A stretch of 64,000 bases of DNA from Chloroflexota bacterium. Its GTDB lineage: Bacteria > Chloroflexota > Dehalococcoidia > Lucifugimonadales > Lucifugimonadaceae. The stretch is taken from positions 1-64,000 of the forward strand of contig JABIFF010000002.1 in assembly GCA_018650845.1 (NCBI GenBank). The letters run 5' to 3'. The position numbers were made by a program, and so were the translations under genes. Shown here piece after piece: positions 1-64,000 of this stretch (its first letter is position 1; the number at the start of each line of letters is the position of its first letter). The notes under the pieces are model-generated. The model worked only from the letters and a program-made list of their open reading frames with translations, had not been told where the DNA came from and did not search any database.

Positions 1-2
1 GA

Positions 3-1526
3 ATAAATCACGATGGTGTGCTGGAATACGCCAACCCCGCCAGCGATGTTGTTTGCAAGGCAGTAAATGCGAAGACGGGCGACGTAGTTCCTGTCGACAT
101 GATGAGAGAGTTCTCTCGCATTGCTTCCAGTGGAAGTTCCGAAACCATCGAAGTTGAAGCTGATGACAGGGTTTACTCGCTGAAGATCGTGGAAGTGTTC
201 GAGTTCAACTGCATCAACGTCTACGGAACCGATATCACCGCTATGAAGGTGCTCAACAAATTCCCCGACTTGAACCCCAATCCTGTGATGCGCATGTCAC
301 CAGAAGGCGCACTCGAGTATTCCAACTCCGCAGGCGCTCCAGTGGTTCGAGCCATGGGTATGGAAGTTGGCGATCTGTTCAGTGATGAGATGAAGGATCG
401 AATCATTGCTCTGCGATCAGGATCGTCAGCTGATCCGCTAGAGGTCAGTGGTGAAGGGCGTACTTACTCGTTGATGCCTGTTCACACACGTGAATTCGAT
501 ATCACCAATATCTACGGAGACGACATCACGGCGCGTATCGCCATGAACAAGTTCCCCGACCAGAACCCGAACCCCGTTCTGCGAATCACAAATGATCAGA
601 TAGTCGAGTACGCCAACCCTGCGAGCGAGCTCGTTCTAAAAGCTATTGGTGCGGGTGTAGGCGAAAAACTTCCCGACGAATTCTTCGGCAAAATTTCAGG
701 TATATCCGATTCTGGATCATCTGAATCTATCGATGTTTCTGCCGATGGTCGAACCTTCTCACTGCTTGTTGTTGGCGTGTTCGAATTCGGCTTTATCAAC
801 CTGTACGGAACCGAAATCACGGCGTCGCTGGAGCTGGAGAAGGCGCACAAAGACAACGAGCTACTGCTTCTCAACATTCTTCCAGGATCTATCGCAGATC
901 GGCTGAAGAGCGGAGAAGGTCTGATCGCCGACCGGTTCGACGACATGAGCGTGCTATTCGCCGACGTTGTTGGGTTCACCCAGATGTCGAAGAACATGAG
1001 TCCTTCTGCATTGGTCGAAATGCTGAACACTGTCTTCTCGATGTTCGACAGTATCGCCGACAAATATAATCTCGAAAAAATCAAGACGATTGGTGACGCC
1101 TACATGATCGCCGGTGGCATCGGGGTGGACGGTCGTGGTCACGCCGAGAACATGGCTGACATGGGACTTGAGATGCTCGATTTGCTTGCAGGCTACCGCG
1201 ATAGAACCGGGATCGATATTCAGGTGCGAGTCGGTATCCACATGGGACCCGCCGTTGCAGGTGTCGTTGGCCTAAAGAAGTTTATTTACGACGTTTGGGG
1301 CGACACTGTAAACACCGCGAGCCGACTTGAATCTCACGGTATTCCAAACCGTATTCAAGTGCTCGAAGCTACCACTATTAAGTTGGCGGAAACACACGAA
1401 TTCGAAGAACGAGGCGTGGTGGATGTTAAGGGTATTGGCCCGTTGAACATCTACTTCCTGAACAGGCGACTCGAGGCTTCAGGCAACGGTGCAATAACCG
1501 CTTCGACAGATAAGCAGTCGAGCTAA
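3..1526 (+). CDS. PAS-repeat class III adenylate cyclase (5' end outside window)
   Basis: Predicted cytoplasmic signalling enzyme making cAMP from ATP. The reading frame is open to the window edge, and the first codons (I-N-H-D-G-V-L-E-Y-A-N-P) match the middle of the internal repeat, so the true start lies upstream. The N-terminal part holds about three PAS-like repeats of some 95 residues, marked by NPNPVxR, EYANPAS, a GSS stretch and (I/L)YGxxITA. A short linker leads to a class III cyclase domain from about nt 880. It has metal-binding FADVVGFT (near nt 957), KTIGDAYM (near 1083) with the adenine-type Lys, and YDVWGDTVNTASR (near 1287) with the adenine-type Asp and the Asn/Arg catalytic pair. 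These residues favour ATP over GTP. No membrane segment is visible in the part present. The ligand of the PAS repeats is unknown. Confidence 0.88.
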   Translation: MNHDGVLEYANPASDVVCKAVNAKTGDVVPVDMMREFSRIASSGSSETIEVEADDRVYSLKIVEVFEFNCINVYGTDITAMKVLNKFPDLNPNPVMRMSPEGALEYSNSAGAPVVRAMGMEVGDLFSDEMKDRIIALRSGSSADPLEVSGEGRTYSLMPVHTREFDITNIYGDDITARIAMNKFPDQNPNPVLRITNDQIVEYANPASELVLKAIGAGVGEKLPDEFFGKISGISDSGSSESIDVSADGRTFSLLVVGVFEFGFINLYGTEITASLELEKAHKDNELLLLNILPGSIADRLKSGEGLIADRFDDMSVLFADVVGFTQMSKNMSPSALVEMLNTVFSMFDSIADKYNLEKIKTIGDAYMIAGGIGVDGRGHAENMADMGLEMLDLLAGYRDRTGIDIQVRVGIHMGPAVAGVVGLKKFIYDVWGDTVNTASRLESHGIPNRIQVLEATTIKLAETHEFEERGVVDVKGIGPLNIYFLNRRLEASGNGAITASTDKQSS

Positions 1527-1530
1527 CGTA

Positions 1531-2460
1531 TTGGCGAATCTGATAGTCCTAGGTTCGGGTGGACCTATCCCAAATGCCGATAGATTCGGCACTTCTCACG
1601 TTGTTCAATCGGGTGGCCGAAATTTTCTGTTCGACTGTGGCCCCGCCGCTACTTACAAGCTGGCGAAGCACGGGCTTAGTTCGCTCGATTTCGACTATGT
1701 ATTCATAAGTCATCACCACTTCGATCACGTTGCCGATTTGCCAGCCTTTCTACTCACACGATGGGATCACAGCATCGGCGATGAGACTCCTCTGAAGGTG
1801 TTCGGTCCTGAGAATACCGAGCTGATGATTGATCGGCTTATTGGCGAAGAGGGTGCGTTCGCTTTCGACTGGAAAGCGCGGGTGAATCATCCGCTTAGCC
1901 AGCAGATGCACCAGCTACGTGGTGGGGATCTTCCTCGACCCAAACCCGAGTTCGACGTTTCGGATGTCAGCACTGGTGTGATTCTCGAAGGTGAGGGGTT
2001 TCGAGTCACTTCACAGCGTATAGAGCATGTCGAACCGCAACTTCAGGCGAACGCCTATCGACTCGATACCGACGACATATCGATCGTGTTCACCGGCGAT
2101 GCACGACCTTGCGACCATGTGATCGATCTTGCAAAGGGCGCAGATGTGCTCGTTTCGATGTGCGGTAATTTCCAGTCAGAACTCGAAAGTAAGGGTGTTG
2201 GTAGCGGCCAGATCGGATCACTCAGTGCAGCAGAAATGGCGGCAGAGGCTGGTGTTGGGCAGCTTGTGATGGTTCACATGGGGCCTGATATATCAAGCGA
2301 AGCAGGACGAGTTCGCGCTGTTGCGGAAATGTCACCAATATTTCAGGGCGAGATCATAGTCACAGACGAACTGAACAGCTACGATCTCCATCGCAAAGAT
2401 GCTTCCGCCTCGCCTCGTGTTGATATCGAAAAGCACACTCACATTTTCCGAGATATGTAG
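1531..2460 (+). CDS. Metallo-beta-lactamase-fold hydrolase, RNase Z/arylsulfatase-like
   Basis: A soluble metallo-beta-lactamase-fold enzyme of 309 residues. The N-terminus NLIVLGSGGPIPNADRFG is the typical opening strand and loop of the RNase Z/ElaC-like branch. The metal motif is SHHHFDHVADLP, followed later by FTGDARP (the bridging Asp) and a C-terminal MVHMGPD His motif. It starts at a TTG five bases after the cyclase stop. No nearby ATG fits, and the TTG places the first beta strand right at the N-terminus. The tight spacing suggests co-transcription with the cyclase. The substrate is not clear: RNase Z homologs include tRNA nucleases, phosphodiesterases and sulfatases, and a phosphodiesterase acting on the cyclase product is possible but unsupported. 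Confidence 0.85.
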   Translation: MANLIVLGSGGPIPNADRFGTSHVVQSGGRNFLFDCGPAATYKLAKHGLSSLDFDYVFISHHHFDHVADLPAFLLTRWDHSIGDETPLKVFGPENTELMIDRLIGEEGAFAFDWKARVNHPLSQQMHQLRGGDLPRPKPEFDVSDVSTGVILEGEGFRVTSQRIEHVEPQLQANAYRLDTDDISIVFTGDARPCDHVIDLAKGADVLVSMCGNFQSELESKGVGSGQIGSLSAAEMAAEAGVGQLVMVHMGPDISSEAGRVRAVAEMSPIFQGEIIVTDELNSYDLHRKDASASPRVDIEKHTHIFRDM

Positions 2461-2491
2461 CTCTTAGTGAAAGCTGGAAAATCGTAGCGAT

Positions 2492-3601
2492 ATGAAAATA
2501 GATTCACTCGAAATATTCCACGTTGCGATGCCACTGATCTACCCGTGGCGAACGGCGTACGGCGCCGACTACGACATTCATTCGGTGCTCGTGAAAGCCA
2601 GAAGCGGTGAACACGTTGCTTGGTCGGAATCGACACCGCTACAAATGCCTGCCTACAGTCCTGAAGGCGCAGCCGGAGCGTTCCTGAACGTCTCCGAATT
2701 CTTTGCGCCTCGCATAGTCGGACGAGAGTTCGATACTGCCACAGATGTTTCCGATGCCCTCGGTATCTTCAAGGGGAACCAGTTCGCCAAAGCAGCTCTG
2801 GAAATAGTTTGGTGGACGCTCGAATCTAAACTCCAGAAACGCCCCCTACATGAGCTACTGGGTGGCACTGCCAGAGAAGTGCAGGCTGGTGCTGATTTCG
2901 GTATTCAGGATTCGTTCGATATGTTGCTTGGCAACATTCAGACAGCAGTCGATGCTGGCTTTCCTCGGGTGAAGCTGAAGGTTGCACGAGGTTGGGACGT
3001 CGAGATGCTGAACGCTGTTCGATCGGCTTTTCCGAACGAAAAATTCCATATCGATTGCAACTCTGGATATTCACTCGATGATCTCGATATGTTCAAGCAG
3101 ATGGACAAGTTCAATCTGGAATTTATTGAACAGCCGTTAGCAAACGACGACATCATCGATCACGCAGAGCTTGCTCGTTCAATAAATACACCGATCTGCC
3201 TAGATGAATCAGTCACTGGTCCGAGAGTCGTCGAGCAGGCATTGAAAATACAAGCCTGTGAATACGTGAATATCAAACCGGGACGAGTTGGCGGTTTGAG
3301 CAACGCCATCAGGATCCACGACATATGCCAAGACGCCGGAGTGCCTGTTTGGGTGGGTGGAATGCTCGAAAGCGCTGTTGGGTCGGCAGTGTGCGTCGAA
3401 CTCGCCACACTGCCTAATTTCTTGTACCCCGGCGACCTATTCCCATCGTCACGATTCTACGTCCGCGACATGGGGCAACCGGAAGTAACTCTCACCGAGA
3501 GTCAGACGATGCGACCGTACACAGACGGCCTGCCTGAACCAGATGAGGAACTATTGGAAAAGTTCACTCAGCAGAAAAAACTGATCGAACCTAACGGTTA
3601 G
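2492..3601 (+). CDS. Enolase-superfamily enzyme, MenC/N-acylamino acid racemase type
   Basis: A 369-residue member of the muconate-lactonizing-enzyme subgroup. The catalytic set is complete: KLK (K161, K163), metal ligands D188 (IDCN), E213 (IEQP) and D238 (CLDES), and the opposite-face Lys K262 in NIKPGRVGGL, followed by the VGGMLESAVG loop. This set is typical of the o-succinylbenzoate synthase / N-acylamino acid racemase family, in which the same fold may make o-succinylbenzoate for menaquinone or racemise N-succinyl amino acids. No other menaquinone gene lies in the window, so racemase activity is at least as likely. The stop overlaps the stop of the convergent flavodoxin-family gene. ATG start with a weak upstream purine stretch. 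Confidence 0.85.
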   Translation: MKIDSLEIFHVAMPLIYPWRTAYGADYDIHSVLVKARSGEHVAWSESTPLQMPAYSPEGAAGAFLNVSEFFAPRIVGREFDTATDVSDALGIFKGNQFAKAALEIVWWTLESKLQKRPLHELLGGTAREVQAGADFGIQDSFDMLLGNIQTAVDAGFPRVKLKVARGWDVEMLNAVRSAFPNEKFHIDCNSGYSLDDLDMFKQMDKFNLEFIEQPLANDDIIDHAELARSINTPICLDESVTGPRVVEQALKIQACEYVNIKPGRVGGLSNAIRIHDICQDAGVPVWVGGMLESAVGSAVCVELATLPNFLYPGDLFPSSRFYVRDMGQPEVTLTESQTMRPYTDGLPEPDEELLEKFTQQKKLIEPNG

Positions 3602-4320
3602 CGATACTCAGGGTTTGGATGCCCAAATCGAGCACCAGCATCCCATTCAGATCGCTGGTTGCCATATGCGGGAACGCCCCCGGCATCTTTGATCATTCGT
3701 GCGAAGTGCATCAGATTCCACGCCATGAACGTCGTGTTTCGATTCGTGAAATCGTTCTCAGGACCACCCGAACCTTCGTCTAGATACGATGGCCCCGGAC
3801 CTGCCTCGCCCAGCCAAGCGGCATCGGCTTGAGGAGGGATCGCGTACCCAAGATGCTGCAGCGAGTACAGCAGGTTCATCGAGCAATGCTTAGCGCCGTC
3901 TTCGTTACCAGTGATCAAGCAACCGCCAACACGACCGTAATAGGCGTACTGACCAGCATCGTTTAGGTCGCCAGACGAAGAATAAAGTCGCTCAATAAGT
4001 TGTGTGGCTACCGATGATTTTTCGCCGAGCCAAATGGGCGTGCCTATGATCAAAATGTCAGCGGCTTCGACCTTCTTGTATAGCTCAGGCCATGCATCAA
4101 CATCCCAGCCCTGTTCAGTCATGTCTGGGTAAACGCCATGAGCTATCTTGTAGTCGATAGGCCGAATCACCTCAACCGAGACCCCTTGGGCTTCCATGAT
4201 GGCCTTCGAGTTTTTGATCAACCCCTCAGTATGCGAGAGTTCGGGTGACGGCTTTAGTGTGCAGTTGAAATATAAAGCTGAAAGATCGGAAAAATCGATG
4301 CTGGATTCGCTACTGGTCAT
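3598..4320 (-). CDS. Flavodoxin-family NAD(P)H-dependent FMN reductase-like protein
   Basis: A 240-residue flavodoxin-fold protein that probably binds FMN and acts as a quinone or FMN reductase. Visible are an N-terminal beta strand (ALYFNCTLKPSPELSHT, the phosphate-binding region of this family), the ADILIIGTPIWLGEKSS segment that usually contacts the flavin, and YYGRVGGCLITGNEDG. I place the start at the ATG at 4320, which has GGGGA upstream; an in-frame codon at 4347 would only add a poorly conserved leader. It converges on the enolase-superfamily gene and the two stop codons share bases (TTAG). The partner reductant and substrate are not evident from context. Confidence 0.8.
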   Translation of the reverse strand: MTSSESSIDFSDLSALYFNCTLKPSPELSHTEGLIKNSKAIMEAQGVSVEVIRPIDYKIAHGVYPDMTEQGWDVDAWPELYKKVEAADILIIGTPIWLGEKSSVATQLIERLYSSSGDLNDAGQYAYYGRVGGCLITGNEDGAKHCSMNLLYSLQHLGYAIPPQADAAWLGEAGPGPSYLDEGSGGPENDFTNRNTTFMAWNLMHFARMIKDAGGVPAYGNQRSEWDAGARFGHPNPEYR

Positions 4321-4540
4321 ATGAGAGTCCCCACGTGAGTCGATCACAAATTGCCTAGTTCTGTGTTTATTGGGTGCGCAAGAAAATAATTCGATTCAAG
4401 ATCGGTGACATTGCATCTGTCAGTTTCGCCGGAATAAAAATTCTCGAAACACTTTGGCAAAATACTGCATGTATGGTCGAAGTGATTGCTAGGCAAATCG
4501 CTGTGCAGTCTGGTGATCTTATGGGTTGGGAGAACGAACT

Positions 4541-6193
4541 TTGAACGCCGCTGAACTGTTTGTGCAATGTCTCGAAAACGAGGGTGTGACCCGAATATTC
4601 GGTGTGCCAGGTGAAGAGAACGCCGCACTGATGATGGCGATCGATGCATCGGTTTCCATCGAATTCGTCCTTACTCGACATGAACAAGGCGCAGCCTTCA
4701 TGGCTGAAGTTCACGGACGGCTAACTGGAGAGCCGGGCGTGTGCCTTGGAACGCTTGGACCTGGCGCTGCCAATCTCGTCACCGGCGTGGCTGATGCCAA
4801 CATGGACCGTGCTCCGCTGATAGCTATCACTGGCCAGGTGGGTACCGAGCGATGGCACAAAGAGAGCCACCAGGCGATGGACGTTGTGGGCATGTTCAAG
4901 CCGATCACCAAGTGGGCATCGACGATCCTTACACCGCACAACGTTCCAGAAGTCGTTCACAAAGCATTCAAGCTAGCGGTCGCCGAGAAACCCGGCGCAT
5001 GCCACATCGAGCTACCCGAAGACGTAGCGAGTGCACCCGCTGACGATCTTGATCCAATTCAGAAATCCCGACCAACGCGTCCCGTTCCTGATCGAGACGT
5101 GATTTTCGATGCTCTGCAGGTAATTCGATCGGCTAAAAGCCCGGTCATTCTCGCCGGAAACGGAGTGATCAGGCAGGGCGCATCGGCAGAACTAACAAAG
5201 TTCGCCGAAACCACCGGCATCGGCGTTATCAACACGTTCATGGCAAAAGGCGCGATCAGCCAGGATTCGATGAATTCGCTGTACACGATCGGTCTTGCTG
5301 CTAAAGACATGGTCTTCAGGGCGATTCACGAATCTGATCTGGTGATCACAGTCGGTTACGACATGGTGGAGTACCCGCCAATAATGTGGAACGCTGAACG
5401 AGATAAAAAGATCATTCACCTCGATTTCGTCCCTGCTGAAGTCGACGAAAATTATCGAATTGAAGTCGAGGTTGTGGGCGACTTGCCGCACGCTTTGTTG
5501 ATGCTCAATGACGGGGTTCACGATAATCCGTTCAGGATCGATGAAACTCGCCAGCATGCGATTCGTCATCAGATGATGGAAGATTTCGCTACTTACGAAG
5601 ATGACGACACCAAAGGACCGATGCGTCCTCAGAAGGTGTTGGCAGACGTTCGTAAGGCGCTCGGACCTAGCGATGTTCTGCTTTCCGATGTTGGAGCTCA
5701 CAAGATGTGGGTTGCACGTCAGTATCAGTGCTACGAACCAAACACGTGCCTGATTCCGAACGGGTTTGCTTCGATGGGGTTCGCACTGCCCGGACTGATA
5801 AGCGCTGCAATGGTCGATCCAACTCGCAAGGTCATGGCTGTTGCTGGTGACGGTGGATTCCTGATGAACGTGCAGGAAATGGAGACGGCGCGCCGTTTGA
5901 ATTCCGATATTACGGTGATGGTTTGGGAAGATGGCGGATACGGTCTGATTGAGTGGAAGCAGAACACAACTTACGGAACTCACACCGATCTTTCGTTTGG
6001 GAATCCGAAGTGGGGCATGCTTGCTGAGTCGTTCGGTTGGAGCTTCGATTACGTCGATGAATCGCCGAAGCTGCTTTCGACGATCGAGAGCGCACTCAAC
6101 ACTGCTGGGCCGTCGCTGATCGTTATTCCAATCGACTATCGAGAGAACGCCATCCTCACGAAACGTCTTGGTGAAATCACGATGGGGCTTTAG
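4541..6193 (+). CDS. Acetolactate synthase, catabolic (AlsS-like) ThDP enzyme
   Basis: A ThDP- and Mg-dependent enzyme of about 550 residues, likely condensing two pyruvates to acetolactate. The catalytic Glu sits in GVPGEENAA (about residue 25). The central domain contains KKIIHLDFVPAEVDENY, and the C-terminal domain has DVGAHKMW and GDGGFLMNVQEMETA followed by VWEDGGYGLIEWKQ. These features resemble the AlsS-type catabolic enzymes more than IlvB: the order W-x-D-x-G-Y fits that branch. No regulatory small subunit gene is adjacent, which also fits. The start is probably TTG 4541, preceded by GGGAG at about eight bases; an in-frame TTG at 4526 is possible. Other ThDP decarboxylases of the same fold cannot be excluded. 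Confidence 0.83.
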   Translation: MNAAELFVQCLENEGVTRIFGVPGEENAALMMAIDASVSIEFVLTRHEQGAAFMAEVHGRLTGEPGVCLGTLGPGAANLVTGVADANMDRAPLIAITGQVGTERWHKESHQAMDVVGMFKPITKWASTILTPHNVPEVVHKAFKLAVAEKPGACHIELPEDVASAPADDLDPIQKSRPTRPVPDRDVIFDALQVIRSAKSPVILAGNGVIRQGASAELTKFAETTGIGVINTFMAKGAISQDSMNSLYTIGLAAKDMVFRAIHESDLVITVGYDMVEYPPIMWNAERDKKIIHLDFVPAEVDENYRIEVEVVGDLPHALLMLNDGVHDNPFRIDETRQHAIRHQMMEDFATYEDDDTKGPMRPQKVLADVRKALGPSDVLLSDVGAHKMWVARQYQCYEPNTCLIPNGFASMGFALPGLISAAMVDPTRKVMAVAGDGGFLMNVQEMETARRLNSDITVMVWEDGGYGLIEWKQNTTYGTHTDLSFGNPKWGMLAESFGWSFDYVDESPKLLSTIESALNTAGPSLIVIPIDYRENAILTKRLGEITMGL

Positions 6194-6240
6194 TTTGAGG
6201 CACGGATTAAGGGTTTTGGCATATTAGGAACCGGAATACG

Positions 6241-6362
6241 TAGATTTCCCGAGTGCCGCCGAGGGATCTGGTGGTGTGTCGCGAACGTCCATCGATCAAT
6301 TTCAGTGCCCAACTAGAACATCCCGCGTCCCCACACCAGATCCCTCCTTCGTCGGGAAATTG
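6241..6362. repeat. Intergenic hairpin repeat, copy A of a three-copy family
   Basis: A nested inverted repeat in the gap between the acetolactate synthase and sulfatase genes. Outer arms ATTTCCCGA (6244-6252) and TCGGGAAAT (6352-6360) and inner arms GAGGGATCTGGTG (6261-6273) and CACCAGATCCCTC (6334-6346) are perfect complements. Read in reverse, the left end matches the right ends of the copies at 32831 and 48711. It encodes nothing obvious. It could be a mobile miniature element, a REP-like sequence or a transcription-attenuating hairpin. Confidence 0.75.
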
Positions 6363-6489
6363 AATTTCCGAGTTTGCCGAAGTGTTCACGCCAATTCGCC
6401 GCCCTTCGCGTAAAAACTTCCGATACGCTGTCGCCATTCTCGATTGATCACTGCTGATCACACACCATCAAGAACAGGAACTAACCCGA

Positions 6490-7857
6490 ATGGCTGACTC
6501 GCGACCGAACGTGATTGTCTATCTAACCGACGACCAAGGCTACGGCGATCTATCGTGCATGGGTGCGACTGATTTCAAGACGCCGACTCTCGACCGCATG
6601 GCACAAGACGGCGTGCGATTCACCAATTGGTACTCGAACAGTCCGGTCTGCTCACCATCACGAGCAGCGTTACTCTCAGGTCGCTATCCCGGAAACGCCG
6701 GTGTGAGGGCGATCCTACGAGGACACCGCACAGCCACCGGACTTCCAGCCAGCACCCCAACGCTGGCAACAATGCTCAAAAAAGAGGGTTACCAGACAGC
6801 AATTACCGGCAAGTGGCATCTGGGTCTGGCTGAAAAGTCACGACCGGGTGCTCACGGATTCGAGAAGACGTTCGGATTCATGGCCGGGTGCATCGATTTC
6901 TACTCGCATATCTACTACTGGGGAGCCAACCGACCTGGCCCTAGCCTGAACCCAACACACGATTTGTGGGAGAACAACGAAGAAATTTGGCGTAACGGCG
7001 AATACTTCACTGAACTCATCGCCAAGAAGGCGGTTGAGTACATCCGTGAAATGGCGAAATCCGACAAACCATTTTTCCTCTACGTCCCGTTCAACGCACC
7101 TCACTACCCGATGCACGCTCCTCAGGAGTACATGGATCGCTTCGACGATTTGCCGTGGGATCGACAGGTGATGGCGGCGATGATCAGCGCAGTTGATGAC
7201 GCAATAGCGGTTATCAAAAACGAACTCGAGCGACTTGGTCTAACCGACAATACGCTTTCAGTATTCACATCTGACAATGGCCCTTCTCGAGAGTCTCGTA
7301 ATTGGCTCGATGGAGCGCAAGACCCGTACTACGGTGGCACGTCTGGCGGGCTTAAAGGTCACAAATTCAGCCTGTTCGATGGTGGGGTAAAAGAACCTGC
7401 AATCATGCATTGGCCAGCTCGAATTCCAGCGGGGCAGGTGAGTGATCAATCCGTCGCATCGATGGACATCGTGCCTACCGTGCTTGAGGCGATAGGTGCA
7501 GACGCAAGCCAGTACGAAATCGATGGCGCCAGTATGCTCTCGCACGTTGCTAACGGCTCTGACGTCGAAGACAGGCCCATCTTCTGGGAGATGGACGGTC
7601 AGACGGCTGTGCGCAGGGGCAAGTGGAAACTCGTCCTAGATGGCCAACTGGTAGAAGACGACGAACCAATCGCCCCGATCCATCTTTCTGACGTCGAAAA
7701 AGACCCCGGTGAAACGGTGAACCTTGCCGATTCGGAACCTGAAATCACCGCCGAGTTAAAAGAACTGGCCTTGAACTGGCGCGCCGGTATCGATAAGCGC
7801 TGGGAAGACGACTATTCATCTGAAGATTACGAGTACGTCGCACACGGCATGGTTTAG
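6490..7857 (+). CDS. Type I sulfatase (formylglycine-dependent)
   Basis: A 455-residue arylsulfatase-fold enzyme that hydrolyses sulfate esters. Metal-binding DD at residues 14-15 (LTDDQGYGD) is followed by the formylglycine motif C54-S-P-S-R58, and then by AITGKWHLG, the second sulfatase signature, and FTSDNGPS with the remaining metal ligands. The Cys-type motif requires maturation by a formylglycine-generating enzyme, which is not in this window. No signal peptide is seen, so it may act in the cytoplasm on imported sulfated sugars. It leads an apparent operon with a mannonate-dehydratase-like gene 54 bases downstream and a cupin, consistent with breakdown of sulfated uronate-containing polysaccharides. 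The exact substrate cannot be read from sequence. Confidence 0.92.
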   Translation: MADSRPNVIVYLTDDQGYGDLSCMGATDFKTPTLDRMAQDGVRFTNWYSNSPVCSPSRAALLSGRYPGNAGVRAILRGHRTATGLPASTPTLATMLKKEGYQTAITGKWHLGLAEKSRPGAHGFEKTFGFMAGCIDFYSHIYYWGANRPGPSLNPTHDLWENNEEIWRNGEYFTELIAKKAVEYIREMAKSDKPFFLYVPFNAPHYPMHAPQEYMDRFDDLPWDRQVMAAMISAVDDAIAVIKNELERLGLTDNTLSVFTSDNGPSRESRNWLDGAQDPYYGGTSGGLKGHKFSLFDGGVKEPAIMHWPARIPAGQVSDQSVASMDIVPTVLEAIGADASQYEIDGASMLSHVANGSDVEDRPIFWEMDGQTAVRRGKWKLVLDGQLVEDDEPIAPIHLSDVEKDPGETVNLADSEPEITAELKELALNWRAGIDKRWEDDYSSEDYEYVAHGMV

Positions 7858-7911
7858 CGTCAAACACCAGAGTTCAGTAACACATCACATTAGAGCTAGA
7901 GGAATACGGAA

Positions 7912-8973
7912 ATGGTTTACGACAAAGCCGGAATTAGCGATTCGATAAAGGGACAGGGACACTGGCCCGAGACGGATGAAACTCCTACTCTCACTCTATT
8001 TCTCGACAACCTCTCAGATCGTTCACTGAGACGCGTGAAGCAGCTTGGCGTGATGGGCGTAAGCATCGCCCACCTCGATACAGGCGGACTCGAAACGTGG
8101 ACTGACGAGAACCTTAAGCGCCACATCGATCGTGTCGCTGAAGCCGATCTTGAACTTCGAAACGTCATGTTCGATCCCGGCGAGCGAATTATTTTCGGCA
8201 AAGATGGTCGTGACGAAGATATTGAAACGATCATCAAAGCCATTCAAGTTGCAGGTCGACAAGGCTTGCCGGTGATGGAATACAACTTCTACGCTCACCG
8301 AATTGTCGAAGGGTACAAAGTCGTACCCGGTCGCGGTGGTTCAGGGTTGATGGATTTCAATAACGACCGCATCAAAGATCTCCCGCCGCTCCAAGGCAAG
8401 ACAGCGATTTCGATTGACGATCTTTGGGAGAACGTCACCTACTACCTCAAAGCCGTTATACCGGCGGCTGAAGCGGCAAACGTGCGACTTGCCTTGCACC
8501 CCAATGATCCACCTGCGCCTATAAGTCGAGGCAGTGGTCAGATCATGGGGTCGGTCGAAGGTTGGAAGCGGCTGGTCGATATTGTGCCAAGTCCGTACAA
8601 CGGCATCACATTCGATTGTGGTGTGACCCGTGAGCTTGGGCATGATCCTGTCGAAACCTGCCGGTACTTTGGCGAGCGCGACCAGATCAACCATGTTCAT
8701 TTCCGCAATGTTGTAACTCGCACTCCTCAGCTCGATTACACGGAAGTGTGGGTCGATGAGGGACAGGTTGATATGTTCGCCGTGATGAGCGAACTGGTTC
8801 GGCAGAAGTACCCCCGTTTGATATATCCAGAGCATCCGCCACAAAACGACTCTGATACGGAAAACCCGTTCGATGGAATTTCGGCAACCACATATACCGG
8901 ATTTGCTTACACGGTCGGCTATGCCCGAGCGATGATGCAGGCTGCGCTAGCAACCGAAGCTGCAGGGAAGTAG
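7912..8973 (+). CDS. Mannonate dehydratase (UxuA-like) TIM-barrel protein
   Basis: A 353-residue TIM-barrel protein resembling UxuA, which dehydrates D-mannonate to 2-keto-3-deoxygluconate in hexuronate catabolism. Supporting segments are the N-terminal (V)MGVSIAH strand, NVRLALHPNDPPAP (the metal/substrate His-Asp loop of the family), ITFDCGVTRELG, INHVHFRNV with metal-binding His, and the C-terminal RLIYPEHPP. Length is slightly below the usual 390 or so. It is sandwiched between a sulfatase and a double-cupin gene, 9 bases from the latter, which supports a role in sugar-acid degradation. A xylose-isomerase-like dehydratase or epimerase with another sugar acid is the main alternative. Confidence 0.8.
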   Translation: MVYDKAGISDSIKGQGHWPETDETPTLTLFLDNLSDRSLRRVKQLGVMGVSIAHLDTGGLETWTDENLKRHIDRVAEADLELRNVMFDPGERIIFGKDGRDEDIETIIKAIQVAGRQGLPVMEYNFYAHRIVEGYKVVPGRGGSGLMDFNNDRIKDLPPLQGKTAISIDDLWENVTYYLKAVIPAAEAANVRLALHPNDPPAPISRGSGQIMGSVEGWKRLVDIVPSPYNGITFDCGVTRELGHDPVETCRYFGERDQINHVHFRNVVTRTPQLDYTEVWVDEGQVDMFAVMSELVRQKYPRLIYPEHPPQNDSDTENPFDGISATTYTGFAYTVGYARAMMQAALATEAAGK

Positions 8974-8982
8974 GAAATACAG

Positions 8983-9720
8983 ATGGTTTCAGCAGCACCA
9001 ATGAATCTTCGATTGACGCGCCATGCCGACATCATGGGGCGGCACGGCGATGACGAACGCTGGGCTGAAGTATTGCTCGAAGATGGGCGTAATAGGTCCG
9101 TATGGATTTCGGGACCTCCAGGCACGCCGCCAGACCCGCACATTCATCCCGACTTCAACGAATTTTGGATTGCGTTGGATGGTCGTACCCAGTGGCAAAT
9201 AGGCCAGTACGAACCGGTGTTGTCGGAGTGGGGCGACATCATCATGGCTCCGGCCGGATTTGCCCACGATATCCAGCCAAAAGAGGGCGTTCAGGCGATT
9301 CGATTTGGCATTACTCACCCAGACAGTAATCACGACATCAAGGGTGTTGCTCCGTGTCGGCTGATCCCTGTCGATGAGGGCCAGACCAACCCGAATCTGA
9401 TTCACACAAAGCTGAAATCACTCGTCGAACGAAACGGCACCTCTTCCAATTGGGTTGAGGTCGCCGTGAACGACAATCGCAACTATGCGACGTATACACA
9501 TGAACTTTCTGGGACCAGCTCGGATTCGACTTCACACTCAGCCGAAAATCGTTGGTGGGTAGTGCTTCAGGGGCAGGTCGAATGGTCGGTTGATGGCGAA
9601 GATGTTGTCAGCGCAGGACCCGGCGATGTCGTGTTCGTTGAACAGGGCAAAAACTATTCGATCTCGACAGTTGGGGATGAACCTTCGATCAGAATCACTA
9701 TCGCAGGCCCTGTAATTTAG
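8983..9720 (+). CDS. Double-cupin domain protein
   Basis: A 245-residue protein with two cupin barrels. The first carries HIHPDFNEFWIALDG and a following PAGFAHDI, giving the usual His/Glu/His metal set. The second (about residues 160-245) has RWWVVLQGQVEWSVDGED and GDVVFVEQGKNYSI but lacks the clear His cluster, so it is probably structural. It closes the sulfatase/mannonate-dehydratase operon, starting 9 bases after the preceding stop. Such cupins often serve as sugar-acid isomerases, dioxygenases or sensors; the particular reaction here is unknown. Confidence 0.75.
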   Translation: MVSAAPMNLRLTRHADIMGRHGDDERWAEVLLEDGRNRSVWISGPPGTPPDPHIHPDFNEFWIALDGRTQWQIGQYEPVLSEWGDIIMAPAGFAHDIQPKEGVQAIRFGITHPDSNHDIKGVAPCRLIPVDEGQTNPNLIHTKLKSLVERNGTSSNWVEVAVNDNRNYATYTHELSGTSSDSTSHSAENRWWVVLQGQVEWSVDGEDVVSAGPGDVVFVEQGKNYSISTVGDEPSIRITIAGPVI

Positions 9721-9790
9721 TTGCGCTGAAGCTTTGGTGAGAGCTGGAATTAACCCGAAATAGTCGAAATACCCAGAACCGTCGAACTAG

Positions 9791-9894
9791 ATTCAGAATC
9801 ATGTTCGATTGGCACTTTTTCCTCTTCAGCACACTAGTCTCGTTCGCTCATTCTGCCCAATGAAAGCAATTCTGAATCAAGTTCAGAATGACAG
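9791..9894. repeat. TTCTGAA...TTCAGAA palindromic intergenic repeat
   Basis: In the 297-base gap after the cupin gene, ATTCAGAAT (9791-9799) is complementary to ATTCTGAAT (9869-9877), and the right part is itself a palindrome, TTCTGAA-tcaag-TTCAGAA (9870-9888), ending in TGACA. This sequence type (TCATTCTGAACTTGATTCAGAAT when reversed) is familiar from scattered non-coding repeats in many bacteria. No gene is visible in the gap. A second, weaker hairpin, ACCTTC/GAAGGT, lies at about 9955-9977. Confidence 0.6.
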
Positions 9895-10017
9895 TCGGCG
9901 AGATCGTTGCTTCAACCCGGTCCGTTAACGGCTAACAAAAAAACGCCAGTCATCACCTTCACTTCTTAGGAAGGTGAAGTGCAATACTGATCAGCCGAAC
10001 CGTCTATCCACCTAGAA

Positions 10018-11364
10018 ATGACTCCTGAATTGCCGACTGAACGTATCGAACTCGAAGACAATCTCGTTCTCCGCACAGCTACTCCCGAAGACGCGGAAGA
10101 AGTTGCAGCATTCAATTCTGTCGTAATGACCGAGCCGCCAGATTACGAGCCCGAACCAGAGATTGGCGACTGGACACGTGATCTGTTCGATGGCGTGAAT
10201 CGACGCGTAGGTCCTAACGACTTCACAGTGGTCGAAGACACGAAAACTGGCAAGATCGTATCGACGATCGTGTACATATCTCAAGTGTGGAACATCGGCG
10301 GAATCGACACGCCTATGGGCATGCCCGAAATCGTGGGAACGCATCCCGATTATCGACGTCGTGGCTTGGTTCGTAAGCAGTTCGAAGTGATGCACGAGTG
10401 GGGTAAGGAACGAGGTCATCTGTTCAATACTGTGATGGGAATTCCGTACTACTACAAGCAATTCGGGTACGAGTACGCACTCGATGCTTGGGGCGGTAGG
10501 GCGACCGCTCGTACGGCTCTCAGTGGTGTGTTGGCGAAGAAGGACTCAACGCCGCCGCTAACGGCGCGGAATGCAAGCCGTGAAGATGTGACGTTCATTG
10601 CTGAAACCGAACTGAATTCTCGGCGACGTTTGTTCGTGACAGCTGCTCGCGACTCCAAGATTTTCGAAAGTGAATTGTTTGGTCGACGCGATGCCAGCAT
10701 GGTGTTCTATCGAACCCGAATTCTCGAACAAAACGGGGTTCCCGTTGGATATTACGAGTATGGCACCACGACGAAACGCGACAAGATTGATGTCAATGCT
10801 CTCGAAATAAACGCCGCTGTGAACTGGCTGGACGCGACGAGTTCGATGCTGGTCGATTTGAAAAGCTTGGCTGATGCAATCGAAACAGCTGACGGCGGTA
10901 AATGCGAAAAAATAGAATTCGGATTCGGATCTGAACACCCAGCCTTCAAACTCTTCGATTCCCAGTTCGGATCGGAAAAGAAGCCTTACGCTTGGTTTGT
11001 GCGAGTGCCAGATATTGCAGCACTCGTGTCGCACATTTCATCTGTGATCGAAGCAAGGCTTGCCGCTTCTGATTTACATGGATGGTCTGGCGATTTGAAA
11101 ATCTCGTTCTATCGTTCAGGGCTCGAGATGAACTTCGACGCCGGTAAGCTAACTGCCGTGAAGAACACTGGTCCGATAGAGCGGGATGAAGCTCAAGCGC
11201 ACTATCCTGATCTGACATTCACCAAAGCGTTATTTGGCCAATACTCGTTCACTCAACTCCGAGATATGCTCAACGATTGCTTTACTCACAAACCTGCACA
11301 TCAGGCGCTTCAAGACATTCTTTGGGGTGGGCAGCAGGCTTCGGGTGTGCTGCCGACAAACTAG
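10018..11364 (+). CDS. Eis-like GNAT N-acetyltransferase with C-terminal sterol-carrier-like domain
   Basis: A 448-residue acetyltransferase. The N-terminal GNAT domain shows GTHPDYRRRGLVRKQFEVM, the acetyl-CoA pyrophosphate loop, and VMGIPYYYKQFGYEYALD, a sequence typical of the Eis/enhanced-intracellular-survival branch in which a Tyr-rich loop follows the cofactor site. The middle region appears to be a second, degenerate GNAT fold. The C-terminus, about 100 residues with ISFYRSGLEMNFDAGKLTAV and LTFTKALFGQYS, resembles the sterol-carrier-protein-like tail of Eis enzymes. Eis homologs acetylate amines, including aminoglycosides; the natural substrate here is unknown. It stands alone between a repeat-bearing gap and a membrane protein. 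Confidence 0.8.
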   Translation: MTPELPTERIELEDNLVLRTATPEDAEEVAAFNSVVMTEPPDYEPEPEIGDWTRDLFDGVNRRVGPNDFTVVEDTKTGKIVSTIVYISQVWNIGGIDTPMGMPEIVGTHPDYRRRGLVRKQFEVMHEWGKERGHLFNTVMGIPYYYKQFGYEYALDAWGGRATARTALSGVLAKKDSTPPLTARNASREDVTFIAETELNSRRRLFVTAARDSKIFESELFGRRDASMVFYRTRILEQNGVPVGYYEYGTTTKRDKIDVNALEINAAVNWLDATSSMLVDLKSLADAIETADGGKCEKIEFGFGSEHPAFKLFDSQFGSEKKPYAWFVRVPDIAALVSHISSVIEARLAASDLHGWSGDLKISFYRSGLEMNFDAGKLTAVKNTGPIERDEAQAHYPDLTFTKALFGQYSFTQLRDMLNDCFTHKPAHQALQDILWGGQQASGVLPTN

Positions 11365-11442
11365 CACTGGCTGAGTTCAGGTAACACGCACCCTTCACGG
11401 TGAATCGTTTCACTGTTGAATGGTTGGCATCAGAATAGAAAC

Positions 11443-12804
11443 ATGACTTCAGAGGGCTGGTCGTCACAACGACTTTACCGACCGTTTATTCGCGCTTCGT
11501 TACTTATCGCTGTCCTACTTGGATTTTCGACGGGCGCGGCGATTTTGATCATGCCGTTGCTCGGCATGGAGCGAAATCTTACGTGGATCACTCATTCGCA
11601 ATCGCACGGCATTGCCCAATTGTTTGGTTGGGCGGGCTTGTTCATCATGGGCTTCGCTTACCACGTTGTTCCCCGGTTCTTTAGCAGCGCAATTCGTTAT
11701 CCACTCCCACAGAAAACGAGCATGTGGCTAGTTATTGCCGGTCTGCTATTTCGATTCTCAGGCCAGAGCATGTGGAAAACATCGCTAGCGGATCCACTTG
11801 TGGCTATCGGCGGTATTTTGTTGTTTGCGGGAATGCTGGTATTCGGGCTGACATTGCTTGATGTTGTTCGAAAATCATCGAGTAAGTCAGGTCCTGCAGA
11901 GATTTGGATAATCAGCGGAATCGCTTGGTCGATGGTCGCCGGGGCATTACATCTGGCGGTTACTGTGCGCATGGCGATTGACAGTGCTCCACTGGGTCAC
12001 GTGACGTGGAATGAAGCACTAATTTACACAACGCTGTTCGGATTTATTTCGAGTTTCATCTTCGGCGTGTCGGCACGTGCCATTCGCGGATTTCTGGTTC
12101 TCAAGCCGATGTATGAGCGACTAAATGTAGTTTCACTCGCATTGATTCAGATTGGTCTGATTACGTTAGTAATCGGGCGATTCGCTGACCTAGAACAAGG
12201 CGTCGCATCTGTAGGACTGATTCTTGCTTCGCTCGGTGCACTTTTGTATGTGTTCGCACTGAGGGTTCTCGAGCCAGCGAGCGGCCCTGTAAAGCGGTTC
12301 GCCGTTGGTTATGCCCGATACGGAATATTGATTAGAACTGCCTACGCATGGTTGGTGATTGGTAGCTTGATGCTGATTCTGACGGCACTCGATGATGCCG
12401 CAGTGACCGACGTCATGCCAATCGAAATTTCGTTACCTGTAATGCACGTGTTCACTTTGGGATTCGTTACGACGTTGATATTCGGGGCTGCTTCGAGATT
12501 CATTCCAGTTTTCGAAGGTTCAGACATTCGTCATCAGTGGCTTATGGACGCAGCATTCATCTTGATAACTATCAGCGTCGTACTTCGAGTTAGTTTTGGA
12601 TTCGAGCTATCGGTGTGGGGCGAGCGCGCTCTAGGTGCATCCGGAGGAATCGGTTTCGTCGGAATTATCCTGTTCGCCATCGTCGCTTTTCAGGCAATGA
12701 CGCATTCAGCGCGAGCAGCGTATTCAGCTAGAGCTGCAGAGTTTGGGCGAGTGAAATTCGGAGCCATAAAACGACCGACAGGCCGCCCTATCAATCTCGG
12801 TTGA
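11443..12804 (+). CDS. NnrS-like polytopic membrane protein
   Basis: An integral inner-membrane protein of about 453 residues with roughly 12 hydrophobic segments. The segment THSQSHGIAQLFGWAGLFIMGFAYHVVPRF has the His-rich pattern of NnrS-type haem/copper membrane proteins and of cytochrome-oxidase-subunit-I-like folds, and a second His occurs in VMHVFTLGFVTTLIFGAASRFIPVF. NnrS proteins are linked to nitric oxide stress and denitrification, but no denitrification gene is nearby, so the role is open. I prefer the ATG at 11443; a TTG at 11416 would add nine polar residues. Confidence 0.7.
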   Translation: MTSEGWSSQRLYRPFIRASLLIAVLLGFSTGAAILIMPLLGMERNLTWITHSQSHGIAQLFGWAGLFIMGFAYHVVPRFFSSAIRYPLPQKTSMWLVIAGLLFRFSGQSMWKTSLADPLVAIGGILLFAGMLVFGLTLLDVVRKSSSKSGPAEIWIISGIAWSMVAGALHLAVTVRMAIDSAPLGHVTWNEALIYTTLFGFISSFIFGVSARAIRGFLVLKPMYERLNVVSLALIQIGLITLVIGRFADLEQGVASVGLILASLGALLYVFALRVLEPASGPVKRFAVGYARYGILIRTAYAWLVIGSLMLILTALDDAAVTDVMPIEISLPVMHVFTLGFVTTLIFGAASRFIPVFEGSDIRHQWLMDAAFILITISVVLRVSFGFELSVWGERALGASGGIGFVGIILFAIVAFQAMTHSARAAYSARAAEFGRVKFGAIKRPTGRPINLG

Positions 12805-12815
12805 TAAACGAGAAT

Positions 12816-13682
12816 CTACTCTTCCATCAGACGATCAATGTCGTCCTGAAGCTGCTCTAGATACTGTGGATACGAATTCTGCTGATACCCAAGCGCAGTA
12901 TTGCCACCCTTGTCTGAGTACCACGAGAAATGCCCCGGCTCTTCTTGATAGATCGCATCGGCTGGGTCGACTTCGATCATCCCAAAGTAGTCAGAAACGT
13001 ACTTCGACCCAGTCATTCGCCAAGTCGGACCACCACTGACGTTCACGATTCTGTTCGTGTCGGTAAGTTCTGCAGTTACGCCCGCGACGATCGCGTTTAC
13101 GGCGTCGTCTCGATGCACAAACTCAATCTTCTGATCTGGCAAGAATGGCCAAGCCTCTGGCGGCTCTTGGAACACCGGAATCGAAACTCCAGAGATACGC
13201 AGTACACATGAATCTAACCCCGCGTTAACGACGATCTGCTCAGACTCAGCTTTGGTCTTAGCGTAATTGTCGTCAGGGTCGTATGGCTGGGATGTCGATA
13301 TTTCGGCGTCGTTGGCAGGAGTGCCATAGACGCTTACGGACGAGCTGAATACAAGTCGTGCGTTTGGCGAGTTAGCCTTGATGGTATCGACGATGATCTG
13401 CGTGCCTTCGACGTTCACCTTTTGCGCCAGTTCAATCAACTGATCGGCAGTAGGTGGCAGTATCGCTGCCAAATGCACCACGGCATCAACGCCTTCAACG
13501 GCTGAATTAACGTCCGAAGCTGAAGTTAGATCTCCCGGTAGGGCAGAAACTCCATCCGGCAATCCATCGAAATTGGCTGATGCCAAATCGAAAGCTCGAA
13601 CCACGTGTCCATCGGCTGCGAGCCGAGCACAGACCAAACGGCCCATGCTCCCGGCTCCACCGGTTACTAAAACTGTTCCCAT
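12816..13682 (-). CDS. NAD-dependent epimerase/dehydratase (extended SDR)
   Basis: A 288-residue extended short-chain dehydrogenase. The N-terminal VLVTGGAGSMGRLVC is the nucleotide-binding GxxGxxG loop, DAVVHLAAILPP is the family HxA motif, and SSSVSVYG with YAKTKAESEQ provides the catalytic Ser and YxxxK. It probably oxidises or epimerises a sugar or sugar nucleotide; uronate dehydrogenase is a possibility given the sugar-acid context. Its ATG overlaps the preceding small gene's stop (TAATG), so the two are likely translationally coupled, and it forms the last gene of the DUF362 operon. Confidence 0.87.
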   Translation of the reverse strand: MGTVLVTGGAGSMGRLVCARLAADGHVVRAFDLASANFDGLPDGVSALPGDLTSASDVNSAVEGVDAVVHLAAILPPTADQLIELAQKVNVEGTQIIVDTIKANSPNARLVFSSSVSVYGTPANDAEISTSQPYDPDDNYAKTKAESEQIVVNAGLDSCVLRISGVSIPVFQEPPEAWPFLPDQKIEFVHRDDAVNAIVAGVTAELTDTNRIVNVSGGPTWRMTGSKYVSDYFGMIEVDPADAIYQEEPGHFSWYSDKGGNTALGYQQNSYPQYLEQLQDDIDRLMEE

Positions 13683-13942
13683 TAAGTAAGAACTGTTCCC
13701 GGAGCGTCGGCTTTATCCTCGATCTGATTCACCAGATCGGCTACGGCAGCGACGTTTGCATCCGATCCGTCGGTGCTCAACTTAGTAGCTGCCTTCTTTG
13801 TCTTGTTCGCGAGTGGAACACCTGCGAGTGACGTGAAGAAAAACTTCTCACGCTGAGCTGTAAGTCGATCTGCAAGGTCGTTCTGATCAGCACCTGTTAG
13901 AAGTGCGATCGCCTCGTCGAGCATGTCCTGCGCTCTTGCCAT
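13682..13942 (-). CDS. Small hypothetical protein, 86 residues
   Basis: Not recognised. An 86-residue, mostly helical soluble protein with no signal peptide or membrane segment. It contains MARAQDMLDEAIALL and a Lys/Ala-rich central part. It lies between the DUF362 gene and the epimerase with very tight spacing: 34 bases downstream of the DUF362 stop and a one-base stop/start overlap with the epimerase. That genomic fit, and a GGAG about 11 bases before its ATG, support it as a real gene. It may be an accessory subunit of one of its neighbours. Confidence 0.65.
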   Translation of the reverse strand: MARAQDMLDEAIALLTGADQNDLADRLTAQREKFFFTSLAGVPLANKTKKAATKLSTDGSDANVAAVADLVNQIEDKADAPGTVLT

Positions 13943-13976
13943 TTTTTAGTAGTTCTCCGTTACTGATTTCTATTGT

Positions 13977-15464
13977 TTAGTGATCGTGCGATGTCGAGTG
14001 GCTTCGCGTGCCTTCTTCACCCGGGTGCCACTGATTCTCAGGGGCGCCGTGGCCGTTAGGACCATGACTCGTGCCGTCACCGTGGTAGGCGGCGTGAGGA
14101 TGAACTCCAACAGTTGGACCATCGTGCGGCTTAACCGCATCGATATCGACTTCAGGCAACCTGTCGTATCCATGACCATCGTGTCGGTCGAATGGGAACG
14201 GCTGGAACATCTTGAACATTCTTTCGAATCGAACCTTGGTAGGTCGTTCGTCGTACGGGAACCTGAACTTGTCTCTGCCAACTGGCTCGACGTGGTGCAG
14301 TTCGTAGTCTCGAGTGCCTAAGCCGTTTACTACGGCTGTGTTGATAGTCGTCTGCTCAGAGAGACCTTCGATGGCCGCTCCAGCAAGATCGAACTTTCGC
14401 TCACCAGCCTCTTCAACCCCCATCTCTTCACTGAGAGAGCCCGGAGTGCCCGGTGACTCGGTAACTGCGTCGACACATGCCTGGTCGATGGCTACGGGGT
14501 CTTTACTGGCGAACACGCCAAGGTTCGGAACGATTGGCATATCTGAGAAACCGGCACAGTCACACTTTGGCGATACGTCGATTGCCAAGGTTACAAAGCC
14601 GACCTTCGGAACAGTTTTACAAACTGCCAGCGCTGCATCACCAATAGCAATATCTGTTGCGTCGAACAGCATCTGGTTGGGCTGGAAAATTCCACGTGGA
14701 TTCATCACGCCTAGGCAGCCAAGACAGGTCATGCACTTGTCTCGATCCCAGGCAATGGTGTTGTCTTCTCGAATCTTGAAGAGTCCGATTGGGCAGGCCT
14801 CTTCGATCAAGTTCCACTCGGCATCTTTCTCTTTATCGACAACAAAATTCTCGTCGAACTCCACTGCGGCACCAACACCATATTTCGGGTGCCCACCCAT
14901 GTGAACGTTGAACTTGCCGCGCTTTGATTGTGCGCCAATACCGAGGTTCTTCAGCGCACCACCGATAACGCCCATGCCGTGACCTTTGAAGTGGGTCAGG
15001 GTTATCAGTACATCGGCGGCAGCAATCGCCTGAGCAACATATGCCTCTTTCAGCAGGTAGCCCTCAGGGATATCGACTCGGTAGTCACTGGTGCCAACAA
15101 ATCCGTCAGCAACGATGAACGGGCAACCAAGAACCGCCGAGGAATAACCGTTTCGTTCAGCAGTTTGTAGTAGGTCAAGCTCTGTTGCACGTGTTGAAAA
15201 CGGACTGTAGGTAAGCGTTGTGGTGTCGCACACGAACGGCCTGCCACCGAGTTCTTTCACTCGGTCAGCAATTGCGCGGGCGTAAACCGGTCGCAAATAA
15301 GCGCTTGAGTTCCACTCACCACAATGCAGCTTGATAGCTACTACATCGCCGGGTGAAACAAGCTCGTCGAGTCCAGCCGCATCAAAAACCGTAGTGGTCT
15401 TTGCGATAAGACTGGTGTCCGCCGAATCACTTCGGGCGTCCATGAAATATACATCTGATGGCAT
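13977..15464 (-). CDS. DUF362 iron-sulfur protein with His-rich C-terminal tail
   Basis: A 495-residue DUF362 protein. Family members bind Fe-S clusters and are presumed oxidoreductases or cluster-handling proteins. Key segments are GDVVAIKLHCGEWNSSAYLRP near the N-terminus, LITLTHFKGHGMGVIGGALK, GGHPKYGVGAAV and a Cys cluster ACPIGLF...DKCMTCLGCLG, which could hold a 4Fe-4S centre. A second Cys pair, SPKCDCAGF, follows. The last 65 or so residues are rich in His, Gly and Asp and end in HSTSHDH, a likely metal-binding tail. A strong AAGGAGGAG precedes the ATG. It leads the operon with the 86-residue protein and the epimerase and is divergent from an SMP-30 lactonase. Confidence 0.85.
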   Translation of the reverse strand: MPSDVYFMDARSDSADTSLIAKTTTVFDAAGLDELVSPGDVVAIKLHCGEWNSSAYLRPVYARAIADRVKELGGRPFVCDTTTLTYSPFSTRATELDLLQTAERNGYSSAVLGCPFIVADGFVGTSDYRVDIPEGYLLKEAYVAQAIAAADVLITLTHFKGHGMGVIGGALKNLGIGAQSKRGKFNVHMGGHPKYGVGAAVEFDENFVVDKEKDAEWNLIEEACPIGLFKIREDNTIAWDRDKCMTCLGCLGVMNPRGIFQPNQMLFDATDIAIGDAALAVCKTVPKVGFVTLAIDVSPKCDCAGFSDMPIVPNLGVFASKDPVAIDQACVDAVTESPGTPGSLSEEMGVEEAGERKFDLAGAAIEGLSEQTTINTAVVNGLGTRDYELHHVEPVGRDKFRFPYDERPTKVRFERMFKMFQPFPFDRHDGHGYDRLPEVDIDAVKPHDGPTVGVHPHAAYHGDGTSHGPNGHGAPENQWHPGEEGTRSHSTSHDH

Positions 15465-15692
15465 GATTGACTCCTCCTTGGCACCTGCCGGTTAGTGAGC
15501 AAGTACGGTGAGTCGTTGTTATCGAAATTGCATCCGCGGCGGAAATATACCGCAAAAAACAGGCTTTGCGCGCAATTTGCCGTAAAACTCTGTGACACTG
15601 TGTGCGGATAACGACTCAGATAAACTCACGGCTCGCCGGATTATGGTCAACTCATCCGATACAGCTTGAACAGGTTCACCGAGGAGAATGGA

Positions 15693-16592
15693 ATGGGATA
15701 TCAGGTAGAAAAACTCGCCGCCGAAAACGCTATGGTCGGTGAAGGTCCGGTTTGGGATGTCGAATCTCAATCGCTGTACTGGATAGATATTCAAGGCGGA
15801 AAAATCTGGAACTACGATCCTGCAACAGGTGAAAACAAAGTCCTGCACGATGGGTACAACGTTGCCGGCGCTACTCGTAACAAGCAGGGCGGAATGGCCG
15901 TAGGTACCTGGGAAGGTGTGCAGCTGTGGTTCTCTGACGACAACTACACGTGGCTACACAAGGGCGATGTTGATGGTCGACCTATCAAGCTAAACGACGT
16001 CACTGTTGGGCCTGATGGCAGCCTCTATGGCGGCAGTGGGCACCTCGATTCCTGCACGCTGTTCCGATTCAAGCCAGACGGTACCGCCGAAATAATTGAT
16101 GACGGCTTAGCGCTGTGCAACGGTATGGGCTTTTCACCAGATCTAAAGACGTTCTACTCGACCGATTCTCCTGTTCACAAGATCTACAAGTGGGATCACA
16201 ATCCCGCGACCGGAGCGATCACAAACAAACGTGATTTCACCACGATTCCTGATGACTGGGGAATCCCCGACGGCATGACCGTCGATGGTGAAGGCTATGT
16301 GTGGTCCGCTATCTGGTACGGCGGCGCGATCGTTCGATTCGATCCGGATGGCAAAGAAGAACGCCGAGTAGAGCTTCCAGCTGCCCAGACTTCTTCCGCA
16401 ATGTTCGGCGGGAAAGATTTGAACGAGCTGTACGTAACTACAGCGGCCTATGGCACTGGTGATCCCACTCCAACTGGTTGGGAACCACCTGGCTTCGATA
16501 TGAACACGTACCGTGGCGGTGATCTGTATCGAGTAAAGCTCGATATTCAAGGCAAGCCAGAGTTCATTACCGACTTCGCCGTACCTAGCTGA
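15693..16592 (+). CDS. SMP-30/gluconolactonase-family lactonase
   Basis: A 299-residue six-bladed beta-propeller that hydrolyses sugar lactones with a divalent metal. Diagnostic segments are EGPVWDVESQSLYWIDIQGGKIW (first blade with the metal Glu), LNDVTVGPDGSLYGGS (metal Asn), CNGMGFSPDLKTFYSTDS (NG and metal Asp) and IPDGMTVDGEGYVWSAIWYGGAIVRFDPDG (the PDGMTVD motif). I place the start at the ATG at 15693, which has GAGGAGA at the right distance; the upstream TTG at 15666 would include the ribosome-binding site in the protein. It is divergent from the DUF362 operon with about 230 bases between. Confidence 0.92.
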   Translation: MGYQVEKLAAENAMVGEGPVWDVESQSLYWIDIQGGKIWNYDPATGENKVLHDGYNVAGATRNKQGGMAVGTWEGVQLWFSDDNYTWLHKGDVDGRPIKLNDVTVGPDGSLYGGSGHLDSCTLFRFKPDGTAEIIDDGLALCNGMGFSPDLKTFYSTDSPVHKIYKWDHNPATGAITNKRDFTTIPDDWGIPDGMTVDGEGYVWSAIWYGGAIVRFDPDGKEERRVELPAAQTSSAMFGGKDLNELYVTTAAYGTGDPTPTGWEPPGFDMNTYRGGDLYRVKLDIQGKPEFITDFAVPS

Positions 16593-16775
16593 TCATGTTC
16601 TTAATGCCGATTGTTCAGGGTCAGTCGGCAATAAGCTCCCTGTTTTCTTCGCTGGTGAATTCTCACCCAACGCTGAACTAAGCCATTAGTTAGCCTGAAT
16701 TGTCGCGACCGTCATTAATTCAGATTGCGAAACAGGTGGCACGAATTGAACCCCGCTCGAATCCTTAATCTCGAT

Positions 16776-18914
16776 ATGTCGACACCAAAATTGGTGTTGA
16801 TAATTATTTCTCTTGCTGTGGTTGTGGTACTGGCGGGTTGTGAAGAAAGGGATAGTGGCGATTCCGTCTCGAAAACGGATGATTCGAATGCAGAATTCCG
16901 TCCCTTTACGAACGTTGCCCCTGAACTTCTCGGTGAAGGCGCTGAGATAAAAAACCGTTACCCCGGCGTAGCCATATTCGATTTTGATCGAGACGGCGAT
17001 CTTGATTTTTACGTCACCTCGGCCGAAGCAGGTGCTCCTATCGAACAAGCTCGGGGAGAACTGAACAAGTTATTCCGCAACGATGACGGAACGTACGTCG
17101 ACGTAGCCGATGCTGCAGGTGTCGGGGCTGCCGCACACAATTCGAGTGCGGTTGCTGCGTGCGACTTCAACAACGACGGCTACCAAGACCTCTACGTGGG
17201 CGGCATGGGGCGTGTTGGAGACGAGCTCGACTATATTTCGACTGAACCCGGCTCAGAGCTGGAGTTCATCTCTGCCGACCGCCTCTACATAAACCAGAAA
17301 GACGGTACGTTCACCAACGCTACCGAGAGTTGGTTTGGTGAAAAGTTGAACGTGCGTTCAGCAGGATCGATCGCATGTGGCGATGTCGATAACGATGGTT
17401 GGCTCGACCTATACGTCGGCAATCGTAGCGATGTCGATTTCACCTCGTTCAATCATGCAAGCCACCCCGGTCACTACAACGTCATGTACCGCAACAATGG
17501 CGATTCGACGTTTGCCGATATCACCGATTCCGCTGGACTTGTAGCACCGCCAATCGTGATGCGCGATTCGTTCGGAGAGGCGATCATCTTCCCCGAAGAT
17601 GCAGCAGAAGGGGAGGGCTTTGAAGGCTTTGACCCTGAGCACCTCGACGCCAACGGCAATAGAGGCGGTGATCCCGCAGGTGAGACATGGGCGACTCTGT
17701 TTTTCGATCACGACGATGATGGCGATATCGATCTATGGCTCGCTGACGATGGCGACCGCCTGAAGGTCTACCGCAACGATTCAACCTCAGCGAACGTACG
17801 ATTCACTGATATCACCGCACCTATGGGCATCGACCAGTCCGGCGCGTGGATGGGCTTCGCATTGGGCGATATCGATGGCGATGCCGATCTCGACATGTTC
17901 ATTACGAACATCGGCTTCCACCCGGTCACTCGCGGTCCGAACAATACTCCCGGCGGAGCATGTTCGTACGCTGCCAATTTCCAGTGGGGCACGTGCTATC
18001 ACTACTTGCTGCGTAACGATGGCACTATACGAGTGCCGAGCGTTGGCACGATCGGTGTATTCCCAGACATTGCATGGTCAACAAAGGTCGAACCAAGCGC
18101 GGGGTCGCCGCCAGAGTCTCTCGATCCCAATCGAGTTAATCCTTTCTGGCGTACGCCGACCGGAGTTGCAGCTTACGACTTTGGCTTCGGAACAGCTTTC
18201 TTCGACTATGAAAACGATGGAGATCAAGACCTCTATTGGCTCGGTGCGATCATCTCTCCCGGTGAAGGTCCACGTGGTTTCCTATACCCCGGCTACGGCC
18301 GAATGCTGCTCAACGCTGGTGACGCTACGTTTAGCGACGTGACTGTTGAATCGCATCTCATCGACTCTAGAGACGTCGACTACACGTACACGGCACCGAA
18401 TCAGCTTGGATTCGATCGTAAAGAGCAACGGATAGGCCCTGAGTTCCATGAGAACGGAAAAGGGCTTGCTAAGGGAGATCTCAACGGTGATGGATATGCC
18501 GACTTAATCGGCACGAACTCCTCAGGACTGAAATTCAACCCCGATGGAGAAAGTACCCATTTGGTAGATGGTCCGTTGATGGTCTGGATGAACGGTGGTG
18601 GTGAGAATCATTGGATTACGCTTCGCCTAAAAGGCAGGCAGGGAATCGACGGGACTGGTTCAAATGCCGATGGCATCGGGGCGCGAGTCTGGGTCACACC
18701 TGCTGGTGAGAACAACGATCCAAAGAAGCAGGTTCAAGATGTTCTTGGCAGTTCAACATTCCTGTCGATGAACGCTCTCGACCTGACCTTCGGTTTAGGC
18801 GATGTCGATGAAATTGAAGAGATTGAAATTCTTTGGCCTAGCGGCAGAACTCAGATTCTCAGCGATATCGAAACGAATCAGGTGCTCGAGATCGAGGAGC
18901 CATCTGACGGGTAG
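16776..18914 (+). CDS. FG-GAP/VCBS-repeat lipoprotein with C-terminal ASPIC/UnbV domain
   Basis: A 712-residue secreted lipoprotein. The signal peptide starts at the ATG at 16776 and ends in the lipobox LAGC, so an upstream ATG (16725) is unlikely to be used. The body consists of many FG-GAP/VCBS calcium-binding repeats of the form DFDRDGDLDFYV, CDFNNDGYQDLYV, GDVDNDGWLDLYV and GDIDGDADLDMFI, which build a beta propeller. The C-terminal 80 or so residues (GIGARVWV, FGLGDVDEIEEIEILWPSG) are an ASPIC/UnbV domain, as in CRTAC1-like proteins. It is probably anchored outside the cytoplasmic membrane and may bind carbohydrate or protein. A thioredoxin-like lipoprotein follows on the same strand. 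Confidence 0.9.
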   Translation: MSTPKLVLIIISLAVVVVLAGCEERDSGDSVSKTDDSNAEFRPFTNVAPELLGEGAEIKNRYPGVAIFDFDRDGDLDFYVTSAEAGAPIEQARGELNKLFRNDDGTYVDVADAAGVGAAAHNSSAVAACDFNNDGYQDLYVGGMGRVGDELDYISTEPGSELEFISADRLYINQKDGTFTNATESWFGEKLNVRSAGSIACGDVDNDGWLDLYVGNRSDVDFTSFNHASHPGHYNVMYRNNGDSTFADITDSAGLVAPPIVMRDSFGEAIIFPEDAAEGEGFEGFDPEHLDANGNRGGDPAGETWATLFFDHDDDGDIDLWLADDGDRLKVYRNDSTSANVRFTDITAPMGIDQSGAWMGFALGDIDGDADLDMFITNIGFHPVTRGPNNTPGGACSYAANFQWGTCYHYLLRNDGTIRVPSVGTIGVFPDIAWSTKVEPSAGSPPESLDPNRVNPFWRTPTGVAAYDFGFGTAFFDYENDGDQDLYWLGAIISPGEGPRGFLYPGYGRMLLNAGDATFSDVTVESHLIDSRDVDYTYTAPNQLGFDRKEQRIGPEFHENGKGLAKGDLNGDGYADLIGTNSSGLKFNPDGESTHLVDGPLMVWMNGGGENHWITLRLKGRQGIDGTGSNADGIGARVWVTPAGENNDPKKQVQDVLGSSTFLSMNALDLTFGLGDVDEIEEIEILWPSGRTQILSDIETNQVLEIEEPSDG

Positions 18915-19050
18915 AGTTTTCTCGTAGATGAGTCGTTAAAGGCGAAGTCTTCGTATCAGCCGGAGTAGATGGGGTTGCGTAACATTCTGTGACGCATTCA
19001 ATTCATGCTCGCTCGCTTGCGTTATTGCTCACTTTTGGCTGGGACTCAGT

Positions 19051-20307
19051 TTGCCGATTCGCCTGACAACTAAATCGACCGCGTTCGCGGTATTCGCTTT
19101 GTCGCTACTGTTCGCACTTGTCATCTCCTGCGGAGGAGCAAACGAGCCTGAGGCACTAGATTCATCTGGCGCAAAAGAAGAACCACCGGAGCTTGCTAAA
19201 TCGGTTGCCGGGATATTGCCGCCGACCGTGACTCCAACCCCGCCTTCAAACGAATTCGCCATCGTCGGGCAGCCAGAACGCTTTCAGCTGGAAGATCTAT
19301 CTCTAGTAGGCATCAACGAATGGATCAACTCCGAGCCTCTTGAGCTTGATCAACTTGCTGCCGAAAACAAGCTCGTGTTGCTCGATTTTTGGACGTACAC
19401 CTGCGTGAATTGCGTTCGTACCTTTCCCTATCTGAAGGCATGGCACGATGCCTATGCCGATCTCGGCTTGGTGATCATCGGCGTGCACTCACCCGAGTTC
19501 GAATTCGAGAAAATTTCGGCGAACATTCAAGAAGCAGTCGAGCGTTACGGAATCGAATATCCAGTCGCAGTCGATAGCGATAAAGCCACTTGGGATAAGT
19601 ACGGTAACCACTTCTGGCCCTCGAAATATCTGATTACCGTTGGACCTAACGGAGAGAGCTCTGTCGTGCTCAGGCATTTCGGCGAGGGCGGCTACCGGGA
19701 ATTTGAATCGACGATTCTCGTTGAGCTAAATCGTCTTGGGCGGGATACGGACCATCTAAGAACCATTAACCCCGTCGGTCCTGACCGCTCAGAAAACGCA
19801 CACACGATCACCAGAGAGCTTTATGGGGGATATTCGAGCAACTACCTGTCGGATGGCCTCTACGCTGGACAGGACGACTACTACATCGCTCCCGACACGA
19901 CAGTCGACTACGTTGATGATGGGACGCGCCGGCACGGGCAGTTCTTTTTGGACGGCGAGTGGATCAACACTGAAGACGCAGTCGTTAGCGGTTATGTTGC
20001 GGAGAATGGTTCGTCGCAGTTTGCGTTCGAGTTCTTCGCTACCTCTGTGAACTCTGTGCTTAGCTCTTCGGATGGCCCCGTCGACCTAATTGTCGAACTC
20101 GATGGCAAGCCGCTTACTCGTGATCAGGCAGGGTTCGATATCTCTTGGAATTCCGACGATACCAGCGTTGTCGAGGTCGATGATGCTCGCCTGTACCAGC
20201 TGGTGGAACTACCCGAATTTGGAAAACACGAACTCGTGTTAAAAACAAACTCCGAAGGCCTGGCGATTTACACCGTGACCTTCGGAGTCAATAAGTTCGG
20301 ACCTTGA
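19051..20307 (+). CDS. Thioredoxin-like (TlpA/DipZ-C-type) lipoprotein
   Basis: A 418-residue exported lipoprotein. The signal peptide ends in VISC, followed by a Pro/Thr-rich linker. A thioredoxin fold then begins with LVLLDFWTYTCVNCVRTFPYL, where TCVNC is the redox CxxC, and continues with GLVIIGVHSPEFEFE and NHFWPSKYLITVGPNG. The last 170 residues form a beta-rich domain like that following the thioredoxin module in DipZ-type proteins (YLSDGLYAGQDDYYIAPDTTVDY) and may bind carbohydrate. It probably handles disulfides outside the membrane. The start is a TTG, chosen because the signal peptide begins there. Confidence 0.87.
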   Translation: MPIRLTTKSTAFAVFALSLLFALVISCGGANEPEALDSSGAKEEPPELAKSVAGILPPTVTPTPPSNEFAIVGQPERFQLEDLSLVGINEWINSEPLELDQLAAENKLVLLDFWTYTCVNCVRTFPYLKAWHDAYADLGLVIIGVHSPEFEFEKISANIQEAVERYGIEYPVAVDSDKATWDKYGNHFWPSKYLITVGPNGESSVVLRHFGEGGYREFESTILVELNRLGRDTDHLRTINPVGPDRSENAHTITRELYGGYSSNYLSDGLYAGQDDYYIAPDTTVDYVDDGTRRHGQFFLDGEWINTEDAVVSGYVAENGSSQFAFEFFATSVNSVLSSSDGPVDLIVELDGKPLTRDQAGFDISWNSDDTSVVEVDDARLYQLVELPEFGKHELVLKTNSEGLAIYTVTFGVNKFGP

Positions 20308-20314
20308 CTGCAGT

Positions 20315-21376
20315 CTAGATAGACATGTCGGCTGGAATAGCCTTGATGGTCTCTTTCTCAGTCTGGAAAGTGCTTGTGATGTCCGGGTTGGTCATCTCGC
20401 CCTTTTCCTGATGCAAGAAGCACGTAGCAAGCTGATGTTCGTTCATCAGGTACTGCAGTGGCTTCGATTCGTTGCAGTGTTCCATCACAGCAGGGCAACG
20501 GTCTGCGAATCGGCAACCGTTCATCTGTGTGTCGCCAGTGTCCCAGTTTTGCTGAGGCGGCTCAGAACCCCAACGGTTCTTAGGATCAGGCTGCGGAATC
20601 GACTCGATCAACAGCTGTGTGTATGGGTGCTGAGGACTCGGGATAACCGCATCAACGGTTCCCGCTTCTACAACAGTTCCACGGTACATAACCATGATGT
20701 TGTCGCTGATTTGGTAGGCAGTTGTGAGGTCATGTGTGATGTACACAACTGAGATACCAAGATCTCGGTTTAGTCGGCGAATCGAGTCGAGAATTGTTGC
20801 TCGAAGCGAAGCGTCAACCATGGAAACTGGCTCGTCAGCGAGAATCACACGAGGCTTCAGAAGAAGCGCCCGAGCAACCATGATTCGCTGTCGCTGACCA
20901 CCACTCAATTGGTGAGGGAAGCGTCCGAGAGTTTCCTCGGGTAGTAGACCAACCATCTCGAGTGCATCTTCGATCATGCGCTTCTTCTCTTTGTCCGAAG
21001 ACGCAAGCTTGAAGTTCTTGATCGGAGCATCGAGAACGTGGTCGACTTTATAGAACGGGTTGTAAGACTCAAAGGGATCTTGGAAGATCGGCTGAATCTC
21101 ACGACGGAAGTTTCGGCGTTCACGTCGCGTTAGCTTCGTGAAGTCCTTACCTCTGTAAAGCATTCGTCCATCGCTAGGCACGTGGCTTCCAAGAAGAAGT
21201 CGGGCAAGAGTTGTCTTACCACTTCCACTTTCACCAGCAACCGTTGTGATAGAGGGTTCGTCTTCGTCGATGCTGAGTGAAACATCATCAACGGCAACGG
21301 TAACCTGTCCGTTTCCGAACATACCTTCGCTACCGAAGGTTTTGGTTACGTGATCGAGTTCGAGGAACGTGCTCAC
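20315..21376 (-). CDS. Peptide/nickel-type ABC transporter ATPase (DppF/OppF-like)
   Basis: A 353-residue ATP-binding subunit of an oligopeptide-type ABC importer. It has Walker A GESGSGKTTLA, the signature LSGGQRQRIMVARALLLKP, and Walker B RVILADEPVSMVD. The C-terminal oligopeptide-transporter region carries C-rich CRFADRCPAVMEHC...ATCFLH, which may bind an Fe-S cluster in this family. Unusually the Walker B is followed by VSMVDASLR, as in other DppF proteins. It starts with GTG overlapping the DppD-like stop by four bases (GTGA) and is the last gene of a four-gene minus-strand operon. Confidence 0.93.
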   Translation of the reverse strand: MSTFLELDHVTKTFGSEGMFGNGQVTVAVDDVSLSIDEDEPSITTVAGESGSGKTTLARLLLGSHVPSDGRMLYRGKDFTKLTRRERRNFRREIQPIFQDPFESYNPFYKVDHVLDAPIKNFKLASSDKEKKRMIEDALEMVGLLPEETLGRFPHQLSGGQRQRIMVARALLLKPRVILADEPVSMVDASLRATILDSIRRLNRDLGISVVYITHDLTTAYQISDNIMVMYRGTVVEAGTVDAVIPSPQHPYTQLLIESIPQPDPKNRWGSEPPQQNWDTGDTQMNGCRFADRCPAVMEHCNESKPLQYLMNEHQLATCFLHQEKGEMTNPDITSTFQTEKETIKAIPADMSI

Positions 21377-22437
21377 GATTGGCCCTCACCTTCGTACAAG
21401 TGGCAAGCCGTTTCACGACGACCGCCAAGATTTAGTGTCTGAGGAACCGATTGGTCGCACTTGTCGAACCGCGATGGGCATCGATCTGCGAACGCACAGC
21501 TATTCGGCAAATTAATCAACCGTGGGGGAAGTCCGGGAATTCCAAGAAATTCTCGCTTCTCCTGCAGTGATGGCAGAGATCGAATCAGCAGCTTCGTGTA
21601 AGGGTGCTTAGGATCGCTAAACACTTCTTCCACTGGGCCAACTTCAACAAGCTTGCCTGCGTACATCACACCAATGGTGTCGGCGAACTGGGCAACAAGA
21701 CCCATATCGTGACCCACAAGCATGATCGAAGCATCCAAGCCCTCTTGCAACCGACCAAGCGTCTGCATGATCTGTCGCTGAACAACAACGTCAAGAGCTG
21801 ATGTTGGCTCGTCAGCGATGATGAGGTTAGGGCGGAGGGAAATTCCGATCGCCATAGCCACACGCTGCTTCATTCCACCTGAAAGTTCATGTGGGTACAA
21901 ACGGGCTACACCGGGGCGTAGACCAACACGAATCAGTAGATCGCGAACGAACTCTTTTAGTTCGTCTTTGGACAGCGCTTTGTCATCCTCGCTACGGTGG
22001 TCGAGGAACCCATCAACGATCTGTCGTTCAATCCGCATAACCGGGTTGAGCGAGTTCATTGCACCCTGGGGAACAAGAGCCAGCTCAGAAAGCCGAGTCT
22101 TGCGCATTTCATTTTCCGAAAGCTTCGTGACATCTCGCCCATTGAGAGTCACGCTGCCTTTGGCGATGTGCCCAGGAGGGCGGGTGAGTCGCATCAGGCC
22201 CATAGCAAGAGTTGTCTTGCCTGAACCCGATTCACCAACGAGTGCGAAACGTTCACCCTGCTTGAGAGTGAATGTGACGTCGTCACACGCTTTTACTGTG
22301 CCGGAATCGGTCTCGTAGTAGACCGAAAAGTTCTCGACGACCAGAGCGTCGACATCGGTAATCCGAGCGTCCGCTCTATAAGTCTGTATTGCTTGTTCGG
22401 TGCTCAAACGCGTTTCCTCAATCGTGGGTTGGACCAT
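21373..22437 (-). CDS. Peptide/nickel-type ABC transporter ATPase (DppD/OppD-like)
   Basis: The second ATPase subunit, 354 residues from the upstream ATG. It has Walker A GESGSGKTTLAMG, the signature LSGGMKQRVAMAIGISLRP and Walker B LIIADEPTSALDV, followed by the Cys-containing C-terminal segment CAFADRCPSRFDKC. Pairing of GGM-signature and GGQ-signature ATPases is standard for DppD/DppF systems. The ATG at 22437 lies 34 bases inside the permease gene. A TTG at 22407, overlapping the permease stop (TTGA) with GAGG about eight bases upstream, is an equally plausible start. Confidence 0.93.
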   Translation of the reverse strand: MVQPTIEETRLSTEQAIQTYRADARITDVDALVVENFSVYYETDSGTVKACDDVTFTLKQGERFALVGESGSGKTTLAMGLMRLTRPPGHIAKGSVTLNGRDVTKLSENEMRKTRLSELALVPQGAMNSLNPVMRIERQIVDGFLDHRSEDDKALSKDELKEFVRDLLIRVGLRPGVARLYPHELSGGMKQRVAMAIGISLRPNLIIADEPTSALDVVVQRQIMQTLGRLQEGLDASIMLVGHDMGLVAQFADTIGVMYAGKLVEVGPVEEVFSDPKHPYTKLLIRSLPSLQEKREFLGIPGLPPRLINLPNSCAFADRCPSRFDKCDQSVPQTLNLGGRRETACHLYEGEGQS

Positions 22438-23327
22438 TCATCCAATCCTGATGAAATCAAGAACAGGCTGACGAATACGATCACGATTGCAGCCAATGGC
22501 GGAAGCCACCACCACCACATACCGAGCGTGATCGAGGAGAACTGAATGTTCCAGTAAATCGTCATACCCAGAGTTGGGTCACTAAGGTTGCCTAGTCCGA
22601 TGGCTTCAAGGCCGATAGAAGCGAGAATCGCTCCTGCGACAGAACCAACAAGGCTGGCAGTGATGTACGGAATAAGGTTTGGCATCATTTCCTTGAAGAT
22701 AATGCCCATGCCGCTGGTACCAGAAAGTCGTGAAAGCTCTACATAAGCCTGTTCACGCATTACCAGCACCTGAGATCGAATCGTGCGTGCTGGGAAAACC
22801 CAACTGGTGAGACCAATTGCGATACCAAGCTCATCGGTAGAAAGTTCTCGACCGATGTTGATTCGAACAAGAATCAGAATGAGAAGAGCTGGCATAGCCA
22901 GTCCAACGTCAACTACTGATCGAATAGCGCCGTCAACGACACCACGGTAGTAAGCAGCCAAGAAAGCTGCGACGGTACCTAGTCCGATAGCCACACCACC
23001 GGCGATTAGGCCGATACGTAGCGTGAGCGGAGTACCAAGAATTGCAACAGCGAGAAGGTCTCGTCCCTGCGTGTCAGTACCGAACGGGTGTGCCCCAGTA
23101 GGGCCGAGCCGTGTTGGTGCAGACAGTGGTCGGAACATTTCTGTTTCCCAAACCAAGTGGCCGAGGCCTACAAGGAACAGCATTCCGAACAGTAGCACCG
23201 ATCCTACGATCAGCGATGGGTTACGGAGTGCGTACTTCTTGATTGGAGTAACGCGTTCTTCATTGAACTGTTTCCAGCCGCCCTGGCCCGCAACGTCAGC
23301 TTGTAGAGATGAAAGTGATTCAGTCAT
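22404..23327 (-). CDS. Peptide/nickel-type ABC transporter permease (DppC-like)
   Basis: A 307-residue inner-membrane permease. An N-terminal cytoplasmic stretch leads to the first membrane helix (SLIVGSVLLFGMLFLVGLGHL) and the typical periplasmic segment HPFGTDTQGRDLLAVAILGTPLTLRIGL, a hallmark of DppC/OppC. The cytoplasmic coupling loop includes EQAYVELSRLSGTSGMGIIFKEMMPN (the EAA motif). Its ATG overlaps the DppB-like stop as TAATG, indicating translational coupling. Confidence 0.93.
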   Translation of the reverse strand: MTESLSSLQADVAGQGGWKQFNEERVTPIKKYALRNPSLIVGSVLLFGMLFLVGLGHLVWETEMFRPLSAPTRLGPTGAHPFGTDTQGRDLLAVAILGTPLTLRIGLIAGGVAIGLGTVAAFLAAYYRGVVDGAIRSVVDVGLAMPALLILILVRINIGRELSTDELGIAIGLTSWVFPARTIRSQVLVMREQAYVELSRLSGTSGMGIIFKEMMPNLIPYITASLVGSVAGAILASIGLEAIGLGNLSDPTLGMTIYWNIQFSSITLGMWWWWLPPLAAIVIVFVSLFLISSGLDEWSNPRLRKRV

Positions 23328-24406
23328 TACGAGTTCCTCACCCTGATCCTAGGATCAAGCAACGGGTAGAGAACGTCGAGCAGGAACGTTGCACCTGCGA
23401 TACCAAGAATGATCACGATCACAATTCCTCGAATAACGAAGAAGTCTGAAAGTCGAATCGCCTGGAAAAGAATGTCGCCAATACCTGGGTATGAGAACAC
23501 ACGTTCAACAAGCACCTGACCAGTAACGATTGTTCCGAGAACAAGAGCGAGACCGGTTACCTGTGGAAGCAGAGCGTTTCGCACTGCGTACCGCATGAAG
23601 ATGCGTGAACCCTTCAAGCCTTTAGCATCGGCCTGAATCATGTAGTCCTCACCCTGCGTGTTGATCATCATGCCTCTCATACCGATGGCCCAGAAGCCAA
23701 TAGCAGAGAAGATGATTGCGAACGCTGGCAGTATTGCGTGCCTGAGCACGTCGATAGCGAACTCGAAACTCATGTTAGGCAGAGTCGCCGGTGAATAACC
23801 ACCGAACAACGGCAGCCAACCGAGTTTGAATGCAACCACGAAAATCAAAATCATGGCAAGCAAATACTGCGGAATTGCCGAAAGGGTTAGCAGCGGCATA
23901 AACACATATTGAAGCCAGCCCGGTTTTCTAGGCCAGCCCAGTATCGCCCCCGCGAGCGTCCCTAAGACGAATGCAAGCAGCGTTACCGTTCCCATCAGTC
24001 CGAGAGTCCACATTAGTGACTCAAAAACGATGTCGTTCACAGTTCTAGGGAAAAACGCAATGGAAACACCAAGATTCAGTTTCGCAAGATCCTTAAGGAA
24101 GTTGGTGTACTGAACCCACATAGGTTGATCCAAGCCAAACCGCTTCTGGTAAGACTTGGCCATCGCATCAAGACCCGTCTGCATCGCACCACCGCGTTGT
24201 GCTTCGAGTAGAAGCTTCTCTTTAACGGGGTCCTGTCCGGAAAGTCGAGGAATGATGAAGATGATCGTGCTGGCGAGCCAGACTACAAAGAGAAAGAACA
24301 GGAATCTCTTCACAATGAAATGACCGAGAACACCCATGATTATCCGGGTGATCGATGTGCCATTCGACGGTGAAGAGTTATCAACTGCCTGCGTTTGTTC
24401 TGTCAC
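23327..24406 (-). CDS. Peptide/nickel-type ABC transporter permease (DppB-like)
   Basis: A 359-residue inner-membrane permease and first gene of the transporter operon. The N-terminal helix (FLFFLFVVWLASTIIFIIPRL) is followed by a periplasmic loop with RFGLDQPMWVQYTNFLKDLAKLNLG, the usual DppB/OppB signature (LGLDxPxxxxY..), and the EAA-type loop EDYMIQADAKGLKGSRIFMRYAVRNALLPQ. The C-terminus ends YPLLDPRIRVRNS, the conserved DPRIR motif of these proteins. The gene faces away from the solute-binding lipoprotein gene across a 404-base regulatory gap. Confidence 0.94.
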   Translation of the reverse strand: MTEQTQAVDNSSPSNGTSITRIIMGVLGHFIVKRFLFFLFVVWLASTIIFIIPRLSGQDPVKEKLLLEAQRGGAMQTGLDAMAKSYQKRFGLDQPMWVQYTNFLKDLAKLNLGVSIAFFPRTVNDIVFESLMWTLGLMGTVTLLAFVLGTLAGAILGWPRKPGWLQYVFMPLLTLSAIPQYLLAMILIFVVAFKLGWLPLFGGYSPATLPNMSFEFAIDVLRHAILPAFAIIFSAIGFWAIGMRGMMINTQGEDYMIQADAKGLKGSRIFMRYAVRNALLPQVTGLALVLGTIVTGQVLVERVFSYPGIGDILFQAIRLSDFFVIRGIVIVIILGIAGATFLLDVLYPLLDPRIRVRNS

Positions 24407-24453
24407 GGGCTAAAACTCAATTCAATAATGTCTGAAATCGACAGTGCAACTAA

Positions 24454-24480
24454 CAATATTTGATTAGTCACCAAATATTG
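24454..24480. promoter_or_regulatory. Perfect inverted repeat, candidate operator of the transporter operon
   Basis: CAATATTTG (24454-24462) and CAAATATTG (24472-24480) are perfect complements separated by nine bases. The site lies 48-74 bases upstream of the DppB-like start. The AT-rich arms and absence of a T-tract argue for a protein-binding operator rather than a terminator. No candidate regulator gene is adjacent. The rest of the 404-base divergent gap (24407-24810) shows the sigma-70-like promoter at 24709 and no gene. Confidence 0.5.
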
Positions 24481-24708
24481 GGATTTCTGGCGTCCAAAGA
24501 TAACAAGTGTTTACGTCGCTGGCTATGTTGTATTCGAGTCAGTCGACCGCAGCATCGAAATTCGTGATTTTTTTTCACCTACTTTTTTAACCGTAAATTC
24601 ACTATTCAACGGTTCTATCTCGAATGAACAAGCTATGAGAGTGGTCTGGACGCGTTCTTAAAGGTGAAGCAATATTGAAATTATGACTTCGAATCAAGTT
24701 AACGAATG

Positions 24709-24737
24709 TTGACTCCCCAGTTGGATTCGGATATAAA
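24709..24737 (+). promoter_or_regulatory. Sigma-70-type promoter for the solute-binding lipoprotein
   Basis: TTGACT (24709-24714) and TATAAA (24732-24737) are separated by exactly 17 bases, a near-consensus -35/-10 pair. The implied start of transcription is near 24744, leaving a leader of about 65 bases with CGGAGG shortly before the ATG at 24811. This fits the high expression normally needed for transporter binding proteins. Confidence 0.65.
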
Positions 24738-24810
24738 TTCTTGCCACAGATAAACGCTGTCGCTTGACGGCACATCTAGTTTCGCGTCTGACATTTATTC
24801 GGAGGTCAGC

Positions 24811-26679
24811 ATGACATTTACTGAGAGGTGGAGAATTCTCTTCCTCGCCATGCTTTCAATTGCCCTTGTTGCGGCAATTGCTTGTGGTGGCGGAGATGAC
24901 GAAGACTCTGACGATGGCGCAGGCTCCGAGCCGGCTGCCACGACTGCACCTGCTGCAGACCCTACAGAGGCTCCGGCCGCTGAAGAGCCTGCAGGCAAGG
25001 TTGCAATTGAAGAGATCGATCGGGACGACACATTCATCGGCTACCTTGGTGGTGCTGAAGGACGTTTCGTAGACCACGAACTCTGGAACCCATACGCCAT
25101 TGGTGCAAACCACCAATCTGGTCCAAACATCATCTTTGAGCCACTCGCATTCTTTAGTGCGTTTGACGACAAGACGATCCCTTGGCTCGCTGAGAGCTGG
25201 GACTGGAACGGCGACTTTACTGAGTTGACGATGAACCTACGATCAGGAATTAACTGGTCAGACGGTGAAGAGTTCAACGCAGACGACGTTGTTTACACGT
25301 TGAACACTCTTAAGGACCTCAAAGAAGAAGTCCGCTGGGGTAACGACATCGACAACGCTATGAACCACGCGGAAAAAGTCGACAGCCACACCGTAAAGGT
25401 GTTCCTTGACCGACCAGACCCACGATTCATGTTCCTCCTTACATACAAGTTCGACATTGGTGTGTACATGGTGCCAGAGCACCACTACAACGGCCGAGAC
25501 TGGACTACGTTCAAGGACTACGACCCAGCCAAGGGATTCCCGCTAAGCACGGGCCCATGGAAGGTTGTTTCTGGAACACCAGAGCAGAAAATCATCGACC
25601 GCCGCGATTCGTGGTGGGGTGAAGGCGTATCTGACCTCGGTCAGTTCGGCAAACTGCCTGGACCACAACGTGTCATCTACTTGCCAACACCTGACCAGAC
25701 GGTTCGGTCGCAGGCTTTGATTTCTGACACTGTTGACTACTCAGCAATGACCACACCTGCGGTTATCGTTGAGACAATGGGCAAGAACTCTGATCTTGTC
25801 ACTCACACTGGTACAGACTCTCCTTTCGGATATGTTGACTGGTGGCCGGTCTCGATTGGTTTCAACGACTCCGGTAAGTTCGGTCCTTACGACGACAAGA
25901 ACGTTCGATGGGCATTCAGCTACTTCCTTAACCGGCAGGAACTGAGTGACGTAGCCTACGACGGTGCAGCGGCATTCAACCCACTCACCATGCCTGGTTA
26001 CCCACCACTGAAGAAGTACTTTGACTCAGTAGCGGACCTACTAGCAGAGATGGACACCACCGAGCACAACCCAGCCAAGGCTGCAGGTTTGCTAGAAGGT
26101 GCTGGCTACTCGAAGGATGGCGATGGCAACTGGGTTGACGCTCAGGGCAACGGCATCAACTGTGAAATCATCGGTTTCAGCCCGTGGGTGGACCTCGGTC
26201 CTATCACAGCTGAGCAGCTCCGACGTGAGGGCATCAACGCCACTTACTCTCAGCCGCCTGATGCTTCTTCACGAATGGCTGAAGGTAACTTCGAATGTCT
26301 GATGTTTGGACACGGCGGATCGGTCCGTGACCCTTACTTCACCATGAAGCTTTACCAGTCAGCATCAGTAAACATTCCTGGTGGTCACCAGGTCAACTTC
26401 TACCACTGGGAAAACGAGCGGTGGGATGAACTTACTGACGAAGTCGCAAAGACTCACCCTGATGACATCGACACGATGCAGGAACTATGGCACGAAGCCA
26501 TGGAAATCTGGATCACAGAACTTCCGGACGTTCCAGTTCTTGAGTTCTACCACCGCATCATCATGAGTGAAAAGCGATGGACTAACTGGCCTCTTGGCGG
26601 ACAGACCTCTGGCTACGTGAACGAGGCCTCTTGGCACCTCACGTGGGGATTGGTTCTGCACGCTCTCGAAGCTAAGTAG
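24811..26679 (+). CDS. ABC transporter solute-binding lipoprotein, family 5 (peptide/oligosaccharide)
   Basis: A 622-residue substrate-binding lipoprotein. The signal peptide ([15 protein letters not shown]...) ends in AAIAC, followed by an acidic Asp/Glu/Ala/Pro-rich tether of some 45 residues. The family 5 core shows [47 protein letters not shown] and the later GPWKVV and [14 protein letters not shown] segments. Family 5 proteins bind peptides, nickel, opines or oligosaccharides; several Trp/Tyr residues near the C-terminus would allow a sugar ligand. It is divergent from the four transporter genes and ends just before a strong terminator, so it is probably a separate, more abundant transcript. 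Codon use looks strongly biased compared with its neighbours. Confidence 0.94.
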
Positions 26680-26724
26680 TAAAACTCTAGTAGTTTTTAC
26701 TACTTGAGCTAACAGACGCAAACG

Positions 26725-26758
26725 AAGCGCCCCTGTCATTTGGCAGGGGCGCTTTTTT
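26725..26758 (+). terminator. Rho-independent terminator after the solute-binding lipoprotein
   Basis: Perfect stem GCGCCCCTG (26727-26735) / CAGGGGCGC (26744-26752), extended by AA/TT, with an eight-base loop and followed by TTTTTT. It lies 46 bases past the stop codon. Confidence 0.92.
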
Positions 26759-26869
26759 ATTTAACTCACAGGCTTTTCTATTCCCGATCGAATCTCACCA
26801 CGTGCTGCTTGTGGAGTGCTATATCCTTCGGCAAAAGTTCAAATCAGATTCAGGGTGGGAATTCGAAAA

Positions 26870-27370
26870 TTGTCTTCTATCGTTCAAATTCGCTCGGCGT
26901 TTGCAAATAAGCCGTCGTTAGTCATGCTAGGACTTACGCTGTTGCTCGCTGTGGTCGCCGCATGCGGTGCATCAGAGGCTCCGGCGGTAGAAGATGCCGG
27001 TTCGGTGGATGAGGAGGGGCTACGGCTAACTACACGCCCGGAAGCAAACTACTCGATCGATGACCTAGTCGCTGTGGGTTTCAAGAAGAATCGGCAGTTC
27101 GGCCCTGAAACCGTGCCGGGGTCACTTGATGTTTGGTACGGCTTCTTCGCCCAGAGAGATATTGAAGTGAGGTTTTACGAATCACATGCCGATGCGATCG
27201 AGTTCGGTGTGGAACCGGCTGAGTTGATAATCGCTCGCACAGCAGGACAACGCGATCCTCTGATACCAGTTGTGAACCTGTATCCCGCTTACGCTGTGGT
27301 CGGCAATACAGTGATGCTCTGCGAACGCCAGCTTTCAACGTGCGAAGCGCTGATCGAAGCATTGCCGTAA
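26870..27370 (+). CDS. Small lipoprotein, divergent member of a six-gene paralogous family
   Basis: A lipoprotein of about 166 residues of unrecognised family. The signal peptide ends in VAACG. The mature part shares with the five minus-strand genes downstream the order xxYxxDDLVAxGFKK, YGFF, IEVRFYESHADAIEFG, and the C-terminal GNTVMLCE followed by a second Cys (STCEALIEAL). It lacks the central DRR segment present in the others and is the most divergent. I chose the TTG at 26870 because it gives a normal signal peptide and follows GGGTGGG; a GTG at 26816 would give an unusually long leader. It converges on the other family members across a shared terminator. Confidence 0.72.
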   Translation: MSSIVQIRSAFANKPSLVMLGLTLLLAVVAACGASEAPAVEDAGSVDEEGLRLTTRPEANYSIDDLVAVGFKKNRQFGPETVPGSLDVWYGFFAQRDIEVRFYESHADAIEFGVEPAELIIARTAGQRDPLIPVVNLYPAYAVVGNTVMLCERQLSTCEALIEALP

Positions 27371-27409
27371 TTGATCTTGCACTAGAGCTTCGGACCAACG
27401 GGTTAAATA

Positions 27410-27441
27410 AAAAGACCGACGATCAAATCGTCGGTCTTTTC
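27410..27441. terminator. Bidirectional rho-independent terminator
   Basis: Perfect 13-base stem AAAGACCGACGAT (27411-27423) / ATCGTCGGTCTTT (27427-27439) with a three-base loop, A-rich on the left and T-rich on the right. It separates the convergent lipoprotein genes ending at 27370 and 27460 and can serve both. Confidence 0.92.
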
Positions 27442-27459
27442 TTATCTACAGAACTGAAG

Positions 27460-28032
27460 CTATGCAGCAGGTTCGGTAAGTGCGAGAAGATTCTCGCAGT
27501 TGGCGAATGCTTCGGATGATTCGTCGCCTTCACAGAAGAGAATCATGTTTCCTCGAATAACGTATTCGAGATACCGAGCCGAGTAAGAACAGCTGGAATG
27601 CGGTGTCTGGGCGGCACGACTGCACTTGCGGCGGTCTCTCTCGCCCTCTTCCCAAAGAACTTCGTCTCCAGTGACAATCGCATCTTCGCCTGTAATCGAA
27701 TCGGCGTAGGAAACACCCTGAGCCACAGCTTCACCGTGTGTCTCATAGAAGCGGATTTCGTAAGCGAGCTGGTTGTATACAGCTTGAACAGCGCCAAGAG
27801 CTGCGGGCAACTCATCGACGTCGTAATCCTTCACTGTCTTTACCCCGGACGGTCGTAGAGCCTCAAACTCCTCTACTGTGTAGATCCGTCCGTCGTCCAC
27901 TACCCGTTCTATGGCCACTTCACCGCCGCTGGCACCTGAATCTGAGCCACATGCGGTAAAGAGCGCTGCCGACAGGATTCCCAAAAGGAACACTGCGGCA
28001 ATTTTCTTAGTGAACTGAATTGTTGCTGGCAC
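27460..28032 (-). CDS. Small lipoprotein of the six-gene paralogous family
   Basis: A 190-residue lipoprotein of unrecognised family. The signal peptide ends in FTACG. The mature protein has RIYTVEEFEAL, TVKDYDVDELPAALGAV, YEIRFYETHGEAVAQG, DAIVTGDEVLWEEGERDRRKC and a C-terminal YVIRGNMILFCEGD with a final Cys (FANCENLL). It and its upstream neighbour have an additional Cys pair (RRKC...SSC / RRQC...GKC) in the middle that the three more distal paralogs replace by a Gly-rich loop. It is the last gene of a minus-strand operon, three bases after the preceding stop. The likely location is the outer face of the membrane. Confidence 0.75.
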   Translation of the reverse strand: MPATIQFTKKIAAVFLLGILSAALFTACGSDSGASGGEVAIERVVDDGRIYTVEEFEALRPSGVKTVKDYDVDELPAALGAVQAVYNQLAYEIRFYETHGEAVAQGVSYADSITGEDAIVTGDEVLWEEGERDRRKCSRAAQTPHSSCSYSARYLEYVIRGNMILFCEGDESSEAFANCENLLALTEPAA

Positions 28033-28035
28033 TGT

Positions 28036-28614
28036 CTATTGCACCGCTGCCATTAGGTTGGCACATGCCTGGTGCGAAGTTTCAGTATCTTTACCTTGGC
28101 ACATCAACACCATGTTGCCGACTACGACATAGTCGAAGTATTTCGGGTTGTCGCACTTGCCCGAGTGGTGCCCACCGTTACCCGCACACTGGCGTCGATC
28201 CGTAATCCCTTCGGTCCAACGTTGTACGTCCTTGAGCAAAACTGCTTCGGCACCGGTCGCCTCGTCGGCGAAATCGACACCTTGCGCCATTGCGGCAGCA
28301 TGATCAGCGTAGAAACGAGCTTCGTACTCTTGTCGGTTGTAAGGATCAGAACCGTAGAAGCCGTAGATGGCAGTTATTGCTCCATCAAGTCCTTCTACAT
28401 CGTAGTCATCGTCGTGTTTGAAAAATTCAACACCTGTGATGTCAGCGTCTGTGTAGATACGATCGGTGGCGTCGATCTTTGCGATAACACCTTCTCCTGA
28501 AGATCCGTCACCATCGCCGCCATCACTGCCGCAAGCAACTGCCGCTATTGAAAGCGCTGCTATCGCAACAAGCAGTATCAGCAGCCGTGCCTTGCCACTG
28601 TTTTTCTGACTCAT
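28036..28614 (-). CDS. Small lipoprotein of the six-gene paralogous family
   Basis: A 192-residue lipoprotein of unrecognised family. The signal peptide ends in AAVACG, followed by a Gly/Asp/Ser-rich tether. Family motifs are RIYTDADITGVEFFK, YDVEGLDGAITAIYGFYG, YEARFYADHAAAMAQGVDFADEATG, RWTEGITDRRQC and YVVVGNMVLMCQG with a final Cys (HQACANLM). Closest in this window to the downstream neighbour (shared middle Cys pair and length). Its ATG has AGGGAGCTTG upstream, a good ribosome-binding site. Confidence 0.76.
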   Translation of the reverse strand: MSQKNSGKARLLILLVAIAALSIAAVACGSDGGDGDGSSGEGVIAKIDATDRIYTDADITGVEFFKHDDDYDVEGLDGAITAIYGFYGSDPYNRQEYEARFYADHAAAMAQGVDFADEATGAEAVLLKDVQRWTEGITDRRQCAGNGGHHSGKCDNPKYFDYVVVGNMVLMCQGKDTETSHQACANLMAAVQ

Positions 28615-28773
28615 ATCAAGCTCCCTGTAATTGTTCGATACCCACCATTTTTTTGAGATGAAAAATAGTTGTGTGGTGAGTTCGCCAAATATACCTGTTT
28701 ACAACTCAGCAGTCATTCACTTGTTTAACAACATTGGTGAACGACCCCGTTCATCTAATTCAAGATGATGTAA

Positions 28774-29406
28774 TTATGCACCTTCTCCTCTGATCAATGC
28801 GACGAATGGCGCACATTGGTCGAGAGAATGCTCCGATGTTCGTCCTTCGCACAATATCACTACGTTTCCTAAAATTACGAAATCGCCGTACCGAGGGTTT
28901 TGACTGCCACGTGATCCGCCACCAACAATAATGCGACGATCACGCACGCCTTCGTCCCACATTGCATCTTCAGCGTTGAGCGACGCACCATCGCCGGAAG
29001 CATCCTGTGCAAACGGCGTTCCCTTCTCGACAGCTACTTGATGACTGGGATAAATCCGTATTTCGTAGTTGAGCGAACCGAGGCCTGGCGGCGTCCAAAA
29101 TCCTACATAAGCTTCTTCAGCTCCATCGAGTCCTTCAACGTCGTAAGTTTTTCCCTTTTTCCAACCAGTGGATTTGATGTCATCGAGAGTGAGCACCCGC
29201 TCGAAGTCAGAGATTTTGACGAGAGTTGCGGCAGTAGGTTTATCTGAAGAGCTACCACCGCAGCCAAGAACGATAGCCATAAGCGCTGAAATCATCACAA
29301 AAACTACGAGTTTTGAGCCGGTTTTCTTAATGCGGCGCTTGTCGCTCAAATTCTTTTCGCCGGCGGATACGGACTGTTCAGGGCTATTGAAATTGAATTG
29401 AGTCAT
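28774..29406 (-). CDS. Small lipoprotein of the six-gene paralogous family
   Basis: A 210-residue lipoprotein of unrecognised family. Family motifs are RVLTLDDIKSTGWKKGK, YDVEGLDGAEEAYVGFW, YEIRIYPSHQVAVEKGTPFAQDASG, MWDEGVRDRRIIVGGG and YGDFVILGNVVILCEG with a final Cys (DQCAPFVALI). I place the start at the ATG at 29406, which overlaps the stop of the preceding paralog as TAATG; a longer frame to 29484 would run through that gene. The N-terminus then has about 35 polar residues before the membrane segment and LGCGG lipobox, longer than a usual signal peptide, so it could be a signal anchor. Very similar to the next gene, suggesting recent duplication. Confidence 0.75.
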   Translation of the reverse strand: MTQFNFNSPEQSVSAGEKNLSDKRRIKKTGSKLVVFVMISALMAIVLGCGGSSSDKPTAATLVKISDFERVLTLDDIKSTGWKKGKTYDVEGLDGAEEAYVGFWTPPGLGSLNYEIRIYPSHQVAVEKGTPFAQDASGDGASLNAEDAMWDEGVRDRRIIVGGGSRGSQNPRYGDFVILGNVVILCEGRTSEHSLDQCAPFVALIRGEGA

Positions 29407-29981
29407 TACGAGTCGTCGCCCCTGATTTGTGCAATGAACGGTGCACATTGTTCCAGCGCCTGTTCTGAATTTCGACCTTGGCAAAGAATTACGAGGTTTC
29501 CGAGTATTACGAAATCTCCGAATTTAGCGGTTTGGGTTCCGCCGCCTTGCCCAACCATTAGTCGACGGTCTCGTACACCGTCGTCCCACATTGAAGTTGT
29601 GGAATTCAGGGCCGCATCTTCGCCAGACGCATCTTCGGCGAATGGTGTGCCGTCATCGAGCGCAACTTGGTGACTCGGATACACACGTATTTCATAATCG
29701 AGTGGACCGATTACAGGATGCTTCCAGAAACCGACCTGCGCATCCTCTGCGCTGTCGAGTCCCTCGACGTCGTATGTTTTGGTTTCTTTCCAGCCTGCAT
29801 TTTCAACATCAGCGATCGAAAGGATTCGATCAAAATCTGAGATTCGCTCGAAGCTGTCTTCGGCAGCAGAATCTGATGCGCTAGAGCCGCAGCCAATTAC
29901 GAGCAAAGAAGTGATTATTGATAGTGCCGCTAAACTGACGGTACGAACGAAATATCGCTTATTCACCGGGAACCAGCGCAT
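29406..29981 (-). CDS. Small lipoprotein of the six-gene paralogous family
   Basis: A 191-residue lipoprotein of unrecognised family. The signal peptide ends in VIGCGSS. Family motifs are RILSIADVENAGWKETK, YDVEGLDSAEDAQVGFWK, YEIRVYPSHQVALDDGTPFAEDASG, MWDDGVRDRRLMVG and FGDFVILGNLVILCQG with a final Cys (EQCAPFIAQIRG). Nearly every motif matches the downstream paralog at 28774, making this pair the most recent duplicates in the cluster. Its start lies 23 bases inside the preceding paralog. Confidence 0.76.
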   Translation of the reverse strand: MRWFPVNKRYFVRTVSLAALSIITSLLVIGCGSSASDSAAEDSFERISDFDRILSIADVENAGWKETKTYDVEGLDSAEDAQVGFWKHPVIGPLDYEIRVYPSHQVALDDGTPFAEDASGEDAALNSTTSMWDDGVRDRRLMVGQGGGTQTAKFGDFVILGNLVILCQGRNSEQALEQCAPFIAQIRGDDS

Positions 29982-30537
29982 TTGCCATCAGGCCGCACCG
30001 TTCAAGCGATACTTCAGGGTCGGGTCCCTGGCAAAGCATTATTACGTTCCCGAAAATTGCGTAATTGCCGAACTTTGGACCGATACCACTCCTAGCACCA
30101 CCGCCGGCACCTCCGCCGATGATCATTCGACGATTCTTCACACCATCTTTGTAGGTAGCGTCGTCTTCGCTAAGGATCGCATCGGCACCGGTACCTTCTT
30201 CGGCCATCGCTGTACCTTGATCGATAGCAGCCTGATGCGATTCGTAGAAGCGCACTTCGTAGTCGTAAGGTTCACCGCTGCCGATTCGTAGGAAGCCGAA
30301 ATAAACCTCGGTTGCCCCGGGGAGTCCTTCTGTGTCGTAGGTACTGGATTTCTTGTAACCGGTCGCCATCACGTCATCGAGTGTGAGCACAACTCCAGGA
30401 TCACTAATCTTGGGGAAGAGTGCTTCTTCGGAATCGCTCGAACCGCAGGCTGTTGTTGCAGTGAGCAGCATTGCCGTAATTAGGGCAACGATCAAAGTGA
30501 GTCGATGTCTGTGAAGGGCCGGATACTTCGAATGCAA
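29959..30537 (-). CDS. Small lipoprotein, first gene of the paralogous lipoprotein operon
   Basis: A 192-residue lipoprotein of unrecognised family. The signal peptide ends in TTACGSS. Family motifs are VVLTLDDVMATGYKKSS, YDTEGLPGATEVYFGFL, YEVRFYESHQAAIDQGTAMAEEGTG, YKDGVKNRRMIIGGGAGGG and FGNYAIFGNVIMLCQG with a final Cys (ERCGLMANAL). AAGGAG precedes the ATG by eight bases. It opens the five-gene minus-strand array; the nearest upstream gene, a degenerate nuclease-like lipoprotein, ends about 110 bases away. Confidence 0.76.
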   Translation of the reverse strand: MHSKYPALHRHRLTLIVALITAMLLTATTACGSSDSEEALFPKISDPGVVLTLDDVMATGYKKSSTYDTEGLPGATEVYFGFLRIGSGEPYDYEVRFYESHQAAIDQGTAMAEEGTGADAILSEDDATYKDGVKNRRMIIGGGAGGGARSGIGPKFGNYAIFGNVIMLCQGPDPEVSLERCGLMANALVPGE

Positions 30538-30646
30538 TCGCGAATCTCCTTGAGGCGCTTTGGGGGCGCTTGGCGTGACCGACGGATGATACCGGTTTAC
30601 CCGAAACGGTCAACGGGAGATTTTGCTGAAGCAGATAGTTGCACCA

Positions 30647-31228
30647 TTAGTCCCTATAGGTCAGACCCGGGATGCGGAATTCGTTCGGCTCCCCGCGTTG
30701 GAACGCCTGGTAGTCGTGCCACAGGCAGCCGCTATCGTGTTCTTTTGCTGCTGCTTCTTGAAAAAGGAACCAGCCCACATGTTTGCCATCTTGGCTCCAT
30801 GCGAGAGCTAGCCCATCTCGAATAAGCGAGTTTTCTATAGAAACTCCATCGGCGGTGTAGAAGTAATAGTGATTTGAGTCGTTCCTAACTGAATCGTCAG
30901 GGCCGGGTTCGATTCGGATGGATTGACCGGCAAGTTTCGTCAATTGTTCCTTAGCTTCGATGGCGCAATCTTCAGGTTGGTTCAGCACATAGACGCCATA
31001 CATCTGAATGTGCCCGATCGATGTACTAAGCGTGTTGGCGTCAATCACTCCAGAAACATCGACCAATTCGCAATTTGGGCAGGTGAGTGCGGGAACGGTT
31101 GGCACTGGGGTCGGCTCAACACTTTCATTGGCGCATCCCATTATCAATATCAGCACGATCAACACTATCGGCCACACAGGATTTGCGTGGCGTATTGCTG
31201 GGTATGACAAGGACTCAAACGTCTTCAT
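30647..31228 (-). CDS. Degenerate staphylococcal-nuclease-fold lipoprotein
   Basis: A 193-residue lipoprotein (lipobox IMGC32) with a CPNC pair at residues 50-53, followed by an SNase-like OB fold at about residues 55-170. The recognisable landmarks are GHIQMYGV, EAKEQLTKLAGQSIRIEPGPDD, YYFYTADGVSIENSLIRDGLALAW and QEAAAKEHDSGCLW. The catalytic Arg before the first Asp is replaced (HIQM instead of FRL), that Asp is absent, and the Arg in the usual YGR motif is missing (SNHYYFY). Nuclease activity is therefore unlikely; a binding role outside the membrane seems more plausible. It lies just upstream of the paralogous lipoprotein array, same strand. Confidence 0.72.
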   Translation of the reverse strand: MKTFESLSYPAIRHANPVWPIVLIVLILIMGCANESVEPTPVPTVPALTCPNCELVDVSGVIDANTLSTSIGHIQMYGVYVLNQPEDCAIEAKEQLTKLAGQSIRIEPGPDDSVRNDSNHYYFYTADGVSIENSLIRDGLALAWSQDGKHVGWFLFQEAAAKEHDSGCLWHDYQAFQRGEPNEFRIPGLTYRD

Positions 31229-31311
31229 GGCGTTAGTATCTACGAACTAAACCCGTAATTCGGGTTGCTAGAACATTTCTCCTCAACAAAATCAACAAGT
31301 GGAGTTGAACT

Positions 31312-31989
31312 TTGAACCTGCTGATTACTTCGGCAACGTCGGTAACGGCGCAGCTAATAGCTGGTGAACTAAGCGGTACCCATTCGCTTAGATTGACCGA
31401 TCTTCCTGAAAACGCCAGTGGCGATATCGTTCCGAACGAACTTGGGCATGAGTCAGAGACAGACGAACTTGTTGCAGGTATCGATGCAGTCATCAATATT
31501 GGCTATCAAGGTCAGTCTGGGTTGCCAGCTCATCTGATGGACTACAGCACCCGCCGGATGTATAACCTGCTTCAGGCGGCTGCCGATGCCGGGGTGAAGC
31601 GATACATCAACATCAGCACGTTACGACTTTACGAGGACCACGAAGAAAATCTTGTCGTTACTGAGAAGTGGCGAACTGATCCATCAGCTGAAAATGTCGA
31701 TCTGCTGAATGCTCATATGGCTGAGTATGTGTGCAAAGAGTTCGCACGCGACAGGCTGATTCAGGTTGTGAATCTTCGACTTGGCTGGCCGTTCAATGGC
31801 ACAGGTGCCGATGACACAGCAGCGATTTCGAGCGAACTTATCGGAGCCGCAATCGAAGCTGCTCTCGTGAGCGAAGAACTTATCCAATGGCAGGACATTC
31901 ACATCCAGTCGCCAGTGGCTCACCAGCGATTCATCACTAATACCGCCGCACGAATACTGCCGGGACTAGCCGGGAGTCTCTCATCATGA
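31312..31989 (+). CDS. Atypical NAD-dependent epimerase-like protein
   Basis: A 225-residue protein with the outline of an extended SDR: GIDAVINIGYQGQ, RYINISTLRLYE and VVNLRLGWPFNGTG match the family beta strands. However, the N-terminal glycine loop is replaced by ITSATSVTAQLIAGEL and no YxxxK follows the Ser (the region reads LLNAHMAEYVCKEFA, where Y and K are three apart in a shifted position). Cofactor binding may be altered or lost. It starts at TTG with GGAG eight bases upstream. It overlaps the following canonical SDR gene by four bases (ATGA), so the two may form a heteromeric enzyme. Confidence 0.72.
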   Translation: MNLLITSATSVTAQLIAGELSGTHSLRLTDLPENASGDIVPNELGHESETDELVAGIDAVINIGYQGQSGLPAHLMDYSTRRMYNLLQAAADAGVKRYINISTLRLYEDHEENLVVTEKWRTDPSAENVDLLNAHMAEYVCKEFARDRLIQVVNLRLGWPFNGTGADDTAAISSELIGAAIEAALVSEELIQWQDIHIQSPVAHQRFITNTAARILPGLAGSLSS

Positions 31990-32771
31990 AAGTTCTAATA
32001 CTTGGCGGAAACGGAATGCTAGGACCGTGGGCTGTGAAGGCGATGCAAGGTCGCCACGACATTCTGCTGACCGATATCAACGATCCATACCCTGAATACA
32101 AGGGCGATTTCCAAAAACTTTCTGCTGACGATATCGATGGCGTTGTGAACGCAGCGAAGGGCATGGACGTGATCGTGAATTTGTCGGTTCTACGTCCACA
32201 TCGGCAGCTAGCGTTCGATGTGAATACCATGGGCAACTACGCCATGATGTTGGCTGCACGTGAACATCGTATTAAGCGGGTGATCACAACTGGTCCTCAC
32301 TTCCAAATGGTTGGGCAGCAGTACGAGGAGTGGGATCACGATCTCAACCCCGACATGCCGCCAGCGCCCGGAACACGTCTGTACGCACACACGAAGGCTC
32401 TTGGACAAGAAATATGTCGAGTGTTCAGCGAGCGACACGGCATTCAAGTGCTCACGTTGCTCTACTACAACATGAAGCACACTTGGAATTTGGGTGGTCC
32501 GGAAGCTACGCCTGTGTATCACGATGACATGGTCCCGTATTCGACCGCATGGCAGGATTGCGGAACCGCGGTTCAGGCAGCTGTTGAAGTTCCTGAAGAG
32601 CGTCTGGCGACCAAATGCGAGACCTTCTTTGTGCTCCCTGATCTACCGCATGCGAAGTTCAACAACGAGAAAACTAAACGGGTGCTTGGATGGACTCCTC
32701 GGTACCACGTTGAAGCTCTGTGGAACAAGGAACACCGGAACCCACCTAGCGGGCTGCACGAAGCGTTTTAG
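31986..32771 (+). CDS. NAD-dependent epimerase/dehydratase
   Basis: A 261-residue extended SDR. It has a normal dinucleotide loop (VLILGGNGMLGPW), DVIVNLSVLRPHRQLAFDVN, RVITTGPHFQMVG and the catalytic YAHTKALGQE (YxxxK). The C-terminus includes FFVLPDLPHAKFNNEKTKRVLGWTPRY, a substrate-domain end typical of sugar epimerases. Substrate unknown. It is translationally coupled to the atypical SDR upstream and followed by a hairpin repeat and a strong terminator. Confidence 0.84.
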   Translation: MKVLILGGNGMLGPWAVKAMQGRHDILLTDINDPYPEYKGDFQKLSADDIDGVVNAAKGMDVIVNLSVLRPHRQLAFDVNTMGNYAMMLAAREHRIKRVITTGPHFQMVGQQYEEWDHDLNPDMPPAPGTRLYAHTKALGQEICRVFSERHGIQVLTLLYYNMKHTWNLGGPEATPVYHDDMVPYSTAWQDCGTAVQAAVEVPEERLATKCETFFVLPDLPHAKFNNEKTKRVLGWTPRYHVEALWNKEHRNPPSGLHEAF

Positions 32772-32830
32772 GGCTAGCCCGTTTGCAACGTCGGCAGTCA
32801 CCTCGTCCCGACCGAAGCGATAGCGGAGTG

Positions 32831-32938
32831 GAGGGATCTTAGTCGAAAACTGCACTTGGTTTTCGCAGACTAAGAATCATCGAGGATGCTGGCATATGCA
32901 TCCACAGTCAGAGATCCCTCGGCCGCACTAGGGAAATC
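32831..32938. repeat. Intergenic hairpin repeat, copy B
   Basis: GAGGGATCT (32831-32839) and AGATCCCTC (32912-32920) form the outer arms, with right-end sequence CCTCGGCCGCACTAGGGAAA (32917-32936). Between them is a second hairpin, CTTAGTC-GAAAAC / GTTTTC-gca-GACTAAG (about 32839-32874). The right end matches the copies at 6241 (reversed) and 48711. It sits between convergent transcription units, just before a rho-independent terminator. Confidence 0.72.
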
Positions 32939-32952
32939 AAATATGGCCTGAC

Positions 32953-32992
32953 AAAAAAAGCCCCCGGATGATTCATCCGGGGGCTTTTCTTT
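32953..32992. terminator. Strong bidirectional rho-independent terminator
   Basis: A perfect stem AAAAGCCCCCGGATGA / TCATCCGGGGGCTTTT centred at 32972, flanked by an A-tract on the left and TCTTTTC on the right. It lies between the convergent SDR pair and the transhydrogenase operon and can terminate both. Confidence 0.94.
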
Positions 32993-33010
32993 TCTATTTA
33001 GAAACGAAAC

Positions 33011-34414
33011 CTAGAGTTCTTTCACTTCTTTGGTGATTTTCTCTACAGAATCCTTAGCGTCACCGAAGAGCATCTGAGTCTTGTCGAGGAAGAACAATTC
33101 GTTCTGCACCCCAGCGAAACCAGATGACATTCCACGTTTCATCATGATGACCGACTGTGCCTGGTCAACGTTCAGAATTGGCATGCCGTAGATCGGGCTC
33201 GATGTGTCGGTTCGTGCAGACGGGTTAGTAACGTCGTTTGCACCAATCACAACAGCAACGTCGGTTCGTTGGAACTCACCGTTGATTTCATCGAGGTCCT
33301 TGAGCTCGTCGTAAGGCACATTCGCCTCAGCAAGCAGCACGTTCATGTGACCCGGCATTCGACCTGCAACAGGGTGGATAGCGTAGCGAACGCTTATTCC
33401 CTTTGCCTTGAGTAAGTCTGCCAGTTCACGAACTTGGTGCTGAGCCTGAGCAACGGCAAGACCGTAGCCCGGAACGAAGATCACTGACTGTGCGTACGCA
33501 AGCATTGTCGCTGCATCGTCAGCCTGAATCGAAGTAACGGGTCGAGTTTCCTCTTCACCGCCAGCCGATGCGCCATCTTCAACACCGAATCCGCCCAACA
33601 TCACGTTAGCCAATGATCGGTTCATTGCCTTGGTCATGATCCTTGTGAGGATTAGGCCCGAAGCACCAACCAGCGAACCAGCGATGATAAGCATGTTGTT
33701 GCCAAGAACGAAACCTGTGGCAGCACCAGCGATACCGGAGTAAGAGTTCAGCAATGCGATAACCACTGGCATATCGGCACCACCAATCGGAATCACAACA
33801 AGGATTCCGAGTGCGAGTGCGATTCCACCAGCGATCAAGAACGCTGTGATCGAAGGATCGATAACCAACCAAACGGTTGAAGCGATCATTCCGATCAATA
33901 AAGCAACGTTGATTACGTTACGGATTGGCAACAGTAGAGGTCGGGTTGGAACCAGACCCTGAAGCTTTCCGTAAGCAATGAAGCTACCCGTGAGGGTTAC
34001 TCCACCAACGATTACCGAAGCCATGATCGTAATAGAAACATCTTCTGCAATCGTCGCACCGTCATCTATCAAGCGAATCAGTTCACCGGCTGCGATTACT
34101 GCCGAAGCAGCACCACCGAAACCGTTGAAGATCGCCACAAGCTGCGGCATCGAGGTCATTTCGACCTTGCGAGCCGAGAATGCACCAATTGCGGAACCAA
34201 CGATGGCTCCACCGAGAATCCATTCCCACGACATGATGTCGTTACCGACCACCGTCGCAAGCACGGCAACAAGCATTGCCAACGACGACATTCGGTTACC
34301 TCGTCGCGCCGTCGCAGGCGATCCGAGTTGTTTGAGTCCAACAATGAACAGAATCGCTGCGATGATGTACATCACGTTGGTTATGTTCATGTGGAAGAGT
34401 GCGTCGGTACTCAT
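33011..34414 (-). CDS. pntB: NAD(P) transhydrogenase subunit beta
   Basis: A 467-residue membrane subunit of the proton-translocating transhydrogenase, which uses the proton gradient to reduce NADP with NADH. About nine membrane helices occupy residues 1-270. The C-terminal NADP-binding domain (dIII) has VIFVPGYGLAVAQAQHQVRELADLL (GYGxAVAQAQ motif), HPVAGRMPGHMNVLLAEANVPYD, VVIGANDVTNPSAR and VIMMKRGMSSGFAGVQNELFF, all classic PntB features. Its ATG overlaps the stop of the small membrane subunit gene (TAATG). Confidence 0.97.
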   Translation of the reverse strand: MSTDALFHMNITNVMYIIAAILFIVGLKQLGSPATARRGNRMSSLAMLVAVLATVVGNDIMSWEWILGGAIVGSAIGAFSARKVEMTSMPQLVAIFNGFGGAASAVIAAGELIRLIDDGATIAEDVSITIMASVIVGGVTLTGSFIAYGKLQGLVPTRPLLLPIRNVINVALLIGMIASTVWLVIDPSITAFLIAGGIALALGILVVIPIGGADMPVVIALLNSYSGIAGAATGFVLGNNMLIIAGSLVGASGLILTRIMTKAMNRSLANVMLGGFGVEDGASAGGEEETRPVTSIQADDAATMLAYAQSVIFVPGYGLAVAQAQHQVRELADLLKAKGISVRYAIHPVAGRMPGHMNVLLAEANVPYDELKDLDEINGEFQRTDVAVVIGANDVTNPSARTDTSSPIYGMPILNVDQAQSVIMMKRGMSSGFAGVQNELFFLDKTQMLFGDAKDSVEKITKEVKEL

Positions 34415-34710
34415 TATTTCTGACCCGACCTTCTAAACATCTTGAGCATTCTGTCGGTAACCATGAAGCCACCCACCACGTTGATCATGGCGAGTCCGAC
34501 CGCAATCGCACCCAGAATTTGCCCAACCAGACCATCGGCCTGACCAGCAACCAGCAATGCACCCACGATCACGATACCCGAGATCGCGTTTGATCCCGAC
34601 ATCAGAGGTGTGTGCAGTGTTGGCGGTACTTTCGTAATTACCTCGTACCCGATGAAAATCGCGAGTACGAACACTGTTAGCGCAATAATTAGCGCTTCGG
34701 CGTCAAACAT
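34414..34710 (-). CDS. pntAB: NAD(P) transhydrogenase membrane subunit alpha-2
   Basis: A 98-residue membrane protein matching the C-terminal membrane part of PntA, encoded separately here as in three-subunit transhydrogenases. It has three or four hydrophobic segments: ALIIALTVFVLAIFIGYEV, the loop VPPTLHTPLMSGSNAISGI (conserved in PntA), VIVGALLVAG and GAIAVGLAMINVVGGFMVTDRML. The ATG directly follows the alpha-1 stop (TAAATG) and its stop overlaps the pntB start. Confidence 0.95.
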   Translation of the reverse strand: MFDAEALIIALTVFVLAIFIGYEVITKVPPTLHTPLMSGSNAISGIVIVGALLVAGQADGLVGQILGAIAVGLAMINVVGGFMVTDRMLKMFRRSGQK

Positions 34711-35829
34711 TTATTCACCTAACCCGTGTCGTGCTTCGCCTTCGTGAGCAACACACATGGTGTCGATCACTTCATCTTCAAAGTCGAGAGTAAGCGTTCC
34801 TTCTTTCTTATCGATGATTAGATCGAAGAGCGCCATAACGTTTCGTGAGTAGAGCTGGCTTGCGTGAAACGGCATTGAGCTTGGGACGTTTATAGGCCCG
34901 TTGATAGCCACACCGTTCTTGTCGATGATTTCTCCGGCGACTGTTCCCGCAACGTTTCCGCCCGATTCAGCAGCGAGGTCGATGACCACGCTACCCGGCT
35001 TCATAACGTCGACCATGTCTTCGGTCATAAGCAGCGGGGCAGGGCGTCCTGGAATCGCCGCAGTAGTAATAACTGCGTCAGCTTCAGCGATGTGCTCTTT
35101 AAGGAACTCTCGCTGTTTCTCCTGTTCGTCCTCGGTCTGCTCACGGGCGTAACCGCCAGCGCCTTCAGCGTCTTCTGCTGCAGGTGGCTGAATGAATTTC
35201 GCACCCAGACTTTCGACCTGCTCGCCAGCTGCGGCTCGTACGTCGAATGCTTCGACAACGGCGCCTAGTCGGCGTGCTGTTGCGATTGCTTGAAGTCCAG
35301 CAACACCGGCTCCAAGCACGAGGATTTTGGCTGGTGGAATAGTTCCAGCAGCGGTCATCATCATTGGCAGATATTTGCCTAGAGAATTGGCTGCAAGCAA
35401 TGCTGCTTTGTATCCGGCAATAGATGCCTGAGACGACAGAACGTCCATCCGCTGTGCTCGAGCGATTCGCGGAACCAGCTCCATTGCCAGTGCAGTTGCA
35501 CCGGCTGAAGCAAGTCCCGAAACACCCGGCCCATTGGTTCGCGCATTGAGAGTGCTAACAACAATGCTGCCCTTCTTCAGGGCACCGACTTCGGCATCGG
35601 TAGGTGGCTGAACGTGGACGAATATATCGGCCGATCCGGCGATTTCAGCTGCAGAAGCGGTTTTCGCTCCAGCTTCTGCGTATGCCGAATCCGGGAAGCC
35701 TGCGGCAGTTCCCGCACCTTCTTCAATAAATAACTCGTGGCCAGCCTTTACGAGACGTTCAACCGTCTCAGGCACAAGGGCCACGCGATTCTCGTTGGGA
35801 TCTGACTCCCGTGGGGCGCCGATCTTCAT
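34711..35829 (-). CDS. pntA: NAD(P) transhydrogenase subunit alpha-1 (NAD-binding)
   Basis: A 372-residue soluble NAD(H)-binding subunit (dI). It has MKIGAPRESDPNENRVALVPETV at the N-terminus, as in PntA and alanine dehydrogenase, MDVLSSQASIAGYKA (RQD loop region), KILVLGAGVAGLQAIATARRLGA (dinucleotide fold) and VVITTAAIPGRPAPLLM. It leads the three-gene operon. It ends after the soluble domain, so the membrane part is the separate small gene downstream. Confidence 0.97.
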   Translation of the reverse strand: MKIGAPRESDPNENRVALVPETVERLVKAGHELFIEEGAGTAAGFPDSAYAEAGAKTASAAEIAGSADIFVHVQPPTDAEVGALKKGSIVVSTLNARTNGPGVSGLASAGATALAMELVPRIARAQRMDVLSSQASIAGYKAALLAANSLGKYLPMMMTAAGTIPPAKILVLGAGVAGLQAIATARRLGAVVEAFDVRAAAGEQVESLGAKFIQPPAAEDAEGAGGYAREQTEDEQEKQREFLKEHIAEADAVITTAAIPGRPAPLLMTEDMVDVMKPGSVVIDLAAESGGNVAGTVAGEIIDKNGVAINGPINVPSSMPFHASQLYSRNVMALFDLIIDKKEGTLTLDFEDEVIDTMCVAHEGEARHGLGE

Positions 35830-35987
35830 TCACTGCTCCAGTCGAACAAGCTTTGTGCCTGCTCTGAATTAGTTTGGCGACAACTTGTTCATGATATCTC
35901 TGATATTCCTAGAGACGATGTGAAAATACAATGAAACTGGTGTGCGAGCATTTACTGACTGCTTGTTCAGGATGTACTTTGTGCAAG

Positions 35988-36017
35988 TTCGGTTATTTTT
36001 AGGACGAAAATACCGAA
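35988..36017. promoter_or_regulatory. Inverted repeat upstream of the small 107-residue gene
   Basis: TTCGGTTATTTTT (35988-36000) and CGAAAATACCGAA (36005-36017) are complementary with one bulge. A second, looser pair, CCCAGCT / AGCTTGGG, flanks direct repeats TTTTTAACG/TTTTTAACA at about 36038-36067. Both lie within 110 bases of the ATG at 36094, in the divergent gap to the transhydrogenase operon, and might be operators or a structured leader. Confidence 0.4.
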
Positions 36018-36093
36018 TAATATTTCTAGAAAATATCCCAGCTTTTTAACGTTTTTAACAGCTTGGGAGAACTTTAACTCTTAGGAGAACAGC

Positions 36094-36417
36094 ATGTACG
36101 TGATCAGACGTGTGTACGACGTAAAACCCGGAATGGCTCGAAAAGTTGCAACGCTGCTACAACAGCAGGGCGACGCATACTCAGCTGCTGGCCAGCGTGG
36201 AGAAGTAACCGTTTACTTCAATGGCGGGACAGTGCCCGGTGACAACAACAAGGTTTACATGCAGTGGAACGACGACACGATCGATTCGCCTTACCGTGAA
36301 GGTCTAACGCTCGCTCCTGAAGCAATGGCAATTGGCGCAAAGACTCGTGAGCATGTGATCAGCAGTCGGATCGAATTCTTCGAGATGATGACTCCTGCCA
36401 AGATGCAGCAAGACTAA
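36094..36417 (+). CDS. Small protein, probable dimeric alpha/beta-barrel fold
   Basis: A 107-residue soluble protein with no firm family. MYVIRRVYDVKPGMARKVATLL, a strand followed by PGM and a helix, and the later VTVYFNGGTVPGDNNKVYMQW strand resemble NIPSNAP- or antibiotic-monooxygenase-like ferredoxin folds, which usually form dimers. No catalytic residue can be named. A clear TTAGGAGAACAGC ribosome-binding site precedes the ATG, and an enolase-superfamily gene follows after 51 bases, so it may belong to that sugar-acid unit. Confidence 0.72.
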   Translation: MYVIRRVYDVKPGMARKVATLLQQQGDAYSAAGQRGEVTVYFNGGTVPGDNNKVYMQWNDDTIDSPYREGLTLAPEAMAIGAKTREHVISSRIEFFEMMTPAKMQQD

Positions 36418-36468
36418 ATCAACCTCTTGTCCGTTTAGTAAAAATAGTTTGAAAGATGTCCGTTCGCT

Positions 36469-37629
36469 TTGAAGATTAAAGAAATAACCGCCTTTCCGAT
36501 TCGCATTACTCGTGATGAGGAAGACGAAGGCAAAGAACGACCCGCAGTTATCGATTACGGTGATTACTTCGTCGATGAAACTGCGTTCACTTCGATCTAC
36601 TCAAAGCACCACGAAACCACGGTTATCAAGATCGAAACCGATACCGGTATCGTCGGCTGGGGCGAGGCGCAATCGCCAGTGTCGCCTCGAACGACCCAGA
36701 CGATCGTTGAAGATTTGGTCCGACCGTTGATTCTCGGGCGAGATCCGTTTGATATCGAAGCTATCTGGACCCGTAATTACGGCGCCATGCGCGAGCGTGG
36801 TCACCCAACAGGCTTCTACATCGATGCTATTGGTGGCACGGATATCGCACTTTGGGACATCGTGGGCAAGGCAACTGGCAAGCCGGTTCACAAGCTTGCT
36901 GGTGGTCGATATCGAGACAAGGTCAAGCTATACGCCGGAATGGGTGGCGTTGATCCTCAGAAAGTAGCCGATGAAGCTGAGGAACATGTTGGTTACGGCT
37001 ATCAGGCGTTGAAACTTCACCTGCTGCTAGATGCCGACGGTGTAGCTGAAATCGCTAGTGCAGTTCGCAAGCGAGTTGGTCCAAAGATCATGCTGATGGT
37101 CGACACGCACATGCGACAGTCGGTTCAGAGTGCGATCAAGTTAGGGCGAGCACTTGAGAAACTCGATTTCACGTGGCTCGAATCGCCAATTGTTCCTGAA
37201 GACATTCCGGGTGCAGTAGCGCTATCTGAAGCTCTCGATATGGCTGTGGCAATCGGCGAGTGGAGCCGTACCCGATACGAAATGCGCGAAGCGTTCGAGC
37301 GGCGCGCATACGACGTTGTGATGCACGATATTGCTCGCACGGGTATTACTGAAGGACACCGAATCGGAACTATTGCCGATACGTACAACATTCCAGTTGC
37401 ACCTCACGTTGGCGGTGGCGGGATTTTGTCGGTCGCTTCTACTGTCGAATATTCGGCTTCGTGTTCGAACTTCATGATCATGGAACACAGCCATCACGCG
37501 AACGCCTACAAGAACGCTATTACCGCTGAGAACTACGGGCCTAACAATGGCTACTTCGAAGTAACTGATAAACCAGGACTCGGTATCGAGATCGACCAAT
37601 CACTGGTTGAGAAATATCTCGTTTCTTAG
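36469..37629 (+). CDS. Enolase-superfamily sugar-acid dehydratase (mandelate racemase subgroup, KxH type)
   Basis: A 386-residue enolase-superfamily enzyme. Visible active-site residues are K182-L-H184 in place of the usual KxK, metal ligands D212 (VDTH), E238 (LESP) and E264 (IGEW), and the general-base His H313 in APHVGGGG with D287 upstream. This layout belongs to the mandelate racemase subgroup, whose members mostly dehydrate aldonic or uronic acids. The KxH replacement should change the stereochemistry of the substrate accepted. The start is a TTG giving MKIKEITAFPIRI, the normal beginning of these proteins. It precedes an FGGY kinase by 33 bases, consistent with sugar-acid catabolism. 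Confidence 0.88.
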   Translation: MKIKEITAFPIRITRDEEDEGKERPAVIDYGDYFVDETAFTSIYSKHHETTVIKIETDTGIVGWGEAQSPVSPRTTQTIVEDLVRPLILGRDPFDIEAIWTRNYGAMRERGHPTGFYIDAIGGTDIALWDIVGKATGKPVHKLAGGRYRDKVKLYAGMGGVDPQKVADEAEEHVGYGYQALKLHLLLDADGVAEIASAVRKRVGPKIMLMVDTHMRQSVQSAIKLGRALEKLDFTWLESPIVPEDIPGAVALSEALDMAVAIGEWSRTRYEMREAFERRAYDVVMHDIARTGITEGHRIGTIADTYNIPVAPHVGGGGILSVASTVEYSASCSNFMIMEHSHHANAYKNAITAENYGPNNGYFEVTDKPGLGIEIDQSLVEKYLVS

Positions 37630-37662
37630 GCTCTGATTCTTGGCTTACTGGCACGTAATGAA

Positions 37663-39159
37663 ATGAGTAGTGAGTTGACCGACTTCGAGTCGCCGTACGT
37701 ACTTGCGGTAGATATTGGTAGCTCATCGGTGAAGGCCGGATTGTTCGACGCGCTTGCCCGCAGTGTTGCTGGCATCGAGGCGACCATCCCGCATACCCAA
37801 ACAGTAGCTTCTGATGGTACATCAGAAGAAGACGCCGATCAGATTCGAATAGCCACTGAGCAGGCAATCGATTCGGTTCTTGAGAAGGCTGGGACACTCA
37901 CCGGTGAAATCGCAGGCGTTGGGTTCGATTGCATGTCGAGCACGGTGCTTGGCGTCGATTCCAACGGCAATGCCATCACACCCGTTTACACCTACGCCGA
38001 TACTCGTTCTGGTGCTGATGTTGATCGACTAAAGGACGAACTCAACGTTCCTGTCATCTATGATCGCACCGGAGTAATGCAGCACACCTCGTACCTGCCA
38101 GGGCGCATTCGATGGCTGCGCCGCACGCAGCCCGAGCTGGCTGATCGCGTAGATCGATATGTCGACGTATCGACTTACATATTTTCGAAATGGTTTGGTC
38201 GTCAGAACGTCAAAGCTAGCTACTGCGTTTCATCTTGGAGCGGGCTACTCAATCGCAACGAACTCGATTGGGATCATGGTTTGCTGGGTAGGCTCGGTAT
38301 CGACGAAAGCAACCTTCCCGATCTTGCACCGTGGAGCGACGCTGAAACCGGCCTTGCTCCTGAATTCGCCAAACGCTGGCCCGCATTAGCCGAGCTACCT
38401 TTCATGCTTGCGGTTGGCGATGGCGCTGCTGTGAACGTAGGTACGGGTTGTGTGGACGGAACAAAGGTTGCTCTAACGGTTGGCACAACCGGAGCAATGC
38501 GAGTGCTGAGCGAAGGACCGGCCCCGGACGTCCCGACAGGGCTTTGGGCGTATCGACTTGGTAGTGACCGGACGCTATTGGGCGGCTCGTTTTCAGAAGG
38601 CGGCAACGTCGTTCAATGGGCGCTCGAGAACCTTAAACTTCCAGCAATCGAAGACCTAGACGCTGAACTTCAAACGCTGACCCCGGCGAATCACGGAATT
38701 CACGTGCTGCCATTCATCGCTGGCGAAAGAGCAACTGGGTGGTCGACTTCCGCAACAGGCGTTCTTGAAGGCATAAAAATATCTACTACACCAATCGAAA
38801 TTCTTCAGGCGATGCTTGAATCGGTGGCGTACAGATTCGCTATGGTCGCTGATCTGCTGCTGCCGGGAGTGAAATCGGGTTATCAGATGATCGCCAGTGG
38901 CGGAGCGATACAGAACTCCCCGTGGTGGCTACAGACGATGTCTGACGTGCTGGGCGTGCCTGTTGGGGTTTCTGCCGAAGAGCAAGACACCAGTCGTGGC
39001 ACTGCGATTCTGGCGTTGAACGCATTGGGCGTGTGGGATGGGCTTGATACGCACGCTGCTCATATTGCTGAAACGTACGAGCCGAATCACGAGCGATCCG
39101 AAGTTTATGGCGAGGCAAGAGAGCGACAAGCCGAGCTGTATTCACGCCTGCTCGGATAA
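37663..39159 (+). CDS. FGGY-family carbohydrate kinase (gluconokinase-like)
   Basis: A 498-residue kinase of the hexokinase/Hsp70/actin fold. The N-terminal phosphate loop is VLAVDIGSSSVKAGLFD; the substrate region includes GFDCMSSTVLGVD and YTYADTRSGADV (the YxDxR element of gluconate/xylulose kinases); the second phosphate loop is VALTVGTTGAMRV; and the C-terminal signature is ASGGAIQNSPWWLQTMSDVLGVPV. The overall pattern is closest to gluconokinase. Phosphorylating gluconate would supply the 6-phosphogluconate dehydrogenase encoded just downstream on the other strand. Xylulokinase is the alternative. Confidence 0.87.
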   Translation: MSSELTDFESPYVLAVDIGSSSVKAGLFDALARSVAGIEATIPHTQTVASDGTSEEDADQIRIATEQAIDSVLEKAGTLTGEIAGVGFDCMSSTVLGVDSNGNAITPVYTYADTRSGADVDRLKDELNVPVIYDRTGVMQHTSYLPGRIRWLRRTQPELADRVDRYVDVSTYIFSKWFGRQNVKASYCVSSWSGLLNRNELDWDHGLLGRLGIDESNLPDLAPWSDAETGLAPEFAKRWPALAELPFMLAVGDGAAVNVGTGCVDGTKVALTVGTTGAMRVLSEGPAPDVPTGLWAYRLGSDRTLLGGSFSEGGNVVQWALENLKLPAIEDLDAELQTLTPANHGIHVLPFIAGERATGWSTSATGVLEGIKISTTPIEILQAMLESVAYRFAMVADLLLPGVKSGYQMIASGGAIQNSPWWLQTMSDVLGVPVGVSAEEQDTSRGTAILALNALGVWDGLDTHAAHIAETYEPNHERSEVYGEARERQAELYSRLLG

Positions 39160-39180
39160 ATCTAGCTCAGTAGTTAAAAA

Positions 39181-39423
39181 CTACTCGGCGCTGCGGCCTG
39201 GTTCGTCGGAATGCCGTTCCACACGCTCTTCGATAATCACGCCCATTTGCTGACGGATCTCTTGAATCAGATCGTCTGATGGAGCGACATTTTCGTGGGC
39301 CATTTCGGCGTCGTGAACCCACTCCCACAGATCTTCGAGCATTTCACGTAGCTCCCTAGCCGTCATCATCTGCGTATTGATGAACGGATAGTGAGGTGGC
39401 ATTGGATAGTCGTTATTGGCCAT
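39181..39423 (-). CDS. Small hypothetical protein, 80 residues
   Basis: Not recognised. An 80-residue soluble, acidic, helical protein: MPPHYPFINTQMMTARELRE, a Trp-rich helix (MLEDLWEWVHDAEMAHE) and a charged C-terminus. It follows the 6-phosphogluconate dehydrogenase gene on the same strand with an 11-base gap, indicating one transcript. It converges on the FGGY kinase gene. It might be a small regulatory or assembly partner of the dehydrogenase; nothing in the sequence proves this. Confidence 0.6.
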   Translation of the reverse strand: MANNDYPMPPHYPFINTQMMTARELREMLEDLWEWVHDAEMAHENVAPSDDLIQEIRQQMGVIIEERVERHSDEPGRSAE

Positions 39424-39434
39424 GGCTAACTCGC

Positions 39435-40346
39435 TTAGTCGGTTGCTTTTTTGACGGCGTGGCCCCCGAAGCCGTTACGCATTGCTGCCAGCATTTTGCC
39501 ACCAAGTGGGTTGTCTTGTCTCGACCTGAATCTCATTTGCAGTGCCGCCGTGATTACTGGGGCAGGCACCGCGAGTTCAACCGAGGCATCGACAGTCCAA
39601 CGACCTTCGCCAGAGTCATCTACGTAAGAACTAAGCTCATCTAGTCGAGGGTCTTTGTCTAGTTCGTCGACTGTGAGATCGAGCAGCCATGAGCGAATAA
39701 CGCTTCCACGAGTCCAGTTTTCGGCGATTGCTGCCAGATCGAGATTGAAATCCTCTTTGGCGGCGAGTAGTTCGAAGCCCTCTGCGTATGCCTGCATCAT
39801 GCCGTATTCGATGCCGTTGTGGATCATCTTCGTGTAGTGACCTGAACCGCTTGGGCCGACGTACAAATTGCCATCTGAATCATCTGGAGCGAGAGTTTTG
39901 AAAATGGGCCGGTTTCGATCGTAGGCAGCCTGATTGCCACCAACAGTTAGGCAGTAGCCGTTTGCAAGTCCCCAAACACCACCGCTGGTACCTGAATCGA
40001 GGAAATCGATGCTGCTTTCGGCAGCGTGACCGGCACGTCGCTGTGACTCTTTGTAGTTCGAGTTGCCACCATCGATCAGCGTGTCGCCTTCATCGAGCAG
40101 TTCGACTAGTTCGTTCACTGTGCTCTCGGTAATATCGCCAGCTGGAACCATGACCCATACCGTTCGAGGGGCTTCGAGTTGGCTAATTACATCGCTGAGT
40201 GAAGTAGCGGCGGATGCGCCCTTGTCTGCCAATGAGGCGACGGCCGAAGAATCAGGGTCGAAAGCGACCACTTCATGGCTATCGTTCAGAAGTCGTTCCG
40301 TCATGTTGCCGCCCATGCGGCCTAGGCCAACCATTCCGAGTTTCAT
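39435..40346 (-). CDS. gnd: 6-phosphogluconate dehydrogenase, decarboxylating (short GndA type)
   Basis: A 303-residue enzyme converting 6-phosphogluconate to ribulose 5-phosphate with NAD(P). It has the N-terminal dinucleotide fold MKLGMVGLGRMGGNM, LIDGGNSNYKESQRRA, FLDSGTSGGVWGLANGYCL (substrate motif) and GSGHYTKMIHNGIEYGMMQAYAEG with the catalytic Lys and Glu. The length of about 300 residues marks the short, often NAD-preferring form. AFDPD after the second strand suggests an acidic residue that favours NAD over NADP. It is part of the minus-strand sugar-phosphate run. Confidence 0.95.
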   Translation of the reverse strand: MKLGMVGLGRMGGNMTERLLNDSHEVVAFDPDSSAVASLADKGASAATSLSDVISQLEAPRTVWVMVPAGDITESTVNELVELLDEGDTLIDGGNSNYKESQRRAGHAAESSIDFLDSGTSGGVWGLANGYCLTVGGNQAAYDRNRPIFKTLAPDDSDGNLYVGPSGSGHYTKMIHNGIEYGMMQAYAEGFELLAAKEDFNLDLAAIAENWTRGSVIRSWLLDLTVDELDKDPRLDELSSYVDDSGEGRWTVDASVELAVPAPVITAALQMRFRSRQDNPLGGKMLAAMRNGFGGHAVKKATD

Positions 40347-40393
40347 TCAAATGCTCCACAAGCCTTAGATCGACGTACCTACGGCTTGAGGGG

Positions 40394-41149
40394 CTAGGCT
40401 CGGTCGATTGATTCGATTCTTCGATTTACTGTTTCATTGAGTTTAGCTGGATCGTGCACCACCCACATCGGATCGAGCCATGAACTTGCTTCGATTGCTT
40501 GATATGAGAAAGGCGTACTCACACATATCCACGAAGCACCTGATGCCATCGCTGCTTTGGTGCCGATAGGCGAATCTTCGATGATCACAACTTGCTCCGG
40601 CTCAAGTCCGAGCCGTTCCAGAGCAAGCAAATAAATCTCAGGATCGGGCTTCGGGTTCATCACCATTTCACGACCAACGATATCGTCGAGCAATACTCGA
40701 ACACCGAGTACGTCGAGAACTCGTTTTGCCTCGTCGCTGAACGATGATGTTGCGACAGAAACTGTACGCCCGTTAGCTTTTTGATTGCGAAGTAGATCGA
40801 TGTTGTGCTGGTAGACGCTGTCGAGGAGCTGGTTAGGTGCGCCATCAGTGAGGCGGTACTCATCCATTCGAATCTGGTGTAAGTGCTTCCAGAGTTCGCC
40901 CTCTACTTCTTCAAGGGAATCGCCGATTCCGAATTCCTCGATCATCTGGCGACAAACCATTTCGTCGGTCGAACCCACGATTCGCTCGTAAAGCTCGATG
41001 GCTCGGTGGTCGGGAGAATTGGCTCCGGTGAGTCGACCTACTACGGTCGCGTAAGATTTTGCCTTGAGGCGTTCAGTCTCGACGAGCGTTCCATCGAGAT
41101 CAAAAATAAACGCGCTAATACGACTATTGAGAGCGGGCGAATCGGGCAT
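40394..41149 (-). CDS. HAD-family sugar phosphatase / beta-phosphoglucomutase-like
   Basis: A 251-residue HAD hydrolase with a C1 helical cap. Motif I is FDLDGTLVETERL (nucleophile and acid Asp), motif II VSVATSSFSDEAKRVL, and motif IV VVIIEDSPIGTKAAMASGASWICV. The EDSPxG sequence is the signature of the beta-phosphoglucomutase/2-deoxyglucose-6-phosphatase branch. A sugar-phosphate phosphatase or mutase role fits its place between gnd and an aldolase-like gene, nine bases downstream of the latter. Confidence 0.88.
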   Translation of the reverse strand: MPDSPALNSRISAFIFDLDGTLVETERLKAKSYATVVGRLTGANSPDHRAIELYERIVGSTDEMVCRQMIEEFGIGDSLEEVEGELWKHLHQIRMDEYRLTDGAPNQLLDSVYQHNIDLLRNQKANGRTVSVATSSFSDEAKRVLDVLGVRVLLDDIVGREMVMNPKPDPEIYLLALERLGLEPEQVVIIEDSPIGTKAAMASGASWICVSTPFSYQAIEASSWLDPMWVVHDPAKLNETVNRRIESIDRA

Positions 41150-41158
41150 TAGAAGTTT

Positions 41159-42061
41159 CTATCGAACCTCTGTCGCAGAGTGAGATTTTTCGAATATGCC
41201 ATCGATATCGCCTAAATGAGCTGCGATAACTTCGACTGCTTCACTGCGTTCGATGATGCCTTCGTTGTACTGCACCAGGTGCCTGAAATACGCCCCAGGG
41301 CCGATCAGTACACCTGCGACACCTGGCGTACGCGCCGCCATTTCGACTGTCGACCTTTCACTCTCGATGATCGAATTCCCAACTACACCTGTAGAAAGTT
41401 CGCCAGCGACTACAAGTAGTACGCTCACGTCACGGTCATCAAGTTGAGCTTGAGCTGCAATAGTTTCCACAAATGTAGGATCGTTTTCAGGCTCGAATGC
41501 CCAGATCGCAGGATGAACGCCGGCATCTTGAAGTTGCTGAATGGACATTAGTAACAACATTGAGCGAGCGTCGGATGCATCGCCATACATCTGAATTTGT
41601 GTAGCGGTAGGAACCGAATCCACCTCGATCATCAGCGGTACGGATTCTTCAATTGCTTTGTCTGAAACGACTTTCAACCGCTCAAGAAGCTCGGTTCTGG
41701 CTTCTTTGGGCCCATCGGGATTCAGGGTGAGTTGAACCGCTGTGTAGTCGACATTGAGTCGACCTAACGAATGAACGCCGCTTCCGGGGGAAGAAGCCGT
41801 AGCCATCGACATTGCTTTTGCACGAAGCAGCACCGATTCTCCGAGATCACTGTCGGCCCATAAGCCGATACTCGATTTCGCTAGACCGTTTTCGACTGCC
41901 GTAGTGATGCCATCAAAGACAACTCGTTTTAGATTGGCAGCTTGTTCTCTGGCGGCTGCGGTCGGCTCGCCTGAAGAGGCGAGGACTTCAGCACATAGGT
42001 CGACTCGATCGTCGAGTGCGATGAAGTAGTTGAGGTTCGAGTTGTGCATCGAGCTAGTCAT
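41159..42061 (-). CDS. Aldolase-like TIM-barrel protein, DUF2090/LacD-like
   Basis: A 300-residue protein that looks like a class I aldolase barrel of the DUF2090/LacD type. Suggestive segments are LKRVVFDGITTAV, SIGLWADSDLGES, VPLMIEVDS, HPAIWAFEPENDP (the family PxxWxxE motif) and VAGVLIGPGAYFRHLV near the C-terminus. I do not see an unambiguous Schiff-base lysine: at the usual site the sequence reads LMIEVD, so a non-aldolase or atypical mechanism must be considered. It lies between pgi and a HAD phosphatase in the sugar-phosphate run, which supports action on a phosphorylated keto sugar. Confidence 0.6.
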   Translation of the reverse strand: MTSSMHNSNLNYFIALDDRVDLCAEVLASSGEPTAAAREQAANLKRVVFDGITTAVENGLAKSSIGLWADSDLGESVLLRAKAMSMATASSPGSGVHSLGRLNVDYTAVQLTLNPDGPKEARTELLERLKVVSDKAIEESVPLMIEVDSVPTATQIQMYGDASDARSMLLLMSIQQLQDAGVHPAIWAFEPENDPTFVETIAAQAQLDDRDVSVLLVVAGELSTGVVGNSIIESERSTVEMAARTPGVAGVLIGPGAYFRHLVQYNEGIIERSEAVEVIAAHLGDIDGIFEKSHSATEVR

Positions 42062-42093
42062 TTGAAGGTCTCCGCTTGTTTGGGGGGGCCGTT

Positions 42094-43710
42094 CTATTCG
42101 ATAAATTGTTGCGTTGCGGTCGTGAGTTCTGCCGTTGGGTCGTCGCCCAACTCTATGGGTAGAACCTTCTGACCACCTTCCGCCATCACCATAAAATCGC
42201 CACCGGCCTGAGCTTTGGTCAGCTGACCAAATGTGTATGACTCGCCCGGTACGGCAAGATGATCGTATTTCCCTGATACGAATCCCAACACAATTGCGTT
42301 CTGTGGGCCACCTTTATAGAGCTGTCCGGTGGAATGCAGGTAGCGAGGGCCGTATCCGAATGTAGTCGACATCCCAGTTTTTTCAGAGATTGCTTTTCGT
42401 AGATTCGAGAACGCCGCTGTGAGTTCTGGAGATTCAGGGAGAAATGCTGTGATGGCGACGTAGTTTGGGGCAGTGTGCTGGACGGTTTCATTCAGCGCGT
42501 CAGTGAGATCGATTGCGTTGATGTTTATGCTGACGTCTGAGAGTAATTCTCGAGATTTGACTTTGGCTGACTCGACATCGGGCTGGTCGAACGGGTAGAT
42601 ATCCATCAATGACGAAGCGGCAGCCGTGGCGAATTGCCACCTGAAGAATTCACCGGCGATTTCGTGCTTGTCTTTGCTGGAAGGTTCGATTACGAACACG
42701 GGAATTTCTGCTGATCTTAGGGCGAATATAGCGTGGTCGAGCCGATCCATATCCTTGCCGGTTTTGAAGACGACAAACTGACGGTCAGGTCCAAAATCCT
42801 CAAGCGTCATAATCGGTTCGCCCGTAACGGGGACAAGACCTTTCCCGTTTTTCCCAGTTGATTCGGCGAGCAACTGATCGACCCATGCACCGAACAACGA
42901 ATATTCGTCACTGGTAATTAGTGTGACTTTGTTTCGACCCGCTAGGGCGTTGGTTGCCATGAAAGCACCGAGAGCCGTACCGGGATTGTCGGCTGAATCT
43001 ACAGAGCAGCTTTGCGCCATTCGAGCTGCCGATTCTGCAAATAATCGAATGTTTATGCCTGTCGCCGCCGCCGGCATCATTCCGAATGCACAGAGAGCGG
43101 AGAATCTTCCGCCAACGTCGTCAGGAGTCGAAACCCAAGTGCCAAATTCACCCGCACGTGCTCGTTCTGAGAGCGGTGTTCCGGGATCGGTTAACGCTAC
43201 AAAATTCTTTCGATTGAATGATGACTCAGGTGAATTCGCCATTGCAGCGCGGAAATGAGATTCAAGAGTGAGAGGCTCGATGGTTGTGCCAGATTTACTC
43301 GACACGAAAAACAAAGTCTTACCGAGATCGAGACTTTCCGTGATCGCCGAGACCGTTGTTGGATTGACGGTGTCGAGGGCGTGCAATCGAATCGTCGAGC
43401 CAGTATTGGTCTTTTCCCCGAACACGCTGCTCAGAGTGAGCGGAGTCATGCTGCTGCCGCCCATGCCAAGAACTACGACGTCAGTGAAGCCGTCGGCGAC
43501 AAGCTGAGAATTGAGATCGGCAAACTGCTGGCCCAACGCTGAGAGGCGCATCGGAAGATCGAGCCAACCAAGAGTTTTATCGGCAGGATCGCCACCAGGA
43601 GAAGGTTCAGGCCACAACGACGCATCACGCCGCCACAGCCGAGACGCAAATGAATCTGACACCAGACGTTGCAGTGCTTCAGCTACCGCATCGTTCTGGT
43701 CGATTCCCAT
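42094..43710 (-). CDS. pgi: Glucose-6-phosphate isomerase
   Basis: A 538-residue phosphosugar isomerase. It has two SIS domains: VVVLGMGGSSMTPLTLSSVFG and LFFVSSKSGTTIEPLTL hold the phosphate-binding Ser/Thr residues, and FVALTDPGTPL with WVSTPDDVGGRFSALCAFGMMPAAATG matches the first domain. The C-terminal part includes LHSTGQLYKGGPQNAIVLGF with the catalytic His/Lys region. This form resembles the Pgi half of transaldolase-isomerase fusions, and a separate transaldolase gene does lie immediately upstream, 24 bases away. Confidence 0.92.
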   Translation of the reverse strand: MGIDQNDAVAEALQRLVSDSFASRLWRRDASLWPEPSPGGDPADKTLGWLDLPMRLSALGQQFADLNSQLVADGFTDVVVLGMGGSSMTPLTLSSVFGEKTNTGSTIRLHALDTVNPTTVSAITESLDLGKTLFFVSSKSGTTIEPLTLESHFRAAMANSPESSFNRKNFVALTDPGTPLSERARAGEFGTWVSTPDDVGGRFSALCAFGMMPAAATGINIRLFAESAARMAQSCSVDSADNPGTALGAFMATNALAGRNKVTLITSDEYSLFGAWVDQLLAESTGKNGKGLVPVTGEPIMTLEDFGPDRQFVVFKTGKDMDRLDHAIFALRSAEIPVFVIEPSSKDKHEIAGEFFRWQFATAAASSLMDIYPFDQPDVESAKVKSRELLSDVSININAIDLTDALNETVQHTAPNYVAITAFLPESPELTAAFSNLRKAISEKTGMSTTFGYGPRYLHSTGQLYKGGPQNAIVLGFVSGKYDHLAVPGESYTFGQLTKAQAGGDFMVMAEGGQKVLPIELGDDPTAELTTATQQFIE

Positions 43711-43734
43711 TTGCTAGCCTTTCAAAAAATCCCG

Positions 43735-44835
43735 TTAGCTGAGTTTTTTCAACTTTTCTTCGATTCGACCGAGCAGAGATTCGTAAGAATCAGCGAACGC
43801 AGCAACGCCAGCTTCTAGAAGATCGTCGGTTATGGAATCGATAGAGACACCGGCTTCTGCAAGTGCCGTCATCTGCGAACGGGCTTCATCGAGACCGGTT
43901 CCAAGATCAGATCCCGGGTTTCCATGATCGCTGTATGCAGCAAGAGTTGCCTCGGGGATCGTGTCCACAGTGTCAGGACCCATCAGCCCATCGACGTACA
44001 TGGTGTCGGAGTAGTCGGGGTTTTTCACGCCAGTAGACGCCCACAAAGGACGTTGCACCTGTGCACCGGTTGAGTGGAGTGGAAAGAAGTTGCCTCCCCC
44101 TCCAAGCTTGCGATCGAACAGTTGTCCAAACGCCGCGTAAGCGACCTTCGCGTTGGCTATTCCAATTTTGCCCTTCAAGGCGTGACCGTCTGGCAAAGCG
44201 TTGTCGACTGATGTGTCGACTCGGCTTACGAAAAACGATGCCACTGAGGCGACAGTTGAAGTCATTCCTCGACCAGCCTTGGCAAACTCGCTAAGTCCCT
44301 CGATGTAGGCGTTCGCGGCGGCTGTGTACGCATTGAGCGAGAACAGTAGCGTGACGTTTACATTGATGCCTTCAGAGATAAGAGTTTTGATCGCCGGTAC
44401 GCCCGCAGGAGTGCCGGGAACTTTGATCATTACGTTAGGGCGGTCGATGGCTGCCCAGAGTCGGCGAGCTTCAGTAACGGTGCCTTCTGAATCGTTCGCC
44501 AGTGTTGGAGAAACTTCGATGCTTACGTAGCCGTCTTTGCGGCTGGAGTTATCGTAGACCGGGCGCATGACGTCGGCAGCATCTCGAATGTCGTCGACAG
44601 CCAAGCGTTCGAATATCGTCTGACGGTCGGCTCCATCCTTGGCGTAATCCTGCAGGGCTGCATCGTAGATGTCGCTCTCGGCGATTGCCTTGTCAAAGAT
44701 AGACGGGTTCGAAGTGACGCCAGTAATTCCTGAGTCGACGAACTTCTGAAGCTCTCCCGATCGCAGCATGTCTCGACTAATTGAGTCGAGCCAGATCGAC
44801 TGACCGTTTTCTAGAGCCTTTTGAATATTGTTCAT
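43735..44835 (-). CDS. tal: Transaldolase
   Basis: A 366-residue transaldolase that transfers a dihydroxyacetone unit in the non-oxidative pentose phosphate pathway. Features are SIWLDSISRDML, GITGVTSNPSIFDKAI, MIKVPGTPAGVPAI (Schiff-base Lys) and GINVNVTLLFSLNAY. I place the start at ATG 44835 because AGGA lies a few bases upstream; an in-frame codon ten residues earlier gives a Cys/His-rich leader not seen in the family. Length and motifs match the bacterial 370-residue type that is elsewhere fused to Pgi. Confidence 0.94.
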   Translation of the reverse strand: MNNIQKALENGQSIWLDSISRDMLRSGELQKFVDSGITGVTSNPSIFDKAIAESDIYDAALQDYAKDGADRQTIFERLAVDDIRDAADVMRPVYDNSSRKDGYVSIEVSPTLANDSEGTVTEARRLWAAIDRPNVMIKVPGTPAGVPAIKTLISEGINVNVTLLFSLNAYTAAANAYIEGLSEFAKAGRGMTSTVASVASFFVSRVDTSVDNALPDGHALKGKIGIANAKVAYAAFGQLFDRKLGGGGNFFPLHSTGAQVQRPLWASTGVKNPDYSDTMYVDGLMGPDTVDTIPEATLAAYSDHGNPGSDLGTGLDEARSQMTALAEAGVSIDSITDDLLEAGVAAFADSYESLLGRIEEKLKKLS

Positions 44836-44898
44836 TTGTTTCCTGTGGCACGCCGGAGCGTGCAATGACGAATTCGGACTATGCCGACTGGCGAAGAA

Positions 44899-45363
44899 TT
44901 AGCTTTTTGAGATTTGGTCGTTTTCGATTGCAGTTACTTTGTCGAGTCGTCGCTGGAATCGTGGCTCGTTAGCTTCAAGATTCGCAGCCATGAACGACTT
45001 CACGAGATCTTCCGCAAGAGCAACACCAACCACACGAGCGCCCATACATAGAACGTTCATATCGTCGTGTCGGACTCCCTGTCCGGCTGAATAAGTGTCG
45101 TGGCAGAGTCCGGCTCGAACTCCGGGGTACTTGTTAGCTGCGATTGCGGCTCCAACACCACTGCCGCAAAGCACGATGCCTCGGTCGACTTCACCAGCCT
45201 GAACGGCGGCTGCGACTGGAGCTGCGAAATCTGGGAAGTCGTCCTCGGCGTCGTATTCATGTGCGCCTTTGTCCAGGACTTCATGGCCGAGTGATTCGAG
45301 CACTTTGGTTAAGTCTGCTTTGAGCTCGTATCCGCCGTGGTCGGCGCCGATTGCCACTTTCAT
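44899..45363 (-). CDS. rpiB: Ribose-5-phosphate isomerase B
   Basis: A 154-residue isomerase interconverting ribose and ribulose 5-phosphate. It has MKVAIGADHGGYELK with the family DHGG, DFPDFAAPVAAAVQAGEVDRGIVLCGSGVG containing the catalytic Cys, and HDDMNVLCMGARVVG (phosphate binding). The gene heads the tal-pgi group on the minus strand, about 64 bases before tal. Some RpiB homologs act on allose 6-phosphate, but the context favours ribose. Confidence 0.95.
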   Translation of the reverse strand: MKVAIGADHGGYELKADLTKVLESLGHEVLDKGAHEYDAEDDFPDFAAPVAAAVQAGEVDRGIVLCGSGVGAAIAANKYPGVRAGLCHDTYSAGQGVRHDDMNVLCMGARVVGVALAEDLVKSFMAANLEANEPRFQRRLDKVTAIENDQISKS

Positions 45364-45497
45364 TTCATGCCAGCCTGTTCAAGGAATTTTTCTCTAACTA
45401 ATCGTTAATACAGACATTCTCGGTCTATTCCTATGGGATTGCCACCGGAGAGCCGAGAATATCTGCTTAGTTTCAGTGTCGATTCGTTATGGATGGG

Positions 45498-46457
45498 TTA
45501 CCAGTAACGACCTGCGCCAGCGACTTTGACTCGTACCGAGTAGAGCGAAGTGTCGCCACAAATGTAGATGCGCTTGCCATCTTTATTGCCGAATACGAGG
45601 TTGGCAGTAGCCTGTTCAGGAATCAGAATTTTTCCTAGCAGCGTTCCGTCTGACGAATAACACTGGACGCCATCGCGAGCGCTAGTCCAAATGTTGCCTT
45701 GTTCGTCGACACGGAAGCCATCTGATGCACCGGGGCGCACTTCAGCAAAGAGTCGCCGGTTGCTTAGGGTTTTTCCGTCGTCGGCTACGTCGAACACGGT
45801 GATGTCACGAGGTTCGCCGGTGTCGGCTAGGTAGAACAGCTTTTCGTCCGGAGAGAATGCGAGACCGTTCGGGCGGTCACCAACTTTATCGACCACTGAA
45901 AGTTCGTTCGATTCAGGGTCGAATCGGTAGGTGAAGTTTCCGTCGAGTTCTGAGTCCCGCTGGTTGCCTTCACGGTCAGAAAGAATGCCGTAAGGAGGAT
46001 CGGTGAACCAAATAGTGCCATCCGACTTCACGACGAGGTCGTTTGGCGAGTTGAGTCGCTTACCTTCGAGATTGTCGACCAAAGTGTTTACGGTGCCGTC
46101 TGCTTCAGTACGTGAAATACGGTTAGCTGCGTGCTCGCAAGAAACTAGTCGACCCTGCTGATCGCGGAAGTGGCCGTTCGTGTTGTTGCACGGCTCTCGG
46201 AACACGGTTGTGTCGTTTGCACCAGCATCGAATTTGAGGATTCGATTGTTTGGGATGTCTGACCAGAGAACATAATCGCCCTCTGGGAAGTAGACAGGAC
46301 CCTCGGCCCATTCGCAGCCAGTGAAGTGCTTTGAGATTTCAGCGTTGGTGTCGATTAGATCGAGGAATCGATCGTCGATAACTTCAATACCCTGAAGCAG
46401 TTCCTCAGGCGGAGTTTGTGAACGATGGTCAGCGAACGTTTTGTTTTCAGCGGTCAT
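45498..46457 (-). CDS. SMP-30/gluconolactonase-family lactonase
   Basis: A 319-residue six-bladed propeller lactonase. Key segments are CEWAEGPVYFPEGDYVLWSDIPNNRIL (metal Glu), NGHFRDQQGRLVSCEH, LNSPNDLVVKSDGTIWFTDPPYG (metal Asn) and SDGFRVDEQGNIWTSARDGVQCY (metal Asp). This is the gluconolactonase branch (YvrE-like), distinct from the copy at 15693. It lies 46 bases downstream of a second lactonase gene, so the two are probably co-transcribed. Confidence 0.93.
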   Translation of the reverse strand: MTAENKTFADHRSQTPPEELLQGIEVIDDRFLDLIDTNAEISKHFTGCEWAEGPVYFPEGDYVLWSDIPNNRILKFDAGANDTTVFREPCNNTNGHFRDQQGRLVSCEHAANRISRTEADGTVNTLVDNLEGKRLNSPNDLVVKSDGTIWFTDPPYGILSDREGNQRDSELDGNFTYRFDPESNELSVVDKVGDRPNGLAFSPDEKLFYLADTGEPRDITVFDVADDGKTLSNRRLFAEVRPGASDGFRVDEQGNIWTSARDGVQCYSSDGTLLGKILIPEQATANLVFGNKDGKRIYICGDTSLYSVRVKVAGAGRYW

Positions 46458-46503
46458 TTGTCTCTTCTTCTATTCAACTAGTCGACTGGGTACGTGGTGA
46501 TTA

Positions 46504-47418
46504 TTAGTTTGAGGGCCGTGAAGCACCAGCAATGTTTAGCTCGATGCTCCAGATTGAACTTGTTGCTCCGATGAAGAGCGTCTGATTGTCGGACATGCCG
46601 AACGATAGGTTGGCTGCCACTTCGGGAGTGTGGATTTTACCGAGCAAATCGCCGTTTGGGTTGAATACCTGCACTCCATCTCCGGCAGCTACCCAAATAT
46701 TCCCGTTCACGTCAGCCCGAAAACCGTCCGGAACGTGGGGTTCGACATCTGCGAATAGGCGAGGGTTCGAAACCGAATCGCCATCAACATCGAATGCCAT
46801 CAGATTGTGAGGTCGGAACTCGCCGTGGGTGCGGCCTGTATCGCCAACGTAGAGCACCGATTCGTCAGGTGAGAAAGTGATGCCGTTTGGCTTATCGAAA
46901 TCTTCGTTCACCAATGAAATGTCGAGAGTGTCGCCATCGACTCGGAAAACCCGGTTGCGATCTTGCTCGGGCATTTCGCCGTGACCCAGTTCGGGATGAA
47001 GAAAACCGTAGTCGGGGTCTGTGAACCAGATCGATCCGTCCGACTTCACAGCGACATCGTTAGGGGATGTCAGCTTGCCGCCATCGTATGAGTCGGCGAT
47101 GGTCGTGAAGCTTCCATCGAGCTCTTCTCGCACAACCGTACGGCCTCGTGTGAGACACGAGATCACTCGACCTTCGCGGTCGACCGTATTACCGTTCGAG
47201 CAACCCGATGGCTCTCGGTAAATCCCAAAACCCTCCGATTCACCCCAGCTCACAATTCGATTGTTTGGAATGTCGCTGACAATCACCTTGTTGAGTCGAG
47301 GAACCCAGCAAACGCCCTCAGCGAACGCCATTCCCTCGGCACGCTGAACGAGAGTTGGGCTTGATCCGAGCATAGATTGAAATTCATCATCGAAGATTTC
47401 GAACTGATCGCTCGCCAT
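46504..47418 (-). CDS. SMP-30/gluconolactonase-family lactonase
   Basis: A 304-residue paralog of the gene that follows it. It has AEGVCWVPRLNKVIVSDIPNNRIVSW (metal Glu), CSNGNTVDREGRVISCLT, LTSPNDVAVKSDGSIWFTDPDYGFLHPELG (metal Asn) and PDGFRADVNGNIWVAAGDGVQVFNPNG (metal Asp). GGAG lies about ten bases before the ATG. It begins the long minus-strand run that continues through the second lactonase, rpiB, tal and pgi, consistent with lactones made by sugar dehydrogenases being opened to aldonates. Confidence 0.93.
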   Translation of the reverse strand: MASDQFEIFDDEFQSMLGSSPTLVQRAEGMAFAEGVCWVPRLNKVIVSDIPNNRIVSWGESEGFGIYREPSGCSNGNTVDREGRVISCLTRGRTVVREELDGSFTTIADSYDGGKLTSPNDVAVKSDGSIWFTDPDYGFLHPELGHGEMPEQDRNRVFRVDGDTLDISLVNEDFDKPNGITFSPDESVLYVGDTGRTHGEFRPHNLMAFDVDGDSVSNPRLFADVEPHVPDGFRADVNGNIWVAAGDGVQVFNPNGDLLGKIHTPEVAANLSFGMSDNQTLFIGATSSIWSIELNIAGASRPSN

Positions 47419-47598
47419 ATTTTAATTCTCCGGAGGGACTTACTTTGGGGATTTTCCTAGTTATGGAACAAACACGAATGCAGCCGAGCGTACCACTCGA
47501 CGGCGAGATTGACACTCGTATTCGGCCATCGAACCGCTAATATCAGAGTCTGATATTTCTGAGCCGCTTTCTTGTGGCTACTAGAGACGGGGATTTGA

Positions 47599-48669
47599 AT
47601 GGTTCTGGAAATGGCTGGCAAGACCGATCCCGGTTTGTTTCGGGCTGGTGTAGGTAGGGCGGTTATCACGCCACCTGTCGGATTTGTGATCGATGGTCCT
47701 GAACACGGCTCACGAGCCTCGACAGGGATTCTTGATGACCTGCTCGCTCGGGTAATAGTCCTCGAATCTAAAGGCACACGAGTTGTGCTTGTGAGTCTCG
47801 ACTTATGGGGGCTGTCGCCAGCACTCAGCACCGCAATCAAAGCCGCCGCCGGCGAAGCTGCTGGTGTTGCTTCCACCTCTGTTTGGCTTACTGCGACGGG
47901 CAACGCCACAAGTCCGCCGCTATGGCGAGATGAACCGGAATACGCCGCCTATTCAGCATTCCTTCCTGATCAAATCCGTGGTGCGGTTACAGCAGCCGTT
48001 GGATCACTGGAGCCAGCTTCCATGGGCTCGAAGGGAACGCTGCTGCCTGATGTATCGACGTTCACCGAAGGGCCGGGTCGCCCAGGAAACGCCGCACTAT
48101 TTGTCATGGCGATCGACAGGGCAGATGGAAGCGGAATCGCTCGTGTACTGAATTTCGCTTGCCCTGCTTCGATTTTAGGATCATCGACCGAATGGACCGC
48201 CGACTACCCTGGTTATGCCTCTTGGGCGTTGGAACAAAATGGTGGAGGCTTAACGCTATTTTCACAGGCGCCTTCGCACGATATTCGGCCGTACGACTGG
48301 TGGGATGAAAACGCCGAGCCTTCACACCCTGCTCGTGAACCACAGGATGTGCACGCTATGGGATTGCTGCTGGCTACTCAGGCTGCCAATGGAGCGGCCG
48401 AAACTACTCAGCGTCGTAACGTTGAAGTGGCAATTCGCACCGATGATGAAGCTGGGGTTCAAGTGATGCAAGTGGGCGATGCTTACTTCGTTTCAACTGA
48501 TAAGCCGCAGCCGAATAAATTTGCACGACGTTTTAGGCGCGATCTGCCTCATTCGAACACCTTTGTTGCTGCGAACCTTTCTGGTGGCATGTTCGATGAC
48601 AAAGCGACGTTCGATGCTCGGGCGATAAAGCGTGCCAGTGCAATCTTGAAAGAGCTCGGCGCTAGTTAG
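47599..48669 (+). CDS. Neutral-ceramidase-like protein lacking the usual His site
   Basis: A 356-residue protein resembling the N-terminal domain of neutral/alkaline ceramidases and related hydrolases: FRAGVGRAVITPPVG, DDLLARVIVLESKGTRVVLVSLDLWGLS and a following VWLTATGNATSPP. In true ceramidases the last segment reads close to THTHSGP and holds zinc ligands and catalytic residues; here no His occurs in TATGNATSP. Metal binding is therefore doubtful. No signal peptide is visible. A second possible start is the ATG at 47611. It faces away from the lactonase pair across 180 bases. Confidence 0.68.
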   Translation: MVLEMAGKTDPGLFRAGVGRAVITPPVGFVIDGPEHGSRASTGILDDLLARVIVLESKGTRVVLVSLDLWGLSPALSTAIKAAAGEAAGVASTSVWLTATGNATSPPLWRDEPEYAAYSAFLPDQIRGAVTAAVGSLEPASMGSKGTLLPDVSTFTEGPGRPGNAALFVMAIDRADGSGIARVLNFACPASILGSSTEWTADYPGYASWALEQNGGGLTLFSQAPSHDIRPYDWWDENAEPSHPAREPQDVHAMGLLLATQAANGAAETTQRRNVEVAIRTDDEAGVQVMQVGDAYFVSTDKPQPNKFARRFRRDLPHSNTFVAANLSGGMFDDKATFDARAIKRASAILKELGAS

Positions 48670-48710
48670 AGGAGCCGGTATGGGCCTGCTCCTACATCCC
48701 GACCCCTGTG

Positions 48711-48790
48711 GAGGGATCTTCGGTGGTTGAGCATGAGGTGTGGCGTCCTGCCCGCGTCACTATGACCCCTCGGATGCACTCGGGAAATCT
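48711..48790. repeat. Intergenic hairpin repeat, copy C (imperfect)
   Basis: GAGGGATCT (48711-48719) and the right end CCCCTCGGATGCACTCGGGA (48766-48785), continuing into AATCT, match the ends of copies at 6241 (reversed) and 32831. The internal part is shorter and different. It lies in the gap between the ceramidase-like and GH4 genes, both on the plus strand. The rest of the gap to 48926 shows no gene. Confidence 0.65.
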
Positions 48791-48926
48791 AAGCGTAGTG
48801 GCCTCAATGCCAACAACTCTCGACAGTACTCTGTCGCCCCTAGTCGCAACTTGTTTCATGTGCTAGCTTGCCGTATCGGCTCTGGCAATTTGAAGAATTA
48901 CGTAACAGCGCAAGGGACAAACGACC

Positions 48927-50213
48927 GTGGCAAAGATTTCTCTGATTGGTGCGGGTAGCGTCGTATTCGCACGTCGCTTGTTGCAGGACATCGTCTGCGT
49001 TCCTGAACTTTCCGATTCGACCGTTTCGTTGATGGACACCGATCCTGAACGACTCGCCCTTATGAACAAGTTTGCAACTAAGCTTGCGCGAGATACCGGG
49101 ACCAATATCAAAGTTGAAGCCACTCCAGATCGTCGAGAAGCCCTCGATGGCTCCGACTACGTTCTAACGACCATTCGCGTTGGCGACAGTTATGAGCGCG
49201 ACATCGAAATCCCGCTCAAATACGGTGTTGATCAATCAGTTGGCGACACCGTCGGACCGGGTGGTGTGTTCAAAGCTCTTCGCACGGCTCCGGTGCTAAT
49301 GGATATCTGTGAAGACATCGAAGACGTTGCTCCGAACGCCACCCTGCTGAACTACACGAACCCAATGGCGATTGCCTGCTGGGCAATTGCAGAAGCCACC
49401 GATGTTCCGACTATTGGTCTTTGCCACAGCGTTCAGCACACTACTGCCGATCTAGCCGACTACATCGGCGTTCCTAAAGAACGAGTCAAAGGCTGGGTCG
49501 CTGGAATTAATCACCTAGCGTGGTTCCTGCGATTCGAGGTAGATGGCGAAGACGCTTATCCACGGCTGTTCGAGGCGATGGAAAACCCCGAAATATTTTC
49601 ACGTGACACCGTTCGTTTCGAAGTGATGAAACAGTTCGGATATTTCGTAACTGAATCGACTCGTCACATGTCGGAATACACACCGTACTTCCGAACTAAC
49701 GAAGAGACGATTGAAGAATTCAATTTGAACCAGATTCGACAGGATTTGCAGCGTCGTACAACTCGGGTCGACGATCATTACACGCAACTGCTTGAGGATG
49801 CGAATTCTGACAAACGGCTTACAGCTGACCGCTCAGAGGAATACGCCTGCCGAATCATCGAGGCAATGGAGTCTGATCGTCCAACAGTGATCAATGGAAA
49901 TGTGCCAAACGAAGGCCTCATCGACAATCTCATCGACTTGAGCAGTGTCGAAGTTCCGATTCTTATCGACAAGCTCGGATTCCACCCGATGGCAGTTGGC
50001 GAACTACCGAGCCAACTTGCTGCTCTTAGTCGTTCAAATCAGGGTGTGCAGCAGCTGGCTACACAGGCGATTCTCGATGGTGACAAAGAAGCGGCGTTCC
50101 ACGCTATCGCACTCGACCCCCTGACTTCTGCAGTGCTTTCACTCGGTGAAATTCGAGAAATGTTCGATGAGATGTGGACCGCTCACGGCACCGAACTGGC
50201 TGCCTACTCGTAA
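48927..50213 (+). CDS. Glycoside hydrolase family 4 (NAD- and metal-dependent)
   Basis: A 428-residue GH4 enzyme, which cleaves glycosides through NAD-linked oxidation at C3 and Mn binding. It has the dinucleotide loop ISLIGAGSVVF, VGPGG at 109-113, LLNYTNPMAIACW, the metal Cys and His C166-H167 (GLCHSVQHT), and N195-H196 in AGINHLAWF. The C-terminal HPMAVGELPSQLAAL is conserved in the alpha-glucosidase/alpha-galacturonidase branch. The start is a GTG. The stop overlaps the start of a zinc dehydrogenase (TAATG), suggesting joint oxidative processing of a saccharide. Confidence 0.92.
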   Translation: MAKISLIGAGSVVFARRLLQDIVCVPELSDSTVSLMDTDPERLALMNKFATKLARDTGTNIKVEATPDRREALDGSDYVLTTIRVGDSYERDIEIPLKYGVDQSVGDTVGPGGVFKALRTAPVLMDICEDIEDVAPNATLLNYTNPMAIACWAIAEATDVPTIGLCHSVQHTTADLADYIGVPKERVKGWVAGINHLAWFLRFEVDGEDAYPRLFEAMENPEIFSRDTVRFEVMKQFGYFVTESTRHMSEYTPYFRTNEETIEEFNLNQIRQDLQRRTTRVDDHYTQLLEDANSDKRLTADRSEEYACRIIEAMESDRPTVINGNVPNEGLIDNLIDLSSVEVPILIDKLGFHPMAVGELPSQLAALSRSNQGVQQLATQAILDGDKEAAFHAIALDPLTSAVLSLGEIREMFDEMWTAHGTELAAYS

Positions 50214-51217
50214 TGCCCGACAATTCAAGTAGTTCAGCGCTGATGAGAGCGGCGATTGCCGTTGAGCGTGGCGTAGTTCGTTGTGACGAAGTAGAAATTC
50301 CGCGATCAAGTGTTGGCGAAGTTTTGGTTCGCACCAAAGCAGCCTCGATCTGTGGCAGCGATTTGCATATGGTCAACACTGGTTGGGCGATGCATGCTTT
50401 CCCGGCAATGGCGGGTCATCCCGGGCATGAAGCGGTCGGCGAGGTTGTTGAATCTCGTTCAGATAGCTTCAGCGAAGGCGACATTGTTCTCACAACTCCA
50501 CACATCTGGAACTCACGCTGTTTCGCCGATTTTCAAGTCGTAGATGATGCGCATGTTTTGAAGCTCGACGCTGGAGTCGATCTCGATACCGTAACGCTGG
50601 CCCAGCAGCTTGGCACGGTGGTCTACGCCGCCAAGCGACTGCCTGAATCGCTAGAAGGTCAAACTTGTCTCGTGGTCGGGCAGGGGAGCGCTGGACTGTT
50701 TTGGGATTTCACTCTTCGAAAACTCGGTGCCGAGAAAATAATTTCTATCGAGCCGCTGGCTTGGAGACGAGAGCTAGGCATGTCATACGGCGTCGATTCG
50801 AGCATTGACGTAACTGGCGATGCAGCGGTTGAAGCGGTGCGTGATCTGACTAATGGAGCAGGTGCAGATCTGGTCATCGAAGCAGTTGGAACAACTCCGA
50901 CGCTTTCTCAAGCGTTTCATTTGGTGCGAGACGAAGGGCAAGTGGTGTTGTTCGGACTTCCTGAATCGGAAGATCCGGTGCCGTTCGATTACTCCCAAAT
51001 GTTTAAGAGTCGAGCCAATGCATTCACGGTGCTTGGGTCGCAGGATGAACCCGGACTCACGAGTTATTCCGAGGCGGCGCGAATGATTAGTTCAGGCGAA
51101 ATTGACGTCGAGCCGATCATCTCGCATCGCGTGAACATTTCAGATATCGACAAGGCGTTTGCGCTCGCCAACGATCGCGTCGACGGCGCAGTGAAAATCG
51201 GCATCACGTTCGATTAG
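50213..51217 (+). CDS. Zinc-dependent MDR alcohol/polyol dehydrogenase
   Basis: A 334-residue medium-chain dehydrogenase. Catalytic zinc ligands are in SICGSDLHM and GHPGHEAVGEV; the four-Cys structural zinc loop is absent. The NAD fold is TCLVVGQGSAGLFWDFTLRKLGAEKIISIEP. It resembles threonine/sorbitol dehydrogenase-like enzymes and may oxidise a sugar or polyol. I choose the ATG at 50213, overlapping the GH4 stop as TAATG; the frame is open to 50174 but that would add residues without family similarity. Translational coupling to the glycosidase is likely. Confidence 0.88.
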   Translation: MPDNSSSSALMRAAIAVERGVVRCDEVEIPRSSVGEVLVRTKAASICGSDLHMVNTGWAMHAFPAMAGHPGHEAVGEVVESRSDSFSEGDIVLTTPHIWNSRCFADFQVVDDAHVLKLDAGVDLDTVTLAQQLGTVVYAAKRLPESLEGQTCLVVGQGSAGLFWDFTLRKLGAEKIISIEPLAWRRELGMSYGVDSSIDVTGDAAVEAVRDLTNGAGADLVIEAVGTTPTLSQAFHLVRDEGQVVLFGLPESEDPVPFDYSQMFKSRANAFTVLGSQDEPGLTSYSEAARMISSGEIDVEPIISHRVNISDIDKAFALANDRVDGAVKIGITFD

Positions 51218-51237
51218 GATCCACTTTCACGGCAACC

Positions 51238-51411
51238 TGTCATTGCGAGGAGTCTGCGACGTGGCAATCAGCGGTCACGGGCTAGGATTGGCATTCGAGA
51301 TTCGGATAATCTCTGGAATGTACTGGTGGGAAGAATGTCGTCGACTTCGGCAGCTAATCGCTATCGTCGACTGATTGCCACGTCGTTCGTTCCTCACTTC
51401 TCGCAATGACA
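51238..51411. repeat. TGTCATTGCGAG...CTCGCAATGACA long inverted repeat
   Basis: Left arm TGTCATTGCGAGGAG (51238-51252) plus GACGTGGCAATCAG (51258-51271) is complementary to right arm CTGATTGCCACGTC (51371-51384) plus TTCTCGCAATGACA (51398-51411). The arms flank about 100 bases of unique sequence. This palindrome type occurs as dispersed non-coding repeats in many bacterial phyla. It sits between convergent genes and might act as a bidirectional terminator. Confidence 0.75.
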
Positions 51412-51435
51412 AAAAAACGACGACGCAGGCGTTCA

Positions 51436-52287
51436 TCACCCAGGCAAGTCAGACAGCGGCTTTGATGTGTGGTGGTCTTTGCGAGTCATCACCTCGCGTG
51501 AATAGAACTCGTTCGACCAGCCGATAAGGTTCTTCACCGCTTCATCGAACAGCATTTTTCCTTTTTCAGGAGAAGCGGTCATAGCGTCTCCACAAATTCC
51601 GGAATCGGTGTATTCGCTGGTCCAAGAAATCACATTCACCGGACCTGCTCCCCACAGATCGACCCACTGGTAGGGCGACTTGTGTTCGTGGAATTTAATA
51701 TCCTCGTTTATAGCCTTATCCATCTGAATCAAGTCTGCGTCCATGTGCAGCGCCATCGAAGTCTCAGCTTCTCCTGAATGTGCACAGCCGCCCGGGAATT
51801 CTGATTCACGCCATGTCTTCATGAATTCAGGGTCGGTCGCTGTGAGATTCCACCACGAGGTCAATGCGATGTTCGCGTCTGTCTCGATGTTGGCGCGACG
51901 ACATGCCAAATCCAGTGGGGGCATGTTCGAGCCGTGCCCATTGATGACGATGATTCGGCTGAATCCGTGGTAGGCGAGCGACTTCAAAATGTCGACAATG
52001 TAGCGACTGAAAGTCTCGTTATGAATGGTGATCGACCCTGGGAAGTCCATCACGTGAGTTGTGTATCCGTAAGAGACCGGGGGCATAAACAGTAGTCGGT
52101 CTTGATGTTGCTCTGAGGCTGTCTTCGCAACTTCAGTCGCAGTCCATCTATCCATCTTCACCGGCAGGTGAGGGCCATGCTGCTCCATCGTGCCAACCGG
52201 TAGTACGGGGATGAGTCCCGCCTCAACAGCCTGATTCATTTCAGGCCAAGTCAAATCTTCGTATCGCCACTTGCCGTTGATCGCCAT
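51436..52287 (-). CDS. Creatininase-family amidohydrolase
   Basis: A 283-residue metal hydrolase of the creatininase/mycofactocin MftE fold. Metal and active-site residues appear in LPVGTMEQHGPHLPVKMD (Glu, His, Asp), VSYGYTTHVMDFPGS, IIVINGHGSNMPP and CAHSGEAETSMAL. Members open lactam rings or trim peptides, for example creatinine to creatine or formamide hydrolysis in riboflavin-type pathways; the substrate here is not evident. An enolase-superfamily gene lies 58 bases upstream on the same strand, suggesting an operon. GGAG precedes the ATG. Confidence 0.9.
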   Translation of the reverse strand: MAINGKWRYEDLTWPEMNQAVEAGLIPVLPVGTMEQHGPHLPVKMDRWTATEVAKTASEQHQDRLLFMPPVSYGYTTHVMDFPGSITIHNETFSRYIVDILKSLAYHGFSRIIVINGHGSNMPPLDLACRRANIETDANIALTSWWNLTATDPEFMKTWRESEFPGGCAHSGEAETSMALHMDADLIQMDKAINEDIKFHEHKSPYQWVDLWGAGPVNVISWTSEYTDSGICGDAMTASPEKGKMLFDEAVKNLIGWSNEFYSREVMTRKDHHTSKPLSDLPG

Positions 52288-52345
52288 TAGTTATTTTCTC
52301 CGTTTGAGGTTCGAGTAAGTTGAAATTATTGAGAGTGGGAACAGA

Positions 52346-53497
52346 TTAGAGCGCACCGTAATCGTCGGAGCCTTTACCGTGAGCGATCACAGCATCTTCG
52401 TCGATTTCGATACCGAGACCGGGACCATCAGGAATTGGAAGCATGCCGTCGTCGTCGAGCAGCATAGGCTTGGCGAGAATTCCGCTTACGTATGGCGCTG
52501 GGTGCCAGTATTCGAGATAGCGACCGTTCGGCATCGACGCTGAAAGCTGTAGATCGGCGGCAGCACCAACTGCGGGGTTCCAGCCGTGCATTACGACCTG
52601 AACGTTGTTGTCGTACGCCCGTTGCCAGATTTTTCGTGATTCGCTTAGGCCACCACAGATTGTCTGGTCGGGCTGCAAAATATCGCACGCTTTTTCATCA
52701 ATGAAAGGATCGAAGTTCAAGCGACCACGAATCACTTCGCCGGTAGCGATACGAACTGGTGAAACTTCCGTAAGCCGCTTGTAACCATCGATATCGTCAG
52801 CTCTCAAAGGCTCTTCAAACCACGATACGTTGTAGTCCTTGAGCATTTTTGCGGCTTCGATCGCCCACTTGAGATCGCCGTGCCAGAAGACGTCCGATCC
52901 GCCGGGGTCGACCATTAACTCGCAATCGTCTCCGATAGTTTCACGAGCTACTCGAACCAATTCTTCGTCGTGCCTTAAGTCTCGTTCTCGACCGAACGTT
53001 CCCCATCCAAGCTTGAATGCTCGGAAGTTCTTTTCGAGTCCTGATTCGAGACTCTCGACCATCTCGTCGACAGGCCATGAGAACAACATCGAAGCGTATG
53101 GCTTTACCTTCTCGACGTAGCGACCACCGAATAGGCGTGAAATTGAAAGACCGGTGTGCTTGCCCAAAATGTCCCAAAGAGCGTGGTTCACTGCGCCAAT
53201 GTAGCTCGTGACGGCTCCGCCTCTGCCGTACCAGAAGGTCCACTGGTGCAAGCGTTCTGTGACCGACTCAGGCTGCAATGCATCTTGGCCGATCAGGTGT
53301 GGCCAGAGCACCTTCATGGTCGCTTCGGCCATTTCCCAACGCACGCCCGTGCAACCCCAGCCCGAGATACCTTCTTCGGTGTCGATTCTGATCAGCGTTT
53401 GGTCGTAACCCCACCAGCTTGGGTGGATGGGCTTTCCAACTCGCAATTCGGGTCGCTGGCTGGTTAGTGGAAAGACAGTTACGTTCGTGATTTTCAT
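52346..53497 (-). CDS. Enolase-superfamily dehydratase (mandelate racemase subgroup)
   Basis: A 383-residue enzyme. Active-site residues are K162 in FKLGWG (KxG instead of KxK), D197 (MVDPGG), the FEEP glutamate at about 228, E254 (ATGEV) and base H304 (VMHGWNP) with D277 (QPDQT). The C-terminus PGLGIEIDEDAV is common to this subgroup. Probably a sugar-acid dehydratase using a His-Asp dyad; the substrate is unknown. The reading frame is open for another 45 codons, but the ATG at 53497 gives the usual MKITNVTVFPL start. Divergent from another enolase-superfamily gene 189 bases away. Confidence 0.87.
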   Translation of the reverse strand: MKITNVTVFPLTSQRPELRVGKPIHPSWWGYDQTLIRIDTEEGISGWGCTGVRWEMAEATMKVLWPHLIGQDALQPESVTERLHQWTFWYGRGGAVTSYIGAVNHALWDILGKHTGLSISRLFGGRYVEKVKPYASMLFSWPVDEMVESLESGLEKNFRAFKLGWGTFGRERDLRHDEELVRVARETIGDDCELMVDPGGSDVFWHGDLKWAIEAAKMLKDYNVSWFEEPLRADDIDGYKRLTEVSPVRIATGEVIRGRLNFDPFIDEKACDILQPDQTICGGLSESRKIWQRAYDNNVQVVMHGWNPAVGAAADLQLSASMPNGRYLEYWHPAPYVSGILAKPMLLDDDGMLPIPDGPGLGIEIDEDAVIAHGKGSDDYGAL

Positions 53498-53685
53498 GTT
53501 TTTGTTACTGGGAATTCGCCCTACGAGGCGATTGAAATCATTGTTGTTTGGCAGATACTGCGCTGGTCTGAAATCTGTGTCAACGCAGTCGAAATCGACT
53601 TCCGTCGTTCTGGCGCATTGACATATGCGCACTTGCTGTCAGAATTTGGCATCGCCAAGTTTAGTCCACATCGAGACAACTCAAC

Positions 53686-54921
53686 ATGAAAATATCTAAG
53701 CTAATCGTCACTCCTGTCGCCACTCACGATCAGCCGCTGCTCAACAGCACCGGCGTTCACGAGTCTTATCGTGAGCGGACGATCGTTCAAATAGAAACAG
53801 ATGACGGGTACACGGGCGCCGGCGAGACCCATGCTTATAAAGCCCAAGAAATCGAATCTAATCGTGATTGGATCGTAGGGCATGATCCTCGGCAGATGAC
53901 ACAGGCTCGATTGCTTTGGAAGGGAACTCCTCAAGGGTGGTCGGCTGTTGAGACAGCCATGCTCGATGCCGCAGCCAAGCAAGCGGAAATGCCTTTGTGC
54001 GACTACATCGGCGGACGTGCACGAGATAGCGTTGAATGGGCGGCGTATCTCTTCTACAAATTTGCCGACGAGAACGGTCAGGGCGAGATCGCTACAGGCG
54101 CTGCTTTGGATCCCGAGGGGTTCTTAAAACAGGCTGAGGAATTTGTCGAACGCTACGGATTCAAAGCGCTGAAGATTAAAGGCGGATTCTACGAACCTGA
54201 CGTCGATATCGAGACGTTCCGTCTTCTTCGCAAGCGGTTCCCGAAGCAGGATGGCTATGAGATTCGTATCGACCCCAATGCTGTGTGGACGATAGAAACT
54301 TCTATTCGTGTAGCAAAAGAGATTGAGCAGTACGAACCTCAGTATCTTGAAGACCCTACCGACACTATCGCAGACCATGCTGAGTTGAAGAAGCACACCG
54401 ATATTCCGACCGCTTCCAACATGTGCGTTTCTGCGTTCTCGCATGTGAAGCCAAACGCTCAGCTTGAGGGAATTGACGTTATCTTGGGCGATCATCATCA
54501 CTGGGGTGGCATTCTCGCGTACAAGGAAACTGGCGTGCTTTGCCGAGTGATGGGTTGGGGGCTTTCAGGTCATTCGAACAACTCACTGGGTATCTCTCAG
54601 GCTGCGATGCTTCATGCGTGCGCTGCCACCCCCGAACTGGCATACCAGCCAGATACTCACTACCCCTGGACAGACACCGATGGCGACATCATCAAGGGCG
54701 GGAAACTGCAATTCAAAGATGGCGCGATGGAAGTTCCTGACAAGCCAGGACTCGGAGTGGAAATCGACGAGGATGCTCTTGGTGTGTTGGCCGAGGCGTT
54801 GAAGATGGGGCCGCCAAGCAATCGAAAAGAGATGATTCTCGATATCGACTCGGGCGCAGTTCCCCGAGATGGGTCTTGGACGGGATACAACTTCCCCAAT
54901 TACGCAAAGCCAAGATGGTAG
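53686..54921 (+). CDS. Enolase-superfamily dehydratase, glucarate-dehydratase-like
   Basis: A 411-residue enzyme. K163-I-K165 in ALKIKGGFYEPD, D196 (RIDPNA), E222 (LEDP) and N245 (ASNMCV) match the glucarate dehydratase subgroup, in which Asn replaces the third acidic metal ligand. Later GDHHHWGGI and WGLSGHSNNSLGIS correspond to the PHFW and GSHSNNH motifs of GlucD, supplying the general-base His. It probably dehydrates glucarate, galactarate or idarate to a 5-keto-4-deoxy sugar acid. Downstream is an amber-split membrane protein gene. Confidence 0.88.
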   Translation: MKISKLIVTPVATHDQPLLNSTGVHESYRERTIVQIETDDGYTGAGETHAYKAQEIESNRDWIVGHDPRQMTQARLLWKGTPQGWSAVETAMLDAAAKQAEMPLCDYIGGRARDSVEWAAYLFYKFADENGQGEIATGAALDPEGFLKQAEEFVERYGFKALKIKGGFYEPDVDIETFRLLRKRFPKQDGYEIRIDPNAVWTIETSIRVAKEIEQYEPQYLEDPTDTIADHAELKKHTDIPTASNMCVSAFSHVKPNAQLEGIDVILGDHHHWGGILAYKETGVLCRVMGWGLSGHSNNSLGISQAAMLHACAATPELAYQPDTHYPWTDTDGDIIKGGKLQFKDGAMEVPDKPGLGVEIDEDALGVLAEALKMGPPSNRKEMILDIDSGAVPRDGSWTGYNFPNYAKPRW

Positions 54922-54978
54922 TCTTTGCGCTGAATTTGTTCGTCTACAGAAATTTCGTTTCGAAATGAGGGGCTAGCT

Positions 54979-55479
54979 ATGGACGCAGAGATCGCAGTAC
55001 TAAGAATTTTGCACATCTTGCCTGGGGCAACTTGGGTTGGGGCGGCGTTGTTTCTAGCGTTCGTGTTGCAGCCAGGACTGAAAAAAGCTGGTCCACCACA
55101 TGCTCCGGCATTGATGGCGCATATTCTCAAGCCGCTAATGATCGTTATGCACGGTTCGGCGCTTCTTACGATTGTGTTCGGCGTCGTAATGGCATTCCGT
55201 GTTCGAGATCCTCTGTTTGACTACCTCTAGTCGACAGACTGGGGAACGATGATCTGGCTCGGCTTCCTGTTGTCAGTAGTTGGTTACGCGATAGGCATGA
55301 ACGCTGGTTTTACCAACAAGAAGATGGCAGATATTGGCGCTAGCCTTCAGGGCCCACCTTCGCCCGAACAAGCGGCGGACATGGCACGATATCGAGACCG
55401 TGCAATATTGTTGGCAAAGATCGCATCGATTTTCGTCTTAGTTGCCGTTGCTTGCATGGCTCTGGCCCAGCACGTTTAA
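54979..55479 (+). pseudogene. Small four-helix membrane protein gene interrupted by an in-frame amber codon
   Basis: Two open segments in one frame, 54979-55227 and 55231-55479, are separated only by TAG at 55228-55230. Joined, they give about 166 residues. The first half has RILHILPGATWVGAALFLAFVLQPGL and a second helix; the second has DWGTMIWLGFLLSVVGYAIGMNAGF and a C-terminal helix ending MALAQHV. The intact gene directly downstream shows the same order, with GGWGTMILIGIIA at the equivalent of the junction. It may be a recent pseudogene, a read-through gene or a sequence error. Members of this small family resemble DUF2269-type or copper-resistance-D-like membrane proteins; the function is unknown. 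Confidence 0.7.
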
Positions 55480-55512
55480 ATCACGCTTTAGTAAGTAAAT
55501 AGAAAGATCGAA

Positions 55513-55998
55513 TTGGACGTCGGTTTAGTAATCACGCGAATCATCCACATCTTGGCAGGTTCATTTTGGGTGGGCGCGGCGATATATCTCGCCGTGCTTT
55601 TGGAACCGAAGATCAGGTCTACCTCTGTTGAACTTGAAGGTGGTCTCCTCAATCGCACCAGCAAGCTAAATAGCCTTTGGATCACAAGTGCAGCCGCTGT
55701 GACGATAGGCACAGGAATGGCGTTGGTTTCCATGACGCCCGGTCGGAGTTTCTCCGATCTAGGCTCGGGTGGCTGGGGCACGATGATTCTTATTGGAATC
55801 ATCGCCACTGTCATCGCATTTTTCGTTTCTGGCGGCGCAGGAGCATTTACCGCGAAGCTTCGGCGTGGATTGGAATCGGGTGATGCCAGCGAAGAGCAAC
55901 TTGCGTCGTACCGACGTGGACTATCGATGCTTGGCTATTTGAACGCCGCACTGGTGATTGTCGCTGTCGCTACTATGGCATCGGCACGCTACGCCTAA
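55513..55998 (+). CDS. Small four-helix membrane protein, intact paralog of the split gene upstream
   Basis: A 161-residue inner-membrane protein with four hydrophobic segments: IIHILAGSFWVGAAIYLAVLL, SLWITSAAAVTIGTGMALV, WGTMILIGIIATVIAFFVSGG and YLNAALVIVAVATMASARYA. The HIL(A/P)G(S/A)xWVGAA motif with a His in the first helix is shared with the amber-split gene upstream; such a His could bind haem or copper. It begins with TTG. The stop overlaps that of the convergent HIT-protein gene. Function unknown. Confidence 0.78.
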   Translation: MDVGLVITRIIHILAGSFWVGAAIYLAVLLEPKIRSTSVELEGGLLNRTSKLNSLWITSAAAVTIGTGMALVSMTPGRSFSDLGSGGWGTMILIGIIATVIAFFVSGGAGAFTAKLRRGLESGDASEEQLASYRRGLSMLGYLNAALVIVAVATMASARYA

Positions 55999-56657
55999 AC
56001 ATATAGCCCGAGTTGGCCGCCGCCGAGGAGGAACAGGCTAGCGGGGTTTTCTCCGGCGAGATTATCGGCGGTTGACGGTTCGAAACTCGACATGAGTCTG
56101 AATCCGTCCGGTGAGTATTTCTTCGTCATATCGAGAGCGGCACGAGAAGCGCCAAGTATTTTCCCCGACTGCCACATCTCGCGTTGTGTCCCCGGATTAA
56201 TTGGCGAAATGCTGGCAGCGAACGGTGTTTCCTCCACCTCGAATTGATCGATATTGACGTCATCACCATCGACTAAACGAGATATGCGTTGGGCAGATTG
56301 AATTTGGCGTGAAGTGCCAGAAACGACGTGGATATGACCATGTGTTTGGCTTTGATGGGCCTGTAAGCCAAAATTTGAAATCGCCCGGTAGCCCTCATCA
56401 CCGCAGTGCTTGTCTCCCATTTCAACCGTGAGTCTGGCAGCATCGGCAAGAACATCAGATTCCCAAAGGTCGTTTTGGCTCAGATGCTTTGTCGGAACGA
56501 TGAGCAGCATCACTCTCGCCCATTTCAAGCGATTGTGAAAACAGGCGACGTTGGAATCGCCTGTAGGTCGTGACTCCCAGCTTGCCTCGGCATCGCCAGT
56601 AACAATCGAGCAGAAGATGCAATCTTCGAACCCGGCGTCAGGCAGCTCGTAGCTCAC
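55995..56657 (-). CDS. HIT-domain nucleotide-binding protein with degenerate second repeat
   Basis: A 220-residue protein. The first 125 residues are a histidine-triad domain: zinc-type C13xxC16 (CIFCSIVTGD), VPTKHLSQND and the triad H106-G-H108-I-H110 in QTHGHIHVV, which hydrolyses or transfers nucleotides. Residues 150-220 look like a second, decayed copy: PDGFRLMSSFEPSTADNLAGENPASLFLLGG aligns with EGYRAISNFGLQAHQSQTHGHIHVVSG but lacks the His triad. The start is a GTG whose last base overlaps the helicase-loader stop (GTGA). It ends the replication operon. Confidence 0.83.
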   Translation of the reverse strand: MSYELPDAGFEDCIFCSIVTGDAEASWESRPTGDSNVACFHNRLKWARVMLLIVPTKHLSQNDLWESDVLADAARLTVEMGDKHCGDEGYRAISNFGLQAHQSQTHGHIHVVSGTSRQIQSAQRISRLVDGDDVNIDQFEVEETPFAASISPINPGTQREMWQSGKILGASRAALDMTKKYSPDGFRLMSSFEPSTADNLAGENPASLFLLGGGQLGLYV

Positions 56658-58102
56658 TTGCGTGAAGACTTCCGGCCGCCAGAAGAGCGAGGACGGGGAG
56701 CCGCACCACGATGTCGGAAATCAGGCGCAGACAAATACCGTTCGGCGACCACGTTGGCATCGCTGAGTCGCGAAACGATCGCATCTGAATATCGTGATGT
56801 GATGCGTGACTCTGAACCGCCAATGGTTTCCAATGCCGTTCGACTCGTGAATACCGTGGGCATCATGGCGTCGTGACGGTGGACGATCAGCTGGTAGAGC
56901 TTCTCTTCCGCCCATGCTGTTGAAGCCTCAGCGCCGAGATCGTCGAGCACCAGTATGTCGACATCCCTCACCTGACTAAACGTATGGTCGAACGATTTAC
57001 CGCCCGAAGGTCCATATGAACGTCGTAGGTCGTCGAGTAGATCGGGAACGAAGCGGAATAGAACATCTCGCCCTTGAGCAATACTTTCGCCAACGATAGC
57101 TGCTGCCAAGTGAGTTTTTCCGACGCCCGTAGGACCCGCCAGATAGAGCCAACCGGAAGGATGCTCGGCAAATACCTTTGCGGCTGCGTGCGCTTCCGAT
57201 AGCGACCTGCGCTGGGCAGCACTTGCACCGGCTGCGCCCTTGGGTAAGAACGAATCGAACGTCATGGCTTCCGACAAACGAGTTTCAAGTCCTGAATCGC
57301 GAATGTCTGGCTTACCGCTGCCCGCTTTGATATTTACCACTGTTGAGAAATACGGATCGCCAAGTCGAGTGCGTAGGCGATCGCCTAATTCCTCGAAACG
57401 CATGCCCGTGGTGACGAGCGTGGGGAGGCGACGGTTGTATCGATGCGTAAATATCTGATCGAGCTTTTCATCAGCCCAAGCAGTGGATGACTGCGCACCG
57501 AGATCATCAAGAATTAACGTTGGCGCTTCGATTGCTTGAAGAAATACATCGTCGTACTGCGCGCCGACAGCTGGGTCGAAGGCAGAACGTAAGTGGTCGA
57601 GTAGGTCAGGTACTGAGACATAGCGAACTGGCTGGTCCGATTCGACCAGAGCGTTACCGACGGCAGCTGCTAGATGCGTTTTCCCGGTGCCAGATGGACC
57701 GCAGATGACGAGCCAGCCTTGCAGGTCGGTAACGAATCGCTGGGCGGCGTGGTACGCCTCTCTGAAGCTAGATGGCTCAGAGAAAGTGTCACGCGTTCCA
57801 AGTTCGACAGTGTCGAAAGTCAGACGGTCGAGTGGCCCAAGATCGGAATACTGCCGCATACGGTCTGAAGGTTTTACGCCCCACACTCGTTCTTGGCACT
57901 GGCACGGGATAACCTTCCGGGCTGAAGCCGGAGCATTTTCGTTCGGTGCGACAACGAACCACCGTGTGTCATTACAGACATCGCAGTGGGCTTCTTCGCT
58001 GTTAGTTAGCTCCTCGAGCTCGCTGTCGCTTAAGGTATTCCTCGTAGAACTGGTCTGACCGATCCTCTTGAAGATCTCGTTCAGCGGTTCCATCCGGTCC
58101 AT
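56654..58102 (-). CDS. DnaC/DnaI-like helicase loader with two AAA+ modules
   Basis: A 482-residue protein. N-terminal zinc-finger-like Cys (C40xxC43, C67xC69) resembles the DnaI finger. It is followed by two complete AAA+ ATPase modules. Module 1 has Walker A GPSGTGKTHLAAAV (135-148) and Walker B LILDDLGA (196-203); module 2 has GPTGVGKTHLAAAI (323-336) and LVLDDLGA (384-391). Both share (L/M)TFD, FVPDLLD/SVPDLLD and STAWAxEKL. Normal DnaC, DnaI and IstB proteins have one module and about 240-310 residues. The start at ATG 58102 is supported by GAGGAG seven bases upstream and lies 101 bases inside the DnaD-like gene. Genomic order after dnaB and dnaD supports a role in loading DnaB. The C-terminus is Arg/Lys/Ser-rich. 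Confidence 0.87.
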   Translation of the reverse strand: MDRMEPLNEIFKRIGQTSSTRNTLSDSELEELTNSEEAHCDVCNDTRWFVVAPNENAPASARKVIPCQCQERVWGVKPSDRMRQYSDLGPLDRLTFDTVELGTRDTFSEPSSFREAYHAAQRFVTDLQGWLVICGPSGTGKTHLAAAVGNALVESDQPVRYVSVPDLLDHLRSAFDPAVGAQYDDVFLQAIEAPTLILDDLGAQSSTAWADEKLDQIFTHRYNRRLPTLVTTGMRFEELGDRLRTRLGDPYFSTVVNIKAGSGKPDIRDSGLETRLSEAMTFDSFLPKGAAGASAAQRRSLSEAHAAAKVFAEHPSGWLYLAGPTGVGKTHLAAAIVGESIAQGRDVLFRFVPDLLDDLRRSYGPSGGKSFDHTFSQVRDVDILVLDDLGAEASTAWAEEKLYQLIVHRHDAMMPTVFTSRTALETIGGSESRITSRYSDAIVSRLSDANVVAERYLSAPDFRHRGAAPRPRSSGGRKSSRK

Positions 58103-58748
58103 CGTCAAGCTCCTCAGGTCTGCCTTCCGTCGCCCAGCGGCGAAGGATTGCGGCTATATAGTTCCAACTGCGTGCGTTCGCTTCCGATGCCTTGCGAATC
58201 GCTAGTACAACCTCGTCTTCGGGGTGTTCTTCGAGCGCAGCGTGGATGTTTTCAGCGATCAGTGCAGTTACAGGCGCAATATTCCGTTCATAGAACGTTA
58301 TCGCATCCTGTTTCGGTTGTGCCGATTCAATGTCGGCCCAGGTTTCGGCGTGTTTGCTGTTGGCAGGTTTGCTGCTTTGCGTAGCGAGTTCAATTCCCTG
58401 TCGTACAAGTGCTCGTCGCACCGGTTCGGTGTTTAGACAGATTCGACGTTGACCGTTCCCATCGTCGATTAGCAGCAGAATTTCACGATCTACAGCTGAT
58501 TCAATCGCTACTTCCACAGCGTCTTCAAGCTCGCCGCCTGAAGCGTTGAGCATTGCAGCCACAGTGCGATCGGAATAAAGCTCGTCGAATCCGATAGACG
58601 CCGGAACTTTGCGCTGTCGATGCAGTCCGTGAATCGTTCGCAGCACCACTTTTAGTTCTTCGAGAGAATCGATTTCTTCCAGAAGCGAGGCTAAGAGCGG
58701 ATTTGGAACTGGTGTGAACTGAACCCCGCGTGGGAATCCGTCCTTCAC
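58002..58748 (-). CDS. DnaD-domain primosome protein
   Basis: A 248-residue protein. The N-terminal winged-helix-like part (about 1-115) includes KVVLRTIHGLHRQRKVPASIG. The C-terminal DnaD domain is clear: FYERNIAPVTALIAENIHAAL and AIRKASEANARSWNYIAAILRRW, the YIxxILxxW DNA-binding signature. In Gram-positive bacteria DnaD bridges DnaA and the helicase loader. The start is a GTG overlapping the dnaB stop by four bases (GTGA), and the gene itself overlaps the helicase-loader gene by 101 bases, so the three are probably translated together. Confidence 0.88.
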   Translation of the reverse strand: MKDGFPRGVQFTPVPNPLLASLLEEIDSLEELKVVLRTIHGLHRQRKVPASIGFDELYSDRTVAAMLNASGGELEDAVEVAIESAVDREILLLIDDGNGQRRICLNTEPVRRALVRQGIELATQSSKPANSKHAETWADIESAQPKQDAITFYERNIAPVTALIAENIHAALEEHPEDEVVLAIRKASEANARSWNYIAAILRRWATEGRPEELDDGPDGTAERDLQEDRSDQFYEEYLKRQRARGAN

Positions 58749-60157
58749 CGAACTGCTCCAGATCTAGGTGCGAACTGCTGCGCCGGTTGGGTCTGGAACG
58801 ATAGTTCTTCAAACACACCAATCGAGTCACGCACCCGCATTTCAACTTCGTCGGTCGGACCATTCCTGTGCTTGGCGATAATCAGCGAAGCACGGTCGCG
58901 TGGGTACGGCTCTGTTGGGTTTGCCTTGGTCCATTCGTCTTCTGTAGTGAACTTATCTTCACGGTGAATGAACATAACAACGTCGGCGTCCTGCTCAATC
59001 GAACCAGATTCACGAAGGTCGGAAAGCATAGGTCGGTGAGACGTACGGTGTTCGACAGCACGACTCAACTGCGAAATTGCAAGAACTGGAATGTGCAGGT
59101 CACGTGCCATTCCTTTCATCTGTCGGGAGATTTCCGAAACCTCTTGGGCTCGGTTACCTTCACGACCTCCGGCCGATCCGCCGTTGATCAACTGCATATA
59201 GTCGACGATCAGGAAATCGAGATCATGCACCATCTGGAGTCGTCGGGCTTTTCCGCGCATTTCGGCGACAGTTTGGAACGGCGTATCGTCGACATAGATC
59301 GAAAGGTCGGAAAGCAAACCAATCGAGTTGACTCGTTTGGTTTCTTCGTCAGGGCTTAGTAGGCCTGTGCGAAGACGCTGCATGTTCACTGTCGACTGAG
59401 CCGCCAGCATTCTGAGCGCAATCTGCTCACGTCCCATTTCCAGCGAGAAGATGCCAACGGTTTTTCCAGCAAGGGCAGCGGCGAGCGTGAAATTTAAACC
59501 CATCATGGATTTACCAACAGAAGGACGAGCAGCGAGCACGACCATGTCGGATCGTTGCAGTCCGCCAACCATGATTTCATTCAACCGGTTGTAGCCGGTA
59601 GTAATCGGAGCTGTGGGCTTGCCGTCTTCATCCTCATCGAGACCACCGGAGCTCTCAAGGTAAGTGTTGAGAGTTTCAGACAGTGGTACGAAGTCACGGT
59701 TCTGCGATCCCTGTCTGATTCCAAATAGGGCGTCTTCAGCAGCGGAGAGTGCAATATCGACGTCAGGATCGTTGTTGTATCCGATGTCGGCAATGTCACC
59801 AGCAGCGGCGATGAGCCTGCGCATGGTGGCAGTGCGGTGCACTAGATTGGCGTAGTGCTCGATGTGAACCGAGGTTGGGGTTACCTCGACCAGATGCGAT
59901 AGATACGCTGCGCCACCAATGGATTCGAGAAGGTCTTTGTTCTCTAGCTCGTGGGTGACAGTGACCTGGTTGATCGCTTCGTCACGCTGAACCAGTTCGT
60001 AGCAGGCTTCGAATACTTGGCGATTGATTTCACGATAGAAATCGTCGGCGGCAAGAAAGCCGGTTACCTGTGTGAGGCTCATCCCGTCGATCAGGATCGA
60101 ACCTAGAACAGATTCTTCGGCGCTTAAGTCATGTGGTGGGAGTCGATCAGCTTGCAT
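58745..60157 (-). CDS. dnaB: Replicative DNA helicase DnaB
   Basis: A 470-residue hexameric helicase. The N-terminal domain begins LPPHDLSAEESVLGSILIDG. The RecA-like domain contains Walker A VVLAARPSVGKSMMGLNFTL, VGIFSLEMGREQIALRMLA, Walker B DFLIVDYMQLI, and ISRQMKGMARDLHIPVLAISQLSRAVE with SDLRESGSIEQDADVVMFIHRED (motif 4 and the Arg finger region). No strong ribosome-binding site precedes the ATG, suggesting a leaderless or weakly initiated mRNA. DnaA-box-like sites lie 110-140 bases upstream. Confidence 0.97.
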   Translation of the reverse strand: MQADRLPPHDLSAEESVLGSILIDGMSLTQVTGFLAADDFYREINRQVFEACYELVQRDEAINQVTVTHELENKDLLESIGGAAYLSHLVEVTPTSVHIEHYANLVHRTATMRRLIAAAGDIADIGYNNDPDVDIALSAAEDALFGIRQGSQNRDFVPLSETLNTYLESSGGLDEDEDGKPTAPITTGYNRLNEIMVGGLQRSDMVVLAARPSVGKSMMGLNFTLAAALAGKTVGIFSLEMGREQIALRMLAAQSTVNMQRLRTGLLSPDEETKRVNSIGLLSDLSIYVDDTPFQTVAEMRGKARRLQMVHDLDFLIVDYMQLINGGSAGGREGNRAQEVSEISRQMKGMARDLHIPVLAISQLSRAVEHRTSHRPMLSDLRESGSIEQDADVVMFIHREDKFTTEDEWTKANPTEPYPRDRASLIIAKHRNGPTDEVEMRVRDSIGVFEELSFQTQPAQQFAPRSGAVR

Positions 60158-60265
60158 TTAGAGGGGGTGCGCCAGGAGATGTTCGTTGGTCGTTGAGGTG
60201 TCTGGGAAATATACGTTAAGTGACTGGGGTATTGGGCGTGAACGAGTTCAGAATCGAACAAAAAT

Positions 60266-60295
60266 CTTTCCACAATCCTCCACAGGTTATCCACA
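60266..60295. promoter_or_regulatory. DnaA-box cluster upstream of dnaB
   Basis: A perfect DnaA box TTATCCACA (60287-60295) is preceded by two imperfect copies ending in CCACA, CTTTCCACA (60266-60274) and TCCTCCACA (60276-60284), spaced one helical turn apart in the same orientation. They lie between rplI and dnaB, in the only sizeable gap of the replication block. They could mediate DnaA control of dnaB or mark a secondary DnaA-binding locus. Confidence 0.55.
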
Positions 60296-60344
60296 ATTGA
60301 GTTCAGGTCAAAGCCTTCGAGGCACATCACTGCTCGTTTAACAC

Positions 60345-60375
60345 AAGAACCCGGAGCAAGACGCTCCGGGTTCTT
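60345..60375 (-). terminator. Hairpin terminator between rplI and dnaB
   Basis: A perfect 13-base stem AAGAACCCGGAGC (60345-60357) / GCTCCGGGTTCTT (60363-60375) with a five-base loop, 26 bases past the rplI stop on the minus strand. The following tract reads GTGTTAAAC on that strand, a weak T-run, so termination may be partial and leave dnaB expressed from both rplI and its own promoter. Confidence 0.75.
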
Positions 60376-60400
60376 TCGGTATCTCTATGAGACGGCGTGC

Positions 60401-61066
60401 TTACTCTTCAGACTTTTCTTCTGAATCGTCGCTTGCCTCTTCGGTCGACTCTTCACCGGCGTCGCCAGATTCTTCTGAATCAGCATCGCTTGGAGTTTCG
60501 TCGATCTTGGCCTCAGCTGCTGCGAGCACATCCTCGAATGATGGGTCGAGAACATTGGTGTCCTCTTCCGTCATCTGAGCCTGAGCTTCTTCCATCTGCT
60601 TGTTCAGTTCGATGGACGCATCGTCGGCTACAACCACAACAACAATCGTTGCGGAAACACCCTCAACGAAGCGAGCTGGGATTTTGAAATCACCAACTGT
60701 GCGAATCGGTGCAGGAATCTGAATTCCTCGTCGATCGATCTCTCGCTCTGTCATTTCACTGAGTTTTGCAGCGATCATCGTGTTAGTAACCGAACCGTAG
60801 AGCCGACCTGTTGGGCCAGTTCGTACTTCGATTCGAACCTTCTGATCCTTGAGAGAATCGGCGACGTCTTGCCATTCTTTGGCCTCGACGAGTCGTCGTT
60901 CTTCAGCTTGTCCTCGGAGAGCGGATGCTCGGCGGAGTTCGTGCTCTGTAGCTTGAACCGCGAGACCCTGTGGGAGCAGGTAGTTTCGTGCGAAACCAGT
61001 TTTTACATCTTTGACGTCACCGGCTCGAGCGGTAGGACGTACATCCTGCAGGAATAGAACTTTCAC
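60401..61066 (-). CDS. rplI: Ribosomal protein bL9 with long acidic C-terminal extension
   Basis: A 221-residue L9. The N-terminal domain has MKVLFLQDVRPTARAGDVKDVK and GFARNYLLPQGLAVQAT, the rRNA-binding signature; the C-terminal globular domain includes GPTGRLYGSVTNTMIAAKL. Typical L9 has about 150 residues. Here residues 158-221 form a Glu/Asp/Ser/Ala-rich tail ending in EEKSEE, with no predicted fold. The start is GTG with AAGGTGAT upstream. The usual partners rpsF, ssb and rpsR are not beside it. It precedes the dnaB operon, a common bacterial order. Confidence 0.96.
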   Translation of the reverse strand: MKVLFLQDVRPTARAGDVKDVKTGFARNYLLPQGLAVQATEHELRRASALRGQAEERRLVEAKEWQDVADSLKDQKVRIEVRTGPTGRLYGSVTNTMIAAKLSEMTEREIDRRGIQIPAPIRTVGDFKIPARFVEGVSATIVVVVVADDASIELNKQMEEAQAQMTEEDTNVLDPSFEDVLAAAEAKIDETPSDADSEESGDAGEESTEEASDDSEEKSEE

Positions 61067-61402
61067 TATGTCATCACCTTGGAATACAACGGTAGGTTTT
61101 GCGCTGACAAACAGCGGATCGGCATGCCGACCCAGCCTCGTATTAGTTACGCGACTGCCGTCACACTCACTGTGCTAGATGTTGGTTTTTCGAACAAATC
61201 AAATTGAGCAATTGCTCGGATGTCCGTGAGCCAACCTATTAAAAGTACAACACCCTCTAGTTCACGGCTACCCAGTTCCGGACTAGTTCTGAAAGTTGGG
61301 ATGTACTTGTAATTAAGGCTTGCTGTGATTGAACTTTGATTTATATTCATTTCGGCACCTGCGGCAATAGGCACTTTGACTAGATATGGACGGTTGTGAG
61401 TA
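61067..61402. other. 336-base intergenic region with a 12-base palindrome
   Basis: The divergent gap between rplI and a lactonase gene. The one clear element is a perfect palindrome, TCGGCATGCCGA (61119-61130), extended by GG/CC, 53 bases upstream of the rplI start; it could be an operator. An open frame on the minus strand (61147-61374, 75 codons) has no recognisable family, no good ribosome-binding site and is not listed as a gene. I see no tRNA. Confidence 0.45.
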
Positions 61403-62290
61403 ATGACCAGCGAGATAATATTTCACTCTGGCTTAGGCGATCCCGAAGGCCCTGTTCTGCTTCCTGATGGAAGCTGGGGCGTGGTGGAAATGACTCCCGA
61501 GACGGGCTGCGTTTCTGTTCTTTCTGGCGATGGATCTTCAAAGCGTGTGATCGTTAAAACCGGCCGACCTAACGGCATGGTTCAGGACGCTAATGGCACG
61601 CTCTGGGTCGCTGAATCGATGAACCCACCGTCATTGCTTCGAGTTGGTCTGGATGGCTCTGCTGAGGTGGTTCTTACTGAAGGCGATGGTCACGAATTCC
61701 TATTTCCGAATGATCTGGTATTCGGTCCTGATGGCGCCATGTACATGACCGATTCAGGCGTTCATCGCGAGCCGTTCGTGAAGGCTCGAGAAGAAGGGCT
61801 CACCGATTTTCCGATAGACGGGAAGCTATTCCGTATCGATCTCGAAAACATGTCGGTAACAATGCTCGATGATGGGCTTCAATTCACAAATGGTCTGGCA
61901 TTCGGTATCGACAATGCTTTGTACGTAACTGCAACAGTGACAGGGCTGGTATACCGCTATGAGTGGAATGCCGATGGCACTCTTGGTCCTCGAGAAGATT
62001 TCGCTGATTTAGTGGATAGGTCGCAGCCACCCGGATTCAAGGGCGGCGATGGGCTTGCTGTGGGAGAGAACGGTTATCTCTATTGCGCCGTGGTGGGGCA
62101 GGGCGATGTGACCGTGATCGACACAAACGGCGGTCTAGTCGAACGAATCCCGGTTGGTGGCGAGCAGCCTACAAACGTTGCGTTTGGTCCTAAGGGCAGC
62201 GGAGATATCTACGTGACAGTCAAAGATACTGGCACGCTAGAACGACATCACGTTGGAGTCGAAGGACTCCCACTGCTGCCTTCCAAATAA
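61403..62290 (+). CDS. SMP-30/gluconolactonase-family lactonase
   Basis: A 295-residue propeller lactonase, the fourth in this window. Segments are GDPEGPVLLPDGSWGVVEM (metal Glu), FLFPNDLVFGPDGAMYMTDSG (metal Asn), FTNGLAFGIDNALYVTATV and KGGDGLAVGENGYLYCAVVGQGDV (metal Asp). It differs from the other three in the final blade, NVAFGPKGSGDIYVTVKDTG, and is closer to the strictosidine-synthase-like/lactonase branch. Stands alone, convergent with a degenerate alpha/beta-hydrolase gene. Confidence 0.9.
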   Translation: MTSEIIFHSGLGDPEGPVLLPDGSWGVVEMTPETGCVSVLSGDGSSKRVIVKTGRPNGMVQDANGTLWVAESMNPPSLLRVGLDGSAEVVLTEGDGHEFLFPNDLVFGPDGAMYMTDSGVHREPFVKAREEGLTDFPIDGKLFRIDLENMSVTMLDDGLQFTNGLAFGIDNALYVTATVTGLVYRYEWNADGTLGPREDFADLVDRSQPPGFKGGDGLAVGENGYLYCAVVGQGDVTVIDTNGGLVERIPVGGEQPTNVAFGPKGSGDIYVTVKDTGTLERHHVGVEGLPLLPSK

Positions 62291-62306
62291 TTACGGAACT
62301 ACGCAG

Positions 62307-62906
62307 CTACGCTTTGGGGTCGATAGGTTCCGGTTCTTCGAGGTCGGTTGATTCAGCACCTGAACCAGCAATGAACCAGTTAATCGCTGAAGCAGCAGCA
62401 TCAGGATTATCTTTCGCAGGGAAGTTGCCACAGTTTTCCGGTTCGATTAGCGTCGAATGACGAAGTGAATCGTGCATGCGAACAGCATTCTCATGGCTTA
62501 GAACAGTATTTTGGCGACCCCGCAAAATCAGCGTGGCTATCTCGTGCATTGCGCTGATCTGATCGTCAGCAAGCTCGCCGTCGCAGACGACTAATGAAGA
62601 AATCGAGCCTGCCGCCATAGCAACCGTATCGCCAGCAATTCTGATCGCATCGTCACCTTGAGCAATAATCAGAACTGGCTCGCCAATCTCCCAGATAAAC
62701 ATAAGTAGCTCAAGCGGAGATGAAACGCGCGGAAGCAACGGCGAGTGCGAGGGACTCAGGTACGAAACGAAATCGTCCCAGTCTCTAGGCGAGCTTTCAG
62801 GTGCGAGTATGACGATGGGCTGAGCGTTGTCGCTTCCAGACCAAGAATGTACTTCGAGGTTAGTGCCTGATTGCAATGTCACTGTGACTTCTTCGAAGTC
62901 GACCAT
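62307..62906 (-). CDS. Degenerate alpha/beta-hydrolase-fold protein
   Basis: A 199-residue protein with the outline of an alpha/beta hydrolase: PIVILAPESSPRDWDDF (first strand and oxyanion region), EPVLIIAQGDDAIRIAG where the nucleophile elbow GxSxG should be, TLILRGRQNTVLSHENAVRMHDSL (acid region) and ENCGNFPAKDNPDAAASAINWFI (normally GHF with the catalytic His). Both the Ser and His are missing, and the cap domain is absent. It is probably not a hydrolase and may bind a ligand or partner. The C-terminal tail is acidic (EEPEPIDPKA). Confidence 0.68.
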   Translation of the reverse strand: MVDFEEVTVTLQSGTNLEVHSWSGSDNAQPIVILAPESSPRDWDDFVSYLSPSHSPLLPRVSSPLELLMFIWEIGEPVLIIAQGDDAIRIAGDTVAMAAGSISSLVVCDGELADDQISAMHEIATLILRGRQNTVLSHENAVRMHDSLRHSTLIEPENCGNFPAKDNPDAAASAINWFIAGSGAESTDLEEPEPIDPKA

Positions 62907-63132
62907 GTCTTACTCGTTATCAAATCGCTTGAAAGGATCATCGGAAAAATGTTGAAAGGAATACTATCTCGCCGTTTCCAAATCAAGCTACCTAAAACCG
63001 ATGAATACGCCGCTAATGGGTGCGAGTAGGCTCTGGTGTAGGTATATTGGCTCCGCAACCGATAGGCGTTCAGATAGTTTTTTGTGCGCGATGAACATGT
63101 GAACGTATTTTCAGAGATAGAAGGAACCCAAC

Positions 63133-64000
63133 GTGACTACCAAAGACTGGGGAGCGATCTACAAGGAAATGGGCGCCAAGCCTGTTGTGAACGCCACTGG
63201 AAGCGTAACGCTGCTTGGTGGCTCGACACCGGTTGCGGAAGTAAAGGCTGCAATGGACGCAGCCGATTCGGCATACATCCCTCTAATCGAGCTTGAGCAG
63301 GTTGCTGGTGATCATATCGCTGAGATGCTCGGCGTTCCTGCTGCGTACGTTACTTCCGGCGCAGGATCGGCTCTAACGCTAGCTACCGCGGCATTCATGG
63401 CTGGTACAGACGATGACAAGGTTCAGCAGCTTCCCGACACGACGGGTATGCCCAATGAAATTCTTATTCAGAAGCGACAGCGTTACTGGTACGACCGATG
63501 TCTGGAACTTGCCGGTGCCAAGCTAGTCGAAATCGGTGACGAGAATGGCACGACCGAAGAAGATCTTCGAAACGCCATCAATGAGAACACTGCCGCTGTT
63601 CACTATGTTGTTTACGAACAGAAGCCAACCGATCCAAATGTCCTAACTCTCGAAAAAGTCATTGAGATCACGCACGAAATGGGCAAGCCGGTATCGGTCG
63701 ATGCTGCGGGGCAGGTCTACCCGCTTGAGAATTTCGGTAAGTACGTGAAGATGGGCGCTGACTTCCAGTGCATCGCCGCCAAGTACATGGGCGCACCTCA
63801 CTCCACCGGATTCGCTCTAGGTACTAAAGAAGTGATCGACGCTATTAGTCGTCATTCGTTCGTTGGTTACGAAGGCCGACGCATTCGTGGAATTGGCCGA
63901 CCACAGAAGATAGACCGTCAGGAAATCATGGGTGTGGTCGCTGCTGTGAAGCGGTGGCTAACACTGAACCACGAAGATCGTTTGTCTTTCGCAGAATCTC
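63133..64000 (+). CDS. SelA-like PLP-dependent enzyme (3' end outside window)
   Basis: The first 289 codons of a PLP enzyme of the SelA / D-glucosaminate-6-phosphate ammonia-lyase (DgaE) family. Visible are KPVVNATGSVTLLGGSTP, the opening seen in SelA proteins, MLGVPAAYVTSGAGSALTLA (cofactor phosphate loop), VSVDAAGQVYP (PLP Asp) and CIAAKYMGAPHSTGF (the Schiff-base Lys region). DgaE-type activity on an amino-sugar acid fits the surrounding sugar-acid genes better than selenocysteine synthesis, and no other Sec gene is in view. It starts with GTG, with AAGGAA eight bases upstream. Confidence 0.83.
   Translation, partial: MTTKDWGAIYKEMGAKPVVNATGSVTLLGGSTPVAEVKAAMDAADSAYIPLIELEQVAGDHIAEMLGVPAAYVTSGAGSALTLATAAFMAGTDDDKVQQLPDTTGMPNEILIQKRQRYWYDRCLELAGAKLVEIGDENGTTEEDLRNAINENTAAVHYVVYEQKPTDPNVLTLEKVIEITHEMGKPVSVDAAGQVYPLENFGKYVKMGADFQCIAAKYMGAPHSTGFALGTKEVIDAISRHSFVGYEGRRIRGIGRPQKIDRQEIMGVVAAVKRWLTLNHEDRLSFAES

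Follow-up and report, generated by a model that had tools for sequence, protein, structure and literature searches.

Standard family-5 (Opp/Dpp-type) ABC importers have one binding lipoprotein. The transporter described here is of this type, with an SBP_bac_5 binding protein, but small lipoproteins unrelated to that protein, five or six of them, are encoded alongside it. In the window (the whole stretch of DNA analysed, 64,000 nucleotides), six such proteins lie above the curated cut-off of Pfam PF20650 (DUF6810), a family of unknown function. The preliminary description of the locus regarded the family as unrecognised, which its presence in Pfam contradicts; what is new is that the lipoproteins form a conserved set, in a fixed order, linked to a particular importer. 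We found no paper that mentions DUF6810, and none that describes the importer linkage, the five orthogroups or the fusions to FtsX-type permeases and ankyrin repeats reported below. The linkage provides a first functional lead for this domain.

Candidatus Lucifugimonas marina JH1073, from the order Candidatus Lucifugimonadales (SAR202 cluster, class Dehalococcoidia), is the closest named relative. In the ocean, SAR202 bacteria are abundant, and expanded enzyme families are thought to let them exploit complex dissolved organic matter (PMC6946804, PMC10444878). An expanded family of surface lipoproteins linked to just one importer would, if true, be an uptake-side counterpart of these enzyme expansions.

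Six paralogous lipoproteins of the DUF6810 family

All six open reading frames, one on the plus strand and five on the minus strand between positions 26816 and 30537, were confirmed at the coordinates in Table 1. The minus-strand genes are separated by 3 bases and 159 bases or overlap (two cases), in agreement with the preliminary description (overlapping or 3–160 bases apart), and the true start of m3a is probably downstream of the one used for 28774–29484. The six PF20650 matches score 63.5 to 178.1 bits against a curated cut-off of 25 bits, and their E values (2.5e-17 to 1.1e-52) exclude chance similarity. Along the 141 positions of the profile, m1, m3a, m3b and m4 match from 1–3 to 137–140 and m2 from 10 to 139, and the match of P0 is split in two by the absence of its middle segment. 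The profile also matched all of the 56 diverse relatives scanned.

The claim of six paralogous small lipoproteins, each with a lipobox and two retained C-terminal cysteines, held up well: an alignment spanning the whole mature domain has 18 invariant columns, including the lipobox cysteine and both C-terminal cysteines, and a lipobox is present in 6/6. The mature part of P0 starts at the cysteine at position 26963. We regard the six as paralogous and predicted to be lipid anchored, and across the family a strict lipobox pattern was found in 147 of 173 domains, most of the others being lipobox-like by inspection. The C-terminal cysteine pair, spaced by 7 in P0 and by 12 in the others, is disulfide-capable and may form a disulfide. 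The shared motif list proposed earlier is right in outline; P0 departs from it in having neither the W-x-(E/D)-G-x-x-D-R-R segment nor the G after LC(E/Q), and only m2 and m3a carry YDVEGLDGA exactly. The extra middle cysteine pair noted in two members belongs to m1 and m2, and five cysteines are kept in 14/14 orthologs of each.

An NCBIfam search of the six proteins gave nothing of note, a sequence search against solved structures gave nothing significant, and no binding-protein family was matched in Pfam by the six or their 56 relatives. Half-against-half profile comparison gave no sign of an internal duplication of the domain.

Table 1. Positions of the features discussed; lipoproteins are predicted, and unprefixed positions refer to the window
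Feature	Location	Strand	Basis
ABC ATPase, second of the importer	20315..21376	-	ABC ATPase by sequence; orthologs adjoin the other ATPase elsewhere
ABC ATPase, oligopeptide type	21373..22437	-	ABC_tran and oligo_HPY
ABC permease 2	22404..23327	-	BPD_transp_1
ABC permease 1	23327..24406	-	BPD_transp_1
Family-5 solute-binding lipoprotein of the linked importer	24811..26679	+	SBP_bac_5, E 1.1e-55
Intrinsic-terminator-like hairpin between binding-protein gene and P0	26724..26755	+	Strong hairpin, then T
P0, short DUF6810 lipoprotein beside the binding-protein gene	26816..27370	+	PF20650, E 2.5e-17; orthogroup P0 in tree; model pLDDT 83
m1, DUF6810 lipoprotein with extra middle Cys pair	27460..28032	-	PF20650, E 6.4e-33; m1 clade 98/99
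m2, DUF6810 lipoprotein with extra middle Cys pair	28036..28614	-	PF20650, E 2.9e-43; m2 clade 92/83
m3a, DUF6810 lipoprotein	28774..29484	-	PF20650, E 4.5e-52; m3 orthogroup
m3b, DUF6810 lipoprotein, duplicate of m3a	29406..29981	-	PF20650, E 1.4e-48; two-member m3b clade 100/100
m4, DUF6810 lipoprotein	29959..30537	-	PF20650, E 1.1e-52; m4 clade 100/100; model pLDDT 90.6
FtsX-type permease with ankyrin repeats and DUF6810	L115:1-4557		DUF6810 match and Pfam
FtsX-type permease with ankyrin repeats and DUF6810	L121:4409-8827 (= L126)		DUF6810 match and Pfam
FtsX-type permease with ankyrin repeats and DUF6810	L127:861-5333		Near-identical start and DUF6810 match

Distribution and age of the set

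In the samples searched, every genome with DUF6810 was a SAR202 relative. It occurs in 49 of the 76 genomes of the GTDB family of the window, with up to 31 matches per genome; in a sample of the class it was present in 13/393 genomes, all 13 from the same GTDB family, and in a sample of the phylum (301 genomes) only in the genome of the window itself. Scanning 84,980 genomes of bacteria and archaea for a conserved peptide pattern, an approach that reaches only sequences retaining that one pattern, returned 45 loci, all in SAR202, Dehalococcoidia or Chloroflexi records. The lineage restriction with variable copy number that had been anticipated is therefore what these samples contain. Counted by hand from their positions, about 18 DUF6810 genes are present in the genome of the window, six of them in this cluster.

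The earlier suggestion that the family had expanded by tandem duplication does not stand if a recent event is meant. In a tree of 118 sequences, comprising relatives together with the members of 14 clusters of the genus, each of m1, m2 and m4 falls in its own 14-member clade (support 98/99, 92/83 and 100/100), m3 is a single clade when m3a and m3b are both counted (100/99), and P0 is one clade that includes two P0 genes of other genera. Two loci (L108 and L110) have four minus-type genes in the order m4-m3-m2-m1 that group with the same orthogroups. The tree shows that the cluster consists of five old orthogroups (P0 and m1–m4) whose m4-m3-m2-m1 order is kept in several genera, and it rules out recent tandem duplication as the origin of the cluster. 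The sole recent pair is m3a/m3b (28774 and 29406), a late duplication seen, among the loci compared, only in the window and in JH1073. For ortholog pairs with computable dS, comparisons of the window with relatives gave dN/dS values of 0.03–0.08, which are rough, with dS near saturation; where measurable, the orthologs are under strong purifying selection.

Linkage to one importer

The peptide/sugar ABC transporter reported beside the cluster is present: its binding protein, two permeases and ATPases of the oligopeptide type lie to the left of the DUF6810 genes. Eight further loci (L087, L089, L093, L094, L096, L099, L108 and L110) still have the binding protein and some or all of the importer beside their DUF6810 genes, and the right-flank genes for epimerases and transhydrogenase were not seen there; stretches of four genomes (G317, G373, G367 and G336) likewise retain the importer side and not the right flank. 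A minus-strand lipoprotein gene directly upstream of m4 (30647–31228), which has no Pfam match, adjoins the cluster in most loci of the genus; by eye, its product resembles a staphylococcal-nuclease-like domain.

Across the 76 genomes, 35 have both DUF6810 and the orthologous binding protein, 1 has the binding protein only, 14 have DUF6810 only and 26 have neither (Fisher p 5e-9, a test that ignores shared ancestry). Together with the synteny, this supports a real association with the adjacent transporter; the preliminary description had proposed to test their co-occurrence. Both are missing from G305 (genus g180), G322 and G323 (g183) and G338 (g185), congeners of which have both. Many of the 14 genomes with DUF6810 alone are incomplete, but some (G356, G358 and G368) are more than 90% complete. 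The single-contig genome G307 has 32 SBP_bac_5 matches, in about 31 proteins, and DUF6810 is found beside just one of them: all nine of its DUF6810 matches lie at 2.589–2.595 Mb, as a single cluster adjoining the orthologous binding protein. This pattern, with the linkage and the joint loss, indicates that the importer context is probably ancestral, and we infer that scattered copies are derived.

The hairpin that follows the binding-protein gene and precedes P0 has a similar counterpart in 12 of 13 loci of the genus and in L087, L089 and L093. Its conservation makes a single simple transcript of the two genes unlikely, so P0 is probably transcribed apart from the binding-protein gene or by read-through. 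The hairpin at 26724–26755 is GC-rich, and its stem sequence differs among species, with pairing maintained by eye.

Predicted structure

An AlphaFold model of m4, built with 56 relatives, is an alpha/beta domain predicted with high confidence (mean pLDDT 90.6, pTM 0.85), and the model of P0 (pLDDT 83) has the same core order of strands and helices. Foldseek returned no match at E<=0.001 for either model. The best second-look alignment of the m4 model was to the extracellular domain of the mycobacterial kinase PknH (Z 6.1, rmsd 6.3, 121 residues), a middling value by the guidance of the tool, followed by TiME with Z near 5.0. The PknH sensor domain (PDB 4esq) and the TiME soluble domain (7cu9) share with m4 a weak likeness over the full domain, all three being extracytoplasmic alpha/beta domains, but there is no sequence match, Z is only 5–6 and the likeness is absent for P0, among whose structural matches PknH does not appear. 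Most matches of the P0 model were to protein-kinase N-lobes, which we read as a common sheet-plus-helix arrangement. No Pfam match to PknH_C (PF14032) was found among the 56 relatives scanned or in the genome of the window. The modelled resemblance to PknH, for whose extracellular domain disulfides and a ligand cleft have been reported (PMC3601408), is a weak lead rather than a fold assignment.

Dispersed copies and domain fusions

In genera g1 and g182, most DUF6810 copies lie scattered away from the importer, which means that a role in transport cannot account for every member of the family. One or two DUF6810 domains also occur together with ankyrin repeats within large polypeptides of FtsX-type permeases in at least three assemblies (Table 1), a recurrence that makes an assembly artefact an improbable source of the fusion. 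In the genome of the window, a 391-residue lipoprotein ends in a C-terminal DUF6810. The insertion into FtsX-type permeases and this lipoprotein point to DUF6810 as a putative extracytoplasmic binding or interaction domain. The 1.3 Mb assembly G317 (L122, L123 and L133) has a large expansion, with 31 DUF6810 matches, many of them single among unrelated genes.

A possible role in ligand handling

We hypothesize, at a probability of about 45%, that the DUF6810 proteins of the cluster are lipid-anchored, ligand-handling accessory proteins of the adjacent importer. The co-occurrence and synteny with the importer support this role, one of several that the preliminary description had left open, and the low dN/dS values, the presence of DUF6810 within FtsX-type permeases, the neighbouring genes of sugar catabolism and the monoderm envelope reported for SAR202 isolates also speak for it; the lack of a convincing fold match, the scattered copies, the hairpin and the 14 genomes without the orthologous binding protein count against it. 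The six lipoproteins would be anchored to the outer face of the cytoplasmic membrane, as SAR202 group I cells look monoderm, and P0 and m1–m4 would be an old ordered set dedicated to one family-5 importer. Each paralog may use a small alpha/beta domain, pinned by a disulfide, to bind or present one variant of the substrate of the importer, handing the ligand to the binding protein, perhaps in physical contact with the transporter, or keeping it near the permease. Later, the family would have spread, leaving extra scattered copies in some genera, and an FtsX-type permease would have acquired DUF6810 within its extracytoplasmic part.

The cluster neighbourhood includes a gluconolactonase-type protein, an FGGY sugar kinase, an enolase-superfamily protein and epimerase-type proteins, and the lactonase or the kinase recurs by the cluster in other genera. 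Published work on cultured SAR202 supports the breakdown of sugars and sugar acids as well as a monoderm envelope, and fucose and rhamnose improved the growth of one isolate (PMC10444878). With these neighbours, a carbohydrate-type substrate seems more likely than peptides, and a carbohydrate or sugar acid would probably be the ligand. Enolase-superfamily genes are also found repeatedly near solo DUF6810 copies; we discounted them as evidence because such genes are very numerous in the lineage, at 80 per genome in cultured SAR202 strains (PMC10444878). A bolder version of this reading, in which one importer is served by a ligand-capture array of at least five old, non-interchangeable lipoproteins that have a fold unseen in the PDB and are individually matched to variants of a diverse dissolved-organic substrate, seems to us unlikely.

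The many scattered solo copies in varied neighbourhoods, some of which include cell-division or housekeeping genes, are also what would be expected if DUF6810 were a structural or cell-envelope domain of a general surface coat or wall, with the importer linkage a matter of inherited gene order and no shared mechanism. The 31 matches in a 1.3 Mb assembly and the likely separate transcription from the binding-protein gene fit such a domain as well. However, the linkage outlasts the loss of the other flank and extends over several genera, the importer and DUF6810 are jointly missing in some genomes, and every copy in G307 is at this one importer, and we consider an envelope function a minority possibility. 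If PknH is taken as the analogy, the lipoproteins would be extracytoplasmic sensors that signal on binding a small molecule, which fits its extracellular domain being the best structural alignment over most of the m4 domain and the insertion of DUF6810 in a membrane permease. Yet the Z of that alignment falls below what the tool regards as meaningful and P0 does not repeat it, neither a kinase fusion nor a PknH_C match was seen, and a lone lipoprotein cannot signal across the membrane; sensing is accordingly improbable.

Predicted surface location and variable copy number would suit proteins for adhesion or phage interaction that diversified through copy number. Such a role is very improbable, given that strong purifying selection, where measurable, and a retained gene order are unlike those of fast-diversifying surface antigens. 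Phage defence, also raised earlier, gains no support and was rejected: for the DUF6810 proteins, the best PADLOC match had E 0.053 and a low score, PHROGs gave no match of note, and searches of phages, plasmids and viral contigs found no homologs.

For the ligand-handling role, the cultured strain JH1073 has the same cluster, so expression and binding are open to testing. Two other arrangements involve lipoproteins. At L132:1906-4192 (G000:C9), two adjacent lipoproteins have a common cysteine-containing repeat region (ECLTGELGDDAL...-like), and one of them terminates in DUF6810. At L128:3428-5772 (G000:C12), three divergent DUF6810-like lipoproteins lie in tandem downstream of a sulfatase-like gene, and only the C-terminal part of the model is covered by the best Pfam matches of these lipoproteins.
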